Assembly (NCBI GenBank): GCA_026636295.1
Contig: CP089458.1
Span: 496,001 to 560,000, forward strand
Direction: 5' to 3'
DNA length: 64,000 nucleotides
Source: Medakamo hakoo
Lineage: Eukaryota; Chlorophyta; Trebouxiophyceae; Coccomyxaceae
The position numbers were made by a program, and so were the translations under genes. The notes under the pieces were generated by a model. It was given only the letters and a program-made list of their open reading frames with translations. It was not told where the DNA came from and searched no databases. How positions within the stretch are numbered: position 1 is the stretch's first letter; each line of letters opens with the position of its first letter. Shown here piece after piece: positions 1-64,000 of the stretch.

Positions 1-1223
1 CGCGCCGCGCCGGGGCCGAGGCGGGAGGGCGGGGGCGGTGGCGCGGGCTGCGACGCCGCCCGCCCAAACGCCGGGCTGCCGGCCTCGCCGCCGGCGCGCG
101 GGCTGAGAACGTGGCCGCTGTCCAAAGACGCGGACGACGCGGAGGAGGCAGCCGAACTGACGCGCGGCAGGGCCGTGCGGACGCGCAGCCCAGCCAGGCC
201 GACGGGCCACCCTGCTGCGGCGGGCGGTGGAGAGGCGACGGCGCCCTCCTTCGCCTCCCCATCCGGCGGCGGGGAGGACGAGGACGGCCCGCCGTCGTCG
301 CACGTCTCTTCCTCGTCTTCCGCCTCGCCTTCGTCCTCAGCGGGAGCGCGGCCAAAGGGACTGCACCCAGCACCGCCGGCGGGCGCGGAGGCGGGCGTTT
401 TCGGAGGTTCAGGGTGGGCGGCGGCCGTCGAAGTGGACGGACGGGGCGCGGCGGCGGCAGCGTGGTGGATGACCACGCCCTGCCAGGGCGAGAGCGGCAG
501 GATGGAGGAGGGCGGAGCGGGTGGTGGTGGAGGCGGTGGCGGCGGCGGCGGCGGCGGCGGTGCCGCGGCCGCGACCGCCGCCTCCACCGCCGCCTCCACC
601 GCCGCCTCCTCCTCCTCCGTCCCGCCGCCCTCACCCCGCAAAATGCCGGCCAGGCGTTTGAGGACGAGGCGGTCTAAACCAGGCAGGGCGGTGGGCGAGG
701 CCGCGGCGGGCGTGGGCGCCGCCGCACCGGTGGGCTCGCCGCCGCCGCCGCCGCCCACTTCCACCGCGTCCAGCAGCGTCGTCAGCGCGGCCAGCACAGA
801 CCCGCGCGACTGGGCCAGCAACGCTGCGGCCGCCGCGCGCAAGGCCGGCGCCGTATCGGACGGGCCACCCGCCTCCGCGCCACCACCGCGCCTGCTCCCA
901 AGCTCCCGCTCGTCCCGGCACCGGCACACGGGGCAGGCGCGCGACACGCGCCGCCAGCGGAGCAGGCAGGTGGAACAGTGCGGGTGGCCGCACGCCAGGG
1001 CGAGGACCCCGCCGTGCGTGCCGGCCGGCTCGCAGCAGATGGGGCAGGTGATTGATGGTGCGGCGGCGGCGTCGCCCGGAGGGGGAGCGGAGGCGGCCGC
1101 CGAGTCGAACGCCGGGGCGGTGGTCGGCGGACCGTCGGGTTGGCGGGGCGTCGGAGCGTCCGCATCGGGCGACGCGCACAGCGGGCCAGAGGCGCACGCC
1201 ACGGCCTGCGCCTCTGGATCCAT
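1..1223 (-). CDS. RING-finger (C3HC4) protein, 3' end beyond window
   Basis: Probable ubiquitin E3 ligase. The frame opens at the ATG at 1223 and stays open past position 1, so the C-terminus lies outside the window (at least 407 residues seen). A complete C3HC4 RING sits at residues 60-100: C60-x2-C63, C78-x-H80-x2-C83-x2-C86, C97-x2-C100. The N-terminal 59 residues are Ala/Pro-rich. Beyond the RING lie a short amphipathic stretch, a poly-Ala/poly-Pro region near 530-620 and an acidic Glu/Asp run at about 300-340. It has no intron in the part seen and points away from the fibrillin-like gene at 1585. The RING is certain; substrate and location are unknown. Longer open frames on other frames here are composition shadows. 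Confidence 0.75.
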   Translation of the reverse strand, partial: MDPEAQAVACASGPLCASPDADAPTPRQPDGPPTTAPAFDSAAASAPPPGDAAAAPSITCPICCEPAGTHGGVLALACGHPHCSTCLLRWRRVSRACPVCRCRDERELGSRRGGGAEAGGPSDTAPALRAAAAALLAQSRGSVLAALTTLLDAVEVGGGGGGEPTGAAAPTPAAASPTALPGLDRLVLKRLAGILRGEGGGTEEEEAAVEAAVEAAVAAAAPPPPPPPPPPPPPPAPPSSILPLSPWQGVVIHHAAAAAPRPSTSTAAAHPEPPKTPASAPAGGAGCSPFGRAPAEDEGEAEDEEETCDDGGPSSSSPPPDGEAKEGAVASPPPAAAGWPVGLAGLRVRTALPRVSSAASSASSASLDSGHVLSPRAGGEAGSPAFGRAASQPAPPPPPSRLGPGAA

Positions 1224-1584
1224 AGCACACACACTCAGCTACGCTGCCCGCGGGCTCAGATCGCGACCAGCAGCCGTGGTCGTGTCCCGGCGAGGTGGCC
1301 AAGCCTTTCGAATGCACAGCCTGGCGCTGACAAGCGGGTGGGGAGTCGCGCGCGAGGGTTCTTCCGCTTCTCCCCGGCTCCGACCCGCGGTGTGGGCGAA
1401 GAGCTGGCTGCCCTGCCCAGGCGCGCAGGGCAGGGACGGCGTGGCGGCGTCGCCTTCGCCCCGGGCCAGCACAGCAAACTGCGCGCGCGGGCCGAGCGCG
1501 CACGAGGAAATTTTTGGTTTGTGTTGGGGCGCGAGCGTTTTTCCACTAGGCCTTTTTCTTCCTCTCCCTTTCACGGCCAGGGAG
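1224..1584. promoter_or_regulatory. Head-to-head intergenic region, RING gene / fibrillin-like gene
   Basis: This is 361 bp between two start codons facing away from each other, so both promoters should lie here. The plus side ends in a T/C-rich tract (about 1540-1575) just before the ATG. I see no clear TATA box and no other coding signal. Confidence 0.4.
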
Positions 1585-2361
1585 ATGCTCGCCACCCCTC
1601 TCCTGCGGCCGCCGGCCGGCGTGCCGGGTCAGAGAAGGTCCCGCGTACCCGTCGCGCCGCGCACACAGCCGGGCCTGAGCCGTCCAACGCGCCCGGCGGC
1701 CGCCCCGCGCACCTGTCCATCGGCGCACCCCACCACCCTCAACGACGCCGAGGCGTCCGCCCTGGCCGCTTTCCAGTCCGCCGGGGGCGTCGCCGACGCC
1801 TCCGCCCGCGCCGTGTCCATTCTGCGTCAAGCCGGCACAACTCGCGACGCCGACGGCGACGCGGTGCTGGGCGCGCTGGCCCACGCCCTGACAGCCCCAA
1901 CCCCGCTGCCCGGCGCGCGCCCGGCCACGCCGGACACGCTGTCCGGCGCGCCCTGGCGCCTGGTGTACTCGTCGCCCGCGCCCATCCCGGCGTGGCGGTA
2001 CATCCCCGTCCCCGAATTCTTCACGGTGCCGCCGGCGCCGGTCTCGCTGTCCAGCGACGTGGGGCCGGTCGTGTTCAACTTTTCGGGCAGCGGCCAGTGG
2101 CAGCCGTCGCCCTCCGGCCCTGCCGCCGACGCGGCCTTGGACTTTTCCTTCTCGCGCGTCGACGTCCAGTGGGGCCGGGACGCGGCCGGGCCGTTTTTCA
2201 CGAGGGCGCTGGGCCCGCGCCCGCCGAAAACGTACCGCTTTTTCGCGTTACTGCCCGGCGGCGGTGGTGGCGGGGGTGGCGTCGACGTGGTGGGCGCGCG
2301 GTCGAGTGGTGGGGCGTTGAGCCTGCTGGCCCGGCCGGCGGGCGGTGGGGGTGGGCGGTGA
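1585..2361 (+). CDS. Plastid lipid-associated protein / fibrillin-like
   Basis: This single-exon frame of 258 residues begins at ATG 1585; the frame runs further upstream but there overlaps the RING gene antisense, so this start is chosen. The first ~45 residues are rich in Arg, Ala, Pro and Ser like a chloroplast transit peptide. The following domain has the fibrillin (PAP) pattern: a helical stretch, then WRLVYSSPAP, RYIPVPEFFTV, and a late FFTRALGPRPPKTYRFF, closing with a Gly-rich tail. Fibrillins bind lipids in plastoglobules and thylakoids. The match is by pattern only; the domain is short and the Gly-rich C-terminus (about 2255-2361) is low complexity. It lies on the same strand as CHL27, 251 bp upstream of it. 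Confidence 0.55.
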   Translation: MLATPLLRPPAGVPGQRRSRVPVAPRTQPGLSRPTRPAAAPRTCPSAHPTTLNDAEASALAAFQSAGGVADASARAVSILRQAGTTRDADGDAVLGALAHALTAPTPLPGARPATPDTLSGAPWRLVYSSPAPIPAWRYIPVPEFFTVPPAPVSLSSDVGPVVFNFSGSGQWQPSPSGPAADAALDFSFSRVDVQWGRDAAGPFFTRALGPRPPKTYRFFALLPGGGGGGGGVDVVGARSSGGALSLLARPAGGGGGR

Positions 2362-2612
2362 GTGCTGTTGCTGAGAGAGAGATGAAGAGGAAGAAGAAGA
2401 CGAAGAAGAAGCAGGCGGTCCCCTCCCGCACCCCAGGCGATGAAGACAGACAGAGAGAGAGGGAGAGAGCGTGCGGATGGGCTGTTGCGACAGCGCCCGA
2501 CCCGCCCGTCGCACTCTCCCTCTCACACTCGCGACACTTCCCTCGACGAAAACCTTCGTCCCGCGCGCTCTGCCGCCGTACGCCGTCCCACCCCTCACCC
2601 GCCCGCCCAAAT

Positions 2613-4522
2613 ATGCCCGCCCAGGCCATGGCCCGCTCTGCCGGCGCGTCCACGCGCGTGGCGGCCCCGCGTTCGGCCCGTCTGGCGCCGACTCGCCGCT
2701 CGCTCTCTGCGCCTCGCGCCGCGACGCCGACCGCCGAGGAAATGGGCTTCAAAGAGATGCGCAAGGGCATCAAGGTGCGTCCTGATCCAACGGCTTACTG
2801 CGGACCGCCCGGAGGGCTTAGTATGGGGGGAGAGGGCCTCGGCGCGCCCGCCGCCGCGGATCTAGCGTCCACATGCGGCGACGAGCCTGGCGCGACGAGC
2901 GGGTGAGGCGACGCGGCCTCGCCTCTCGCCGCGCATCCCTGCTGGCTGGGCCGCCCATGCCCTCCCGCCCGCTCCTCGCCTGTGTCGAAGAGACACTGGC
3001 GCACGCGACCGAAGCGACAGATTTCTCACCCGACCCTCGGCGGCCCCTCCCTCAAACGAATGCAGGAGGCGGCCGCGGAGACGATTCTCACGCCGCGTTT
3101 CTACACCACGGACTTCGACGAAATGGAAGCTATTTTCTCGCTCGAGAAGAACCCCAACCTTGACGTTAGTGACCGGTGCATGCGCAGGGGGCGCTTCGGG
3201 GGGAGGGGGCGGCGAAAGGGGACGTGAAGGTCGTTTGAGGGTGGCGCGACGACGCGCCCGACGACAGCGATGCCTTATCCTGACCGCCCCCGCCCTTCCA
3301 CCCCACCAGATGACGGAAATCCTGGCCATGCTCAAGGAATTTAAGACCGACTACAACCAGGTGAGTGTTTAGACGCGGTGTATGGGCTCCCTGGGGTGCG
3401 GCCGGCGATTTGTTTGCGAGTCGCGCGCCGTCGCAGCGCCACGACGGTCCGACCTTACCCACCTCCCACCTTCCCCCATCCCACACCAAAACAACACAGA
3501 CCCACTTTGTCCGCAACGAGACGTTCAAGAAGGCCGCCGACTCCATCCAGGGCCCGGCCCGGAAGATCTTCATCGAGTTCCTGGAACGGTCCTGCACCGC
3601 CGAATTCTCCGGCTTCCTGCTGTACAAAGAGCTGGCCCGCCGCCTGAAGAAGACCAACCCGGCCGTCGCCGAGATTTTCGCGCTCCTGTCCCGGGACGAG
3701 GCCCGCCACGCCGGCTTCATCAACAAGGCGCTCGCCGACTTCAACCTGGCCCTGGACCTGGGCTTCCTGACCAAGAACCGGACGTACACGTGAGTTTTGG
3801 TGTCCCCGCACCGATTTTTTTTTTGCCTTTCCGCCTCTCAGCTATTTTCCCCATCGTATCGGAGCTTTTCTCCATGCCTCACGCCCACCCTCTCCCTCCA
3901 CTCCCTCCCCCCCACCCCATCTTTTTCCGCGCGCAGGTTCTTCAAACCCAAGTACATCATCTACGCGACCTACCTGTCCGAGAAGATCGGGTACTGGCGC
4001 TACATCTCCATCTACCGCCACCTGCAGCGCAACCCGGACAACCAGCTCTACCCCATTTTCGAGTACTTTGAAAACTGGTGCCAGGACGAGAACCGCCACG
4101 GCGACTTCCTGGCCGCCGTCCTGAAGGCCAAGCCCGAGTGGCTCAACGGCCCCGTCGCCAACTTCTGGTCCCGCTTCTTCACGCTGTCCGTGTACGTGAC
4201 GATGTACTTGAACGACCACCAGCGCACGTCGTTCTACGAGTCGCTGGGCCTCAACACGACTCAGTTCAACCGCCACGTCATCATCGAGACCAACAACACG
4301 ACCGCCCGCCTGTTCCCGGAAGTGCCGGTGATCGACGCCACGTTCTGGGAGCGCATGGACAAGCTGGTGTCGCTCAACTCCGAGATGGTGCAAGGCGCGA
4401 CCGGCCTGAAAAAGGCGTCGCTGCTGGTCGGCTTCGCCACCACGCTGCTGGGCCTGTTCCTGGGCAAGTTTGCCAAGGGCGGCTCCGTGGACGTCGAGCC
4501 GTCCCTGGTGGCCCAGTACTGA
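2613..4522 (+). CDS. CHL27: Mg-protoporphyrin IX monomethyl ester oxidative cyclase, di-iron subunit
   Basis: CHL27/CRD1 (AcsF) forms the isocyclic ring of chlorophyll in the plastid. Five exons fit: 2613-2774, 3066-3164, 3310-3360, 3500-3789 and 3937-4522, giving 395 residues. The first ~45 residues are a transit peptide. The mature protein follows the family closely: [89 protein letters not shown]. The two ExxH iron-ligand motifs are at E171-H174 and E252-H255. Exons 2 and 3 are very small (33 and 17 codons). The intron 4 splice rebuilds a Thr codon across the junction. GUN4, which acts earlier in the same branch, lies two genes downstream on the same strand. The identification is secure. 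Confidence 0.97.
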
Positions 4523-4964
4523 TCTTTGCGTGCGTGTGTGCGAGAGAGAGAGAGAGAGAGATGGGCGTGTGTGCGAGTGAGACAAAACGGCAGGAGAGAG
4601 AGAGAGAGAGAGAGTGGGGTGCGGGATGGTGAGAAGCAACGTTTTTTCTTTTTCTTTCCCTTTTTCTGCCTTCTCTCTCTGCTGAGGAGAGGCGAGGGAG
4701 TGTGAGTGTGTGCGTGCGTGAGACCGTGTAAAACGACTCGCTCGCTCTGTTTTTTAGGGCCGAAAAAAATGGAAGGCACAGGCGGGAAGAGAGAGGAGGG
4801 GGGCGGCGGGTGCCATCGTTCCCCGCCACCAGAGAGTGAGGCCAGGTTGGAGGCGCGCCGACGCTCAGTGGTGTTTTTTTTTTCGTTCGCCGCCGGCGCG
4901 CAGGCCGCGACAGCCCACCCGTCTCTCCAGTCTTTCTCTTTCTGACTGGGCAGGACAGCCGGCC
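4523..4964. other. Intergenic: CHL27 3' region and promoter of next gene
   Basis: This 442-bp stretch has no gene. It holds two (GA)n tracts (4541-4560 and 4593-4614) and a TGTAA at 4727-4731, the poly(A) signal typical of chlorophytes, 205 nt after the CHL27 stop. A C/T-rich tract precedes the ATG at 4965. Confidence 0.5.
4541..4614. repeat. (GA)n dinucleotide tracts
   Basis: Two short runs of GA/AG repeats (4541-4560 and 4593-4614) are separated by about 30 bp in the CHL27 3' region. Confidence 0.9.
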
Positions 4965-6734
4965 ATGTCGACCGGCGTGTCCGGCCTGCTGGGTGACCTG
5001 GCCCTGGCGCCGCCAGACTGGCCCAAAGGGTTGGAGGTGCGAGCGCGGAGAGGCGACGGCCTAGCTCCGCGGCACTGGTGCTCCCTCCTTCGCTTTCACT
5101 CTCTCACGCCCCCCGCACGCAACACAACTCAATTAAACCAGGTCGTCCTCGTAGACGACGCGCATACCGCGGCCGCGCTCGCCGACCAGATGCGAGGCAT
5201 GGAGTATGAAGGTGAGGGTGTGGGAGAGCGCAGAAAAAAAAACGACGCATCGTCGGCCTGTCGCTCGCACGGGGGGGACTGTACCTCGCACCCCCACCGA
5301 CCTCGCACTCCCACCATCCCTCAACGCCCACCTCCATTCCCATCAACGCCTCCCACAGTCGAGGTCGCCACCTCCGCCCAGGCTGCAGAAACCGCCATGG
5401 CCACGCGCCGCCGGGACATCCTGGTCGTGGCGGCGGGCCTGTTGAGCCCGGGCCTGGCCGAGTGCGCGGCCGCCAACGGCGTGCCGCTGCTGCTGCTCAC
5501 GCCCGCGGCGGCCGCCGACGGCGCCGGCGCGACGCCCTCCACGACCGCGTCTTCCGGTGCCGCCGTCTGGGATGCCCTAGACGCGGGCGCGGCGGGCGTT
5601 CTCCACCAACCCGTTCCCCCCGCCCGCCTGCGCACGCTGTGGCAGTTTGCCGCGCGCGCGGCGGCCGGGCGGGCGTCGTCGGGGCGGGCGCCGCGGACGG
5701 TGCTGACTGTTCGACGCACGTCGGCCGAGGGTGGACGAGCCTCCAGCGACGCGGGGCGGCGTTCGTCAACAGGAACGTCCCGGCCCACGGCGCCTTCCGT
5801 CCCCGCGACGCCCGCGACGTCGGGCGGGGACGGGAGTGGCGGCGGCGGGCCGACTGCGCACGGTGCCGCCGCGCCTCAGCCGCCGCCGCCCGCCCACCAG
5901 CCGCCGCGCCGGGGAGGCCAGGCCACCGCCCGCGTGGCGGCCCGGCGGGCGGCCTTGGCGGCCGCCGCCGCGGCCGAAGCAGCGGCCGAAGCCGCGGCCA
6001 AGGCCGCGGCCAAGGGCAGGGCGCCCGTTCCGAGCCCGCCGGAGGCGACGAGCAGCGGCGAGCCGCCGGCCGAAGGCGCGGCCGGCGCGTCGTCCGCCGC
6101 GCCCACGCCGCCCCGGCCGGGTCGGCCGCACACGCCGGCCCGGCCCCGGCGCCGGGTGTCTCCGCTGGAGCAGGCCGCGCCGGCAGCGCCAGCCGTCCCG
6201 GCGTGTGTGTGGGGCACGCCCGCTGTGGGGGTGGGCGGCGACCCGTCCGCCGCCGTGGCGCTGGGCGTGCCGGCGCAGGGACCACCAGCATCCGCTCTCC
6301 TCGCCTCACCACTGCCAGCCCTGCACCACCCGCCGTCGTCGTCCTCGCTCGCCGCCGCCGCGGCGGCCGCCAGCCCCGGCGCGGCTGGTCTCTTGAGCGT
6401 CACCGGCGCGCCGGCCACCGCGGACGACGACGAGGTCGCGGCGCTGGCCGCGGTTTTAGACCCGCTGGGAGGCGACGCCAGCCCGGCGGGGAGTGGTGGG
6501 GAAGCCTGGCCGCCGGCCCTGCACACGCCGGCCGACACGCCGCCGCCTCCTGCGCTGCCGCTGCCGCCGCGCGCCGCGACAGGCGCGCCGCCGCTGGGCT
6601 TGTCCCTCAAAAAATCGCGTTCCCTGCTGGACATGATCAATGCCCGCCTGAAGGGCATTGTCGCGCCCAGTGCTGTGGTGGGCGGCGGCGGTGGAGCGGG
6701 GGACGTGGTGTTGGGCGTGCCGCCGCCGCTGTGA
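4965..6734 (+). CDS. Pseudo-response-regulator-like protein (degenerate receiver domain)
   Basis: Three exons (4965-5036, 5142-5211, 5359-6734) give 505 residues. Residues ~25-150 read as a two-component receiver: VVLVDDAHTAAALADQM, then VEVATSAQAAETAM, then ILVVAAGLLSPG, LLLLTPA, DALDAGAAGVLHQPV, ending in LWQFAARAA. The paired Asp after strand 1 is present, but the phosphoacceptor Asp after strand 3 is replaced by Ala, and the Lys before the strand-5 Pro is replaced by Gln. It should therefore not be phosphorylated, like plant pseudo-response regulators. The rest is a long Ala/Pro-rich linker with a short conserved-looking segment LSLKKSRSLLDMINARL near the end. I see no CCT or MYB (GARP) DNA-binding domain. 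It lies between CHL27 and GUN4 on the same strand. Confidence 0.6.
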   Translation: MSTGVSGLLGDLALAPPDWPKGLEVRARRGDGLAPRHWCSLLRFHSLTPPARNTTQLNQVVLVDDAHTAAALADQMRGMEYEGEGVGERRKKNDASSACRSHGGDCTSHPHRPRTPTIPQRPPPFPSTPPTVEVATSAQAAETAMATRRRDILVVAAGLLSPGLAECAAANGVPLLLLTPAAAADGAGATPSTTASSGAAVWDALDAGAAGVLHQPVPPARLRTLWQFAARAAAGRASSGRAPRTVLTVRRTSAEGGRASSDAGRRSSTGTSRPTAPSVPATPATSGGDGSGGGGPTAHGAAAPQPPPPAHQPPRRGGQATARVAARRAALAAAAAAEAAAEAAAKAAAKGRAPVPSPPEATSSGEPPAEGAAGASSAAPTPPRPGRPHTPARPRRRVSPLEQAAPAAPAVPACVWGTPAVGVGGDPSAAVALGVPAQGPPASALLASPLPALHHPPSSSSLAAAAAAASPGAAGLLSVTGAPATADDDEVAALAAVLDPLGGDASPAGSGGEAWPPALHTPADTPPPPALPLPPRAATGAPPLGLSLKKSRSLLDMINARLKGIVAPSAVVGGGGGAGDVVLGVPPPL

Positions 6735-7088
6735 ACAGGGAGGGGATGGGATGGAGAAGATGGACAGGTTGGTCCTTTTTTTTTTTTGCTGCCGGGGCTC
6801 CTCTCAGCCCGGCTGGAGCAAGCACACTGAACAACGATTGGTCGCTTCTTTTTTCTTGGATGTGAGGCGGTGAGGTAGTGAGGGACGGCGCGTGGGCGCG
6901 TGCGATTTTGTTACCAAGCAACACCCACAGCACGGCGCGCAGTTGTGTGCGAGGGGCAGGCCCGGGTAAGATAAAGCAAGGGTGAGGTCGGGAGACGTGA
7001 GCGTCGTCGTGTCTCGTCGCCTCGAGGCCACTCACTCCTCCTTTTCAAGGCGTGCCCGGCGCCGATCCCCGCTCGTCAACACTCACCC
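6735..7088. other. Intergenic: 3' of pseudo-receiver gene, promoter of GUN4
   Basis: This 354-bp stretch has no gene. It contains a T-run near 6778-6787 and an AT-richer patch (gataaag, about 6970) that may belong to the GUN4 promoter. Confidence 0.4.
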
Positions 7089-8177
7089 ATGTTCATGTTG
7101 GCGTCCTGCCCGGGCGTTCGGACGCCCTGCCGGGCGTCGCCGGCGTGCCGGCAAGCCCAGGCCGCCGCACGGCCCTCGCCCGTCGCCCGCGCGACGGCCG
7201 GCTCCGGCGGCGGGATCTCAACGTCCGTCTCCCTGGGCCCGCCGGGCCCTGGCGGCGCCTCTTCTTCCCCGTCTGCGGGGCTCTCCTCCTCCTCTTCTAA
7301 AGCTGCGGCGGGGTTGAGCCTGGACGAGGTCGACATCACGTCCGAGGTGAGGGGAGAGAGAAAACGCAAAACGCCTCAATTTCTAGCCGATAACGCGTCG
7401 GAAAAAAGCGCGCGCCCCGCCCTGCGCCCTACCTCACGTCCCCACTCCCTACACTGACAGGCTGGCATCAACTGGGCCCCACTGCGTGACGCCCTCGCGT
7501 CCGGCAACTTCCGCGCGGCAGACGACGAGCACCGCGCCCGCCTGATTGAGTTGGCGGGCCCGGCCGCGTCGGAGCGCGGGTGGGTCTACTTTTCCGAAGT
7601 CAAGTCCATGCCGGCGACCGACCTCCGCGTCATGGACGCCCTGTGGCGGGCGGCCAGTGGCGGCAAGTTTGGCTTTTCCGTCCAGCGCGAGGTGAGTTGG
7701 TGAGGGAAGCGCAACCGCCACGCGCGCTCGCGCCCTCTCCCGTCCCGACCTCTCGTCTCACCTGCTCTCTCCCTCTCTTTCTCACCTCCTCAACGCACAT
7801 TCAACAGGTCTGGCTCCAGAACCGCAAGCGGTGGGACAAGTTCTTCAAGGCCATCGACTGGGTGGTCGGCGAGGACAACAACTACCGGTGAGTGGATGGG
7901 GGCGGGTGCTCTCTCCAAAAAGGGACGGAGAGAGAGGGGAAGGCGACAAGACACAACTCTCTCACGCCCGCCCCACCCCATCCACGCCCTCCACATCAAC
8001 AGCAAATGGCCCGCCGAGTTCAAGTACGAGGCCGGCGCGGCCAAGGGCCACCTCCCCCTGACCAACGCCCTGCGCGGGACGCAACTGTTTGAAGCGATCC
8101 TCGAACACCCGGCCTGGGAGACGGCGCCGCAGGGGTCGTCCGCGTCAGCTGGCAAGGCCGGGCCGGACTGGCTTTGA
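7089..8177 (+). CDS. GUN4: GUN4, tetrapyrrole-binding activator of Mg-chelatase
   Basis: GUN4 binds protoporphyrin IX and Mg-protoporphyrin, stimulates Mg-chelatase and takes part in plastid-to-nucleus signalling. Four exons (7089-7346, 7461-7691, 7808-7887, 8003-8177) give 247 residues. Exon 1 encodes a transit peptide and a Ser/Gly/Pro linker. Exons 2-4 carry the GUN4 core: LRDALASGNFRAADDEH, then FSEVKSMPATDLRVMDALW, GGKFGFSVQREVW, RWDKFFKAIDWV, and KGHLPLTNALRG. The order and spacing match the family along its whole length. The C-terminus adds about 25 residues after the core. It lies 2.6 kb downstream of CHL27 on the same strand. Confidence 0.95.
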
Positions 8178-8471
8178 GAGCGTGTCGAGAGAGGGGGGTG
8201 TGATGTGTGCGTGAGTGTGTGCGTGAGTGTGTGTGCGTGGTGTGGTTGGGCGCGCGCGGGGCCGTGAGCGAGAACGAGAGGGAAGGTGGAGGTGGTAAAG
8301 AGAGAGAGCCGACTGAGAGAACGCAAACACTCCCTCTTCTTTCCTTTTCCGGCACACGAAAACAGCGGGGAACCCCCTCCCCTTCCTCCCACGCGCACGG
8401 GCGCTGCTTGAGGGGGAGAGGCCGCGCGCTTGACCGTTTGAGGCGCGCTCCCTTGCGATTGAAAAGCAACC

Positions 8472-11400
8472 ATGCGGCGCCGGTCGCCGAGCCCGGCCCA
8501 TGCGCCGTCGCCCGCCGCGTTTCCGGCCCGCTTCTCGCCGCCACCTCTGCGGTCCGGGCCCACCCCGTACCGGGGTCGCCTGCGTGACCGCCTGCTGCAG
8601 GCTGTGGCCCAGCTGGCGGTGGCGGTCGGACTGGTGGCGTGGGCGCTGACGAGTGCGTGCTTGTTTTTTTTTTGCGGAGGAGAGCGCGCGCAGGAAAGTG
8701 GCGTGCCGGAAGGCGGCTTACCACGCGCGCACGGCGGGCTTTTCCGGGTTGTCGAGCGGTCAACGCCCTGGGCTTGGATCTGCGTGGAGGAAAAAGGGAT
8801 GCGGTGCCCCCCCGCCGCCCCGGCCGGCAGGGCGCGCGGGTTGAGATGCGCGCGGCGACGCCCCCTCCCCGCGGCTGTTGCTCTCACCTCGGTCCATCCA
8901 CGCCACCAACAGAAACCTCGTCCCACGCCGCCCTCAACATCCCGCTGGCCGCGTTACTTGTGCTGGGCGTCAAGTGGGTGGCCGACGGCACGACGGCTGC
9001 CGCGCGGGCCCGGGCGCTCGCCCTGCGAACGGCCAGCGACGCGTCTTCCCTGGACACGGGCGCGTCCGCGCCCTTGGGTCGGTCGCCGTCGGGCGTCTTT
9101 GGCGGTGGGGGGCTGTACGCGCCGCCCGGAGGCGGTGGCGGCGGTCGTCCTCCTCTGGCCCGGTCCACGGGCTCCGTCGCTGCGTCTCTGGCCGGCTTTG
9201 GCGTCACTGCCGGCCCGCCCGCCACAGGCGGCGCACCACCGCAGCCGCCGCCGCCCGCATCCACATTCACCCCGCTGTCCCAAGCCCTCCGCTCCGGCGC
9301 CGACGCCTCCCCCGCCGCCGACGCGGCCTGGAGAGCGGCGGTGGGTGAACCCGCCGTCATCGCCGCCTGGGAGGGGTTTTGCGGGGCCATCGTCCAGGAA
9401 TTCATTTACGACGCGTGGTGGTCGAGCCTCACCCCGGACACGCACTTCCCCGCGTCCGTCCGTGCGGCGTTGAACGCTGCCTTTGGCGAGCTGGCCGCCG
9501 CCGCCCGGGGCATCGACGTTCGCCGGGTGCTGTTGGTGGACGCGGTGGATTTGCTGTCCGACCACCTGCAGCTGTTCCGCGAGTCGCGCGCCGCTGCCGT
9601 CGCCGCCACGCCGGGCGGCCGGGCGGCCTGGGCGGCCCTCCCGCCCGCCGCCCGGGAGCGGGCCCTGGCCCGCGAACTGCGCGCGTCCGGCAACCTCCAC
9701 CCCGCGCTGTACCCGCCCGGGTCGGCTGCTGCCGCAGGCGGCGCGCCCGTCGGCCACCACGCCGTGCTGGCCCGGATCGGGGACGGCCTCGCAGCCTGCC
9801 TCCTGACCCGCCCGGACTTCAACCACCCGGCCGTCCGCCCTTTGATCGCCGAATTGCTGGCCGCCGCCGTGCTCAAACCTTTGGTGGGACTGTTCGCGCC
9901 GCATTCCATCGCTCGCATGGCCATGAACGCGCTGCGTGGGGCGGACGCGCGCCGGCGGGAGGCGGCGGCGGCGGTGGCGGCGGCCGCCGCGGCCGCGGCC
10001 GCGGCGGAAATGGCCGCCGCAGGCGGTGGAGGTGAGGAGGCGCCCGCCACGGACAGCGGCCACATTGGCAGCAAACCGTCCGTGGCTGAACCTAAAACGT
10101 CCGCGCCACCGCCGTCCGTCGCCGCGGCCGCCGCCGCCGCCGCCCACCACCCGACCCAGGGCGCGTGGGAGTTTGAGGCGCGCGCGCGCAGGTCTGCGGC
10201 TGCGGAAGCGGCCGCCCGCGCGGGCGGTGTGGGTGGACCCGGCGCGCCCGCCCCGCTCAAGCCTGACCGCGGTGGGCCGGCCTCGCCCGCGCCTGCCTGG
10301 ACCCGGGCGGGCTGGGAGGGCGGCGTCGCACCCGTCCCTGCGTCCCTGGCGCGGTCTGCCTCAGAACAAGGGCTGTCGAGCCTGCTGAGCCGCGCCGGCG
10401 AAGCCGCCGCCGCTAAACCCGCCGACGCCGCCGCCGACGCCCTCGCACCCTCCTCTTCGCGCGGTCTGACTCCACTGCGCCGCCGGGCGCGCGGTTCCAA
10501 GTCCAGCCGGGCGGCGGCCGCGGCGGCGGCCGTGGCAGGGGCGGCGGGAGGGGAGGGTGGACCGGCAGCCCCGCCGGCGACGCGGACGTCGTCGTCCAAC
10601 CCGTCGTCGCCCGAACGCCGGGGCAGCCGGCGGTCCCTGCTGCTTCGTCCAGAGGGCGGCGGGTCCGAAGGCTCCGAAGCGACGAGCGCGGGCCCGCCGG
10701 CCGGCCTGCCGCCGGTCGGGCCGTCGCGGCTGCGCCGGGCGGGCGACTCGCCGTCGCCGCCACCCGGCCCACGCCCGGCGTCGGGCGGGGTGTTACGGGA
10801 GGGCTCGCCGCCCGTCCGCGGCCGGTCGGCGTCGCCCTCTTCATCCGAAGCGGCGGGCGGTGCGGCCGAACCGCCTGCCCCGCCCCCGCCGCCTCCGCGG
10901 CCGGACCTGCGGCTGGACGCGCCGGCCGCGCCCGCGTCAGACGGCGGCGGCAGCGCCGGCACGCCCACGTTTGGCGGCGGTGGGTTGCCGCCCGTGCCGC
11001 GGCCGCCGCGCCCGGCCGCGACGGCGGCGCGGCGCCCTGGAGGCTGGACGTCGTACGGCGGGCCGGGCGACGGCGGTGGCGCGGACCCGCTGGACCTCGA
11101 AGGGTTGAGGGCAGCCGCGGCCGCGGCCGCGCCCGGCGCCACCACCCCGCCCCCGCCGCTCCTGGAGGAGGAGGATGAAGGCGCCGACGGGTCGGCGACC
11201 CCGCCCTCTGGTCCGGCTGCGACTGCGACGCCGACGACGCCCACGGCCGCCGCCGCCGCGGCCGCGGCCGCCCTCCCCGCCCTGCCCACGGGGTGGGCCG
11301 ACCGCGCGCCCTTGCCTGCGAGTGCGACAGGCCCGGCCGCGGCCGGTTACTTTGGCTTCTTGGGGACGCCCACCGCCTCCGTCGTCGCCGCGCACGTCGA

Positions 11401-13264
11401 CACGTCCGGCGCGAAAGACGTGGCGCTCTTCCTCGTCCGCGTCGCCGACGGCCGGGGGGAGTGGGCCGTCGCGCGGCGGCACCGCCACTTCGAGGCCATG
11501 CACAGGGCGCTGAAGGAGGCCGTGCCCGGGTACAGGCTCCGCCCGCCCGCCAAACGGTCCCTGCTGGGCGGCGTCTCCCACGCGCCCGAAGCCGTGGAAG
11601 AGCGGCGGCGCGGCCTGGACGCGTACCTGTGGAAGGTGCTGGCCGACCCGACGCTCGCGTCCCGGGTGGAAGTCTGGGACTTCCTGTCCGCCTGGGGCCG
11701 GGCGCCCGTGCCCGACGGCGGGTCCGGCCTCGCCCGCGCCGTCTCCACGGTCGGCAACACGCTGCGCGGGGCGTCCACCCCCCTGAGGCGCGCGGCGGGC
11801 GCGGTGGCGGCGGGCGCGGCCGGCGCGGTCGGCGCGGTCGGCGGCGCGGTCGGAGAACTCGTCGACCTCGTCTCTGGCGGCGGCGACGACGAGAAACCGT
11901 CGGGGGGCGGGTCGCGCGGCGGTGCGACGCCGGGCAAGGCGCCCAAGCCGGGGAGGCAGCGCGGCCTGTCGCCCGCGCCGCCGCGGTCGCCGCCGCCGCC
12001 GGCCGTGCCCGCGCGGGCTGTCGCGGCGGCGCCGCCCGGCTCTGACGGAGAGGACTCGGCCGCGTCGGCGGCGGTCGCTCGCCGGTCGCCCGGCCCGGCG
12101 TCGCCGCGTGCCACGACCGCGCCCGCGCCGCGGGCGGCGTCGTCCCCGCCGGACACTGGGCGGGTGGCCGCGAGCGCGGCGGGCCCACCCGCGCCCGCAG
12201 CCTCCGCGCCGCCCGACCCGCCGCTCGACCTCGCCGACGCCGGCCGGTCGGCGTCCTTGACCTCCGCGCCTCCGCCGCCGCCCCCCCTCTCCGACCCGGC
12301 CTTCATCTCCCCCGCCGCCGCGGCGCACCACGGCCCGGACGGCGGGCACCTGGGCGTGTCGGCCGCGCCAGCGCTCGACCCGTCGTCAGTCCAAGTCACG
12401 ACAGCGGCCGCCGCCGCGACGGCCGGGCTGCTGGCCTCCCCCGGCCGCGCCCCCGCCTGGTGGGAGGGCGCCCTGGGCGCTGACCGCGCGGCCGCGGGCG
12501 AGGACTGGGCCGGCTTTGGCGGCGACGCCGAGTCTGCGGGCGGCGTCGCGGGCCCCCTGTACGAACTCGTCGGCACCGTCTTCGAGCTCGACCGCCGCGG
12601 CTTCTTCCGGCGCCAGGTCCTGGGCGTCGCCCGCCAGCTGCTGTCGCTGGTGGCTGGCGGCGCCATTGACGACTGGTTGCTGGGCCGCCTGGCGGCCGCC
12701 CGCGAGCCGGGCACGCTGGCGGGCGGCATCCGGAGGCTGCGGGGCCTGCTGTGGCCGGGCGGCGTGTGGATCACGCGGGCCATGGCCGCGTCGGCGGCCG
12801 GCCTGCCGCCCGGCCACCCGCCGCCGCCGCCCCCTCCAGGCCCGCCGCGGGCGCTGACCGTCGCGACTTTCTTGGACCCGGCCGCGTCCGCGCCGCCCGA
12901 CGCGGCCGCGACTGCGGACGCGCTGCGGTCCCGCCTCCTGTCCGACCCGCCCGCCTGGGCCCGGCTCATCGGGCGGGGCGCCTACACCGCCGGCGTGTCT
13001 GACCTGCTGGACATGGCGGGCAGCCCCACGTTTGCGCTGTCGCTGGGGTATGGAGCCCTGCGCCTGGTGCTGGCGGCCGTGTTCCCGCGGTTGAAGCCGC
13101 TGCTGTCAGACGTCGAGCGCGGAGGTGGTGGCGGTGGGGCCGGCTTGAGCGGCGGCATCAGTGGGGGGCTGTCCGTGCCGCCGCCGCCACCGCCCAAGCC
13201 TGCCGCAGCGGCGGCAGCAGCCAATGGCGCGCCGCCGCCGCCGCCGCCACCGCCCGCGCGGTGA
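8472..13264 (+). CDS. Large PXA-PX-nexin_C membrane protein (sorting-nexin type)
   Basis: Two exons (8472-8652, 8913-13264) give 1510 residues. Residues 41-60 and 66-84 are hydrophobic and can form a membrane hairpin; the intron falls between them. A PXA domain follows (about 205-420; WEGFCGAIVQEFIYDAWWSS). A very long Ala/Pro/Ser linker separates it from a PX domain at about 873-993 (RHRHFEAMHRALKEAVPGY, KRSLLGG, YLWKVLADPTLASR) and a nexin_C domain at about 1273-1465 (GTVFELDRRGFFRRQ). The order resembles the SNX13/14/19/25 group and its plant homologues, without an RGS domain. PX domains bind phosphoinositides, so a role at an ER-endosome or vacuole contact is a fair inference. The linker makes the protein longer than most homologues. 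Confidence 0.85.
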
Positions 13265-13797
13265 AAGAGAGAGGAGGGGTGAGCCGTGTTGATTGTTTTG
13301 TTTAGTTTTGTTTGAAGTGCTCGAGTTTTTGAGGGGGGAGAAGATCGGACGAGGGGCAGCAAACGGATTCACAAACTCCCGCCGCAGCACCGCCCTTCAC
13401 ATCTCTCGGAAAAAAGGCCCCAAGGTGTTTCTCTTTTCTCACACGCGCACTGCAATTGGGGCGGGAGTCTTGATGCCCGCACGCCCCATCTCGAAAGGAA
13501 AAGAAAGGAGGGGAGAGACTGGAAGCAGAGAGAGCGGGTCGGAGCACGGTGCGGTGTGCCAAAAAAAAACTTGGCGGCGACCGCGGCCGTTCCGTCCGTC
13601 AAACGCTTCCGCGCCTCGCGTCCACTCGTTTCTATCCGTTCACTGTTGTGGTTGTGGGTGTGTGGGGAGGCGTGTGGGGCGTGAGTGCGTGTGTTTGTGT
13701 GAGATGGCCGGCCCGCTTGAAACGACCCACGCGCCGATAAAGGGCGCACGTCGACGCAACACGCGCCGACCAACCCCTCCGACGACCAGCCCACAAT
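13265..13797. other. Convergent intergenic region
   Basis: This 533-bp stretch separates the stop codons of the PX gene (plus) and psbX (minus). It starts with an AT-richer patch (13286-13330) and has a G/T-rich run near 13640-13700. I see no convincing coding signal. Confidence 0.5.
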
Positions 13798-14785
13798 CTA
13801 AAGACCCACCTTGCGGGTGTTGATGGGGTCAAATCCGCTAACGGCCGACACGGCGCCAACGATCAGGCCCAGGACGACGCCGCCGGCAATCACGGAGTTC
13901 AGCAGGTTCTTCAGGGACGGCGTGACGGCGGCCTGGCGGGTTCGACATGGTGTGGGGTGAAGGGACAAGGTGCAGTGATGAGGGAGAGCGCCAGTCGCGG
14001 TCGGAAAAATGACCTCGCGGCGGGGCCGATCCGCGCCGGAGGGGCGCGGGTCGTGTGAGGGCGGTGGTTTTTGGGGGAGGAGGATAGAAAACGTCGCCTC
14101 CAATCAGGGCCGCCGCCGCTTAAGTCTGCCTCGCCGCTCCGCATTTCCTGCCCCGCATCTCTCCACCTACCTGCGCAGCCAGGGGAGACGCCATGGCAGA
14201 GCCGACGGCGACGGTCAGGGCGACGGGCAGCTTCTCCACGACGGCGCGCTCGGCACTGTTTTGGGTTCAGGGGGAGAGAGGGTGAGACAGAGCGGCGCGA
14301 CCGATGAACGCACGACCGCGGTGGCAGCAATGCACGCCCATTGCGGCCGATGTCACTCTCAGGCGACGCGCACAACGCCCGGTCACCCAGGCAGGCGCAT
14401 GCGATGGCGGCAGGCTGGCCGAGACGGGCGGGCCGGCACAGAGAAGCACCGCGCCGCGCGCGCGCTGGCTCTGCCTACCAAAAACAAAAGCCTCCGCGCC
14501 TTGCAGGCGCGGGAGGCTGGAAGAGCCAGCTTTTCACTCGGGCGGACTCTAGACCATCAACTCACCGGACGACGACGGCGGCCGTGCGGGCCGGGCGGGC
14601 GGCGCGGCGGGCTGTTTTTTTGTTGAGAAGAGGGGTGGTGGTGGAGGTGAGGCAGGGGAGAGCCAATGGTTGAGACGAGTCGGTCGGTCCCCGCGCGCGC
14701 CCGCGGCGCCGCGCAATTCCACCCTTCACGCACCAGCGGGCGCCTGGGCGCGGGGAGCGGCAGCGCGAGACAGGGAGACGGCCAT
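13798..14785 (-). CDS. PSBX: Photosystem II protein PsbX precursor
   Basis: PsbX is a one-helix thylakoid subunit of photosystem II. Four exons on the minus strand, in transcription order 14734-14785, 14566-14611, 14171-14255 and 13798-13932, give 105 residues. The precursor is bipartite. An Arg/Ala-rich transit peptide comes first. A hydrophobic thylakoid-transfer segment follows (VVEKLPVALTVAVGSAMA) with an Ala-x-Ala cleavage site. The mature protein starts near AAVTPSLKNLLNS and carries the single helix (VIAGGVVLGLIVGAVSAV), ending in SGFDPINTRKVGL. This matches nuclear-encoded PsbX of green algae and plants. Four exons, one of only 46 nt, for such a small protein is striking. Intron 2 contains a strong hairpin, listed separately. 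Confidence 0.95.
14464..14530. other. Two-step hairpin inside psbX intron 2
   Basis: An outer 9-bp perfect stem pairs 14464-14472 with 14522-14530. An internal loop (16 nt on one side, 3 on the other) leads to an inner stem pairing 14489-14500 with 14506-14518 (12 bp, one bulged G) closed by a 5-nt loop. It lies in the 310-bp intron between psbX exons 2 and 3. The shape resembles one half of an H/ACA-type RNA, but I cannot see matching boxes, so its nature is open. Confidence 0.5.
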
Positions 14786-15060
14786 GGCGACGGAGTGTAA
14801 GTGAGGTGGGGAAGGGGCAGAAAACGGTTTAGGTGTGTGAGTAGCGAGGAGAGAGCGGGCGCGGCCCCACCCGCGCCCTCCTCTCCCCCCCCCCCCCCCC
14901 TCTCTCTTCCGCCTTTTCGCCTGGACAGAGGCTTGCAGGACACCGCGCAAACGCACGTTCTTCCTTTACACCACGCACACACACGCTGCCAGAAATCACA
15001 GCCCCGCACACAGAACCGCGCCGCCTAAAGAAAGCGGTACCCCCCCCCTCCTTTCTCTCT

Positions 15061-18000
15061 CTAAAGCTCGTCTTTCCCATCCCCACCGTCGCCCTCCATC
15101 GTCAGGCCGCCCTTTTTACCCGCGCCTTTCTTCGGCTTGTCCTCCTCCACCTCGTCCTCGTCCTCTTCCTCCACCGGCAGCGCCGGCACGTCCGGCTCGG
15201 TGAGTTTGCCCACGTCTTCCTCAGAGCTCAACCCCGCAAAGGCCTTCCCAGCCGCGGCGTGCAGGCGCGCCGCAAAGGCAGCAGGGTCGTCGACGTCGAA
15301 GCCCGACTCCAGCAGCGCCGCATCCCACAGCAGCCGGGCCAGGGATGCGGCAGCCGGGTCCGACGCGTCGGCCTCATGCGCTTTCTTCAACGCCTGGATC
15401 AGGGCGTGGCGCGGGTTGATCTCCAAAATCTTGGCGCCGCGCATATACGCCGCGCGCGCCGCGCCCTCGCTGCCCGCCAGGGCTTGGGCTTTGATGATTT
15501 TCTCCATGTGGGCCGACCAGCCGTAGGCGGACGTGGTGACGACGGCCGGAGCGGTGCCCAGGCCGGCGGGCACGACGCGGACGGAGGAGACGGCGCCGGC
15601 GCCGAGCTGGTCCTTCCACCAACTCGCGAGCGGGCCAAACGCGGCTTTGACCGCCTTGGCCTTGTCCTTGTCGCCGCCGTCCTCGTCGCCCAGCGCCAGG
15701 CCTTCCTTCGACGCGGACTGGAGCCGGGTGCCGTCAAAGTCCGTCAGGTGTTGGGCCAGGTACTCGTCAATCGCGTCCGTGAAGAACAGGACCTCGTACC
15801 CGGCGCTCGCCAGCCGGCGCGCAAAGGGCGACCGCTCCAACGCGCCGCGGTCGCCGCCAGTGAGGTAGAAGATGGCCTTCTGGCCCGGCTTCATGCGCGA
15901 GACGTAGCCCGCCAGCGACGTCATGTTGGCCGCGCCCGGCGGGCCAACACCGGCCGCGGACGTCTCAAACCGCAACAGGCGCGCCAGCCGAGACCGGTTG
16001 GGCGCGTCCTCCATGATGCCCAGCTTGACGGCCTTGCCAAACCCGCGCCAGAAGGTCGTGTACGGGCCCGGCTTGGACGCGGCGTCGTCGTCGTCGCCGG
16101 CCCCCTTCTTCTTCTTCCCAAACAGGCCGCCACCTTTTTTCTTCCCAGCTTCTTCCTCTTCCGCATCGGCCAGTTTTTTGAGGGCGTCCAACGCTTTGCG
16201 CACCAGCTTCTTTTTAATGGTGCGCAGCGCCGGCGCCGCTTGCAGCGTCTCCCGCGAGACGGAGAGGGGGAGCGAGTCGGAGTCGACGACGCCGGCCAGG
16301 AAGCCCAGGTACCGGGGCAGCAGCTCCTTGCCAAAGTCGTCGCCCACGAACACGCGGCGCACGTACAGGCGCACCGCCGGGTCCGCCGAGTAATAGTTTT
16401 CGTAGAACGAGGGCGGCGGGGAGGGCGGGACGTACAGGATGGCCCGGAATTCCACGTCGCCCTCGGCCTTGAAGTGGGCGTGGGTCAGGGGCGGGGGCGC
16501 GGACGGGCCAGACTTGACGAGCGCGGAATAGAAGGCCGCGTGGTCGGACTCGGTGACTTCCGCCGGCGGGCGCAGCCAGACGGGGGAGACGTCGTTCAGG
16601 CGTTCCCAGGCGTAGGTCGTGACTTTTTTGGTCTTGGGCGCGGGGGGCGGCGCGTCGGCTCCCTCGTCTTCGTCTTCGATGGTCGCGCCGCCGTCGTCGG
16701 CGCTCTCCTCCTTCTTTTTACCGCCGTCGTCGTCCTCTGGAATTGGTTCGTCCACGGTGCGCGACGCGTTCAGCAAGATGGGGTGGCCCACGAACTCGCT
16801 GTACTTGGCGACCAACGCACGCAGCTTGTCCTGTTCCGCGTACTCGGGCTTGTCGGACTTCAAGAACAGGCGGACGGCCGTGCCGCGGCCCAGGCGCGGC
16901 GCGTCCGGCGCGTCCTCGAAGACCTCGAACGCGCCGTCCGCGGCCGACTCCCACACCCACTGTTTGGGCGCCGGGCCGCCTTTCTTCGGCGCGGGACACG
17001 ACACGACCTGCACCCGGTCCGCGACGAGGTAGGCGGAATAGAAGCCGACGCCAAACTGGCCGATGAGGGAGGCCGAGGCCTCAGTGGCCGCGCCGCCTTT
17101 TTTGCCCGCCTTTTTGCCGGTGTCGCCGCCGCCCGTCTTGGACAGGGCGTCCAGGAACGCGGACGTGCCGGACTTGGCGATCGTGCCCAGGTTGGACACC
17201 AGCTCCTCCTTGGTCATGCCGACGCCCGTGTCGCGGATTTCCAGCACGCCCGCCGCCGGGTCGACCGACAGGCGGATTTCGAGGTCGGACGGGCCGCCGT
17301 CCAGGGCGGACTTGTCCGTCAGGGACGCCAGGCGGAGCTTGTCTAGGGCGTCAGCCGCGTTGGAGATGAGTTCCCGCAGAAAGATGTCGGTCTGGGTGTG
17401 AGTGTGTGTTTGAGGATGGTGCGTGCGTGAGTTTTTTTTTTTTTTTCGTTCCCGCCGGCCTCTCCCTCGCGCCCTCACAGCCCAGCCCGCACACTCTCCC
17501 CCACTCCTCCCACGTGCGACTCACATTGGAGTACAGGGAGTTGATGATGATGTCCATGAGGCGGGACACCTCGGCCTGGAACTCAAAGCGCTCGCCGCCC
17601 GGGTGACTGTGTTTTTGAGGGTTGTGTGTTGGGTGGAGAAAAAAAATTTGAAAAAAGAGCCTACCGCGGACTGAAAGGGCGGCGGGGAGGGGCGGAGGGC
17701 CGCGCCAGCCCACTCTTCGCCCACGTCTCTGGGCCCAGCAGCCCGTTATCACCACTTCAAAAGTACCTGGTGGACGGCGTCGGTTTGGCGTCGGCGGCCA
17801 GGACGGCTGTTTTTGATGGGGAGATGGAAATAGGCGGGAGGTTCGGGGTGGGTGAGCGCGCGAAGACCGAACAAAAACCGCGGCGTGTTCCACGCACAGC
17901 GCCGTGCATGCTTGAAATGCGTAGCCCAGCAGTCGTGCCGGGGCCTGATCTTTCCGTTGAGGTCAGAAGAACGCCCGGGCACGGGGGAAAAAGCTGGGCG

Positions 18001-18123
18001 CGGCGCCCGTTTCCTCAACCGCAGCGCTGGCCAGGGGCGCCATCACGACTTACCAGGCCCGCCCGTCGCCAACGCCGCCACAGCCGCCAGCAGCAGGAAA
18101 GTGCGAACGAGGCGACGTGCCAT
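15061..18123 (-). CDS. HSP90B: GRP94 / HSP90B, ER-resident HSP90 chaperone
   Basis: Four exons in transcription order (18054-18123, 17767-17806, 17525-17606, 15061-17391) give 840 residues. The protein begins with a signal peptide (MARRLVRTFLLLAAVAALA) and ends in KDEL, which places it in the ER lumen rather than the plastid or cytosol. The HSP90 ATPase motifs are all present: FQAEVSRLMDIIINSLYSN, FLRELISNAADALDKLR, DTGVGMTKEEL, IGQFGVGFYSAYLVAD. An acidic charged linker follows (around 16620-16740), then the middle and C-terminal domains, with a second Lys/Gly-rich insert near 16080-16150 (GKKKGGGLFGKKKKG). It folds secreted clients with BiP. The start codon is 221 bp from that of BiP on the other strand. 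Exon 2 is only 40 nt. Confidence 0.96.
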
Positions 18124-18344
18124 GGTGGTGTTCAGAGGGAGTGTTTTGGTGGGAGTATGCTCAGCACCGGCGTGATCCTTGGAACGTTTTCCTTTTCCAT
18201 GCCTCTCCGGAAAGCCGCAGTGTGCGCGCCACTCCTTCGTTCGCGGACGGACACTGTTTTTTTCTTCGGCTTTTCGCGTGGAGGGCTCACCCCAGCCCGC
18301 GCGCCCCCTCTCAACACAGCACCCCAACAACACCAATTCAAACC
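18124..18344. promoter_or_regulatory. Shared promoter region of GRP94 and BiP
   Basis: This 221-bp stretch lies between the divergent start codons of the two ER chaperones, so both 5'UTRs and promoters must fit in it. It holds one CGTGG (18277-18281), one CCAAT (18333-18337) and a GGAACGTTTTCC (18181-18192) that partly resembles a heat-shock element. None meets the spacing of the animal ERSE. Shared stress control is an inference from gene content and layout. Confidence 0.55.
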
Positions 18345-21072
18345 ATGGCGCTCGGCCGGGCCGCGCGCGCCGCCGTCGTCCTGCTGGGTGCGTTTTTGAG
18401 CGGAATGGGCTCGTCTCTTTCCTTCCGAAACAGCACGCGCTTCCCCGCGCCTTCCCGCGGCCGCCGCGGGCGGCGAAGCAGTGGCTTTCACGCCCGCCCA
18501 CCCTCATGGCTGGCTGGTCTGAGACCGTGCCTTGCCCTCTGCAGCGGCAGAGTTTACTGCTGCCGGTCCCGACCGTGCCGTTGTGGGAAGGCGCGCCATG
18601 GCGGAAGCGCGCTCCGCGCTCGTTGGCGGTCGAGCACAGGCGGGCCTCGCCCCACCCCACCCCCCGCCCGCTCCGCCGCCCGCCCGATGCGGTCACCCCC
18701 ACTTAGCCCCGCCCCTAATCCGGCCCCATCCATCGGGCTGGGCGGCGCGCACCGCGACGCCCCGCAACCCCCCGCGTCTTGCTTCTATTCTTTTTTTTCG
18801 TCGATCGCTTTCTCTCACCCTATGAAAAAAAAACTCCCACCCACAAAACAGCCCTGTCCGCCTGCGCCTTTGGCCTGGCCGCCGCGGCCGACAAGGCTGA
18901 CAAGGACGCCGGCAAGAAGGCGGACGGCGCCAAAGAGGAGAAGCTGGGCACGGTCATCGGCATTGACTTGGGCACGACGTGAGTTGAGCGGGCTTTTTTC
19001 AAGCGGGGGAGCGGGGAGGAGAGCGCTGCTTTTCGTCTCGCTCACGCGCGTTCCCATTCCACTCCCCACCCGCCATGCCTCAGCTACTCCTGCGTGGGCG
19101 TGTACAAGAATGGGCGCGTCGAGATCGTGGCCAACGACCAGGTGAGAGGATGGAGGGTTGGGTGTGGGGAGCAGGGCAGGGCTCCCCGCGCGCGCACCGA
19201 GTTTCAAACCAAACCGCGCGTCCCCACACCCGCGCCCCTCACCCACACCTCCCCCATCCATCCCCCACCAACTCACCAACCGCGCAGGGCAACCGCATCA
19301 CGCCCTCCTACGTCGCCTTCACCGACGGCGAGCGCCTCATCGGCGACGCCGCCAAAAACCAGGCGACCACCAACCCGGAGCGCACGGTCTACGACGTCAA
19401 GCGCCTCATCGGCCGCAAGTTCAAGGACCGCGAGGTCCAGCGCGACATGAAGATGGTGTCGTACAAGGTCGTCGACAAGGCGGGCAAGCCGTACATCTCC
19501 GTCAAGGTGGGCGGCGAGGACAAGGTCTTCTCCCCCGAAGAAGTGTCGGCCATGGTCCTGACCAAGATGAAGGAGACGGCGGAAGCGTACCTGGGCAAGC
19601 CGGTCAAGCACGCGGTCGTGACGGTGCCGGCCTACTTCAACGATGCGCAGCGCCAGGCCACCAAGGACGCCGGCACGATCGCCGGCCTGAACGTCGTCCG
19701 CATCATCAACGAGCCGACGGCGGCGGCCATCGCGTACGGCCTGGACAAGAAGGGCGGCGAGCACAACATCCTCGTCTTCGACCTGGGCGGCGGCACGTTT
19801 GACGTGTCCGTGCTGACCATCGACAACGGCGTCTTCGAGGTCGTCGCCACGTCGGGCGACACGCACCTGGGCGGCGAGGACTTTGACCACCGGGTCATGG
19901 ACTACCTGATCAAGCTGATCAAGAAGAAGTTCGACAAGGACGTGTCCAAGGACGCGCGCGCGCTGCAGAAGCTGCGGCGGGAGGCCGAGCGCGCCAAGCG
20001 CGCGCTCTCCTCCCAGCACCAGGTCCGCATCGAGGTGGAGGCCCTGGCCGACGGCGTCGACCTGTCCGAGCCGCTGACGCGCGCCCGGTTCGAGGAGCTG
20101 AACGCCGACCTGTTCAAGAAGACGCTGGGCCCCGTCAAGAAGGCCCTGGACGACGCGGGTCTGGCCAAGACGGACATCAAGGAGATCGTGCTGGTCGGCG
20201 GGTCGACGCGCATCCCCAAAGTCCAGTCGCTCATTAAAGACTTTTTCGGGGGCAAGGAGCCCAACAAGGGCGTCAACCCGGACGAGGCGGTCGCGTACGG
20301 CGCCGCCGTCCAGGGCGGCATCCTGTCCGGCGAGGGCGGCGACGAGGTCAAGGACATCCTGCTGCTGGACGTGTGCCCGCTGTCGCTGGGCATCGAGACG
20401 GTCGGCGGCGTCATGACCAAGCTCATCCCCCGCAACACGGTCATCCCGACCAAGAAGTCGCAGACGTTCACGACGTACCAGGACAACCAGGCGACGGTGT
20501 CGATCCAGGTGTTCGAGGGCGAGCGCGCCCTGACCAAGGACAACCACAACCTGGGCAAGTTTGACCTGACGGGCATCCCGCCCGCCGCGCGCGGCGTTCC
20601 CCAGATCGAAGTCACCTTTGAGATCGACGCCAACGGCATCCTGAACGTGGGCGCCGAAGACAAGGGCACCGGCAAGCGCGAGAAGATCACCATCACCAAC
20701 GACAAGGGCCGCCTGTCGCCCGACGAGATCGAGCGCATGGTCCAGGAAGCCGAAGAGTTTGCCGACGCCGACCGCGCGGTCAAGGCGCGCGTCGACGCCA
20801 AGCACGGCCTGGAAGCGTACGCCTTCAACATGAAGTCCCAGCTGGAGGACAAGCTGGGCGACAAGGTGGACAAGAAGGAAAAGGCCAAGGCGACGGCCGC
20901 GATCAAGGACGCGCTGGACTGGCTGGAGGCCCACCCGGACGCGGACGAGGACGAGTACAAGGACAAGCAGAAGGAGCTGGAAGACGTGTGCGCGCCGATC
21001 GTGGCGGCGGCGTACGGCGGCGCTGGTCCGGGCGGCGCGGACGACGACCTGGGCGACCACGACGAGCTCTGA
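18345..21072 (+). CDS. BIP: BiP, ER lumenal HSP70 chaperone
   Basis: Four exons (18345-18387, 18852-18978, 19084-19141, 19288-21072) give 670 residues. The signal peptide spans exons 1 and 2 ([14 protein letters not shown] then [13 protein letters not shown]), and the C-terminus is HDEL. The three HSP70 signatures are visible: GIDLGTTYSCVGV (rebuilt across the intron 2 junction), [17 protein letters not shown] and [13 protein letters not shown]. An acidic Asp-rich segment precedes HDEL. BiP is the main ATP-driven chaperone and stress sensor of the ER. A charged Lys/Asp-rich stretch after the signal peptide ([18 protein letters not shown]) is longer than usual. It is divergent from GRP94. Confidence 0.97.
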
Positions 21073-21360
21073 AAAAAAGACAAAAAAAATTCAACGGCGG
21101 CGGCGGAAGAACGGCGGCGTTTTTGGGGGGGCTGGGGTGCGCGGGCGGACATGGGTGGAGAGGGTTGGTTGGTGCCCACACGGTCGCAACCATCTCCTCC
21201 CCCCACCTCCCCTCCCGTTCCCCACCCACAAACAACGTGCCGGCATTGCAAACACATGAGTTATCATCAGGATTCCGGGGCGCGCAGCAGCCGCAGACAA
21301 AAAAGCGTGGTGTGAGTGTGTGTGTGAGTGTTACGACGTTCTTTTTTCATCCCTTTTCTC

Positions 21361-22151
21361 TCAGTTTTTTCTCCAGTTTTCTACCTTCCTGCCCTCTCTC
21401 CTGACCACTGCGTCCAGCGCCGCGTCGCCCGCCGCGTGCACGTCCGCTTTGGCGGCGGGCTTCGCATCCAAATCCACCAGAGCGACGCGGAAGCGCAGGG
21501 CGCGCGGCGTGGCGGTGGAATGGGGTGGGAGGGCGGCCGCCATCACCCCGCCGACCGCTGCATGCGCCTGGGGCGACAGCAGGACCGCGCCCGCCGCCGC
21601 CGTCGCTTCCCTCCCCCCGCCACGCCCGCCGCCTTCACCACTGTCATCGTTCCATCCCAGCGTCACCATAACGGACGCGTCCCGGGCCGCCGCGGCCAAC
21701 AGGTGCGCCCGCAGCGCGGTGACGGCCGCAGCGGGTGGGGCAGGCTGGCCGTCGCGGACGGCAGCCCGTGCCGTCGCCAGCGCCGCGACTGCGTCCGCGG
21801 AGGTCGGACAAGCCGCCGGCGGCGCCTGGGCGGCTAGCAGCCCGGTCAAAGCGCCGGGAGCGGCGACAGTCAGGACGGCCGCGGCCGCGGCCACCAGCCC
21901 GGCCCGCCCGCCCGCCCAGGACAGGGCGGGCGTGCCGTCGTCGTCCAGCCCCACAGCCTTCCCGTCCACAAACAGGCGGACGCGTGGGGACTGCCCTCCC
22001 GCGTCAAGGGCGGCGTGCAGGGCGGCCCGCACGCGTGCCTCGTCCCCTGAAAAAAAGGACGCCGGGTCGTAGGCGGAGGGCGGCCCCGGCCCACCAGCCG
22101 ATGCGGCAGCGGCCGCCAGACCCACCGAAGACGCGCCTGCTGCTGCTCCTG

Positions 22152-22194
<43 letters not shown>

Positions 22195-22816
22195 AGCGAG
22201 GGCTGACCTGTGGTCTTGCAACAGGCGGAAGCGGGTGGAGGATCTGGCGCCGTGCGGCCACCCGCACTTGGGTTTGACCTCCAGGCAGATGGAGGGTGGG
22301 CCGCCACCTCCATCGGCGAACAGCATCACGTTCGGCAGCAGGGCGCCCGTCGTCGCCAACACCGGCGGTTCCCCACCTTGACGCCTGTGCCTCCCCACAG
22401 CAGCGAGCTCGGCCGTCAAGGCGGCAGACAGCTCCGGCGGTAAGGCCAGCCCCTCGACCACAGGTGCGACCACCCACGCCCGCCCGATTTTCTCAACTAG
22501 CTCGGTCGCGCAGGCGCCTGGGTCGCCACCCCACACGGCTTCGTCGATCACCGCGTCCACAGGGCAAGCTGGAGCGGCCGGCAGCTTGCGGACGCGGAGG
22601 ACGAGGCGGGCCTGATGGGAGGGATGGGTCGAGTGAGGGCGTGGTTGTGATGGGAGGAGCGCGCGAAAATACGCACGGGCCCCACGCCCACACCCTTTCT
22701 CTCACCAGCTCTCCTGCCGCTTCATCTGGCAGGCGCAATGGCCTGTACACAAAGACGCCGTGGGCACCGCCTTCCCCCAGCAGGCGCCAGGCCGCAGGGT
22801 CGCCGAGCGAGCGCAT
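21361..22816 (-). CDS. IPK1: Inositol-pentakisphosphate 2-kinase
   Basis: IPK1 phosphorylates InsP5 at position 2 to make phytate (InsP6). Two exons, 22706-22816 then 21361-22611, give 453 residues. Exon 1 starts at ATG 22816 and carries the ATP-loop region (WRLLGEGGAHGVFVY). Exon 2 continues with LVLRVRKLP and the family motif EVKPKCGW near residue 148, followed by RFRLLQ. The late segment FRVALVDLDAKPAAK matches the IPK1 C-terminal DLDxKP motif. Between them an Ala-rich insert is encoded by a trinucleotide repeat (22158-22193). Large parts of the C-terminal lobe are Ala-rich and diverged, so the substrate pocket cannot be checked by eye. It is convergent with BiP, 288 bp apart. Confidence 0.8.
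22158..22193. repeat. (CTG)12 trinucleotide repeat within IPK1
   Basis: Twelve perfect CTG units lie on the plus strand; on the coding (minus) strand they are read as GCA, so the repeat encodes poly-Ala, not poly-Gln. Confidence 0.95.
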
Positions 22817-23038
22817 GCGTCGTTGGCTTTTTCTAGTAAAACGCCGGACGTGCCCACGAGAGCCCTTTTTTCTTCAGCGCCACGCACGCATGGCAGAGAC
22901 TGGAGCTTGAGACGGTCGGGAGAAGAAGGAAAACTGAGCGTGTCGACGCTCCTCTTACATCATCGAAAACGAATGAAAGGACTGAACAAACCATCCCCGC
23001 CCACCCCGCCCTCTCTCCCACTCTCAACACTCTGCCTC

Positions 23039-24450
23039 TCATTCGGCCGCTTTGCGCCGCAGCTCTTCCAGCTCAAAGTCGATGGCGTCCGGCACGCGGC
23101 CCGCGGGCAAGCTGGGCGGCGGCACCCGTCCCCCACCCAGCGTCTTCGCTTTCAGCGCGGCCAGCTCGGAATCGATCCCGCTCCCGCCCTCCAGCGCTTT
23201 GAACTTGCGCTCCGTCTCATCCGACGCCGCCAGCGCGAGCGTCGCCTCCGACTCGGCTTCCAGGGCCATGACCTTTTCTTCCATGCGTTCAAAGGCGACG
23301 ACCGCGTTGGACGTGTCCAAGCCCTGGACCTGTTTTTTTTGCGAGGGGTGGAGGGGGAGGGGGGAGGGGGGCGGGGTGAGATGGGGATGGAAGCCGGTCA
23401 AGGGGTGGGGGGCGGTGAGGCGGGCGCGCCCCCGCCGCCCGCCTACCGCCGCCCGCCTCACACACATACGCACCATCTCCGCCACCTGTTTGGACGTGGC
23501 CGCCGACCGCGCCCGCGCCTTGAGCGTGTCCTTCTTCGACTTGGCCTCCACCAGCTTCGTCTCCAGCACTTTTGTGTTGGCGATCAGCTGTTCCACCGCG
23601 CCGCGCTGCGCGTCCAGCTGGGCCTTCATCGTGTCGGCGTTGGCCTGGTACGCCTTGCGCCGGGTCAGGGCCTCGCGCGCCAGGTCGTCGTCGCCCTTGG
23701 CGGCCGCCAGCTCCGCGCGGCGGTACCACTCATCCGCCGTCGACTGGGCCGCGTTGAACTTCGCTTCCACCTGCTTTTGGGAGGCCAGCACCTGGGCCGA
23801 CGCCTGCCGCATTTTGATCAGGTCCGCCTGCATCTCGTTGACGGTCTGGTCCAGCATTTTTTCCGGGTCTTCGGCGGCGGAGACTGGCGGGGCGTGCGCG
23901 GGGGGGATGGGGGGTGGGTGGATGGGACACAGGGGGTGAGGGGGTTGGTGGGAAGATGATGAGAGTGGGAGGTGCGGTGAGGTGGCCCCCTTGCCCCGCC
24001 GAAGCACAGCATTGGCCGCCCCTTCGCCGCGCCTCCCCGTCTAAACGCCTCACCAATGGCGTTGGCGTACGACCGGAAGACCCGGACGACCCGGGCAAAC
24101 AGGTTGGCCTCCGCGCGGACGGGGCCGCCCCGGGCGGCAGGGCGGTGCGCGGTGCGTGCGGACAGCGGCACGGCCAGGCCTGCACGTTTTTCGTGTGGAG
24201 GTGGGTGTCGGTGAGTCAAACGTCCGTGGTTTTGCCTTAAGCGCGGGCTGAACATGCCATCTGACTGAGAGGCGGGCTAGTTTGTGACGCGAGGGCGTGT
24301 GGCCGGCGTGGCGCGGCGACGAATGCAAGAGAAGGCCGCGCTTCCTCTGCCGCGCCCTCCCCCCAACAACTCACCGTGGCGGGGCTTGAGCGCCGCGGGC
24401 GTCAGGCGGGCCGACGGCAGGCCGGAACGCAGCATGACGGGGGCGGGCAT
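23039..24450 (-). CDS. VIPP1: VIPP1/IM30, thylakoid membrane-remodelling protein
   Basis: VIPP1 is the plastid PspA/IM30-family ESCRT-III-like protein needed for thylakoid upkeep. Four exons in order (24375-24450, 24054-24179, 23474-23883, 23039-23329) give 300 residues. A transit peptide (about 55 residues) precedes the membrane helix NLFARVVRVFRSYANAI. The long coiled coil follows (EDPEKMLDQTVNEMQ, ASQKQVEAKFNAAQ, DDLAREALTRRKAYQ, TKLVEAKSKKDTLKARA). The C-terminus has the extra helix that separates VIPP1 from bacterial PspA (DAIDFELEELRRKA). It is divergent from FAN1 with 161 bp between the start codons. A run of eight A precedes the last acceptor site instead of pyrimidines. Confidence 0.93.
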
Positions 24451-24611
24451 GCTGTGGGATGTGTGCGGTGGTGCGCTGTGTTGCTTGGGACGGGCAGCCG
24501 GGGAAAAGGTTGAGTGTGTGCGCGAGCGCCCGGCCGGAGCAGACGTGAGTTGTTCGCGCGCGGCGCGCGAAAAGCAAATGGACTGACACGGACGCCCGCC
24601 CACAAAAAGCA

Positions 24612-27530
24612 ATGGGCTCCACCCCACCACCTCGGGCGGGTGGTGTCGGGCTGCCCCCGGGCGTCGTCCTCCGCGGGCATGCATCCCTGCAGGCCCGGCT
24701 GGGCCCGCACGCGGCGGGTGGGAGCGAGCCCGGCTGCCTCGACTTTGCGCCCTCCCCGCCGGGCAGCCCGCTGCCGGGCGGGCCGCGCCTGCCGCCCGGC
24801 TGGGAGCCCGGGTCCGGCTCCTCCCCAGACAGCGCCGGGACGACGACTGGCGCTGCCCCACCACCACCGCCGCCGCCACCGCCGCCACCACCCAAGCCGC
24901 CGCCGCCCGACGGCGCGTGCCCGCTGTGCGCCAAGCGCTTGTCGGTGTCCGACCCGGCCGCGGTCGACGCGCACGTGGAGGCCTGCCTGGCCAACGGCGC
25001 GTCGAAAAGGGCGCGCGGAGCGAAGCAGGGCACGCTGGCCGGGTTCTGTGGGAATGGCGGCGGTGGAGGCGGGGGTGGCGGGGGGCGGTCGCCGTCGCCG
25101 CGGGCGCCACCCCCGCCGCCGCCACCGCCACCCCCCCCACCGCCCGGCCGCGGCGCCCCCATCCCCACCCGCCTGGTCGGCCGCCAGTTCTTGGGGCGCC
25201 GCGCCCGGGGCGGAAAGAGCTCCTCCAGCCCGCCCGCACCCCCACCCCAGCCCGGCGATGTCGCCGACCTGGAGCGCCAGCCGGACAACCCGGCGGATCC
25301 GTCAGCCGTCTTGGTCATTTCGCGCGCAGCGCGCGGCGCGCCGCTCGGCTACCTGCCTGGCCGCCTGGCCGCGATCCTGGCTCCTTTGCTGGACGCCGGC
25401 GGCCTCATAGGCCCGGCGTCTTGGTCCCTGACCATCCTGGAGGCCGGCGGCAAGCGGGCGTCCCTGGCCGGGCCGGCCCTGCCGCCTGAGACGGCCGCGG
25501 CGCTCGCTGCCGCCGGCGACGACGGCCGGGGCTCGGCCTCACCCCCGCCGCCGCCGTCCGCTCTCGCCCTGGTGCCCATTGTCCAAGCCGTCACGGCCGC
25601 AGCGACGTCCCCGCCTCCAGCGGGTGACGCCCACTTGTTCACGGAAGAAGAGGCGGCCGCCCTGCGGGCCCTGCGCCGCCTGGCGGCGCGCGCGTCCGCC
25701 GGGCACGCGCCCCTGGCCCTCTTCGCGCGGCTGGCCTCCCGCCCGCCGGGTGCCTGGCTGCGCCCGGCCTCGCCCGCGGCAGAGGCGGCGGCGGGGGCCC
25801 TTGTGTCCGCGGGCCTGGCCGTCTGGGCGGGCGCGGCGGACGCGGCCGGCCTCCTTCCCCTCCTCCGCGCGGGCAGTGCGCGGGCCGCCGCCCTCGCGGC
25901 GGGCCTCTGTCCGAGCGCCGCGGCCGCCCGGGCGGCCCGGCGCGCGGACGCTGTCCGGGTGTTGGAGCAGGGTTTGGGCGGCCGTCGCGCCGCCGCGGTC
26001 GCGCCCCTGGTCCTGGCGGCGGTCGGCGGCGGCGCGGAGGCGGGCCGGGCGGCCGGGCCCGGCCCGGCCGACGCGTTGGTCGCCGCGGCGGCCGCCCTGC
26101 GCCGCCGGGCGGGCGGTGGCCGCCCACGCGTCGCCGTCCGGGCCCGCCGGGCCGCCCGGGCCGCCCTCCTCCGGGCCGGCCGTGTCTTTTTCTTGGACGA
26201 GGCGGCGGGCGCGCCCGCCGCCTGGCTGGGCGGCGGCGGCCCGGGGGCGCCCGCCCCGCCCTGCGCCGCGACGGCCGCCGCGGCCCGCCCGCACGCCCCC
26301 GCCTTCCCGGACCGGGCGTCCCTGCTGGCGTACGAGGATGCCCTGGCCGTCGCGGCGGCCCTGGATGCAGCGCTCGTGGCCGGCGACGGCCCCGCTGCCC
26401 AGGCCGCCGCGCGCGCGGCTGTCGGCGCGGTGGCCCGCCCCGCCCACCGCGCACCGGCCCACCCCTCACACCCGCACCATCCGGCCGCCGGCTTGTCCGC
26501 GCCCGCCGTCCACGCCGCAACCGCCACTGTCGCCGTCTCGCTGTATGAGCGAGAAGGACGGTGGGCCGACGCGGCCGCCGTCCTGCGGGCGCTGCTGGGC
26601 GGGCCCCACCTGCCGCACCGCCGCGGCGCGTGGTGGGCCCGCCTGGTCATCGACCTGTGCCACGACGGCCGGGGCGGCGAAGCGCTGGAGGCGGGCGAAG
26701 CGTCGCTGGCCGACGACGCTGTGGACGCCTGGGGCGACCGCCTCACCTTGCAGCGCGCCGTCCTGCGCCTGGGCCGGCCGCCGCGGCGGTGGCGCGTCCC
26801 GGCCTGGGCGGCCGCGGCCGCGCGCGAGCCCGCGCGGACGCGCACCCTGCCCGCGCCCGCCCTGGCCAGGCCGGGCAAGGCCGGCGTCAAGTCGGCCTTT
26901 GTGGTGGGCGGCGAGGCGGGGAGCGTCGAAGCCGCCGCCCTGGCCTTCTACGCCAGCGACGACGGCGGCGCCTGGCCGGCCGGCGCGCACACGGAGGGCG
27001 GCGTGTGGGCCGCGCTCTTTGCGGTCCTGGTCGGCTGCCCGCCGTGTCCCGGCCGCCCGCCGCACCTGGACTGGGGCCGCCCCGCTTTTTACGCGCACCG
27101 GGCCGGAGCTGTGGAGGCGGCGCTGGACCGCGTGGCGGGCGGCGGTGCGCCGGCGGCGCTGATGGCGGCCTGGGCCCGGCGCGGGGAGGCGGGCACCCCG
27201 GCCCGCCTCCCGCCGTGCGCGTCGCCGGACTGGGCCCGCTTCGACGGCCGCACGCTGGCCTCCCTGGCCAGCGCCCTGGGCGGCCCTGGCCTGGCCGCCA
27301 TCCTGCGCAACCTGGCCCACGGCCGGTCGGGCGGGCTGCCGGACTTGGTGGTGTGGGAGGACGCGCCCGGGCGCCGCCGCTGCCGCCTTGTAGAAGTCAA
27401 GGGCCCGCGCGACCGCCTGTCCGACACGCAGCGGGCGTGGCTGTTTGCGCTCGAGGACGCGGGCGTGGATTGCGAGGTGCTACAATACGTGGAGAAGAAA
27501 CGGCGGGCGGGCAGTCCCTTAGACGAATGA
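24612..27530 (+). CDS. FAN1: FAN1-type structure-specific nuclease (UBZ, HIRAN, VRR-NUC)
   Basis: FAN1 is a 5' flap endo/exonuclease that acts in interstrand-crosslink repair. This is a single exon of 972 residues. A Rad18-like UBZ zinc finger lies at about 103-125 (CPLCAKRLSVSDPAAVDAH, then a Cys). A HIRAN domain follows at about 183-277 (RLVGRQFLGRR, then ERQPDNPADPSAVLV). The middle part is a long Ala/Arg-rich helical region where the SAP-like and TPR-like domains of FAN1 would be. The VRR-NUC nuclease is C-terminal (about 794-963): EGGVWAALFAVLVG, GLPDLVVW, and the catalytic Glu-x-Lys in VEVKGPRDRLSDTQ. HIRAN plus UBZ is the plant-type arrangement. No intron was found, unlike most genes here of this size. 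Confidence 0.9.
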   Translation: MGSTPPPRAGGVGLPPGVVLRGHASLQARLGPHAAGGSEPGCLDFAPSPPGSPLPGGPRLPPGWEPGSGSSPDSAGTTTGAAPPPPPPPPPPPPKPPPPDGACPLCAKRLSVSDPAAVDAHVEACLANGASKRARGAKQGTLAGFCGNGGGGGGGGGGRSPSPRAPPPPPPPPPPPPPGRGAPIPTRLVGRQFLGRRARGGKSSSSPPAPPPQPGDVADLERQPDNPADPSAVLVISRAARGAPLGYLPGRLAAILAPLLDAGGLIGPASWSLTILEAGGKRASLAGPALPPETAAALAAAGDDGRGSASPPPPPSALALVPIVQAVTAAATSPPPAGDAHLFTEEEAAALRALRRLAARASAGHAPLALFARLASRPPGAWLRPASPAAEAAAGALVSAGLAVWAGAADAAGLLPLLRAGSARAAALAAGLCPSAAAARAARRADAVRVLEQGLGGRRAAAVAPLVLAAVGGGAEAGRAAGPGPADALVAAAAALRRRAGGGRPRVAVRARRAARAALLRAGRVFFLDEAAGAPAAWLGGGGPGAPAPPCAATAAAARPHAPAFPDRASLLAYEDALAVAAALDAALVAGDGPAAQAAARAAVGAVARPAHRAPAHPSHPHHPAAGLSAPAVHAATATVAVSLYEREGRWADAAAVLRALLGGPHLPHRRGAWWARLVIDLCHDGRGGEALEAGEASLADDAVDAWGDRLTLQRAVLRLGRPPRRWRVPAWAAAAAREPARTRTLPAPALARPGKAGVKSAFVVGGEAGSVEAAALAFYASDDGGAWPAGAHTEGGVWAALFAVLVGCPPCPGRPPHLDWGRPAFYAHRAGAVEAALDRVAGGGAPAALMAAWARRGEAGTPARLPPCASPDWARFDGRTLASLASALGGPGLAAILRNLAHGRSGGLPDLVVWEDAPGRRRCRLVEVKGPRDRLSDTQRAWLFALEDAGVDCEVLQYVEKKRRAGSPLDE

Positions 27531-27580
27531 AAAACGGGGAAAAACAGAACCTAGCAGCAGATTTTTTCGCAACACTCTCC

Positions 27581-28539
27581 TCACTTCCCTGCCTTGCGCG
27601 CTTTCTTCCTCTCCTTCCTGCGCTGGGCGTCCTCCTCTTCTTCGCGTCGTTTCTTTTTCTTCTTGTCTTTCTTCGAAGAAGAGGGCGGCGTCGCGGTGGC
27701 GGTGGCGGCGTGGGATGGATCGACCAGCACGCCGGCGCTCGCACCACCACCACTACCACCCACCCGCACCAGCGTCGCCCGCCCGGCGACGGGCACGGCG
27801 CACCCACCCGCGCCGAAGACGTGGACACCCGCAGCCGTGTAAGGCGCTTCCGCAAACAGGGCGTACGTGTTGCCTGCGTGTGTTATTCGTTCGGGGGGCC
27901 GTGAGAGAAGGGAGAGGCAGACGAGGCACGCGCGACCCCCATCAAAAAAGAAAAAAAAAACACAACCACGCACCGTCCGACGCGACGCCGCGGCCGACTT
28001 CTTCGCCGGGAGTGCCGGAGGAGGGCACCGGCTGCAGCGTCACGGTCGTCGCCGGGTCCCACTGGAATGGCGTGCGTGTGTGTGGGAGGGAGGGCGGGCG
28101 GTGAGAGGGTGGGACCACGCCCGGAGAGAGAAAGAAAGACGCGCACACGCCCCCACCAAAACGCACGTCCGGCGGCAGCTGGATCAGCCAGACGGGCGTG
28201 CTGGCGGCCGCGGGCGCCCAGGCGGGCAGCGGGCACGGCTGGAAGCCGGGCGCGGGCTCGTAGCTGTTGGTGTGTTGTGGGGGTGGGACGCGGGGGTGAG
28301 AGCGGGGGGGGGGCGGCGTGGCGGCTAGGCGCCGGTGCAACTTTTTGCGCGTCTCGCCGCATCTTTTCAACTCACCGTGGCCCCGGTTCAGGCACGCGCA
28401 CGGCAGCGGCGGCCGCACCCCGACCCGTGGTTGGGCGCGCGGCCGAGGGCGCGGGCGAGGAGGCCGGGCGGTGGGCGCGTTTTTTAGTGGGCGCATCGGC
28501 CGCCGGCGCGGTCGTTGTTGTTGTCGCGCCCGGAGGCAT
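27581..28539 (-). CDS. RNA polymerase I subunit RPA34-like protein (tentative)
   Basis: Four exons in order (28376-28539, 28167-28263, 27974-28061, 27581-27873) give 213 residues. The N-terminus is Thr/Ala-rich with a basic patch. At residues 79-87 lies VWLIQLPPD, closely resembling the VWLIKFP segment of yeast Rpa34, followed by a beta-rich part (TTVTLQPVP, NTYALFAEAPY, VPVAGRATLVRV). The C-terminus is a long Lys/Arg/Glu tract (about 40 residues) as in Rpa34 and mammalian PAF49. Family members are weakly conserved, so this rests on one motif, order and tail. The stop codon is 50 bp from that of FAN1 (convergent). If correct, it acts in rRNA synthesis in the nucleolus. Confidence 0.5.
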
Positions 28540-28728
28540 TGTGTGGCGAGGCGGAGAGGCTGAGCTACGGGTCTGGGACGCGTGGGCCTTTGTGCGTGGG
28601 TGGGCGGCGGGCTCTGTGCGTGGGTGTGGGTGCGTGACCCACGCGGACAGGAGAGGAGACAGTGGCCCGCCCGCGTCACCACTCCTCTCTTCGTAGCCGC
28701 GCTCGAACCAAAAAAAAAAAAACTGTCC

Positions 28729-29335
28729 ATGCGCGCCGCCCTCCCCGCCCCTCGCCTGCCGCCGGCGCTCCCCGGCGCGGGTCGTCGGGGCCCAGCCCCG
28801 GTCAAAGCGGGCCCTGTCCACCTGGTGAAGCGCGAAGGTGTGTGTGTGTGTGTGTTGCCAGCCGGAAACACGCGCGGCGTTTCAAAAAAATTGCCTCGAC
28901 TTTTTTTCTGTCCGCACGCCAAGCACGCCCGTCCCAGCGCGGTAGCCACGCCACTCACATGGCCGATGGGGGGACCCGATCCACACATGCACACAAACAG
29001 AAACGGACGACGGCGGCATCATGTTCACATTCGGCGACGGCCCGGCGCCGGCCGCTGCAGCGCCCGTGCACACGCCGGCCGCACCTGTCGGCGGGCAGCC
29101 TGCCGTCCCTCCCTCGCCTCCGCCCCCGCCTCCCCAGGCCGCCTCCCGGGGCGCGGCCGTCGCGGCTGCCGCCACGCCTCCAGCCGCTCACCACTCCACG
29201 TCGCTCGCCCACCACTCCCGGGCCGAGCTGGAAGCACTGAAAGTGGCGGACTTGAAGAAGCTGGCGGCGAGCGCGGGCGTGAAAGGCGCGTCGAAACTGA
29301 AAAAGGCGGAGCTGGTGGAGGCGCTGCTCCAGTGA
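28729..29335 (+). CDS. Small protein with C-terminal Rho-N/SAP-like motif, probable plastid
   Basis: Two exons (28729-28837, 29001-29335) give 147 residues. Exon 1 encodes a basic Ala/Pro/Arg-rich N-terminus ending VHLVKRE that looks like a chloroplast transit peptide. The middle is Ala/Pro-rich. The C-terminal ~36 residues (LEALKVADLKKLAASAGVKG, then KLKKAELVEALL) match the helix-extension-helix pattern of Rho-N and SAP domains, which bind nucleic acid in plastid RNA-processing or nucleoid proteins. The intron starts with a (GT)n run and ends in A/C-rich sequence. It is head to head with the RPA34-like gene, 189 bp apart. An in-frame ATG at 29021 lies inside exon 2, but the upstream exon restores a longer protein. 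Confidence 0.6.
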
Positions 29336-29579
29336 GGGGGGGGTTCGATGTCTGCATGTGTACTAGTGTGGGGGAGGGGGGAGGGGCGGGTGCGCGGGCC
29401 CTGAGGGCGACCGCGGCCCGTTCTTTGCTTTCCATCCCTGTGACAGGAGGAGGGGGTGAGCCTTTTTAGTGAGAGGTGTGGGGTCAAAGCTCGTTCCTTT
29501 TTTCGGCCGGGGGCGGGCACGGCCCCCTGCCGGCCCCGTGCAAAAACCAACGATACGAAACGAAACAAAACTTAACACA

Positions 29580-31868
29580 ATGGCCGACCTCCCCCGCGTC
29601 TTAGAAGTCTCCCGCCTGGCGGCGGGCCGGGGCCCAGAGCTGGGCGCGCTGGCGGGCGCCCTGGAAGGAGCTGGGACGACGCATGCGTGGGGCGACGCCG
29701 CCGTCCCGGCCCACCGCCGCCGCCGGGCGACGAGCCATGCTGGTCGCATGAGGCGGGTGAGGCGTCCAAACGCTCTGCGGGAGGGCGGCGGTGGCGGAGA
29801 AGGCGAGGGCGCCCCGCCGCTCTCCCGGGCCGCCCGCCGCCGCGCCGGCCGCCTGGCCGCAGCCGCGTCAGCGGCCGCAGCGGACGCGGGCGACGGACCC
29901 TCCGCTCCTTCCTCCACGCTGCGTCGCCTAGAAACGCACGTCTGGCACGCCAAACGCCTGGCCATGGGCGGGCCGACCACCGACGGCTGGGGCGTGGCGC
30001 TGGCGGCGGCCGCGCCCGGCGTCGGGCGCGGGGACCGCGCGATCCGCCGGCGCCTGCTGGCGGCCGGCGGCGGGCCGGGGGGCGGGCGCGCCCTGTCCCA
30101 CGACGCGTCGTACTGGAGTGCGTTGCACCTGGTGGGTGGGGTGGACGGCCTGGCGGGCGTGCTGGACGCCGCGACGGGCGGGACGGACTGGCGGGCGCGC
30201 GGGTGGGTGGCCGGGGGACAGGCAGGGGCGGAGGGCCGCCCGGCCCGCCGCCGCGAGTTTGGCGTCGTCCTGCGCGGCGCGGAGCGCGTGCCGGGCTGCC
30301 CTGTGCGGCGGGCCATCGGCCCCGCCACCGTCGCGTGGGCGCCGCCGCCGCCGGGCGGTGGGGACGGCGCGGCGCCGCGCGGCGCGCTGTGGGTGTGGGT
30401 GCACCCGGCCACAGCGCCGTCCGCCCGGGCCTGCCTGGCGGCCGCCGCCGCCGCCGCCGCTCCAGCCGTCACCCTTTCACCGGGTGCCGTCCCCGTCCGC
30501 CGCCTTGAAATCGCCGGCGCGGGCGCGGACGCGGTCGTGGGTCGGGTATTCGCGGCGCGCGCGCTGGCGGGGCGCGGGCCAGACGCGCCCGCCCTCGCCG
30601 CCCTGGCCGCGTCGCCCGCCGCCGCGGCCCGTTTTCCGGACGGCCTCATTCTCACGGCTTGCCTGGCCGACCCGCGCCTGGCCCGCCGCCTGGCTGAGGA
30701 GCGGTGGGCGGTGCGGGTGAGTGGAGGCGTGGGCGGCGGCGGCGGCAGGGGAGACCGGCCGGGGCCGGCCGCACGGCGCCGGGCCGCCCGGGCCGCCGCG
30801 GCGGCCGCGGTCGGAGGCACCGACGGCGGCGACGACGACGCCTGGCCTGGCCCCGGCTGCCCGCCGCCCGCGCCGGAGGCGGCCGTGTCGGCGGTGCGGG
30901 CGGCGCGGCGGGCGGCGGGCGGGTGGGGCGGCGACAGCGCCGGCACAGCGGGCGGCCCGCCGCCCTCCCTCCCGCCGCACGCCGCGGCGTCCTGCCCCGC
31001 CCTCCTCATCCGCCGGGCGCCCGCCGGAGGGGCCGCGCCCGGAGATGCGGCAGCCGCGGGCGGCGGGCGGGGGGCCCGCGCCCTCCCCGCCTGGAGCGTC
31101 GTCCTGCCCGCGGGCTGGGCCCTGGCCTGGTGGGCCGCGCTGCACCCGTGCCGCCACGCGGCGGCGTGTCCGCCCGCCCGCCCGCCGCCCCGCCCCGCTG
31201 GCCAGGACGAGTGGAGGAGTGCGGCCGCTGCGCAGGGGGCCCCCTGGTTCCCGCACGACTGGCCGGACACGGCCGCCGCGGCAGCGGCGGCGGGCGCTGA
31301 GGCGGCCGCAGACGCGGCCGCGGCCAGCGCCCGGCCGCGCGGGCGGGCCCGGCCGCGCCCGGTCCGGTGGGCGGACTGGGGTGCGCTGGTGCGTCCGGAA
31401 GACAGGCCTGCGGAGCCGCTCTCCTGGCCGCCGTCCCTGTGGGTCGTGCGCACAGCGGGCGACCTGGCCGCCGCGGCGGCCGCGGGCGGGGGCGGGCGCG
31501 GCGCGTGGCCCCGTTCCGCCCTCCTCCCCGTCCGCCTGACGCCCGCCGGCCCGGGCGTCGCGGGTCCCGGTGACGCCATTTGGGTTGGCGATGCCCTGGC
31601 CGGGTACGTGACCTCCCCGGCGCCGCGCGGCGGGCGGGCGGGCGCGGCGGCGCTGGTGCTTGCGGCGGCGGTGGCGGCGGGCGGGGAGCGAGTGGAGCCG
31701 CCGGCGCGTTCCCGCCGCCACAAGTCCAGCCGTCGCCCGACCGCCACGGCACACGTAGGCGTAGAGGTGCGGCCGTGCGTGCAGGGGAAGCGGGCTTTCA
31801 AGGCGACGGTCGTGCCACTCCCTGGGCCGGTGGGGCGGGCGTGGGGCGAGGGTGGTCGGCGCGTGTAG
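29580..31868 (+). CDS. POP1: POP1, RNase P / RNase MRP protein subunit
   Basis: POP1 is the largest protein of RNase P and RNase MRP, needed for tRNA 5'-end and rRNA processing. It is a single exon of 762 residues. The N-terminal POP1 domain is clear: RRRATSHAGRMRR, then LETHVWHAKRLAM with the Trp-His-Ala-Lys-Arg core, and ALSHDASYWSALHLVGG. The POPLD domain lies at about 497-607 (SVVLPAGWALAWWAALH, GAPWFPHDWPDT). The C-terminal segment (VQGKRAFKATVVPL) also matches. Ala/Gly-rich inserts separate these blocks. It is followed after 140 bp by NAR1 on the same strand. A very long open frame on the opposite strand is a composition artefact. Confidence 0.88.
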   Translation: MADLPRVLEVSRLAAGRGPELGALAGALEGAGTTHAWGDAAVPAHRRRRATSHAGRMRRVRRPNALREGGGGGEGEGAPPLSRAARRRAGRLAAAASAAAADAGDGPSAPSSTLRRLETHVWHAKRLAMGGPTTDGWGVALAAAAPGVGRGDRAIRRRLLAAGGGPGGGRALSHDASYWSALHLVGGVDGLAGVLDAATGGTDWRARGWVAGGQAGAEGRPARRREFGVVLRGAERVPGCPVRRAIGPATVAWAPPPPGGGDGAAPRGALWVWVHPATAPSARACLAAAAAAAAPAVTLSPGAVPVRRLEIAGAGADAVVGRVFAARALAGRGPDAPALAALAASPAAAARFPDGLILTACLADPRLARRLAEERWAVRVSGGVGGGGGRGDRPGPAARRRAARAAAAAAVGGTDGGDDDAWPGPGCPPPAPEAAVSAVRAARRAAGGWGGDSAGTAGGPPPSLPPHAAASCPALLIRRAPAGGAAPGDAAAAGGGRGARALPAWSVVLPAGWALAWWAALHPCRHAAACPPARPPPRPAGQDEWRSAAAAQGAPWFPHDWPDTAAAAAAAGAEAAADAAAASARPRGRARPRPVRWADWGALVRPEDRPAEPLSWPPSLWVVRTAGDLAAAAAAGGGGRGAWPRSALLPVRLTPAGPGVAGPGDAIWVGDALAGYVTSPAPRGGRAGAAALVLAAAVAAGGERVEPPARSRRHKSSRRPTATAHVGVEVRPCVQGKRAFKATVVPLPGPVGRAWGEGGRRV

Positions 31869-32008
31869 AGAGGCGAGCGCGCGCGCGGCCGTGCGAGCGA
31901 AAACACACATACCGCTGTTTCTTTTTTTCCTTCGCACCGCGGCGCTGGCCCGCGCGCGCCCACGCCTTTTTGGTGTGAGGGAGGATACCCGCAAACACAC
32001 GCACACAG

Positions 32009-33757
32009 ATGGGAGGCGACGCCGCCGTCCCCGCCCTGGAATTCTCCGGCGCGGTGCGGCTGGCCGACATCTCCGACTACATTTCGCCGGCCCAAGCCTG
32101 CGTCGTCGCGGCCGGGACTGCTATCCCAGCAGGTGCACCCGCGGCTGCAGTGGCCGCTGCTGCCGCTGCAGCTGCGGCGGCGGCGGGAGGCGGTGGTGGC
32201 GTCGTGCCAGGCACCCGCGCCGGCGTGGGCAAAGGCAATGCGCCGCCGACCGCGACGGCGACGACCCTGTCTGCGCCGACCGCTGTGCCTCCACCACCCA
32301 CCGACCCCGTCCGCGTCTCCCTGTACGACTGCCTGGCGTGCTCCGGGTGCGTGACGTCGGCGGAAGCTGTGCTGTTGGAGTCGCAGGGCGAGGCCGAGTT
32401 GGCCGCGGCCCTGGCGGCGTCCGCGGCGTGGCGGGGCGGAAGGGGCGGCGGGCGGCCGCTGGTCGTGAGCCTGACGACCCAGGCGGCGTCCAGCCTGGCC
32501 GGCGCGGCTGGCGTGCCCGCGGCCGTCGCCGCCGGGCGCTTGGCAGCAGCTTTGAAGCAGGCAGGCGCGGCTGCTGTGGTGGACGCCGGCGAAGCCCGGG
32601 CCGCGGCGCTCGTCGTGGCGGGCGCCGAGTTTTGTGCGCGCTTCGCCGCTTCGCCCCGCGGCCGTGCGGCGCTCGCCCTCGCGGGCCTGCCGGGCGCGGG
32701 CGAGGCGGCCGCCGCGGCTGCCGCGGCGTTGGGCCTGGACCCATCCACTTCCACCGCGCCGCTCCCCGTCCTGGCGGGCGCGTGCCCGGGGTGGGTGTGC
32801 TACGCCGAAAAGTCCGCGCCTGCGGCCGTGCCCCACCTGGCCGCCGCGCGCTCGCCGCAAGCGCTGTCTGCCGCCGCGGTCAAGCGGGCGCTCGGGTCGG
32901 GCGGCTTTGGCGGCCGTGGCGCCGCGCCGGTCTTCATCTCCATCGCGCCGTGCGCCGACAAAAAACTGGAGGCCGTGCGCCGCGAGTTTCGCGTGGAGGG
33001 AGACGGCCACGAGGGCGGCGGCGGTGGCGCGGCCGCACCGGCCACCACCTCGCCGGAGACGGACTGCGCCCTCACCACGCTCGAAGCGCAGCGCTGGCTG
33101 GAGGGCGTGAGCTTCGCGCCCGCTGACGACGACGCCCTGCCCCCACTCGACCGCCTGGCTGACCTGGTGTGCGGGCGGACGAGCCCGGAGGCGCCCGCCC
33201 TGTTTGAAGCCGCGGGCGGCGGCGGGTCGGGCGGGTGGGCCGCGTTTGTGTTCCGGACCGCCGCCGCGTCGCTGTTCGGCGTCTCTTTCCCGCCAGGGGA
33301 CGCGGGTTTGCCCTGGGTGGCGGGGCGCAATGCCCACGCCCGCGACCTGGTTTTGGTGCATGAACCGTCCGGCGTGACGCTGCTGCGCGTCGGCATCGCG
33401 ACCGGGTTTCGCAACATCCAAACGCTGGTCCGCCGGTCGCTCGCCAAGCCGCCGTCGGCTTCGGGTCTGCCGCCTCCTAACACGCCCGGCCCGTACGATT
33501 ACGTGGAAGTCATGGCCTGTCCGGGCGGGTGCACGAACGGTGGTGGCCAGCTGCGCGGCGTGGACGCGGCGGGCGTGGCCGAGGCCGCGGTGGGTCGGTC
33601 TGCCTGGGAGGAACGGGCGCGGGGCGTGGGGGAAGGCCTGCTGGCCGCGGTGGGGCCGTCGCTGCCTCCCGCGTCCCTGTGGGCGCACTACCAGGCCCGG
33701 GGCGCGGCTGGTGCGAGCGGGAGTGATGGCGGTGGCGGGAGTAGCTTAGCGTGGTGA
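32009..33757 (+). CDS. NAR1: NAR1/IOP1, cytosolic Fe-S assembly (hydrogenase-like)
   Basis: NAR1 is part of the CIA machinery that delivers Fe-S clusters to cytosolic and nuclear proteins. Single exon, 582 residues. The N-terminal cluster ligands are a Cys in SPAQACVV (near residue 31) and DCLACSGC (107-114). The hydrogenase-like cluster Cys are in CPGWVCYAEK (near 261), IAPCADKKLEA (near 313) and MACPGGCTNGGGQ (near 502). Further family blocks are DCALTTLEA, NAHARDLVLVHEPSG and GFRNIQTLVRR. An Ala-rich insert separates the first Cys from the CxxCxxC group. It lacks features of true algal Fe-hydrogenases (no transit peptide), so a hydrogenase assignment is unlikely. Convergent with the kinase gene, 63 bp apart. 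Confidence 0.93.
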   Translation: MGGDAAVPALEFSGAVRLADISDYISPAQACVVAAGTAIPAGAPAAAVAAAAAAAAAAAGGGGGVVPGTRAGVGKGNAPPTATATTLSAPTAVPPPPTDPVRVSLYDCLACSGCVTSAEAVLLESQGEAELAAALAASAAWRGGRGGGRPLVVSLTTQAASSLAGAAGVPAAVAAGRLAAALKQAGAAAVVDAGEARAAALVVAGAEFCARFAASPRGRAALALAGLPGAGEAAAAAAAALGLDPSTSTAPLPVLAGACPGWVCYAEKSAPAAVPHLAAARSPQALSAAAVKRALGSGGFGGRGAAPVFISIAPCADKKLEAVRREFRVEGDGHEGGGGGAAAPATTSPETDCALTTLEAQRWLEGVSFAPADDDALPPLDRLADLVCGRTSPEAPALFEAAGGGGSGGWAAFVFRTAAASLFGVSFPPGDAGLPWVAGRNAHARDLVLVHEPSGVTLLRVGIATGFRNIQTLVRRSLAKPPSASGLPPPNTPGPYDYVEVMACPGGCTNGGGQLRGVDAAGVAEAAVGRSAWEERARGVGEGLLAAVGPSLPPASLWAHYQARGAAGASGSDGGGGSSLAW

Positions 33758-33820
33758 GGCGCGTGCAGTGCAGCAAAGAACAGGAAAAGAAAAACATGCC
33801 CCCGCTGTTAGTGTCTACAA

Positions 33821-36782
33821 TTAGGCCGCTCCACACTCCTGTTCCACCAGCGCTTCCAGGCGGGCGGCGATGGCCGCCGCGCTCGGCCGTTCCGACGGGA
33901 CAGGCTCCCAGCACGACTCCACTAAATCTCGCCACTCCGGCTCCACCCACGCCGGGATGGGCGGGGTGAATGCGTCCCCGCTGCCGCCGCCGCCGTCGCC
34001 GCCGCGGCCGACGCCAGAGCCCGTGCTCATGAGACCCGCCACGATGGCGGAGGGTCCCAGGCCCGCGTGCGGTGGGGACCGGGTGGCCAACTCCCACATG
34101 ACGACGCCAAGGGACCAGACGTCCGCGCGGTCGGAGACGTCTGTGGGGTGGAGGGATGGAGGAGCGGCGGGTGGGGGTGGTGAGGCGACGGGGATGGGAC
34201 ACAGGGGGGGGGGGGCGAGAAAAAACACACAACCACGAAAAAATAAAAACGCACGCCCAGGGTCGGCCACCAGCTCGGGCGACATGTACGGCAGCGTCCC
34301 CTGCAGCTGGGACAGCGGCGTCACGTACCGGCCGTCGGCAGCCCAGCGCACGCGGGACAGGCCAAAGTCCGCGGCCTTGACGGTGGGCAGGGACGACGCG
34401 AGCGTGAGGAGGGCGGAGGGGCGGTCGCGCGCGGCGCTGCTGCCAGCCGTCGCCCGCCGCCTCCGCAGCGCCTCGTCCAGCGCGCCCACGTCCAGGGGCG
34501 TGTCGAGCAGCAGGTTTTCGGGCTTGAGGTCCAGGTGAACAACGCGCATGGCGTGGAGGTAGGCCAAGCCCCGGGCGGCGCCCAGGGCGAGGCCGGCCCG
34601 CACGGCGAGGGGCAGCGTGCCGGGCGGTGGCGCGGTCGCGCGCAGGTCGAGCTGCCTCCCCCCACTCCCGCCGCCGCCCTTCAAATGCGCGGCCAGGCTG
34701 CCGCCCGCGCAGTGTTCCGTCAGGATGCCCACGATCGGCGCTTTCTTACCCCCTTTCTCAGCGGACGCGGGCGCGTGACGCGCCCCGCCGTTGTCAACCG
34801 CGACGGCGTAGAAGCGCAGCACGTTTTGGTGGTTGAGGCCCGCGAGCATGTTGGCCTCCCTCCAAAAGGACGATGAGGACGACGGCGGCGGCGGCGGTGG
34901 TGGAGGCGGGCCGCCGCTCCCGTCGTCCTCGCCGCCGGCTGCACCGGGAGGGGGAGGGGGAGGCAGGCTCGCCCGGCCCGGGCGCAGCCACTTGACGGCC
35001 ACGAGTCCAAACACAGGGCAGGCCGCGAGCTCGACTTCACCGAACGCGCCCGTGCCCAGGCGGCCCAGCACGCGCAGCGACGGCGCGGGGACGCGGTGGA
35101 CGGCGGCGCGCGGCCAGCCCGGGGCGGGCGCGGGCGCGGTGGGCGCGGCGGGCGCGGCCGCCGCCGCGCCGGGCGGCGTGCCACCGCCCGGGGAGAAGAG
35201 CGCGTCGCCCGGCGCGCCGGGCACGCGCGCGGGCGTCAGGCCCAGGCGGGAGGGGCCCGCGGCCGCGAGGATGCCCGCGGCCGCGGCGCGCGCGGCGGCC
35301 GCGCCGCCGCCGACGCCGCCAGACGGAGAGCAGCCTGGAGACGCACCGTCGCTGCTCACGCGCGGCCGCGCGCCGTCGGGCGTGCCGAAGATGGAGATGT
35401 GGGTGGGCAGGCCCGCGCCGGCCGACGTGCCTTCGAGGTGTTGAGGCGGCGCGGCGGAGGCGGAGGCCCCGCGCGGCGCGGCGGAGGGCGTGGATGGAGA
35501 GCCGGCGTCCGGGCCCGCCGTGGCGCCTGGGATCGCGACGGGCACGGTCTGCTGCGGCCAGGCCGGCGGCGGCGGAGAGGCTGAGGAGCGCGGCGCGTCC
35601 CCGCCCCCGCCGCCGCCGCCCACGCCCCCGCTCCAGTCCGCGTCGCACACGGCCGCGGCCGCGACCGCTTCCAGCGCGGCCTCCTCGCCGCCCGACGGCG
35701 GCGGCGGAAAGTCGGGCGGCGCATCGCCCGCCGACGAGGACGGCCAGGACGGCGGGAAGGCCGCGCTGCCGCTGCCACCGCCGTCTGACGGCGGCCACCA
35801 ATGGGATGATCCGCCGTCCGGCGGAGGGGCGGCGCCCGCGGCGGCCGCCGCCGCGGCGGCCTGGGCGTGGGCCCAGGCCGACACGCGCGCGGCGCGGGCC
35901 AGGCACGCGCGCAGCGAGTCCTCCCACGCCAGGTCCTCCACCGCGTCGGCGGCGGCGGCCGCCTGTTCTTCGGCGGCCGAGGGCGTGGACGTGGACGGCA
36001 GCGGCGGCGGCGGCGGCGGCGGCGGCGGCCCGTCGTCCCTCCCCTCACCGCGCGCGGCGGCGAAGAAGCGGTCACCGTCTGCGCGCTCCTCGGGCGTGAG
36101 CCCGTCAGCCGGCGGCGGGCGGGGCTGGCCCGCCGCAGCCGCCGCGGCGGGCGTGGAGGCGGGCACCACGCCACCCTGTCCGTCTTCTTCGGGAGCGGCC
36201 GGGACCAGCACGACCCGCGCCCGCCCGCTCAGCGCATCGCTGGCCAGGCGGACCGCCGACGCGTCGTCGTCGACGGTCACGAGCGACGCCGGGTCGGCGC
36301 ACCCGCCGCCGCCGCCGCCGCCGCCGTCCGGCCAGTACCGGATGGCGACGGCGTCGCCCGCCCGCTCGGCCCAGCGCCAGGCCAGGTCGGCGTACGGCAG
36401 GCCGCCGGGCGGCAGGGCGTCGACGAAGGAGGCGCCCGTGTAGGACCAGGCGCCCGTCGAGGGAGACTGGTGGAGAGGCAGAGGGAAAGAGAGAGATGAG
36501 CCGCGAGCGTCGGTGGTGGTGCGTGGGTGGAGGGCTCATCCAACAGCCTTGTCCCACAGGTCCCACGATCTGTCCAGCAGCGTCGACGGTGGGAGGCACG
36601 AGGAAACAAGGCGGTGCGTGCGCGTGGCGGGCGTCCGAAAAGACGAAGAGGCATTGCGAGGGGACGCCGGCGGCCCGAAACACCGCCCGCCATCCTCTCA
36701 CCTTGACAAACGCGCCGCCATAAAACACGCGCACGCGTAGCGGTGAGCCCAGGTCGTTGGACAGGCCATGGCCGGGATCCAT
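33821..36782 (-). CDS. PB1-domain protein kinase (Raf-like / TKL type)
   Basis: Three exons in order (36702-36782, 34255-36466, 33821-34140) give 870 residues. A PB1 domain occupies about 14-100 (PLRVRVFYGGAFVK, then YADLAWRWAERAGD and a Trp-Pro-Asp stretch). A long Pro/Ala/Ser linker leads to a kinase domain at about 490-860. Motifs are a glycine loop (LGTGAFGEVELA), VAVKWL with the ATP Lys, HLDLKPENLLLD as catalytic loop, ADFGLSR, LPYMSPEL and DVWSLGVVMWELAT, and a TKL-like end (WRDLVESCWEPVPSERPS). The catalytic loop has Leu where most kinases have Arg (HLD for HRD), comparable to the HFD of plant PB1-Raf kinases. All catalytic residues are present. Substrates are unknown. Confidence 0.85.
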
Positions 36783-36996
36783 TGTTTGTGGCGAGGGATG
36801 GAGAACGGCGTGGCGGGGGACGTTTTTCTTGAGCGCGCGCGCGCTCGGCCGAAACCGCGACACTGAAACCTTTGCAGCGCTCCAGGCAAAAAAGATGCAG
36901 CGGGGGGAGCATTCGTTTCGTTGTTTTTGTTACATGCAAAGGGGAGGGAAGGGAACCTAGAGAGGTAACAACGCACACAAACACACACGAGCAGAC

Positions 36997-38306
36997 TCAG
37001 CGTGGGCGGGCATAGGCAGCAGCGGCCGCGGCGGCCGCGGACGCGGTGACCGAGACACCGCCGCCGCCGCCTCCCTTTGCCACCGCGCCCGCCAGCCCGG
37101 CCAGCGCGGCCGCCGCGTCGGCCCGGGAGTCGCCCCCACCCCAGTACAGCGCCCGGCCGGACGAGCTCTCGGCGTACGCCAGCCCGGCCCGGACGGCGGC
37201 GTCCAGGGCGGTCGAGGCGGAGGCGGACGCGGACGCCGCCGCGTCCGCGGCACCGACGCCGCCGCCGCCGCCCAAGCTCGTGCAAAAGTGCGGCGCGCGC
37301 GCCCGGGCCGCGCACCACGTCCGCGCCGCGGCCAGGACAGCGGGCGGCGGGCGGGACGACCCGCTGCACGCCCGGTGAATCGCCAGGACGACGACGGGCG
37401 GGCGGCGGCCGGCGACGGACGCCCGCGACTCGAGCATGCTCAGAAAATGGTCGAGGCTGGCCAGCACCGCGGGCGGGCCGCCGTCGGTGCACGGGTCGTA
37501 GGCCAGCACGGCCGCGGCCGCCCCGGCCCAGAATGCGCGGCCCAGGAGGGCGGCGGCGGGGCGGCCGCCCACGTCCCAGGCCTGGACGGTGACGCGGCGG
37601 GCGGCGGACGGCGGGCGGGCGGACGAGGGCGGCGTCGCCCGCGTTTTCCCGCCGCCGCCGGCGCCCGCCTCCACCGCCACTTCCCGCGTGAACACGTCCG
37701 CGCCCAGGGTGGGAGGCGGGTGAGCTGCTGGGGGCACGCCCCCAGCCGCCCACGCCGCGATGACGGCCGTCTTGCCGATGCTGTTGTTGAGGTTCGGGGC
37801 GGGGTGAGAGGGCAGTCGTGAGGGTTGGAGCACGGGCAAGGTCGGCAAGATGGGGGCCGCCGACTGGATTTGTTTTTCGGGCGCCCTGTCCTCGCCTCCA
37901 CCCAACGCACCCGGAGTCGCCCAGGACGACTAAGGGGACCAGGCTGGAGTCGGGCTCGGGCAGCTGTTTTGTTGGGAGAAAGGTGGGCGGCCGTGAGCGC
38001 GTGCGAAGTGGGAGCGGGGCGGCCCCCGCATTCTGCTGGTCTGCTCTTTACCTCGTCGTCCCGCCGTGGGGCCGCTTCCTCCACCACCGCCGGTTCGGGG
38101 ACGGGCACGGTGCGGGCCAATGCGCGGGCGACGCCTTCCGTGACGCCGGCCAGCTGTGTGTGTTTGGGGGGGCGTGGGTTTTTTCTGGTGAGAGCGAAAA
38201 AAATTTTGATTTTCCGCTGCGTGCCAAACAGCGCGCGGTGCGGGGCCCGGCGGGGCGCGGGGCACAAACTCACGGCGCCGGCGACGTAGTAGATGCGCTC
38301 GAGCAT
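36997..38306 (-). CDS. Divergent Rab-like small GTPase
   Basis: Four exons in order (38274-38306, 38052-38153, 37911-37963, 36997-37780) give 323 residues. The first 58 residues are an extension. Then comes a P-loop split by intron 3: VVLGDSG and IGKTAVIAAW. A switch-II-like VQAWDVGGR follows, with Arg where most Rabs have Gln, then FWAGAAAAVLAYDP and LDHFLSML. The guanine-specifying NKxD motif is not recognisable: the expected place reads VVVLAIHRACSG. Nor is there a prenylated C-terminal Cys. The C-terminal half is Ala-rich. It may bind nucleotide weakly or with altered specificity. The assignment to the Ras/Rab superfamily is by order of motifs; no subfamily can be named. Confidence 0.6.
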
Positions 38307-38941
38307 GCGGGCGCGTGTGGATGAGGGAAAACGGCGACCCGCCTCCGCCGCCCTTGCTCCCTCCACGGAACGGGCAGTGAAGCAGAGGGCGCTCGCTCGC
38401 GCCCCCCCTTCTCCACTCTGCTCACGTCGTCTCTCTGCAGGTGCGTGTGCCATCTGGGAGGCGGCGTTCCGCGGTCGCTGCGCCTCCATTTCCTTTTGCT
38501 TTCCCGGTGTAGAATGGCTTGAACGGCCCAGACAAGCCGCGGAGTGCGCAGGCCGGCCCCGCACCGCGCACCAATTCGCGCGGACGGTCGCGAGTCGCGC
38601 GGCTGGCCAGCTCGCGCCCTCTCCCCACTTCCGCCCCGCCCGCCGCACAGCCGTGCCTGTCCCTCCCACCCGCTTTTGGCCGCGGTCGACAAAGCCTCAG
38701 AAGCATCAGCCTGCGCCTGAATGCTCACATCGACTGCTCATTTCCACACAACGCAGGGCGACGACGGAAAAGAACAGCCCATCGGCGGGCGGCCTCAAAC
38801 CCGCAAGGCCCCCCTCTCCCCATCCCACCAGGCACGCACTCTCTCTCTCTCTCACCGAACAAGTGGCGCCGGCGTCGCAGTACAGCGGGCCCCTGAACCA
38901 GACAGGGCCTGACACACCTGCGACACGAAAATAAGCAAGCC
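38307..38941. promoter_or_regulatory. Long head-to-head intergenic region
   Basis: This 635-bp stretch separates the start codons of the GTPase (minus) and the GH5 gene (plus). It contains a CT tract (38840-38854) before the GH5 start. Short open frames occur on both strands, but none continues into a neighbour with plausible splice sites. I see no gene. Confidence 0.4.
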
Positions 38942-40314
38942 ATGGCTCCGCCGCCCGCCAAGCAACCGGCGCCCGGGCCGTGCTCACCCGCGACCATCGC
39001 CGGCACCTTCCTCGCGGGGGCCAACCTGCCCTGGATCAACTACGGCTGGGATTACGGGCCGTGCGAGTGGGGGCACGGCTACAAGCCCGAGGCGTTTGAC
39101 CGCGCGTTCAGGGACTTGGCGTCCCGCGGCGCCAACTGCGTGCGGCTGTGGGTGTTTGGCGACGGGCGCGCGCAGCCGAGCATGGACCCCAAAAACCGCA
39201 ACCTGACGGTCGGCCTGGACCCGCTCTTCTACAAGGACTTTGACGACATGCTGGCCAAGGCCGCGGCCGCGGGCATCAAGCTCATGCCCGTCCTGTGGGA
39301 CTTCATCGCCATGAACGCGCCGGGCAAGGGCGACAAGCCGACGCGCACCCAGGGGCTGCGGGGGCCCATGTTCACCGACCCGGACCTGGCGAACGCGTTC
39401 ATGGAGCGGGCGCTGCGGCCGCTGGTGACGCGGTGCGTTTGTTGTGCATGGGTGGGAGGGGCGGTGCCCCGCGGCGCGGCGCGGCGCGGCACGGACGCCC
39501 AGGGCTGCGGCCGCGGACTTGTGTGCGTGTCTGGCTTTCCATTCATCCACGCCTCCCCGTCCCGCCCACATTTGCCTCTCCCCCCCCCCTCTCACTCTCA
39601 CCCCGCCCGCCGCCACACCTCATCCAACCACACCTCAGGTACGCCGGCCACCCGGCCATCCTGGCCTGGGACATTTTCAACGAGCCCGAATGGTGCGTGG
39701 CGGACACAAAGGAAGCGACGACGGCCCAGAAACTGCCCGCGGCCGCGCTGCAGGCTTTCATTGGGCGCGCCGCGTCCATCATCCACGCCGCCGGCGGGGG
39801 CGCGCTGGCCACCGTGGGCTCTGCGTCCGTCAAGTGGTCCTGGGAAGCGGCCGCCACCCGTCCGTCCTGGTGCATGGACCTGTGGGGCGACGCCGCGCTC
39901 GTGGCGTCCAACAACGGCGACCCGGCCGCGTTCCTCGACTTTGGCCAGACGCACTACTACCCGTGGATGCAAGCCGAAATCGACCCCTTTGCCAACCCCG
40001 CGACCACGTACTGCCCCGACCCGGCGCGCAAGCCCCTGGTCATCGGGGAAGCCCAGGCCAACCTGCTGAAACAGTACAGCGCCGCCGCGCTCGCGCGCAA
40101 CGCGCACGCCCAGGGCTATGCGGGGCTGCTGTACTGGTCGTACGCGTCCGTGGACGAAAAGGGTGGGTGGGACGATTTCGCCCGGTGCGTCGGCTGCGCG
40201 GCTGGCCCGCCGCCGCCCGACCCGGAAGCGGACGGCGCGTCCATCCCGCACTCTGTCCGCCCGCCGCCGCCGCCCGGCGAGAAACCGAAACGCCGCTTCT
40301 TCTTCGGTTTTTAG
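38942..40314 (+). CDS. Glycoside hydrolase family 5-like (mannanase/glucanase type)
   Basis: Two exons (38942-39432, 39639-40314) give 388 residues. The GH5 TIM-barrel pattern is clear: FLAGANLPWINYGWDYG, then NCVRLWVFGDGR, KLMPVLWDFIAM, AILAWDIFNEPEW with the acid/base E179, WMQAEIDPFAN, and VIGEAQAN with the probable nucleophile E301. YWSYAS follows near the C-terminus. Such enzymes cut beta-mannan or beta-glucan. I see no signal peptide or membrane segment; the protein starts MAPPPAKQPAPG and ends in a Pro-rich basic tail (PKRRFFFGF), so it may act inside the cell. Exact substrate cannot be told. Confidence 0.85.
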
Positions 40315-40482
40315 GGTGAGCGCCGCCTTCTCCCCCCCCCCCTGTTTGTGGGAGAGAGGCTGCGGACTGGATGGGGGCGGGTGTCTGTGGGGACGCGAGA
40401 GGTGCCATGGCGCGCGGGGACGGAGCGAGAGAGGAGAGAGGAGTTTTTGTGTGTGTGGAGGCTGGAAGGTTGGTTTTTTTTT

Positions 40483-41157
40483 TCACTGCCACCCGCCTCC
40501 ACCGCCGCCCGCCGGCCCGCCCGCCCGCCGCCCACCACCTGTCCCTGCACTCAAGGCCGCCACCGCGGCGGCGTGCGCGTTTTCATAGTCCGCGCCCGTC
40601 ACGGCCACGGGCGGGCCACCGCCGCCACCGCCAGGCGCGCCACCGCCGCCACCGCCACCACCACCACCACCACCACCACCACCACCGCCGCCCGCGGTTG
40701 AGGCCACGCCGCCGCCGCCGTACACACCACCGCCGCCTTGGTACCCGCTCCCCGACACGACGACCGCACCCTCACCGGGCGGCCCGCCCGGCGCGATCGT
40801 CCAGTCCCACGCCCGCTCCCCCAGCTGGCGCAGGGACAGGTCGAGGTGCTTGCGGCTGACGGACACGCGCAGGACGTTGAACCCCCCAGAATAAATGGCG
40901 TGCCCGTCCAGTGCGGCGGCCGCTGCGCCGGCCGACTCCCGGTTGGGGAACTGGACGAGCGCGTTGGTGATGCCGCCCCGGTCAAAGACCAGGACCTTCT
41001 GGACGGTGCCGTAGGGCGAGAACACGGCGTGCAGCGCCGCGGCAGAGACGGGGTAGGCCGCGTTTTCAAAGTTGCACTGCAGCACGTTGCCCGGCCCCGA
41101 CGGCGGCACGGCGGCCGGGTTGGTGGATTGGGCGTGCGCGTAGGCTGCGTCCGCCAT
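40483..41157 (-). CDS. PTB-like RRM RNA-binding protein
   Basis: Single exon of 224 residues starting at ATG 41157. One RRM lies at about 24-110: NVLQCNFENAAYPVSAAALH, then FSPYGTVQKVLVF, ALVQFPNRESAGAAAAALDG and NVLRVSVSRKHLDLSL. The spacing and the IYSGG loop match RRM2 of polypyrimidine-tract-binding proteins and hnRNP L. The C-terminal half is a Gly-rich tract (encoded by a CCACCA-type repeat at 40645-40688) ending in GGWQ. PTB proteins regulate splicing and mRNA stability. This one has a single RRM where typical PTBs have three or four. It is head to head with ATP synthase beta, 190 bp between starts. Confidence 0.82.
   Translation of the reverse strand: MADAAYAHAQSTNPAAVPPSGPGNVLQCNFENAAYPVSAAALHAVFSPYGTVQKVLVFDRGGITNALVQFPNRESAGAAAAALDGHAIYSGGFNVLRVSVSRKHLDLSLRQLGERAWDWTIAPGGPPGEGAVVVSGSGYQGGGGVYGGGGVASTAGGGGGGGGGGGGGGGGGGAPGGGGGGPPVAVTGADYENAHAAAVAALSAGTGGGRRAGGPAGGGGGGWQ
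40645..40688. repeat. (CCA/CCG)n tract encoding poly-Gly
   Basis: A run of CCACCG and CCACCA units lies in the PTB-like gene; read on the minus strand it gives a Gly run of about 18 residues. Confidence 0.9.
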
Positions 41158-41347
41158 GGGGTTTGGTGGGAGAGTGTGCGCGGCGGCCCCGCTTCTCCAC
41201 GGGAGAGGAGGGCCCGCGAAACACGGGGAAACACAGGAATGGGGGGCGAGCGAGCGAGCGAGGGGGGGCCGGTGTCGCCCAGAACCGAGTTCACACTCAA
41301 AGCGCGAGGGCCCGCGCCTGTCTCGAAGTCCTCTCCAGCAACAACCA

Positions 41348-43843
<2,496 letters not shown>

Positions 43844-44277
43844 GAGCACATGGTGTCGTGAGGTGGGGGGCGGGTGCGAGTGTTTGGAGGGGGGGTGGGG
43901 TGAGGGAGTGAGGGCGTGAGAGGGCAACGCGCGCGTGCGTGAGCAACCCCGCGCGCCCGCACGAAAAGAAAAAACATGGGATGATGGGGGGAGGGGGTGC
44001 GGGTGCGGTGCGGGGTCGGCGCGCGCCTGCGTGCGGGAGGGGGAGAGACTGCACGGGTGAAATCTGCCGACGTCTTTCCTTTCTTTCTAAAGCGCTGCGT
44101 GTGTGCGGGCCTCGCCGCCAAACCTGGCGTGGCTGTGTGTGTGTGTGCGTGTGGGGGAGCGGAGGTTTTTTTGTGAGATCGAGATGGACGGAGTTCCGAG
44201 ATGGATGGGAGAGGGGGGGCCAGGCCCATTGCTTTGTTCCACGCGTGCCATCCCACCGCTGCCCGCCGCCGCGCTCC
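43844..44277. other. Intergenic: ATP2 3' region
   Basis: This 434-bp stretch has long G/T-rich runs (43856-43920 and 44130-44170), an A-run near 43965 and a T-run near 44165. I see no gene. The second half may hold the promoter of the next gene. Confidence 0.45.
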
Positions 44278-44862
44278 ATGCCCTGCCACCCGTGCGCCAG
44301 ACGAGCCGTGACCTCTGCTCTCTGCTGCCTTGTTCTGTGGGCCGGCGCGCCTCCAGCCATGGCGGCGGAGGCCGTCAACGCGCCGCCCGCCGCGGCTACC
44401 TTGCTCTTCCTCGGCTCGTCAGCCCGCGTCGACCGGGCCGCCGACTCGGCCGGCGCCGTCCGCCTCACACTCGAGGGCGCCTCCCCCGCTGTCGCTTCAC
44501 TACCGCCCAGCAACGGCTCGTCGTCCGCCGGGCATGCGACGCCGCTCATTCAGAAGGCCGGCCCCGCGCTCGCAGCCGTGCCTGAGGGCGCGCCGGTCGT
44601 GCTAATCCTCACGACGGCCGACGGCGCGCAGCGGTCGCTGGTGGCGCGGACGACGGCGGCGCCGCAATGGTTGGATGACGGCAAGGCTGTGGCGGTTGAT
44701 GCAGAGCTTGTCGGCAGCCCGGCGGGCGTGAGCTTGGGGAGGGGGGCGGCCGCCGCGCACGTGGCCGCGCCGGGCGGGCTGACGCCGACCAACCTGCCGT
44801 CGCGGCTGGAGAGTGCGCCGGGCGCGGGCGCGGCGCTGATGGTTGACGTGCGGATTGTGTGA
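44278..44862 (+). CDS. Orphan protein with putative signal peptide
   Basis: Single exon of 194 residues. The start at 44278 is chosen because the first ~30 residues make a signal peptide: basic MPCHPCARRAV, hydrophobic TSALCCLVLWAGAPP, then AMA before the mature part. The rest is Ala/Gly/Val-rich with beta-strand-like segments (AATLLFLGSS, VVLILTTADGAQRSLVARTT, ALMVDVRIV). I recognise no domain. The gene is supported mainly by its signal-peptide-like start and continuous frame in the expected intergenic place. A smaller version could start at the ATG near 44359. Confidence 0.45.
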   Translation: MPCHPCARRAVTSALCCLVLWAGAPPAMAAEAVNAPPAAATLLFLGSSARVDRAADSAGAVRLTLEGASPAVASLPPSNGSSSAGHATPLIQKAGPALAAVPEGAPVVLILTTADGAQRSLVARTTAAPQWLDDGKAVAVDAELVGSPAGVSLGRGAAAAHVAAPGGLTPTNLPSRLESAPGAGAALMVDVRIV

Positions 44863-45244
44863 AAAGTCACGACGGCAGTGTGTTGTTGTGTTGCACGCCC
44901 CCGGTCGGGAGGGGGGGGGGGGGAGGCAAAGCTATCCCGCGCCGCTGCGCCCGCAGCCGACCCGCCGACCCGCCCGGCTGGCCCCACCGACCCGCCACCC
45001 CGCCCTCCCCTCCTGTCTCACGTCGTCCTGATCGCCGCCTCACTATTAAAACACCGTCGCCCAGCACGCCTGCCATAAAATGAGGCGTGCTGCGCGCGCG
45101 TGCTTGCATTGCCGTGCGGCGCGCGGCTGCGGCGTGGGTCGCGGGGAAACCACCACCGCCCGCCTCGCCTCGCGCCCGCCCGCGGCGGTCTCTCTCGTCC
45201 CCTCCCTCTCTCTACCACCACCCCCTCCCCCACCCACCCCCACC
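44863..45244. other. Convergent intergenic region
   Basis: This 382-bp stretch lies between two stop codons. It has a poly-G run (44912-44924), and an AT-richer patch near 45045-45080. The side near 45200-45244 is C/A-rich, as expected for the complement of a G/T-rich 3' region of the minus gene. I see no gene. Confidence 0.45.
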
Positions 45245-46169
45245 TCACATCAGCGCAAAGGCATAACTGAACACCTGCGTCGCGTTGTCGTAATTGATCT
45301 TCACCTGGCCGCGCGCGCCCACAAACGCGCCGACGCCGCCGGTCACGGCCAGCTGCAGCTCGTCCTTCAGGATGGCGCCGGACGGGACCATGGGGTACCG
45401 CTCCGCGCCCGTGATCTCCAGGTCGTCGGTGTCGGCCGTGTCAATGCCCGCCTTGAGCGCCGCCGCCCGCCGCAGGTTCAAGTGCTTGCTGCCCGTGTAG
45501 TTTTTGTTGAAGCCGACCTCGATAAAGACCTGGCGCATCTCGGTGAGGCTCGACGGGTCCTGCTCAATGACGAGGGCGGACAGCTCGAAAAAGCCGATGG
45601 GCGGCCCCGTCGCGGCCGGCGTGTCGAACAAGTTGCCAAAGGCGAACACTCCGTTGCCGATGGGCGGCGAGGTGGAAAGGACGAGCTGCCTGCCCAGGTT
45701 GCGGGTGTAGACGGTGAATTTATGGATTTTGAGGGCGTCGGCCGCAAATTCGACGGCCTTCTCCAGGCCCAGGGCCTCCTGTTTGATGTCGTCTTTTTTG
45801 GCGAGCAGGTCGGCGATGGCGTCGGTCTTGTTGGTGGGCGGCGCGGCCTGTCGGGATGGAGGGGTAAAGGTTCAGGCCGTGGTGCGCGTGTTGCTTTTTT
45901 TATCGTTTTTTTTTCGTCCTCCGCCAAGCGCTGTAACAGACAGGCCTGTCTTTCCAGTCTCCACCAGGGACCACCGCACTCATAGTGCTTGTGGTCGACG
46001 GTGTGTTGGCTTGGATTGAGATGGCCGGTGAGCGTTGTGGGCTGACTGTTGTTTCATATCGCCGCGACGCGACGCATGCCGCGCCTTTGTTTTTCCTCTC
46101 ACTCACACACACACGCACCTGGGCCGTGCCCAAGGCCGCCAGCAGCAGCACGCAAACGGACAGCTTCAT
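45245..46169 (-). CDS. Secreted dirigent/allene-oxide-cyclase-like barrel protein
   Basis: Two exons in order (46119-46169, 45245-45847) give 217 residues. Exon 1 is a signal peptide (MKLSVCVLLLAALGTAQ). The mature part starts AAPPTNKTDAIADLL and becomes strand-rich: FTVYTRNLGRQLVLS, NGVFAFGNLFDTP, and late LQLAVTGGVGAFVGARGQVK followed by INYDNATQVFSYAFALM. The 'TGG-G-F-GARG-V' block is shared by dirigent proteins and allene oxide cyclases, which have the same 8-stranded barrel. A signal peptide argues for a secreted dirigent-like role. Catalytic residues cannot be assigned. The intron (271 bp) falls exactly after the signal peptide. Confidence 0.55.
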
Positions 46170-46408
46170 GGCGTGGTGTGGTGTGTGAGGCGGTGGCGTG
46201 CGTGGGCGGGCCAGTGAAAAAAGCCGCGGCTGCGCGAGGGAAAATAAGTGCAGATGTGCGCGCGCGTGTTGATAGACAGGCGACGGACGGGCAGCCTCTC
46301 AACCCTTCCCTCCGGTTCAGGGAGCGACAGGAATAAAAACAAACGGACGCGGCACGCCCACACACAGACTCTCCTTACATACCCCCCCCCCCCGCTCCAC
46401 GCACCCTC

Positions 46409-47653
46409 TCAAGCAATGCCGGCCTCCACGCACAGCGCCTTCATCGCCGCCCCCATCTGGGCCGGGCTCTTCACGACCGTCACGCCCGCCGCTTCCAGGG
46501 CCGCAATCTTGCTGGCCGCCGTGCCCTGGCCGCCCGCCACAATGGCGCCCGCGTGGCCCATGCGGCGGCCGGGAGGCGCGGTCACGCCCGCGATGAACGC
46601 CACGACCGGCTTGGTCGTCCCGCTGGCCGCCAGAAAAGCGGCGGCCTCTTCCTCGGCCGTCCCGCCGATCTCGCCAATCAAAATAATCGCCTCCGTCTGC
46701 GGGTCGGCCACGAACCGGGCCAGGCAGTCGACAAAGTCGGTGCCGTTGAAGGGGTCGCCCCCAATGCCGACGACCGTGGACTGGCCCAGGCCCGCGGCGG
46801 TCGTCTGGAACACGGCCTCGTACGTGAGCGTGCCCGACCGGGACACGATCCCCACCTTGCCGGGGCTGTGGATGTAGCCGGGCATGATGCCGATCTTGCA
46901 GGCGCCCGGCTTGATGATGCCCGGGCAGTTGGGGCCGATGAGCCGGGTGCGGCCGCCGTGCTCGTCGGCCAGCGCCCGCTTGACGCGCACCATGTCGTGC
47001 TGGGGAATGCCTTCCGTGATGGCGACGACCAGGGGCAGCCCGGCGGCGGCGGCCTCCAGGATGGCGGCGGCCGCGAACGGCGGCGGCACGAAGATGGCGG
47101 ACGCGGTCGCGCCCGTGGCCGCCACGGCGTCGGCCACGGTGTCGAAGACGGGCACGCCCAGGTGGGACGTCCCGCCCTTGCCGGGCGTGACGCCGCCCAC
47201 GACCTTGGTGCCGTACTCGATGGCCGCCGCCGTGTGGAACGACCCGTTTTTGCCGGTGATGCCCTGGGTGATGACGGTCGTCGTCTCGTCTACAAAGACG
47301 GCGGGCGTGTGGGTCGCCTGGGGCGGGGTGGGGAGGGGAGGGGGAGTGGTTGAGCGATGAGCGCGCCGCGCGCGTGTGCTGTGTCCCCTGCGCCGCCCGC
47401 GCCTCATCCCTCATTTCCCCCTCTGTCCTTCCTTCACCTCTGTCTGTAGCCCGCGGCGGGTCAGGGTCAGCGCGGGGGCGCGGCGGCTGTGGAGTGGGTC
47501 GTGGGGAGGGGTGGAGCGTGGGGGAAAGGAGCGAGCGGGGCATTCGTTCGGCCGATGGGTCGTTGCCGTGCCTCTTCCTCCGCGCTCGCTCCCCTCTCCC
47601 TCCACCTCCCTCTGCGCAGCTCACCGTAGCTCGCCAGCCAGGGCGCGCAGCAT
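46409..47653 (-). CDS. SUCLG1: Succinyl-CoA ligase, alpha subunit (mitochondrial)
   Basis: This subunit binds CoA and carries the phospho-His of the TCA-cycle ligase. Three exons in order (47625-47653, 47438-47486, 46409-47317) give 328 residues. Exons 1 and 2 form a short mitochondrial presequence ([11 protein letters not shown] then [13 protein letters not shown]). The mature protein shows [14 protein letters not shown] for CoA binding, [52 protein letters not shown], and [11 protein letters not shown] with the phosphorylated His. It covers the whole family length. Thioredoxin y starts 175 bp away on the opposite strand. Confidence 0.95.
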
Positions 47654-47828
47654 GGCGGGCAAAGGACGAGAGAGGGGCGTTGCGGGTGCAAGACACGAAA
47701 AAAACACAGCGCCGTCGCGCGCGCTGCCTCTCGCGCGTCTCTGCTGTGGGCTGCGGCTCGCCCACACGCCTTCACAGACGCGTCGTAAACAGGGGGCGGC
47801 AGCAGCACACCACACTCGGACACCCCCC

Positions 47829-48513
47829 ATGCCCGCCCGCCCCGCCTGCTGCTCCGGCAGGACCAGCGGCCAAGTCTCTACGTCCCAGCCCGCCGCCGTG
47901 GCTGCTGCGTGTTCACACGGCAGGAGTGGGAGCCCTGCGCTCGCGGCCCGGCCTAGGCATGCGCCGCTCCACCACCGCCGCGCCGCGCCGCCACCCACGC
48001 GCACGCCGCGGGGCCCTCCGCCTGTGGCCGCAGTGAAGAAGACGTTCACGTCCTTTGACGACATGATCGCCCAGGTGCGGCCAATTCGGGGAGATGGGGA
48101 ACGACGAGAGGAACGAACAAAACACACGGCCCACCTCGCCCGTCTCCCACCCCCTCCACCTCCCCGCCTCCCATCCCCGCCCCACCACCTCACCACACCA
48201 CACGCGCCAGTCCTCCGTCCCCGTCCTGATCGACTTCCACGCCACCTGGTGCGGGCCCTGCAGGCTCATGTCCGAGTCCGTCGCGGCCGCCGCCAAGGAG
48301 CTCGGCCCGGACACCGTGACGGTCGTCAAGATCGACACGGACGCGTACCCGGCCCTGGCCTCCCGCTTCCGCGTCTCCGCCCTGCCCACGCTCGTCCTGT
48401 TCCGGGGCGGGTCGCCGGTGGACCGGGTGGAGGGGTACCTGGCGCCCGGCGCACTGGCGGACCGCGTGCGCTACTACTGCAAAGGCCTGGACGCGAAATT
48501 CGGGCGGCGGTAG
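47829..48513 (+). CDS. TRXy: Thioredoxin y (plastid)
   Basis: Two exons (47829-48074, 48211-48513) give 182 residues. About 65 residues form an Arg/Ser/Ala-rich transit peptide. The thioredoxin domain begins KKTFTSFDDMIAQ, has the redox site WCGPC with Cys 96 and 99, and continues VVKIDTDAYPALA, FRVSALPTLVLFRGG and VEGYLAPGAL. The TFxSFDDM start and KIDTDxYP block are those of type y thioredoxins, which reduce plastid peroxiredoxin Q and methionine sulfoxide reductases. The domain has a short C-terminal tail (CKGLDAKFGRR) with an additional Cys. Head to head with succinyl-CoA ligase alpha. Confidence 0.88.
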
Positions 48514-48710
48514 ATGGGGAAGGGAAAGGACTGATGGGGGGGGGGGGGGGGGAGGGGGGGGGAGAGCTTTGACTTGCCCCGCGGAGAGCTGGCCTGCCAC
48601 TTGCCTGCCCGCCTCTCTTGCTGGCTCTGCGTTTCGAGGAGGGAGAGGCGGGAGGGGGCGCGGCCGGGCCACCTTTCTCTGCCTGCCTCCCTCGCGCGCG
48701 CGAAGATTTT

Positions 48711-48736
48711 GATGGATGGATGGATGGATGGATGGA
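48711..48736. repeat. (GATG)n tetranucleotide repeat
   Basis: About six tandem GATG units lie in the convergent region downstream of TRXy. Confidence 0.9.
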
Positions 48737-48783
48737 GGTTTTTGACCGGAAAAAAAAAACTAACGTTGCTTGCAGCGCGCTCT

Positions 48784-48832
48784 CCTCCTTGCTCTCAAGT
48801 GGTGTGTGTCGACACCACTGAGAGCAAGGAGG
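48784..48832. other. Long near-perfect hairpin (possible RNA or terminator)
   Basis: The arm 48784-48805 is the reverse complement of 48812-48832 except for one extra A near the middle of the left arm, giving a 21-bp stem with a 6-nt loop (48806-48811). It is far longer than other inverted repeats I noticed in this window. It sits between two convergent genes. It could be a small-RNA precursor, a 3'-end element or a relic of an inverted duplication. Confidence 0.65.
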
Positions 48833-48910
48833 ACTGTGCGTGCGTGGCGTGTGAAAATTTTGGTGTCGTTTTCGTCGACAAAGGGTGTAGGGCCGTGGGG
48901 ACGGACGGGC

Positions 48911-48950
48911 AGGCGGGCGGGCGGGCGGGCGGGCGGGCGGGCGGGCGGGC
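48911..48950. repeat. (GGGC)n repeat
   Basis: About ten tandem GGGC units occur, a potential G-quadruplex tract, 80 bp beyond the hairpin. Confidence 0.9.
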
Positions 48951-49082
48951 CATGCAACCAACCAAAACCTCGGGACCAGCGCGAGGATGGAAAAAAAAAC
49001 AAAGCGGACGGCTCCGTCGTGTCGTCGACGCCCCCATCTCTAGCAGATCTAACACACACCCGACGCACACGCAAGCACTCAC

Positions 49083-49493
49083 TCACTTCTCTTCCTCCGC
49101 GCCCTCCGGCACCGGCGTCCCGCTGCCGCCCGGCGTCGGCCCGGCGGTCGTGTCTCCACCACGACCGCCGCCGCTACCGCCGGCCGCCGCCCCTCCACCA
49201 CCTCCACCCTCACCTCCACCTCCGTCTGCGGCGCCGATGACCACCCGGGTCGGCTTGACAATGGTCGGGTCGTGCACTGGCTCCAGGTTCGGGAAGCGAG
49301 GGTGGGTGCACTCCGTCGCGTCTGCCCGCTCGCCCGTCGGCGCCCAGCGCAGGGCAAGCATGCGTTTAGCCCGCTTAATCCCCGGCGCGGGGCCCCAGGC
49401 CAACGCCCACGTCCGGACAGGGTCGTTCTGGCCGCCTGTGGCGGCGTCGGTCGCACTGCGCGGGCCGCGCTCCCGGGCGGCGCGGGTCGTCAT
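49083..49493 (-). CDS. Small basic-then-glycine-rich protein, BCL7-like (tentative)
   Basis: Single exon of 136 residues from ATG 49493. The N-terminal half is conserved-looking: RTWALAWGPAPGIKRAKRM, then LALRWAPTGE, then HPRFPNLEPVHDPTIV. The Trp spacing and the RWxP ending recall the N-terminal segment of BCL7 proteins (Trp-x3-Trp ... Lys-Trp-Val-Pro), chromatin-remodeller subunits, but the likeness is short. The C-terminal half is Gly/Ala/Pro-rich and ends PEGAEEEK. No signal peptide or membrane segment is present. I regard the gene as probably real and its family as unproven. Confidence 0.4.
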   Translation of the reverse strand: MTTRAARERGPRSATDAATGGQNDPVRTWALAWGPAPGIKRAKRMLALRWAPTGERADATECTHPRFPNLEPVHDPTIVKPTRVVIGAADGGGGEGGGGGGAAAGGSGGGRGGDTTAGPTPGGSGTPVPEGAEEEK

Positions 49494-49728
49494 TTTGCGT
49501 TCGCGGGGCCGGCGGACCGATTTTTTTCGGCGTCCCCAAAAAAAGGCCGCGACGCGCACGGCCTCGCCTCGACGTGCGGCGTGCGCTCACAGCAGCGCAG
49601 AGAGCGTGGGCGCGCAGCGGTCGAAGGAGCGCGTGTGCTTCGGCTCGTTTTGCGCGGCCTGAGATGAGCGTTTTGGCCAGGCGAATGCGAAGTCTGCGCC
49701 GCCTCTCGCTCGGTCCATCGCATTTCGT

Positions 49729-51480
49729 TCACGCGACCCACCCCTCCCCGCCCTTGCGCCCGGCCACGCCCGCCCGCCGCGGCGCCGCTGCCTCCACCCA
49801 CCCCACCCGCCCCGCTCGCCGATCCACGCCTGGTTCCAGCGGCGTCTGCCCCACCCCGTGCGCGGCGGCCTGGGCGGCGAGCAGGGGCGGCGGCAGGGCG
49901 GGCGACCCGGCCGCGCCGTCCCCGGCGACGCACCGGCCGCGCATCGCCCGCCCTTCAAACTGGCCAAAGTGCAGGGCGTGGGACCAGGCGGCGGCCGGGT
50001 CGTCCTTGAGGGACGCCAGGTCTGCGTGGGCGGACGTGTAAAAGGGCGCGTCGAAGCAGGCGGGGCCCAGGGCGGCGGGCAGGCCGCCGACGCCAGGCGC
50101 GCGGTGGGACGCCAGGCCGTCCACCCACTCGTTGGACGCGACGTCGGCGGCGGCCCCGTCGCGCGCGCCCTGCAGGGCCTGGTCCGCCCAGGCCGACGCC
50201 TTCAAGCCCGCCCTCGCCGTCGCAGACAGCCAGGGCGTCGTCGTGCCCGGCCCGCCGCCCGCCAACGCGGCCGCGTCCGGCGCCTTGTGCTTGACAAAGA
50301 GCGTTTCGGTCGGCGGCAGGGTCGTCCCATCAAACCGGCCGTCCCCCGTCGGCGGCGCCCGCTGGTTGCAGTGGGCGGTGGCGGCGATGCTGCCATTGCG
50401 CCAGTCCACGCCCGCGTACCGGGGGAGCAGGGAGGCCAGGCCGTGGCCGGCGGCCAGCAGGACGGCCGAGGCGCCGACCTCGCCGTCCGCGACCGCGGCC
50501 CACCGGTCGGCGTGGCAGCGCAGCGGGTTGCGGGCTCCCGCGGCCCGCCAGGCGGCCAGGCCCACCCTGTCCGTGGCCAGCGCCCACGACTGGACGTGCG
50601 GGGAGTGGGCCCAGCCGCCGCCGGCGGCGTCTCCCCCGGCGGCCGGCGTGCCCTCGCACGAGATCACGGGCCCGGCCGCGCGCACGTCGCCCGGCCCGCC
50701 CAGCAGCGCCGTCAGCAGGGCGTGCCACGACACGACCGCCCGCGGGGCGGCCGGGTTGCCCGTCGCCGCCCGCACCGCCGCCGTGGCGGCCGCGTGCGCC
50801 GACGGCGGCACAAACGGCCCGCGGACCGAGGCGTTGACGAGGACGAAGAAGCGGTGGTGGGGGCGGGCCGCGCCCGCGCCGCCGGACGCGACCGCCTCCA
50901 GTGCCCAGCCCCACGCGCCCCAGTCGTAGCAGGCGTTGGGGCGGTGGTGGACGGTGGCGCGCGGGTGGGACGCCGCCTTGCGCAGGGCGGACGCCGCGAC
51001 GGCCGACGCGGCGGGCGGGGCGGACGCCAGTGCGTCCGCGCCGCCCTGCACGATGATCGCGGCGTCGGCGCCGTCATCGTAGAAAAAGTCGGTCGCGGGG
51101 CGGCCCTGCGCCGCGGCGGCCGCGGCGACCAGGTCCGCGCCCAGCACGCCGCCGTACAGGCCGTGGTCCACGAAGAAGCGCAGGTTGTCGGCCGCCGCGG
51201 CGTCCGTGGGGGCGACGACGAAGGTGACGAGCGTGGGCGCGGCGCGCGGGCGCGCGCCGCGGGAGGGCACACGCGCCGCCCGCGCGAGCGGGGGTGGTGG
51301 AGCGCCGGCCGCCCTCGGCAGGGCTGCGGCTGACCGGGGCGAAGGCCCACTGGCCCTGCCCGCCAGCAAGCCGGCCGTGAAGGCCAGCGCGGCCAGGGCG
51401 AGGGCGGCCGGGCGAGGAGGGGGTGGGGGGGACGACCGGCGGTCGGGCCGGGGCGAGCCGCGCACCGGCGGAGGCTTCAT
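49729..51480 (-). CDS. Type II membrane protein, glycosyltransferase-like
   Basis: Single exon of 583 residues. A short Pro/Arg-rich cytosolic tail precedes a membrane anchor at residues 24-43 (PAALALAALAFTAGLLAGRA), typical of Golgi type II enzymes. The lumenal domain shows LVTFVVAPTDAAAADNLRFF, then ATVHHRPNACYDWGAWGWAL, HHRFFVLVNASVRGPF, WHALLTALLGG, SPHVQSWALATDRVGL and LLPRYAGVDWRNGSI. This is a pattern found in algal proteins resembling rhamnan/RgpF-type glycosyltransferases. The C-terminal region has FYTSAHADLASLKDDPAAAW and HALHFGQFEGRAMRGRC, like the short 'NPDL ... G..EGR' repeat of secreted bacterial proteins. The sugar donor is unknown. Confidence 0.6.
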   Translation of the reverse strand: MKPPPVRGSPRPDRRSSPPPPPRPAALALAALAFTAGLLAGRASGPSPRSAAALPRAAGAPPPPLARAARVPSRGARPRAAPTLVTFVVAPTDAAAADNLRFFVDHGLYGGVLGADLVAAAAAAQGRPATDFFYDDGADAAIIVQGGADALASAPPAASAVAASALRKAASHPRATVHHRPNACYDWGAWGWALEAVASGGAGAARPHHRFFVLVNASVRGPFVPPSAHAAATAAVRAATGNPAAPRAVVSWHALLTALLGGPGDVRAAGPVISCEGTPAAGGDAAGGGWAHSPHVQSWALATDRVGLAAWRAAGARNPLRCHADRWAAVADGEVGASAVLLAAGHGLASLLPRYAGVDWRNGSIAATAHCNQRAPPTGDGRFDGTTLPPTETLFVKHKAPDAAALAGGGPGTTTPWLSATARAGLKASAWADQALQGARDGAAADVASNEWVDGLASHRAPGVGGLPAALGPACFDAPFYTSAHADLASLKDDPAAAWSHALHFGQFEGRAMRGRCVAGDGAAGSPALPPPLLAAQAAAHGVGQTPLEPGVDRRAGRVGWVEAAAPRRAGVAGRKGGEGWVA

Positions 51481-51842
51481 TTTTGCGGTCTCTGGCGGGG
51501 AGACAGCGCCCTCGGGAATGGAGGTGTGGGGCAGGGATGCTGCTACACAGCCGTGTGTGTGTGCGCGTGTGCGCGCGGGGCGGCGGAGGCGGCGGGGAGG
51601 GAGAGGGGCGCGGGTCGCCCCGCCGCGCGGGTCGTCAGTTATGGCAAGAATGAGGGCGCGCGTGGGTCGGGGGGCGGCGGACGGCGAGAGCCCCCCGACC
51701 GCACTTCTGCGCAGTGTGGCATTGGCGGCGCCGCACGAAGAAAAAACATTACATGCTCGCCCTGCCCGGGCGATCGGTCCGCCTCCGAGCGTGCGTCGCG
51801 GCCCAGGCTTCACGCACCAGGCAAGCGTCCGGCGGTGGCGCC
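51481..51842. promoter_or_regulatory. Head-to-head intergenic region
   Basis: This 362-bp stretch lies between divergent start codons (glycosyltransferase-like, minus; metallophosphoesterase, plus). A G/T-rich run lies at 51555-51580. I see no coding signal. Confidence 0.4.
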
Positions 51843-53057
51843 ATGGCCGACGGCGGCTCGCCACCGCCGCCGGCGGCGCACCCAGCCGACGCGGCCCACC
51901 CACCGGCGCCCGCCCGCTCCCTGGCCACGCCGCCGCCGCCCGGCGCGCCCACGCCCGCCGCCCGGCTGGCCGTCGTCGGCGACGTCCACGGCCAATGGGG
52001 CCCCGAAGACGAGGCCGCCCTGGCATTCTTGGCGCCGACCGCCGCCTGCTTTGTGGGCGATTTCGGGGAGGAGGACACGGCCCTGGTGGATGCGCTGGCG
52101 CGGCCGCCGTCGCCGCCTGCACCGCCCGCCGGGCGCCCGCCGCGCCTGTTCGTGCTGGGCAACCACGACGCCTGGTACTGTCTGACGTCCCGTGGGCGGG
52201 ACAGGGTGGCCAGGCGGGGTGGGGACGGCAGCGCGGCCGTGTCGCCGGGCGTGCGGGCACAGCTGGAGGCAATGGGGGGCGCACACGTCGGGTGGGGCCA
52301 CGCCCTCGTGGCGTCTCCGCCCGCCCCGCCGCTCGCCATCGCGGGCGCCCGTCCCTTTAGCAAGGGCGGAGGCCGGTGGTCTGACGTGGCGGACTTTTAC
52401 GCCGGCCTGGCCGGCGTCGCATCCATGGAGGACGCGGGCGCCCGCACGGCGGGCGCGCTGCGCGCGGCGCGCGCGGCCCTCCCGCCCGGCGACGCGGGCA
52501 CCGTCGTCCTCCTCGCCCACAACGGCCCCGCGGGCCTGGGCGCCGCGCCCCACGACCCGTGCGGCGCCGACTTTCTGCCTGGAGGCGGCGACTGGGGCGA
52601 CCCGGACACGGCCGCGGCGCTGGCAGCCGTGGCGGGCGACGACGACGGACAAGGGGCGTCGCCCGCCGCCGTGATTTTCGGGCACATGCACCGCAACTTG
52701 CGGGGCGACCCGCGCCCGCGGGACGCGGTGCGCTTTGGTGGTGGCGGGCGCAGCGGGCGGCGCACGGTGTTCTTGAACGCGGCGGTCACGCCCCGGCGGC
52801 GCGTGCTGGGCCCGGGCGTGGTGGGCGGCACCGACGGCGCGGCGCCGACCACGGCCTGCCACTTCCTGATGGTGGAGCTGGCCGGGGGCGCCGTCACGGG
52901 CGCGGCCGACGTATGGGTGGGCGCCTATCCACTCGCGGACGGCGGCTTTGCGACGGCGCCCCTGCTGGAACGGCCGCTGTTGGTGCGGGAGGAAGGCAGC
53001 GGCCGGCGGTGGGCGTTCCAGGCGCACGCGGGCGAGTGGGTGGCGGAAGGCGGGTGA
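51843..53057 (+). CDS. Calcineurin-like metallophosphoesterase (TIGR04168-type)
   Basis: Single exon of 404 residues. After a ~40-residue Pro/Ala-rich N-terminus, possibly a transit peptide, the metal-binding motifs appear in order: AVVGDVHGQW (D47, H49), FVGDFGEED, VLGNHDAWYC, LLAHNGPAGLG and FGHMHRNL. The GDVHGQW start and GDFGEED block are those of a cyanobacterial and plant phosphoesterase group of unknown substrate, so a plastid location is likely. The C-terminal part (VFLNAAVTPRR, FLMVELAGGAV) also fits. All expected metal ligands are visible. Confidence 0.88.
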   Translation: MADGGSPPPPAAHPADAAHPPAPARSLATPPPPGAPTPAARLAVVGDVHGQWGPEDEAALAFLAPTAACFVGDFGEEDTALVDALARPPSPPAPPAGRPPRLFVLGNHDAWYCLTSRGRDRVARRGGDGSAAVSPGVRAQLEAMGGAHVGWGHALVASPPAPPLAIAGARPFSKGGGRWSDVADFYAGLAGVASMEDAGARTAGALRAARAALPPGDAGTVVLLAHNGPAGLGAAPHDPCGADFLPGGGDWGDPDTAAALAAVAGDDDGQGASPAAVIFGHMHRNLRGDPRPRDAVRFGGGGRSGRRTVFLNAAVTPRRRVLGPGVVGGTDGAAPTTACHFLMVELAGGAVTGAADVWVGAYPLADGGFATAPLLERPLLVREEGSGRRWAFQAHAGEWVAEGG

Positions 53058-53269
53058 GGCGGGGGGAGGGGGCTTTTTTGAGCCCGCCACGCCCAGTGGG
53101 CCTGGGCAGACAGGGCTGGGAGGCGCGCTGGGCTGGTGCTGGCGTGATGAGCATTGCAAAAGAAAACCGTAGAGTTCGCCTTTTTTTTTTCATGCGTGTG
53201 TTTTCAGAAACCCCGCCCCAGCCGCGCGGTCTGTTCACACCCCTCCACACGTGCTCTTCTTCCCCCCGC

Positions 53270-55239
53270 TCACACCCGCCGCCCGGCCGGCGGGCCCGGC
53301 GACGCCGTCACGGACTGCGCGCCGACGCCCACCATGCCCAGCTTCGCACCGGCAGGCGCGCCCGCCGACGCCGCCGCGCCCTCGGCCGCGACGATCGCCG
53401 CCAGGCGCCGCTGGCAGCCCGCCGCCACGCCCAGGAAGAGGGCGCACATCCCAAACATGGCCCACAACGGGTACGCGCTGACATTGTACAGGGCCACGCA
53501 CACAAAGGCGTTCAACGGAATGCGGAACATGTTGGTCACGGTCGCGCGCGTGCCCTCGGGCACGTACGTCGACCGCATCTTCATCATGGACGGCCAGAAG
53601 ACGCCGACCAGCGCTTCAAACGCGCAGAAGGCCAGGAGGAGGAGGCGGCCGGACGGCGAGAGGCCGGCGCCCGGCGGCGCGGCGCCGGACGCAGGCTTGG
53701 AAATGCCGCACGCGTGGAGGAGGACGGGGACGCCCAGCGCGCCCGCGGCCGCGAGGAAGACGCCCTGCATGTACCGCTCCGGCTTGGGGGCGTTGGGGCC
53801 GGCGTTGCCGAGCAGGCGGCCCGCCAGGGCCGAACCGGCCATGCAGGACACCATGAACAGCGCAAAGACGAAGCCGTGCGGGACGGACTCGCCGTTGGGC
53901 GACAGGGCCGGCGTCCACAGGAAGACAAATGTGTACATCGCGCCCTCAAACAGCGCCTGCTCCGCGCCGAGCAGGGCGACCTTGGGGTCGGACGCGATGG
54001 CGGCCGCGCCCGCGCGCAGCTGGGCCATGAGGGAGGACAGCGGCGAGGACGGCGGGCCGGCGCCGCCGGGGGCGGGCGTCGAGCCAGGCGCCGCGTCGCC
54101 GTAGTTTTCGGTCCAGGTCGAGGCAATGACGACGCCGCCTGCTGCCAGCACAGCGGCCGCGGCGTCGAACGGCGCGACGGGGCCGAGTTTGAAAGCGCCG
54201 ACCAGCGTCTGGGCGACCAGGCCGGCCACGATGGCGACCAGCCCATTGCCGACGAGGACGGCCCGGGCAAACGTGCCGCCCAGCAGGTCGGCGTCGTACC
54301 CCCGCTTGAAGTGTTCGGCGACCAGCCAGGCCTCGAACGCGGAGTACAGGAGGGACGTCGCCACGCCGCACAGGAGGCGGCCGCCAAGGAGGACGCCGAA
54401 GGAGGACGAGTGCTTGGTGAAGCAGCCCAGGGAGTAGACGAGGACGTACGTCAGGGCGGCTTTCTTGCGGCCGCTGTGGAGTGTAAGGGGGGGGGGGAGG
54501 GGGGGAGCGGGTGGAGTGGGGGGCGGGTCGGCGGGCGGGTGGGCGGGCGGGCGACGCGAGCGCGCGCGCGCTGCCCCGAGACGCGCGCTCCCCACGGCGC
54601 CGCACCCGCCGTCCCTCACACTTCCACCCCTCCCAGCCGGGCAAGCCGGTTGCCCGGCGCCCGGCGGCGGGCGACGCACGCACACCCCCTCCCTCCACCC
54701 CCAAACCCCAAGACGCACGTCCTGTCTGCGAGCGAGCCGACGATCGTGCCAAAGACCATGGACGACGCGAAGCCGGCGATGAACAGGCGGCCGATGTCGC
54801 CGCGGTCGAAGCCGTAGTGCTGGTACAGGGCGTAGACGTACGGGCCTTGCAGCCAGTCGCCGGCTGTTGTGTGGGGATGGGCAGATGAGAAATTGGTTTT
54901 TTTTGAAGTCGCGCGCGCGCACGGGAAAACCGTCGCCGGACGGAGGGGGGACGCCGCACTTTCCACCCCACTCCACGCACACCCCACACGCAAGCTCAGA
55001 TGGGGCGCAAGCCTCCGCCTGGGGCGCGCGCGCGTTGAGAGCAGCGAAAGGGGAAACGCACCCATCATGAGCGCGTACACGAGCACGTAGTTGGACCGGA
55101 ACGCGCCAAACTCGCGCGTGACGGCCGGGCCGGACCCGGCGCCGGACCCGGCCGCGCGGGCGGCGCCGGACTTGCCCAGCTCGAGGGCTGCCGCGGTGGC
55201 GGCCAAGACCGTGAACAGGATGTAGTAGAACGCCTCCAT
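53270..55239 (-). CDS. MFSD5-type major facilitator (molybdate transporter MOT2 family)
   Basis: Three exons in order (55062-55239, 54719-54863, 53270-54473) give 508 residues with about 12 membrane segments. Key blocks are GDWLQGPYVYALYQHYGF, IGRLFIAGFASSMVFGT, the MFS loop motif SLADRTGRKKAAL rebuilt across intron 2, YVLVYSLGCFTKHS, and FEAWLVAEHFKR. Later blocks are QALFEGAMYTFVFLWTPAL, FALFMVSCMAGS and ALVGVFWPSMMKMRSTYVP. This is the MFSD5/MOT2 family, members of which move molybdate. Intron 2 holds a G-rich run. It starts 92 bp from the Nudix gene on the other strand. Confidence 0.93.
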
Positions 55240-55331
55240 GTGGGGGTGTGTTTTTCGGTCGAGTCGCCGGCGCGCCTTCGAAGACGCGAGAGTGAGGCGC
55301 GCCGACCCTGCGCCCATACGTGAAACAAACA
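55240..55331. promoter_or_regulatory. Very short head-to-head promoter
   Basis: Only 92 bp separate the start codons of the MFSD5-type transporter and the Nudix gene, the closest divergent pair in the window. Confidence 0.5.
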
Positions 55332-56963
55332 ATGCCTTGTGGCCGCCCGCCCGGCGCGGCCACGCCTCGGCCAGGCATGCCACGGCGCGCACCAGGCGCG
55401 GGAGTCCTCGTATCATGCCTCGCCGCGGCCAGCGCTCCAGGCGTGGCCAGGCCTGCCCGCGGCGGCGCTGTGTCCTGCTCCGCCCAAGCCGCGCGGCCGC
55501 CCCCCCATTTTTCCGACCTGCCGTTTGACCGCACGGCCGCGGGCGCCCTGCGCAAGGACCCCGCCGCCTTGGCCGCCGCACTGGCCCACCCGTCCGCCCG
55601 CGCGGTCGCCGTCACAGCACGCGGCGGAGAAGCCCTGGTCGTGGTGCGGGGCGGGCGGCCGGCGCCCGCCCTGCTGCCGCTGGCGTCCGTGCTGCCCGCG
55701 TGCGCCGAGCCGCCCATCCTGTTGGGGGTGGGACCCGGCGGCGCGCCCGTCTTCGCGGCCGTCCTGCCCCGGCCGTTTTTGGACGACGCGTCGCGGCCGC
55801 CGGGGGCGGAGTGGCAGTCCGTCGTGTCCGCCGCCGGGCCGGCCGCGGCCGGCCCCGACGCCGCTGTCCTGGCGCTCGCTGTCGGCCTCGCGGCCTTTGC
55901 GACCGCCAACGCGTTTGACGGCGCCAGCGGCGCGCCCCTGGTCCCCGCGGAAGGCGGCCACGCGCGGCGGCCCGCCGACGGTGGGCGCGGCCGGTCCACG
56001 CGCCCGCGCGTGGACCCGGCCGTGCTGGCGCTGACGACCGGCGGCCCGGGCGGGCGCTGGGCCCTCCTGGGCCGCAAGCCGTCCTGGCCGGACCGGCGCT
56101 ACTCCCTCCTGGCCGGCTTTGTGGAGCTGGGGGAAACGCTGGAGCAGGCGGCGGTGCGGGAAGTGGCCGAAGAAGCGGGCGTGGCGGTGGACGGGGCGTC
56201 CCTCACCTACGCTGGCTCCCAGCCGTGGCCGTTCCCACGCTCGCTCATGGTCGCCTACTGTGGCCGGGCTGTGGAGGAGGGGGAGGGGGGCGGGGGGCAC
56301 CGCCCGCCGCGCCCGCCACGCCCGCCGCGCCCGCACCCTGAGGATGTGGGCTTGCCGTGCCCCGCGGCGGCGGCAGCGGCGGCGGCGGCCCGAGCCGCGG
56401 ACGCGGCCCAGGCGTCGCTCCCGCCCGCCGCGCCTGTGGACGGAGAACTCGCGGACGTGCGGTGGTTTCACGCGGCCGCCGTGCGGGACGCCGTCGCCGC
56501 GGCGGCGGGCGGCGGCGGGGGCGGGCCACCCCCGCCGGCCGGGCTGGCCGTCCCGGGCCCCCACGCACTCGCCCACGCCGTCCTGGACGAGTGGAGCGGC
56601 CGGGTGGGCGGGCGGCCACGCCTGCCGTCCGTGAACTCCGAGGCGACAGCGGACGACGGGCCCGCCCGCCGACCCGCGCTGCTGGTACTGGTGGAGGACG
56701 CGGCGGGCGAGCCGTACCTGGCCGTGCGCGCGCGCGGCGGCGGCGGTGTCGACCACGCCGGCCTGGCCGCTTCGGCGGTGGCAGAGGCGGCAGCGGCTGG
56801 GGCGGCTGCGACGCCTTTAGCCCGCGGCTGGTTGACGGTCAGGGACATGGCGGGGCCGGTCAGGCGGTTGGGCGTGGGCGGGGAGAGGGCCGGGTTGGTG
56901 GCGGCCGTGCTGCGGGTGGCGCTGCCGCTGCACGCGGTGGAAGAAGCAGACGTGACTGAATGA
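55332..56963 (+). CDS. Nudix hydrolase, NADH pyrophosphatase-like (NUDT12/19 type)
   Basis: Single exon of 543 residues from ATG 55332. The Nudix box is complete at about 262-284 ([20 protein letters not shown], then AGV), followed by the family block [16 protein letters not shown] that is specific to NAD(H) pyrophosphatases. Upstream, [21 protein letters not shown] followed by APLVPAEGG aligns with the zinc ribbon of this family, but the four Cys are gone (FDGASG where FCxxCG is expected). The C-terminus carries an extra ~110 residues with a second [18 protein letters not shown] stretch. The N-terminus looks like a targeting peptide. Catalysis seems intact. Confidence 0.85.
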
Positions 56964-57016
56964 GAGGCGAGGGGTGTGGGGCGAGCAAAACTGCAGGGCT
57001 TTTTTTTTTGTCTTTG

Positions 57017-58898
57017 ATGGCCAGAGCAGAGATGCGAGGAAGCACGGCCGGCCACACACGCCACGCCGCCGCCGCCCGCGCGCCGCTGCCTCAACCCGCC
57101 ACTACGGGCGTGGTCGTCGCCGCCGCGGCGGCCCGCAGGGCGGCGCACGCCGCGCTCGCCGGCCGCCGCGCCGCCGACGTGCTGCGGCGAGCGCCGCCGA
57201 CGGCCAGCGCAATGCCTTCTTCAAGCAACGCCGCGGCGGCGGTGTCGCCCCCCACCCCACGCCCGCTCCCAGCCCCAGGCGCGCCTAAGGTCATTGTGCT
57301 AGCCGGCCCGACCGCCGTCGGCAAGACGGCCGTCTCCCTGGAAATCGCGGCCGCGCTGGCAGCGCGTGGGCAAGCGGCAGCTGGCAGTTTCGAGGATGGC
57401 TTGGGCGCCGTCGAAATCATCAACGCGGACTCCGTGCAAGTGTACAAGGGGCTGGACGTTGGGTCCGACAAGGTGAGGTGGTGGGGCGGGCGCGGGCGGG
57501 GCGGCGGCCGCGTTGGAGGATGAGCGAGCAGAGCCCCGCCCTGGGCCCCGGTTGTGTGTGTTTCACCCACCCACGCCCACCCCACCGCCAAAAAAAAAAA
57601 AACGCACACAGCTCCCGCCCTCGCAACGGCGGGGCATCCCCCACCACCTCATGGACGTCCTGGACCCGGCGACCGACGACTGGTCGGCGGGCGCGTTCCA
57701 CGCCGCCGCCACCGCCGCCATCCGGGACGTCGCCGCGCGCGGCCGCACGCCCCTCGTCGTCGGCGGCACGGGCCTGTACCTTCGCTGGCTCGTCCAGGGC
57801 AAGCCCTCCACGCCCGTCAGGGGAAGTGGGGGAGGTGGGGGGGCAGGGTCGCGCGCCGCTGCCGCCGCCGCGACGGCGGCGGCGAAAGCCAAGGTTGACG
57901 CGGCGGTCGCGGCGGCCGAAGCGGCGGCCGGGCGGCGCCTCGACCGCGACGAGCGGTGGGCGGCCGCGGTCTCGACCGTCGCTGACGCGGGCGACCCCGA
58001 CGCAGCCGCCCGCCTGGCGGGCGCGACCAACAACGAGTTTCGCCTGCTGCGGGCGCTGACGATCCTGGCGGAGAATGGCGGCGTGCCGCTGGCCAACCAC
58101 CTGGACGGCGGCGGACGCGGCGGCGGCGGCGGCGGACGTGGGACCGCCCCGTCCGGCCGTCCGCCGCCGCCCCTGGCCTTTGACTTTCGGTGCGTGTTCC
58201 TGCACGCGCCGCGCCCGCGCCTGTACCGGGCCGTGGACGCGCGCGCGGAGGCCATGGTGGCGGGCGGCCTCATGCGGGAGGCGGCGGCCCTCGCGGCCGC
58301 GGGCCTGGGCCCGGCCGACACATGCGCGACGCGCGCCATCGGGTACAGGCAAGCGCTGGAGCTCTTGGACGCCGCGTGCGCCGCCGGCGGCGGCGGCGGC
58401 GGCGTCGACCCGGACGCCGTCACGGCCATGGTCCATCGCATCCAGGCCGCGTCCCGGCGCCTGGCCCACTCCCAGTTCCACTGGTTCCGGGGGGACGCCC
58501 TGCACGAGTGGGTGGCGGGGCCGGACCCGCCGGACCCGGCCGAGGGCGGGCCGGACGGCGGCGGCGGTGCGCGCGCCGGCCCGGCGCGCAGCCCGGCGCA
58601 CGTGGCGGCGGACGTCCTGGCCATCGCGGCGCGGGCCGACCCGGTGCCTGGCGCGGCCGCGGCCGCGGCGAGCGCGGCCGCGCAGGAGCTGTCGCCGGCC
58701 GAGGCCGCCGCCCTGCGCCGCTACATTCCGCGGTTGGGGCTGCTCAACACACCGGAAGGGATGGCGGCGGCGGTGGCGGCGGTGGAAGAGGCGGTGGCGT
58801 CCTTGCCGCCGGCCGCGGTCGCGGCCGCGCGGCAGAGAGAGGCCGCGCGGCGGGCGGGGCGGGACGCGCGGGCGGGTGGTGGGGAGGAGGAGGCGTGA
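57017..58898 (+). CDS. tRNA dimethylallyltransferase (MiaA/MOD5/IPT)
   Basis: The enzyme adds an isopentenyl group to A37 of tRNAs; its products also feed cis-cytokinins. Two exons (57017-57472, 57612-58898) give 580 residues. The P-loop GPTAVGKT is near residue 97, then [46 protein letters not shown], and [10 protein letters not shown]. The N-terminal 90 residues include a likely organelle presequence, and a second ATG at residue 66 (57212) could give a cytosolic form. Ala/Gly inserts enlarge the middle. I see no C-terminal zinc finger as in the cytosolic plant enzyme. It starts 54 bp after the Nudix stop. Confidence 0.92.
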
Positions 58899-58935
58899 GT
58901 AAGCACATCGCGCGCGCGGTCATTTCTTTTCTTTT

Positions 58936-59370
58936 TTACACAGCGGCGGGGCCGGGCGGCGGCGGAGGCGCGGGCGGGTCGGCGGCCAGGCGCGCGGGCG
59001 GCGGGCCGGGAGCGGGCTCGCCCCCACCCGCCGCCGCGGCTGCTGCGGTCGGCGGCGGCGTGCCCACGCCTTCAGCCTTGCCGCCTTTCCTCCCGATGGA
59101 GTCTTTTGGGAGGGGGTGGGTAGTCGTGACGGCCGGCGGGGGCAGGCGGACAACGTTGCCGTCGTCGTCGACGGGCAGGGGGGTGGCAGCAGGGGCCGCG
59201 CCCGTCGGAGCGGGGACGGGCGGCGGCGCGCCCGTCGCAGTCGCGCTTGCTGCATTGCTGCCGTCACCGCCCACGTCAGCCCAGGCCTTTGCTTCAACGC
59301 CCGTCGCCAGTGTTATGACCCAGCAGGCCACGGCCACCAAGACGAGCCGGCTAGTCTTGGTGGCGCGCAT
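58936..59370 (-). CDS. Small secreted Pro/Ala-rich protein
   Basis: Single exon of 144 residues. It begins with a signal peptide or anchor (LVLVAVACWVITLATGVEA after basic MRATKTSR). The rest is Ala, Pro and Gly with a polar segment (DDDGNVVRLPPPAVTTTH, then LPKDSIGRKGGKAEGVG). It ends in a poly-Pro tail. No domain is recognised. Its stop lies 37 bp from that of the tRNA-modifying gene. Low complexity makes the call moderate; the clear signal peptide and the position between two genes support it. Confidence 0.5.
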   Translation of the reverse strand: MRATKTSRLVLVAVACWVITLATGVEAKAWADVGGDGSNAASATATGAPPPVPAPTGAAPAATPLPVDDDGNVVRLPPPAVTTTHPLPKDSIGRKGGKAEGVGTPPPTAAAAAAGGGEPAPGPPPARLAADPPAPPPPPGPAAV

Positions 59371-59447
59371 GGCGGGGGGGGCGGCGCCGGGCTTTCGGGA
59401 AACTTAGCGAAACTGTTGTGTGTGGCCCTCCCATCACCGCCGCGAGC

Positions 59448-60608
59448 TCAGCGGTGATGCGACAGCGGCCGCCCGGCTTTGGCCGCCTCCACGGCCTGCT
59501 TCACCCGGTCCGCCACGCCCACCTTGCCGGCCACCCGTTCCTCGCCCACCAGGTCCGCGCCCACGGCGTCCGCCGCGATCCTGAGCAGGTACGCCAACGC
59601 GCGGGGCCCGGTCCGCACCGCGCGCGGCGCCACGGCCGCGACGCCCGCGGCCGCGGGCAGCAGCACGCCGCTGACCGCCCACGCCGGCAGGCGCACGACC
59701 GCGACTTTCCTGCCCGCCGCGCCGCCCGCCAGCCGCCAAAGGGCCGCGTACGACACCGCGTCCGGCCCGCCCAAGCACAGCGTCGCGCCCTCGTCGGCCG
59801 GGCTGGCCAGGCCGGCGACCACGCGCGCGGCCAGGTCGCTCTCCTCCAGCGGCGCGACGCGCGCGGTGCCGCCCCCCACGACGACCGCGGGCACGGCCGG
59901 CAGCCAGGCCGGCGCGTGCACCACCGCGGCCACGATGGGGTCCACGTCCCGGCCCCAGGCCGCGACCTGGACGAGGGTGATGGCGGGCGGGTGCGGCGGC
60001 CGGCCGCCGCCACCGGCCGCGGCCCTCACCGCGTCCGCCTCGGCCGCCCGCAGGCCGGCCACCATCTCTTCTTTGGCCGTCATGTACTCGGACTGCGGCG
60101 GCCGCCCGGCCCTGGCCGCCGCCATGGCATCCAACGCCGGCGCGAAAAAGACGGCGCGGGCCGGCGGGGCGGCCGCCGCGCAGGCGGCGGCGTAGAGCGA
60201 GAGCGGCACGCTCACTTCCGCCGCCCGCATTTCTGCCGTGGGGCAGGTGCGGTTGGCCCGGCCGGCGACGGCGACGAGGAGGGCGGCCGTGCCGGACAGC
60301 TGAGCGGGGGTGGGCAGGCCGCCGGTGGATGCGGGGCAGCGGACGATGGACAGGCGGGCGCCACCGCCCGCCGCCTCGGCAGGGGTGGGTGGCGGCGGCG
60401 GGGCAGGCCGCGTGCCGGCGCCCGCCTCGCGCCCGGCCACGTCCTCCTCCTCCTCACGCCCGCCCAGGGCGACCAGACCGGACACATCCGAACCCGGTCG
60501 CACCAAGGCCCGAACAGAGTAGCCTGCCTGGAGACAGGCTCGGACCAGGCACCGGCCCAGGTACCCGGTCGCGCCGACGACGGCGACTGTGCTTCCGTCT
60601 GCGCGCAT
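59448..60608 (-). CDS. Atypical short-chain dehydrogenase (NAD(P)-binding, NmrA-like)
   Basis: Single exon of 386 residues. A Rossmann start is clear: VAVVGATGYLGRCLVRACLQ with GxxGxxG, then YSVRALVRPGS. Later blocks are FFAPALDAM, SEYMTAKEEMVAGLRAA, with a Tyr and Lys four residues apart, and GGTARVAPLEESDLAARVV. This is the extended/atypical SDR pattern of NmrA-like and divinyl-reductase-like proteins. The divinyl-reductase assignment was considered, but its specific blocks are absent. A Gly/Pro insert lies after the first strand pair. No transit peptide is obvious. Function unknown; an NAD(P)H-linked or sensor role is inferred. Confidence 0.75.
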   Translation of the reverse strand: MRADGSTVAVVGATGYLGRCLVRACLQAGYSVRALVRPGSDVSGLVALGGREEEEDVAGREAGAGTRPAPPPPPTPAEAAGGGARLSIVRCPASTGGLPTPAQLSGTAALLVAVAGRANRTCPTAEMRAAEVSVPLSLYAAACAAAAPPARAVFFAPALDAMAAARAGRPPQSEYMTAKEEMVAGLRAAEADAVRAAAGGGGRPPHPPAITLVQVAAWGRDVDPIVAAVVHAPAWLPAVPAVVVGGGTARVAPLEESDLAARVVAGLASPADEGATLCLGGPDAVSYAALWRLAGGAAGRKVAVVRLPAWAVSGVLLPAAAGVAAVAPRAVRTGPRALAYLLRIAADAVGADLVGEERVAGKVGVADRVKQAVEAAKAGRPLSHHR

Positions 60609-60749
60609 TGAATAGAGTGCGCACAGGGCGATGCGTCACACACAAGCGAAGCGAGAAAAAACGTGCGGGCTGAACTCGTGCCGGTCCTCGCAGCCGCTCT
60701 TCACGCTCGCCTGGCGCACGCACACACACACAACAGCCACTGCGCAGCC

Positions 60750-61493
60750 ATGGCCACCGAAAAGGCCGCCCTCCTCGTCATCGACATGCAGAACGATTTC
60801 TGCGTGCCCGGCGCGCCGCTCTTCGTCGCGGGCGCGCCCGCCATCGCCGACGCGGTGAAAGCTTCGGTCGACGCCGCCCGTGCCAAGTCCATCCCGGTCA
60901 TCTGGGTCGTCCGCGAACACCACGTCTCGGGCGTGGACGCGGAGGTGACGCGGGCGCACCTGTACAAGGACGGGAAAGGGCCGGTCGCGCTCCTGACGGC
61001 GGGTGCGTCTTTTTTTTTTTGTGGCCTGGTCCATCCCCCCCACCCCCACCACCCTCCCGCCCGTTGCGAGACCGGCCGCGCGCTCTCATGCCCCTCCACC
61101 CCACACCCGCGCCCCCACACCCGGCAACACACAGGCTCCGAGCTCATCGACGGCCTGCATCCGGCGGCGGGCGAGCACGTCATCTCCAAGAAGCGCTTCT
61201 CCGCGTTTTGGGGCACGCACCTGGGCTCGATGCTGCGGCGCCTGGGCACGACGCACGTCGTCCTGTGCGGCGTCCAGACGCCCAACTGCATCCGTGCGAC
61301 CGCCTTTGACGCGGTGTCGGACGACTTCCCGGCCGTGTCTGTGCTGGCCGACGCGACGGCATCGGCGACCGACGAGGTGCAGGCCGCCAACCTGGCCGAC
61401 CTGCGGGCGGTCGGCGTCAACACACCCACGGTGGCGCAGTGGAAGGCGTCGCTGGGCGGGGGCGGGCTGGTGGCGCTGCTGTTTGGCAAGTGA
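60750..61493 (+). CDS. Isochorismatase-fold cysteine hydrolase
   Basis: Two exons (60750-61002, 61135-61493) give 203 residues. The cysteine-hydrolase triad is visible: D12 in LLVIDMQNDFC, K104 in VISKKRFSAF, and the nucleophile C136 in LCGVQTPNCIRATAFDA. GTHLGSMLRRLG and FPAVSVLADATAS complete the fold. Members include nicotinamidase, isochorismatase and ureidoacrylate hydrolase; the 'TPNCIR' block is common in plant and bacterial proteins of unclear substrate. No targeting peptide follows from this start; in-frame upstream sequence has no ATG. Head to head with the SDR gene, 141 bp apart. Confidence 0.9.
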   Translation: MATEKAALLVIDMQNDFCVPGAPLFVAGAPAIADAVKASVDAARAKSIPVIWVVREHHVSGVDAEVTRAHLYKDGKGPVALLTAGASFFFCGLVHPPHPHHPPARCETGRALSCPSTPHPRPHTRQHTGSELIDGLHPAAGEHVISKKRFSAFWGTHLGSMLRRLGTTHVVLCGVQTPNCIRATAFDAVSDDFPAVSVLADATASATDEVQAANLADLRAVGVNTPTVAQWKASLGGGGLVALLFGK

Positions 61494-61864
61494 GTGAGGG
61501 CGCGCAGGGGGGAGGGGGGGGGGAGGGGGGCGATGTAGGAAACACGTGCGGGTGGTGTGCGGCGCGGCCTCCTTTTTTTCTTTTTGTTTCCTCCATCCCG
61601 AGTTTCTTTCCATGGGCTCGACAGAGGTGTTCCCTCCCTCCACTCTCACACTCCACGGACGGTGTGGTCGCCCGTCCCCGCCCACGCCATCCCCTCCGCC
61701 TCCCTCTCACGCCCGTTGATGTGTAGCCCAGGGCCGGTCTGATAAAAAAAAGTCAAAAAAATGGGAGGGGGCCGGGCGGTGGGGCAGGCGCACGCAGCCT
61801 TCCCCACCCATCCACCTCAACCGCCTCGCGCAGGGGCCGTCCGTGCTTGTTCCTTCCCTCGTCG

Positions 61865-61902
<38 letters not shown>

Positions 61903-62255
61903 CCCCACAAACAGACAACAAAGTAAGGACTGTGGTCCGGGATGCCTAGTCTCTCTCTCTCTCCGGGTCTGGGGCCTAGTTTCTACGAGGCCCGGGAAGC
62001 CTGGCCCCACAATGGCGCCCACCGTTTTAGAAGATAAAAAAAAACCACCCACCCCATCCGTTTCGCACACGCCCACGCACCGAAAACACACACACACGTA
62101 AAATATAAGAAGCTCACTCGCGCGCAGTGGAGCACGCGAGGTGCTGTGTACACAGGGCATCCGACAGAAAAAAGCGGTTGGTTGCTGAAAAAAATCCAGG
62201 CGGAGCCCTTTCTTTTTCGACAAAAGACAAAAAACAGGAACCTAAACAATAGAGT
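61494..62255. other. Longest gene-free stretch in the window (convergent)
   Basis: This 762-bp stretch lies between two stop codons. It contains a (CT)n tract (61871-61900), a shorter one near 61950-61962, A-runs (61742-61760, 62033-62043) and a patch of lower GC than its surroundings (62020-62255). A short stem GGGCCT/AGGCCC lies near 61970-61992. I recognise no protein or known RNA gene. Confidence 0.5.
61871..61900. repeat. (CT)n dinucleotide tract
   Basis: This is a run of about 14 CT units in the convergent region after the isochorismatase-fold gene. Confidence 0.9.
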
Positions 62256-63984
62256 TCAGAACGCGGCGGGCGCGACGGCCGGCGCCCACGCAGCGGGAGC
62301 AAAGCCGGCCTGGTGCGTGGGCACAAAGACGCCCGCACCCGCTTCGGCGGTGGGGCCGGTCACGCCCGGGCTGGCCGACCTGCGGCCGTCGCCGCCGGTG
62401 GTGCACGTCCCGCCGCCGCCGCCAGAGGAGGAAGACGCACCCTCACGGCGCAGGGCAGACTGCTTCAGGGCGGCTTGCAGCACGGCCGGCGGTGGGGCGG
62501 CAGGCGCGGGCGCGCCCAGGAGCAGGCCGCCCCCCGCCGCGGCGGCCGCCGCAAAGGCAGCGGCCGCGGCCGCGACGGCAGACGCCGCGTCCGCGTCCGA
62601 CCCGGCCCCACCGCCGGGCGTGCGCCCGGCCAGGAGCGTGTCCGCCCACGCCGCCGCGGCGGCCGGGTCGGCAGCGGCGGCGACGGGCGCGGAGGAGGCG
62701 CGGGCGTGGGCCGGCGTGACGCCGCCGCCGGCGCCAAAGGCGCTCCAGGGCGTGGGCGCGACAAACGTCCCCACCGTCCCCGGCGTCGCGGCCGCCAGCG
62801 CCGCCGCCGCCGCCGCCGCCGTGCCGGGCAGGGGCGGCGGCGGCGCGACCGCGTCCTCGCCCGCCAGGGGCGCGGACGCGGCGCGGCCGGCCGGCGTGGA
62901 AAAGGCGGCGCACGCGCCGCCCAGGACGGGCGCGGACGCGGGGCGGGGCGAGGCGGGCGCGGCCGGCCGGCCGCGGCGGCGCGGCCGCTTGGCCGGCCGG
63001 CCCGCCTTCGCCTCTTCGGGCTGGCCGGCCCACCCGCCCGCCAGCAGGCCGTCGCGCAGGGCGCTGGCCACGTGCAAGTCCTCGGCCTCGCCCGTCTCGT
63101 ACGCCACGCGCAGCGTGGCGGCCGCGGGCGTCGGCGTGTGCCCCAGGCGGGCGCGCACCCACGCGCCGTCCGCCGGCCAGAAGACCTCCACCGCCGCGCC
63201 CGCGGGCAAGGCCGCCAAGTCCGCTGCCGTGAGAGGCGTGCGAGGCGCGGCGGCGGTCGCAGCAGCCGGGACCTGCGACGGCGGCGCGGCCGAGCCCGCG
63301 TCGCGCGAGGGGCGGGCCGAGGCGGGCGCCGCCCTTTCGCCCTCGCCCTTCGACCCGCCGCCGCGGCCGTCGTCGCCGTCGAACGTCAGGCGGACGGGGC
63401 GGGGACCACAGCCAGCGTCCACGCGGGCCGACGGCGGGCGGGCGGGCGGGGACGTGGGCGGGACGCAGGTGAGGGGAGGGAGGCGCGGGCCAGCGGCGGC
63501 AGCGGCGGCGGCGGCGGCGCGCTGGGCGGCCGCGACCGCCGCGGCCGCCGCGCCGCCGGGGCGGGGCGCCGGCACCGCCGACCCAGGCTTCACCACCGCT
63601 TTGCCAGACGCCAGCGCCGCCGCTTCGGCCGCCGTCACGTTCTTCACCGTGCCCGTCGTCCAGATGGCGGCGCCCGCGTCGCGGCCGCGGACGGCGCGGG
63701 ACCGCGCCGCGCCGTGCGCCGCGTCCGGCGCCTCGGCCAGCTTGCGCCGCAGCCAGGCCCCGTTGTTGGACGCGGTGTGGTGGCCAAAGGCTTGCAAGAA
63801 CAGGGCGCGCAGGGCGGGCACGCCCAGGCCCTCGAGGTCGCTGGCATGGGGCCGTGGGTGGGTGCGTGGGAGAAAGGGGTGAGAGGGGGCGGGAGTGGCG
63901 TGTGGTAGGGTGCCACGCACGCAAAAAAAAACAGGAGGCAGCGAGAGCTCGCCCGCCCTCATCACCAACGCACCGTGGGTTCAT
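62256..63984 (-). CDS. Nuclear-type protein with Tudor-like domain and LRxLF..FG..T motif
   Basis: Two exons in order (63974-63984, 62256-63840) give 531 residues. Exon 1 is only 11 nt (Met-Asn-Pro plus two bases). Exon 2 opens with a conserved helical motif (GVPALRALFLQAFGHHTASN, then NGAWLRRKL), of a kind found in plant and algal chromatin-associated proteins. A Tudor-like segment lies at about 205-265: VEVFWPADGAWVRARLG and LRVAYETGEAEDLHVAS. A basic Arg/Lys cluster (AKRPRRRGRPA) suggests nuclear import or AT-hook-like DNA binding. The remainder is Ala/Gly/Pro low complexity. The tiny first exon rests on a clean donor, matching phase and the conserved motif starting right after the junction. 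Confidence 0.6.
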
Positions 63985-64000
63985 GCCGCCACCGCCAATC

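Follow-up and report, generated by a model that had tools for sequence, protein, structure and literature searches.

In the green alga Medakamo hakoo, the genes for two ER chaperones, GRP94 (ER HSP90B) and BiP, lie head to head, and the question raised by this locus is whether the short stretch between them serves both genes as one promoter region, or whether the pairing has no regulatory meaning. On balance, and with some reservation, we favour an intact and old GRP94-BiP pair, apparently single copy and probably co-regulated from one 221-bp divergent promoter region. The DNA analysed, called the window below, comprises 64,000 nucleotides (contig CP089458.1, forward-strand positions 496,001 to 560,000), and positions are counted from its first letter.

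Gene models and family identity

GRP94 is encoded on the minus strand by four exons (840 aa, C-terminus ...GGDGKDEL), and BiP on the plus strand, also by four exons (670 aa, C-terminus ...GDHDEL). Exon borders were picked by eye. GT-AG was found at all six introns, and both reading frames remain uninterrupted until the stop. The coding segments are as follows.

15061..17391, minus strand: GRP94 (ER HSP90B) exon 4, encoding the KDEL tail and holding the stop (gene model; top PDB match endoplasmin)
17525..17606, minus strand: GRP94 exon 3 (GT-AG splicing, unbroken frame)
17767..17806, minus strand: GRP94 exon 2, end of the signal peptide and start of the mature N terminus, placed by eye (gene model)
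18054..18123, minus strand: GRP94 exon 1, which holds the start codon and encodes most of the signal peptide (gene model)
18345..18387, plus strand: BiP exon 1, which holds the start codon and encodes the first part of the signal peptide (gene model)
18852..18978, plus strand: BiP exon 2 (gene model)
19084..19141, plus strand: BiP exon 3 (gene model)
19288..21072, plus strand: BiP exon 4, encoding the HDEL tail and holding the stop (gene model; top PDB match GRP78/BiP)

Signal peptides were likewise assigned by eye, and in both genes the part coding for them is split by the first intron, which is the longest intron of either gene (464 bp in BiP, 247 bp in GRP94).

Compared to PDB with phmmer, the GRP94 product matched endoplasmin best (575 bits, the best HSP90-beta reaching 525), and the BiP product matched GRP78/BiP best (945 bits). 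With HSP90 domains in the first case and HSP70 domains in the second, endoplasmin and BiP respectively as closest solved proteins, and in each a signal peptide (by eye) and a KDEL-type tail, the two are assigned to GRP94/HSP90B1 and BiP/HSPA5. NCBIfam gave the pair names of bacterial families only, such as DnaK, HscA and HtpG. Among the best candidates scored, no second near-identical copy of either gene was found in the M. hakoo genome, the next-best loci being 64% identical for HSP70 and 46-47% for HSP90; GRP94 and BiP are apparently single copy in this alga. An earlier note on this DNA had described a KDEL-tailed GRP94 and an HDEL-tailed BiP diverging 221 bp apart, and coordinates, strands and tails all agree with that description.

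Geometry of the pair and its neighbourhood in Chlamydomonas

The region between the two start codons contains the following features.

18124..18344, no strand: shared intergenic region, putative bidirectional promoter with both 5' UTRs (gene models; motif scan)
18257..18263, no strand: T7 tract (sequence)
18274..18281, plus strand: TCGCGTGG, candidate ER-gene promoter element, which contains CGTGG (motif counts)
18333..18337, plus strand: CCAAT directly 5' of the BiP start, with a spacing that is not ERSE-like (sequence, motif count)

Its GC content is 0.58, against 0.655 and 0.661 in the flanking 2-kb bins and a range of 0.655-0.823 over the window. A bidirectional gene pair has been defined as two head-to-head genes with start sites no more than 1000 bp apart (PMC2648788); GRP94 and BiP, on opposite strands, fall within this definition with their 221 bp, a distance measured between start codons and not transcription starts. 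Four further divergent pairs, read by eye, are present in the window, with 92, 141, 190 and 362 bp between start codons; their genes have no evident connection to each other. Since brief head-to-head gaps are common in M. hakoo, the geometry by itself is little proof.

These four pairs fit an explanation by genome compaction only, under which GRP94 and BiP have separate core promoters that happen to adjoin in a genome where genes follow at intervals of about 2 kb. The gene density, 7,629 genes in 15.8 Mb (PMC9871001), is consistent with it too. From this gene number, the odds that one named gene would be the divergent upstream neighbour of BiP are about 1 in 15,000, for a pair that was picked post hoc. 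Compaction alone deserves serious consideration, although we hold it to be unlikely: it is hard to reconcile with the neighbouring locus numbers that the same two functions carry in Chlamydomonas.

Successive Chlamydomonas loci on a chromosome are numbered in increments of 50. Traewachiwiphak is said to have characterised an HSP90B promoter of C. reinhardtii in 2018. In published tables for that species, Cre02.g080600 (BiP2), Cre02.g080650 (ER HSP90B) and Cre02.g080700 (BIP1) have consecutive locus numbers. The order BIP2 - HSP90B - BIP1 brings together the same two ER chaperone functions as in M. hakoo, apparently adjacent, with two BiP genes around HSP90B where M. hakoo has one. An ER HSP90 and a BiP thus carry consecutive locus numbers in a second class, in one species. 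In one Chlamydomonas paper the name HSP90B is given to Cre17.g730950 instead. It is because the C. reinhardtii numbers are consecutive that the M. hakoo pair is raised above plain geometry. Synteny in a relative, which the earlier note had proposed as a check, is supported as regards locus numbers. The same note knew of no well-described natural case of this pair; no head-to-head description was found among the literature matches listed, but the neighbourhood itself was visible in the published Chlamydomonas numbers.

Two other collections were searched with peptides taken mostly from variable stretches. The IMG/VR viral collection gave no relatives, and GTDB contigs gave seven bacterial HSP90-type loci, useless for synteny, and no algal relative; with such peptides these absences are weak.

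The GRP94-BiP linkage would then be older than the split between Trebouxiophyceae and Chlorophyceae, and may have been retained because both genes respond to the same ER-load signal. Linkage could instead have arisen twice, in M. hakoo and in Chlamydomonas. Two origins would suit the two BiP genes around HSP90B, against one BiP in M. hakoo, and a Chlamydomonas adjacency that is read from locus numbers; but for the same two genes to join twice among thousands would be improbable, and we give this account very little credence.

Candidate stress elements in the intergenic region

The consensus forms of ERSE and plant UPRE elements are CCAAT-N9-CCACG, CCAAT-N10-CACG, ATTGG-N-CCACG, TGACGTG and TCATCG. 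By pattern scan, no ERSE-I, ERSE-II, TGACGTG, CACGTG or TCATCG was found in the 221 bp, nor any heat-shock unit of the form GAAnnTTC or TTCnnGAA. The region does not qualify as an ERSE or plant UPRE promoter, with just one lone CGTGG half-site and one lone CCAAT, and the scan bore out the earlier remark that it lacks a correctly spaced animal ERSE. Elsewhere in the M. hakoo genome, an IRE1-type RNase domain (E 7.5e-22), 12 bZIP matches and one weak HSF-domain match were detected. Eight bZIP loci out of the 12 matches were scanned for IRE1 twin hairpins with uninterrupted stems of at least 6, and none turned up.

An ER-stress factor is proposed on the strength of the IRE1-type RNase domain and the several bZIP matches. 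Such a factor would open the 221-bp region, lower in GC than its surroundings, perhaps by using the CGCGTGG at 18275-18281 as its site, and RNA polymerase would then start in both directions. Co-induction of GRP94 and BiP would be expected, a fixed output ratio would not. Co-regulation may also be real with its control element placed elsewhere, for instance in the first introns, or could depend on heat-shock factors that recognise degenerate sites. The lack of standard UPR and HSE elements between the two start codons, the interruption of both signal-peptide coding parts by a first intron and the single weak HSF-domain match are in line with this, but the CGCGTGG of the 221 bp recurs before other ER genes at a similar distance, and we consider an outside element improbable.

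The candidate site, a forward CGTGG (complement of the ERSE half-site CCACG), lies 68 bp upstream of the BiP start. It is forward for BiP only; relative to GRP94 it points the opposite way, at a distance of about 154 bp. Forward CGTGG was present between -135 and -60 in 6 of 9 ER genes (BiP included) versus 1 of 18 controls, in a stretch picked after the ER set had been seen; anywhere within 300 bp, the counts were 6 of 9 versus 5 of 18. The number of CGTGG was not enriched, with 10 in ER regions versus 11.8 expected from the window rate. The final count took 300 bp upstream for all 27 genes (9 ER and 18 controls), three of the eight first controls having been just 92-190 bp long, and gene names and starts in both sets were read by eye. 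Excluded were IRE1, for want of its upstream sequence, the HSP90 on C16 and the HSP70 on C1, both with uncertain starts, the other thioredoxin-domain loci and several window genes whose starts were likewise uncertain. A PAM16-like promoter was excluded because it had been selected by the motif itself.

An unbiased k-mer search took in eight ER regions, with k from 6 to 8 and 100 shuffles for each. Only CGCGCGC, a simple-repeat word present forward in 6 of 8, beat every shuffle maximum, while CGCGTGG (4/8) and TCGCGTGG (3/8) did no better than the top k-mer of most shuffles. As this unbiased test was negative, what speaks for CGTGG and CCACTCTCGC comes from targeted or post hoc counts. CCACTCTCGC occurred in 79 copies, fewer than its reversed control (194). 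Two exact genome copies of CCACTCTCGCGTGG were found, both upstream of ER genes (ERO1 and PDI-C). None of its five one-mismatch copies lay upstream of a recognisable ER gene: three were in long open frames, one within an HSP70-like match and one upstream of the PAM16-like gene (by eye). Allowing up to 2 mismatches gave 208 copies, fewer than the reversed control (311).

A more specific proposal, which we put forward tentatively and regard as doubtful, is that a divergent BiP-GRP94 promoter has been kept in core chlorophytes since before the Trebouxiophyceae/Chlorophyceae split, under the control of a green-algal ER-stress element (CGCGTGG, longest form CCACTCTCGCGTGG) that replaces ERSE and is also present upstream of ERO1 and PDI-like genes and, partly, of ERdj3. 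It would offer a possible route to ERSE-less ER-stress recognition in green algae, with a concrete candidate element drawn from nine ER genes in a single small genome and, if true, a 221-bp natural promoter directly testable in a minimal alga.

Other head-to-head chaperone genes and co-expression

A close parallel is the mammalian HSP60 and HSP10 pair, two cooperating chaperones of one organelle, transcribed divergently from one stress-inducible promoter (PMC7262932). They form the mitochondrial chaperonin, with HSE and HSF1 binding established by experiment, whereas the M. hakoo pair is an ER HSP90/HSP70 whose putative shared promoter contains no HSE consensus. The pair looks like a further case of a known arrangement and not a new kind of system. 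If co-controlled and kept since core chlorophytes diversified, GRP94/BiP would be the ER counterpart of HSP60/HSP10.

Closer in phylogeny, the Chlamydomonas HSP22E/F genes are chaperone genes of a green alga placed head to head, with about 368 bp between transcription starts. Unlike GRP94 and BiP, they are 93% identical to each other, and each retains a promoter of its own, with a degenerated HSE and a TATA box (PMC5700999). Head-to-head genes with separate promoters provide a precedent for compaction alone.

Proteomics of M. hakoo mutants (PMC12868012) bears on both readings. For mutant TTR, the 9 more-abundant proteins listed include HSP90B (MHACOO_007157), with a log2 fold change of 1.7, but not HSPA5, which sits well with compaction and gives no support to the earlier idea that a shared promoter locks the ratio of the two proteins. 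For mutant LRG, the more abundant proteins named include HSP90B as well as HSPA5 (PMC12868012), which argues against compaction as the sole explanation.

The GRP94 and BiP genes and their setting

Medakamo hakoo is an ultrasmall trebouxiophyte, whose 16 nuclear contigs, with flanking telomeres, have a GC content of 72.7% and carry 7,629 genes, according to PMC9871001. The assembly containing the window comprises 15,638,232 bp in 16 contigs. Models of the two genes were reconstructed by hand:

15061-18123, minus strand: GRP94, 4 exons, 840 aa, KDEL tail
18345-21072, plus strand: BiP, 4 exons, 670 aa, HDEL tail

GT-AG borders were found in 6/6 introns, and in each gene intron 1 splits the part coding for the signal peptide. 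The nearest solved proteins were endoplasmin and GRP78/BiP, respectively. Next-best matches in the same genome, where the best candidates only were scored, reached 64% identity (HSP70) and 46-47% (HSP90s), so that the pair looks single copy.

At the GRP94 N terminus (window 17525-18123), only some 15 residues seem to separate the signal-peptide end, placed by eye, from the ATPase domain. Human GRP94 has about 50 over the same interval, and the pre-N stretch looks nearly absent. Additional Lys/Gly-rich inserts are also present relative to aligned endoplasmin. Elsewhere, window 32009-33754 encodes a protein resembling [FeFe]-hydrogenases (Pfam family Fe_hyd_lg_C, E 3.4e-33), which we take to be probably a NARF/Nar1-type iron-sulfur assembly factor.

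The 64-kb window contains at least 4 more pairs of divergent genes, whose start codons were assigned by eye:

55239/55332: MFS_5 and NUDIX, start codons 92 bp apart
60608/60750: NmrA and isochorismatase, 141 bp apart
41157/41348: RRM_8 and ATP synthase beta, 190 bp apart
51480/51843: two genes without Pfam match, 362 bp apart

None of these four has an obvious common job. Close spacing of head-to-head genes seems to be usual in this genome, for which the 221 bp between GRP94 and BiP are normal; the unusual feature is the identity of the partner gene, not the gap size. The chance of BiP having one named gene as partner is about 1 in 15,000, by arithmetic from 7,629 genes and for a pair picked after the fact.

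The neighbourhood in Chlamydomonas and known head-to-head genes

By convention, Chlamydomonas loci that follow each other on a chromosome differ by 50 in number. In published tables, Cre02.g080650 is the ER HSP90B and Cre02.g080700 the ER HSP70 (PMC6313938 Table 2), the latter being BIP1 (PMC8448359, PMC9419350), and BiP2 is Cre02.g080600 (PMC3862487); one paper gives the name HSP90B to Cre17.g730950 instead. Conserved synteny, which the earlier note proposed as a check, finds support in these consecutive numbers, and the three genes are neighbours if the numbering follows that step. This argument is independent of the partner-chance figure, and stronger. Since Chlamydomonas and M. hakoo are core chlorophytes of different classes, the neighbourhood, judged from locus numbers, is probably ancestral.

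Chaperone partners that lie head to head are already known. HSP60/HSP10 are the classic partners with a bidirectional promoter (PMC7262932), whereas Chlamydomonas HSP22E/F lie head to head yet have separate promoters (PMC5700999); in plants such pairs are frequent, and they include about 13.3% of Arabidopsis genes (PMC2648788). No paper describing a divergent BiP/GRP94 pair was among the matches listed, most subscription journals being outside the search.

Abundance of the two proteins

The earlier note supposed that a shared promoter would lock the GRP94:BiP ratio. In a proteomic study of ion-beam mutants (PMC12868012), HSPA5 and HSP90B are both named as more abundant in the LRG mutant, and HSP90B (MHACOO_007157, log2 1.7) is among the 9 proteins listed as more abundant in the TTR mutant, HSPA5 being absent from that list. 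The two can therefore rise together, but a fixed ratio between them is not supported, at least as far as protein abundance goes. The window's GRP94 lies at about 14.62 of 15.64 Mb, by estimate near gene 7,130 of 7,629, with which the running number of MHACOO_007157 fits. No ER-stress RNA-seq was found in the accessible parts of the published M. hakoo work examined.

The 221 bp and a candidate element

GC content of the 221 bp is 0.58, versus 0.655 and 0.661 in the surrounding 2-kb bins, and a T7 tract is found inside (window 18257-18263). T or A runs occur there and in an intron (17432-17446) despite a genome of ~70% GC. A motif scan of the 221 bp found no ERSE-I, ERSE-II, TGACGTG, TCATCG, CACGTG or HSE units, in agreement with the earlier statement that a correctly spaced animal ERSE is lacking. 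Because the genome has an RNase domain of the IRE1 type as well as 12 bZIP matches, an ER-stress response via IRE1-bZIP is possible. The sole HSF DNA-binding match is weak (24.5 bits, contig C10:623819-623875, locus L063) and possibly intron-split.

The promoter hypothesis for the 221 bp is concrete, with CGTGG as a candidate element, whose complement CCACG is the ERSE half-site. The 300 bp upstream of calreticulin (CRT), PDI, PDIA6-like, PDI-C, ERO1, ERdj3, SDF2, BiP and GRP94, with starts judged by eye, were compared with 18 controls, which take in genes read as cytosolic and plastid chaperones. CGTGG occurred 10 times in eight ER regions, always forward and at -129 to -64; 11.8 were expected at the window's rate, meaning no excess. 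Within -135 to -60, a stretch picked post hoc from the ER data, it was present in 6/9 ER genes versus 1/18 controls (Fisher 0.0017), and over the full 300 bp in 6/9 versus 5/18. Forward sites were absent upstream of GRP94, CRT and PDI, and in an unbiased k-mer search of the ER regions the simple word CGCGCGC alone beat shuffles.

The upstream regions of BiP, ERO1 and PDI-C have TCGCGTGG in common. The 14-mer CCACTCTCGCGTGG has exactly 2 copies in the 15.6 Mb genome:

C1:999231-999244 (locus L032): upstream of ERO1
C7:909227-909240 (locus L040): upstream of an ERV/PDI-C-like gene

None of its five one-mismatch copies precedes a visible ER gene (0/5). Its first ten bases occur 79 times genome-wide and are present before ERdj3 too.
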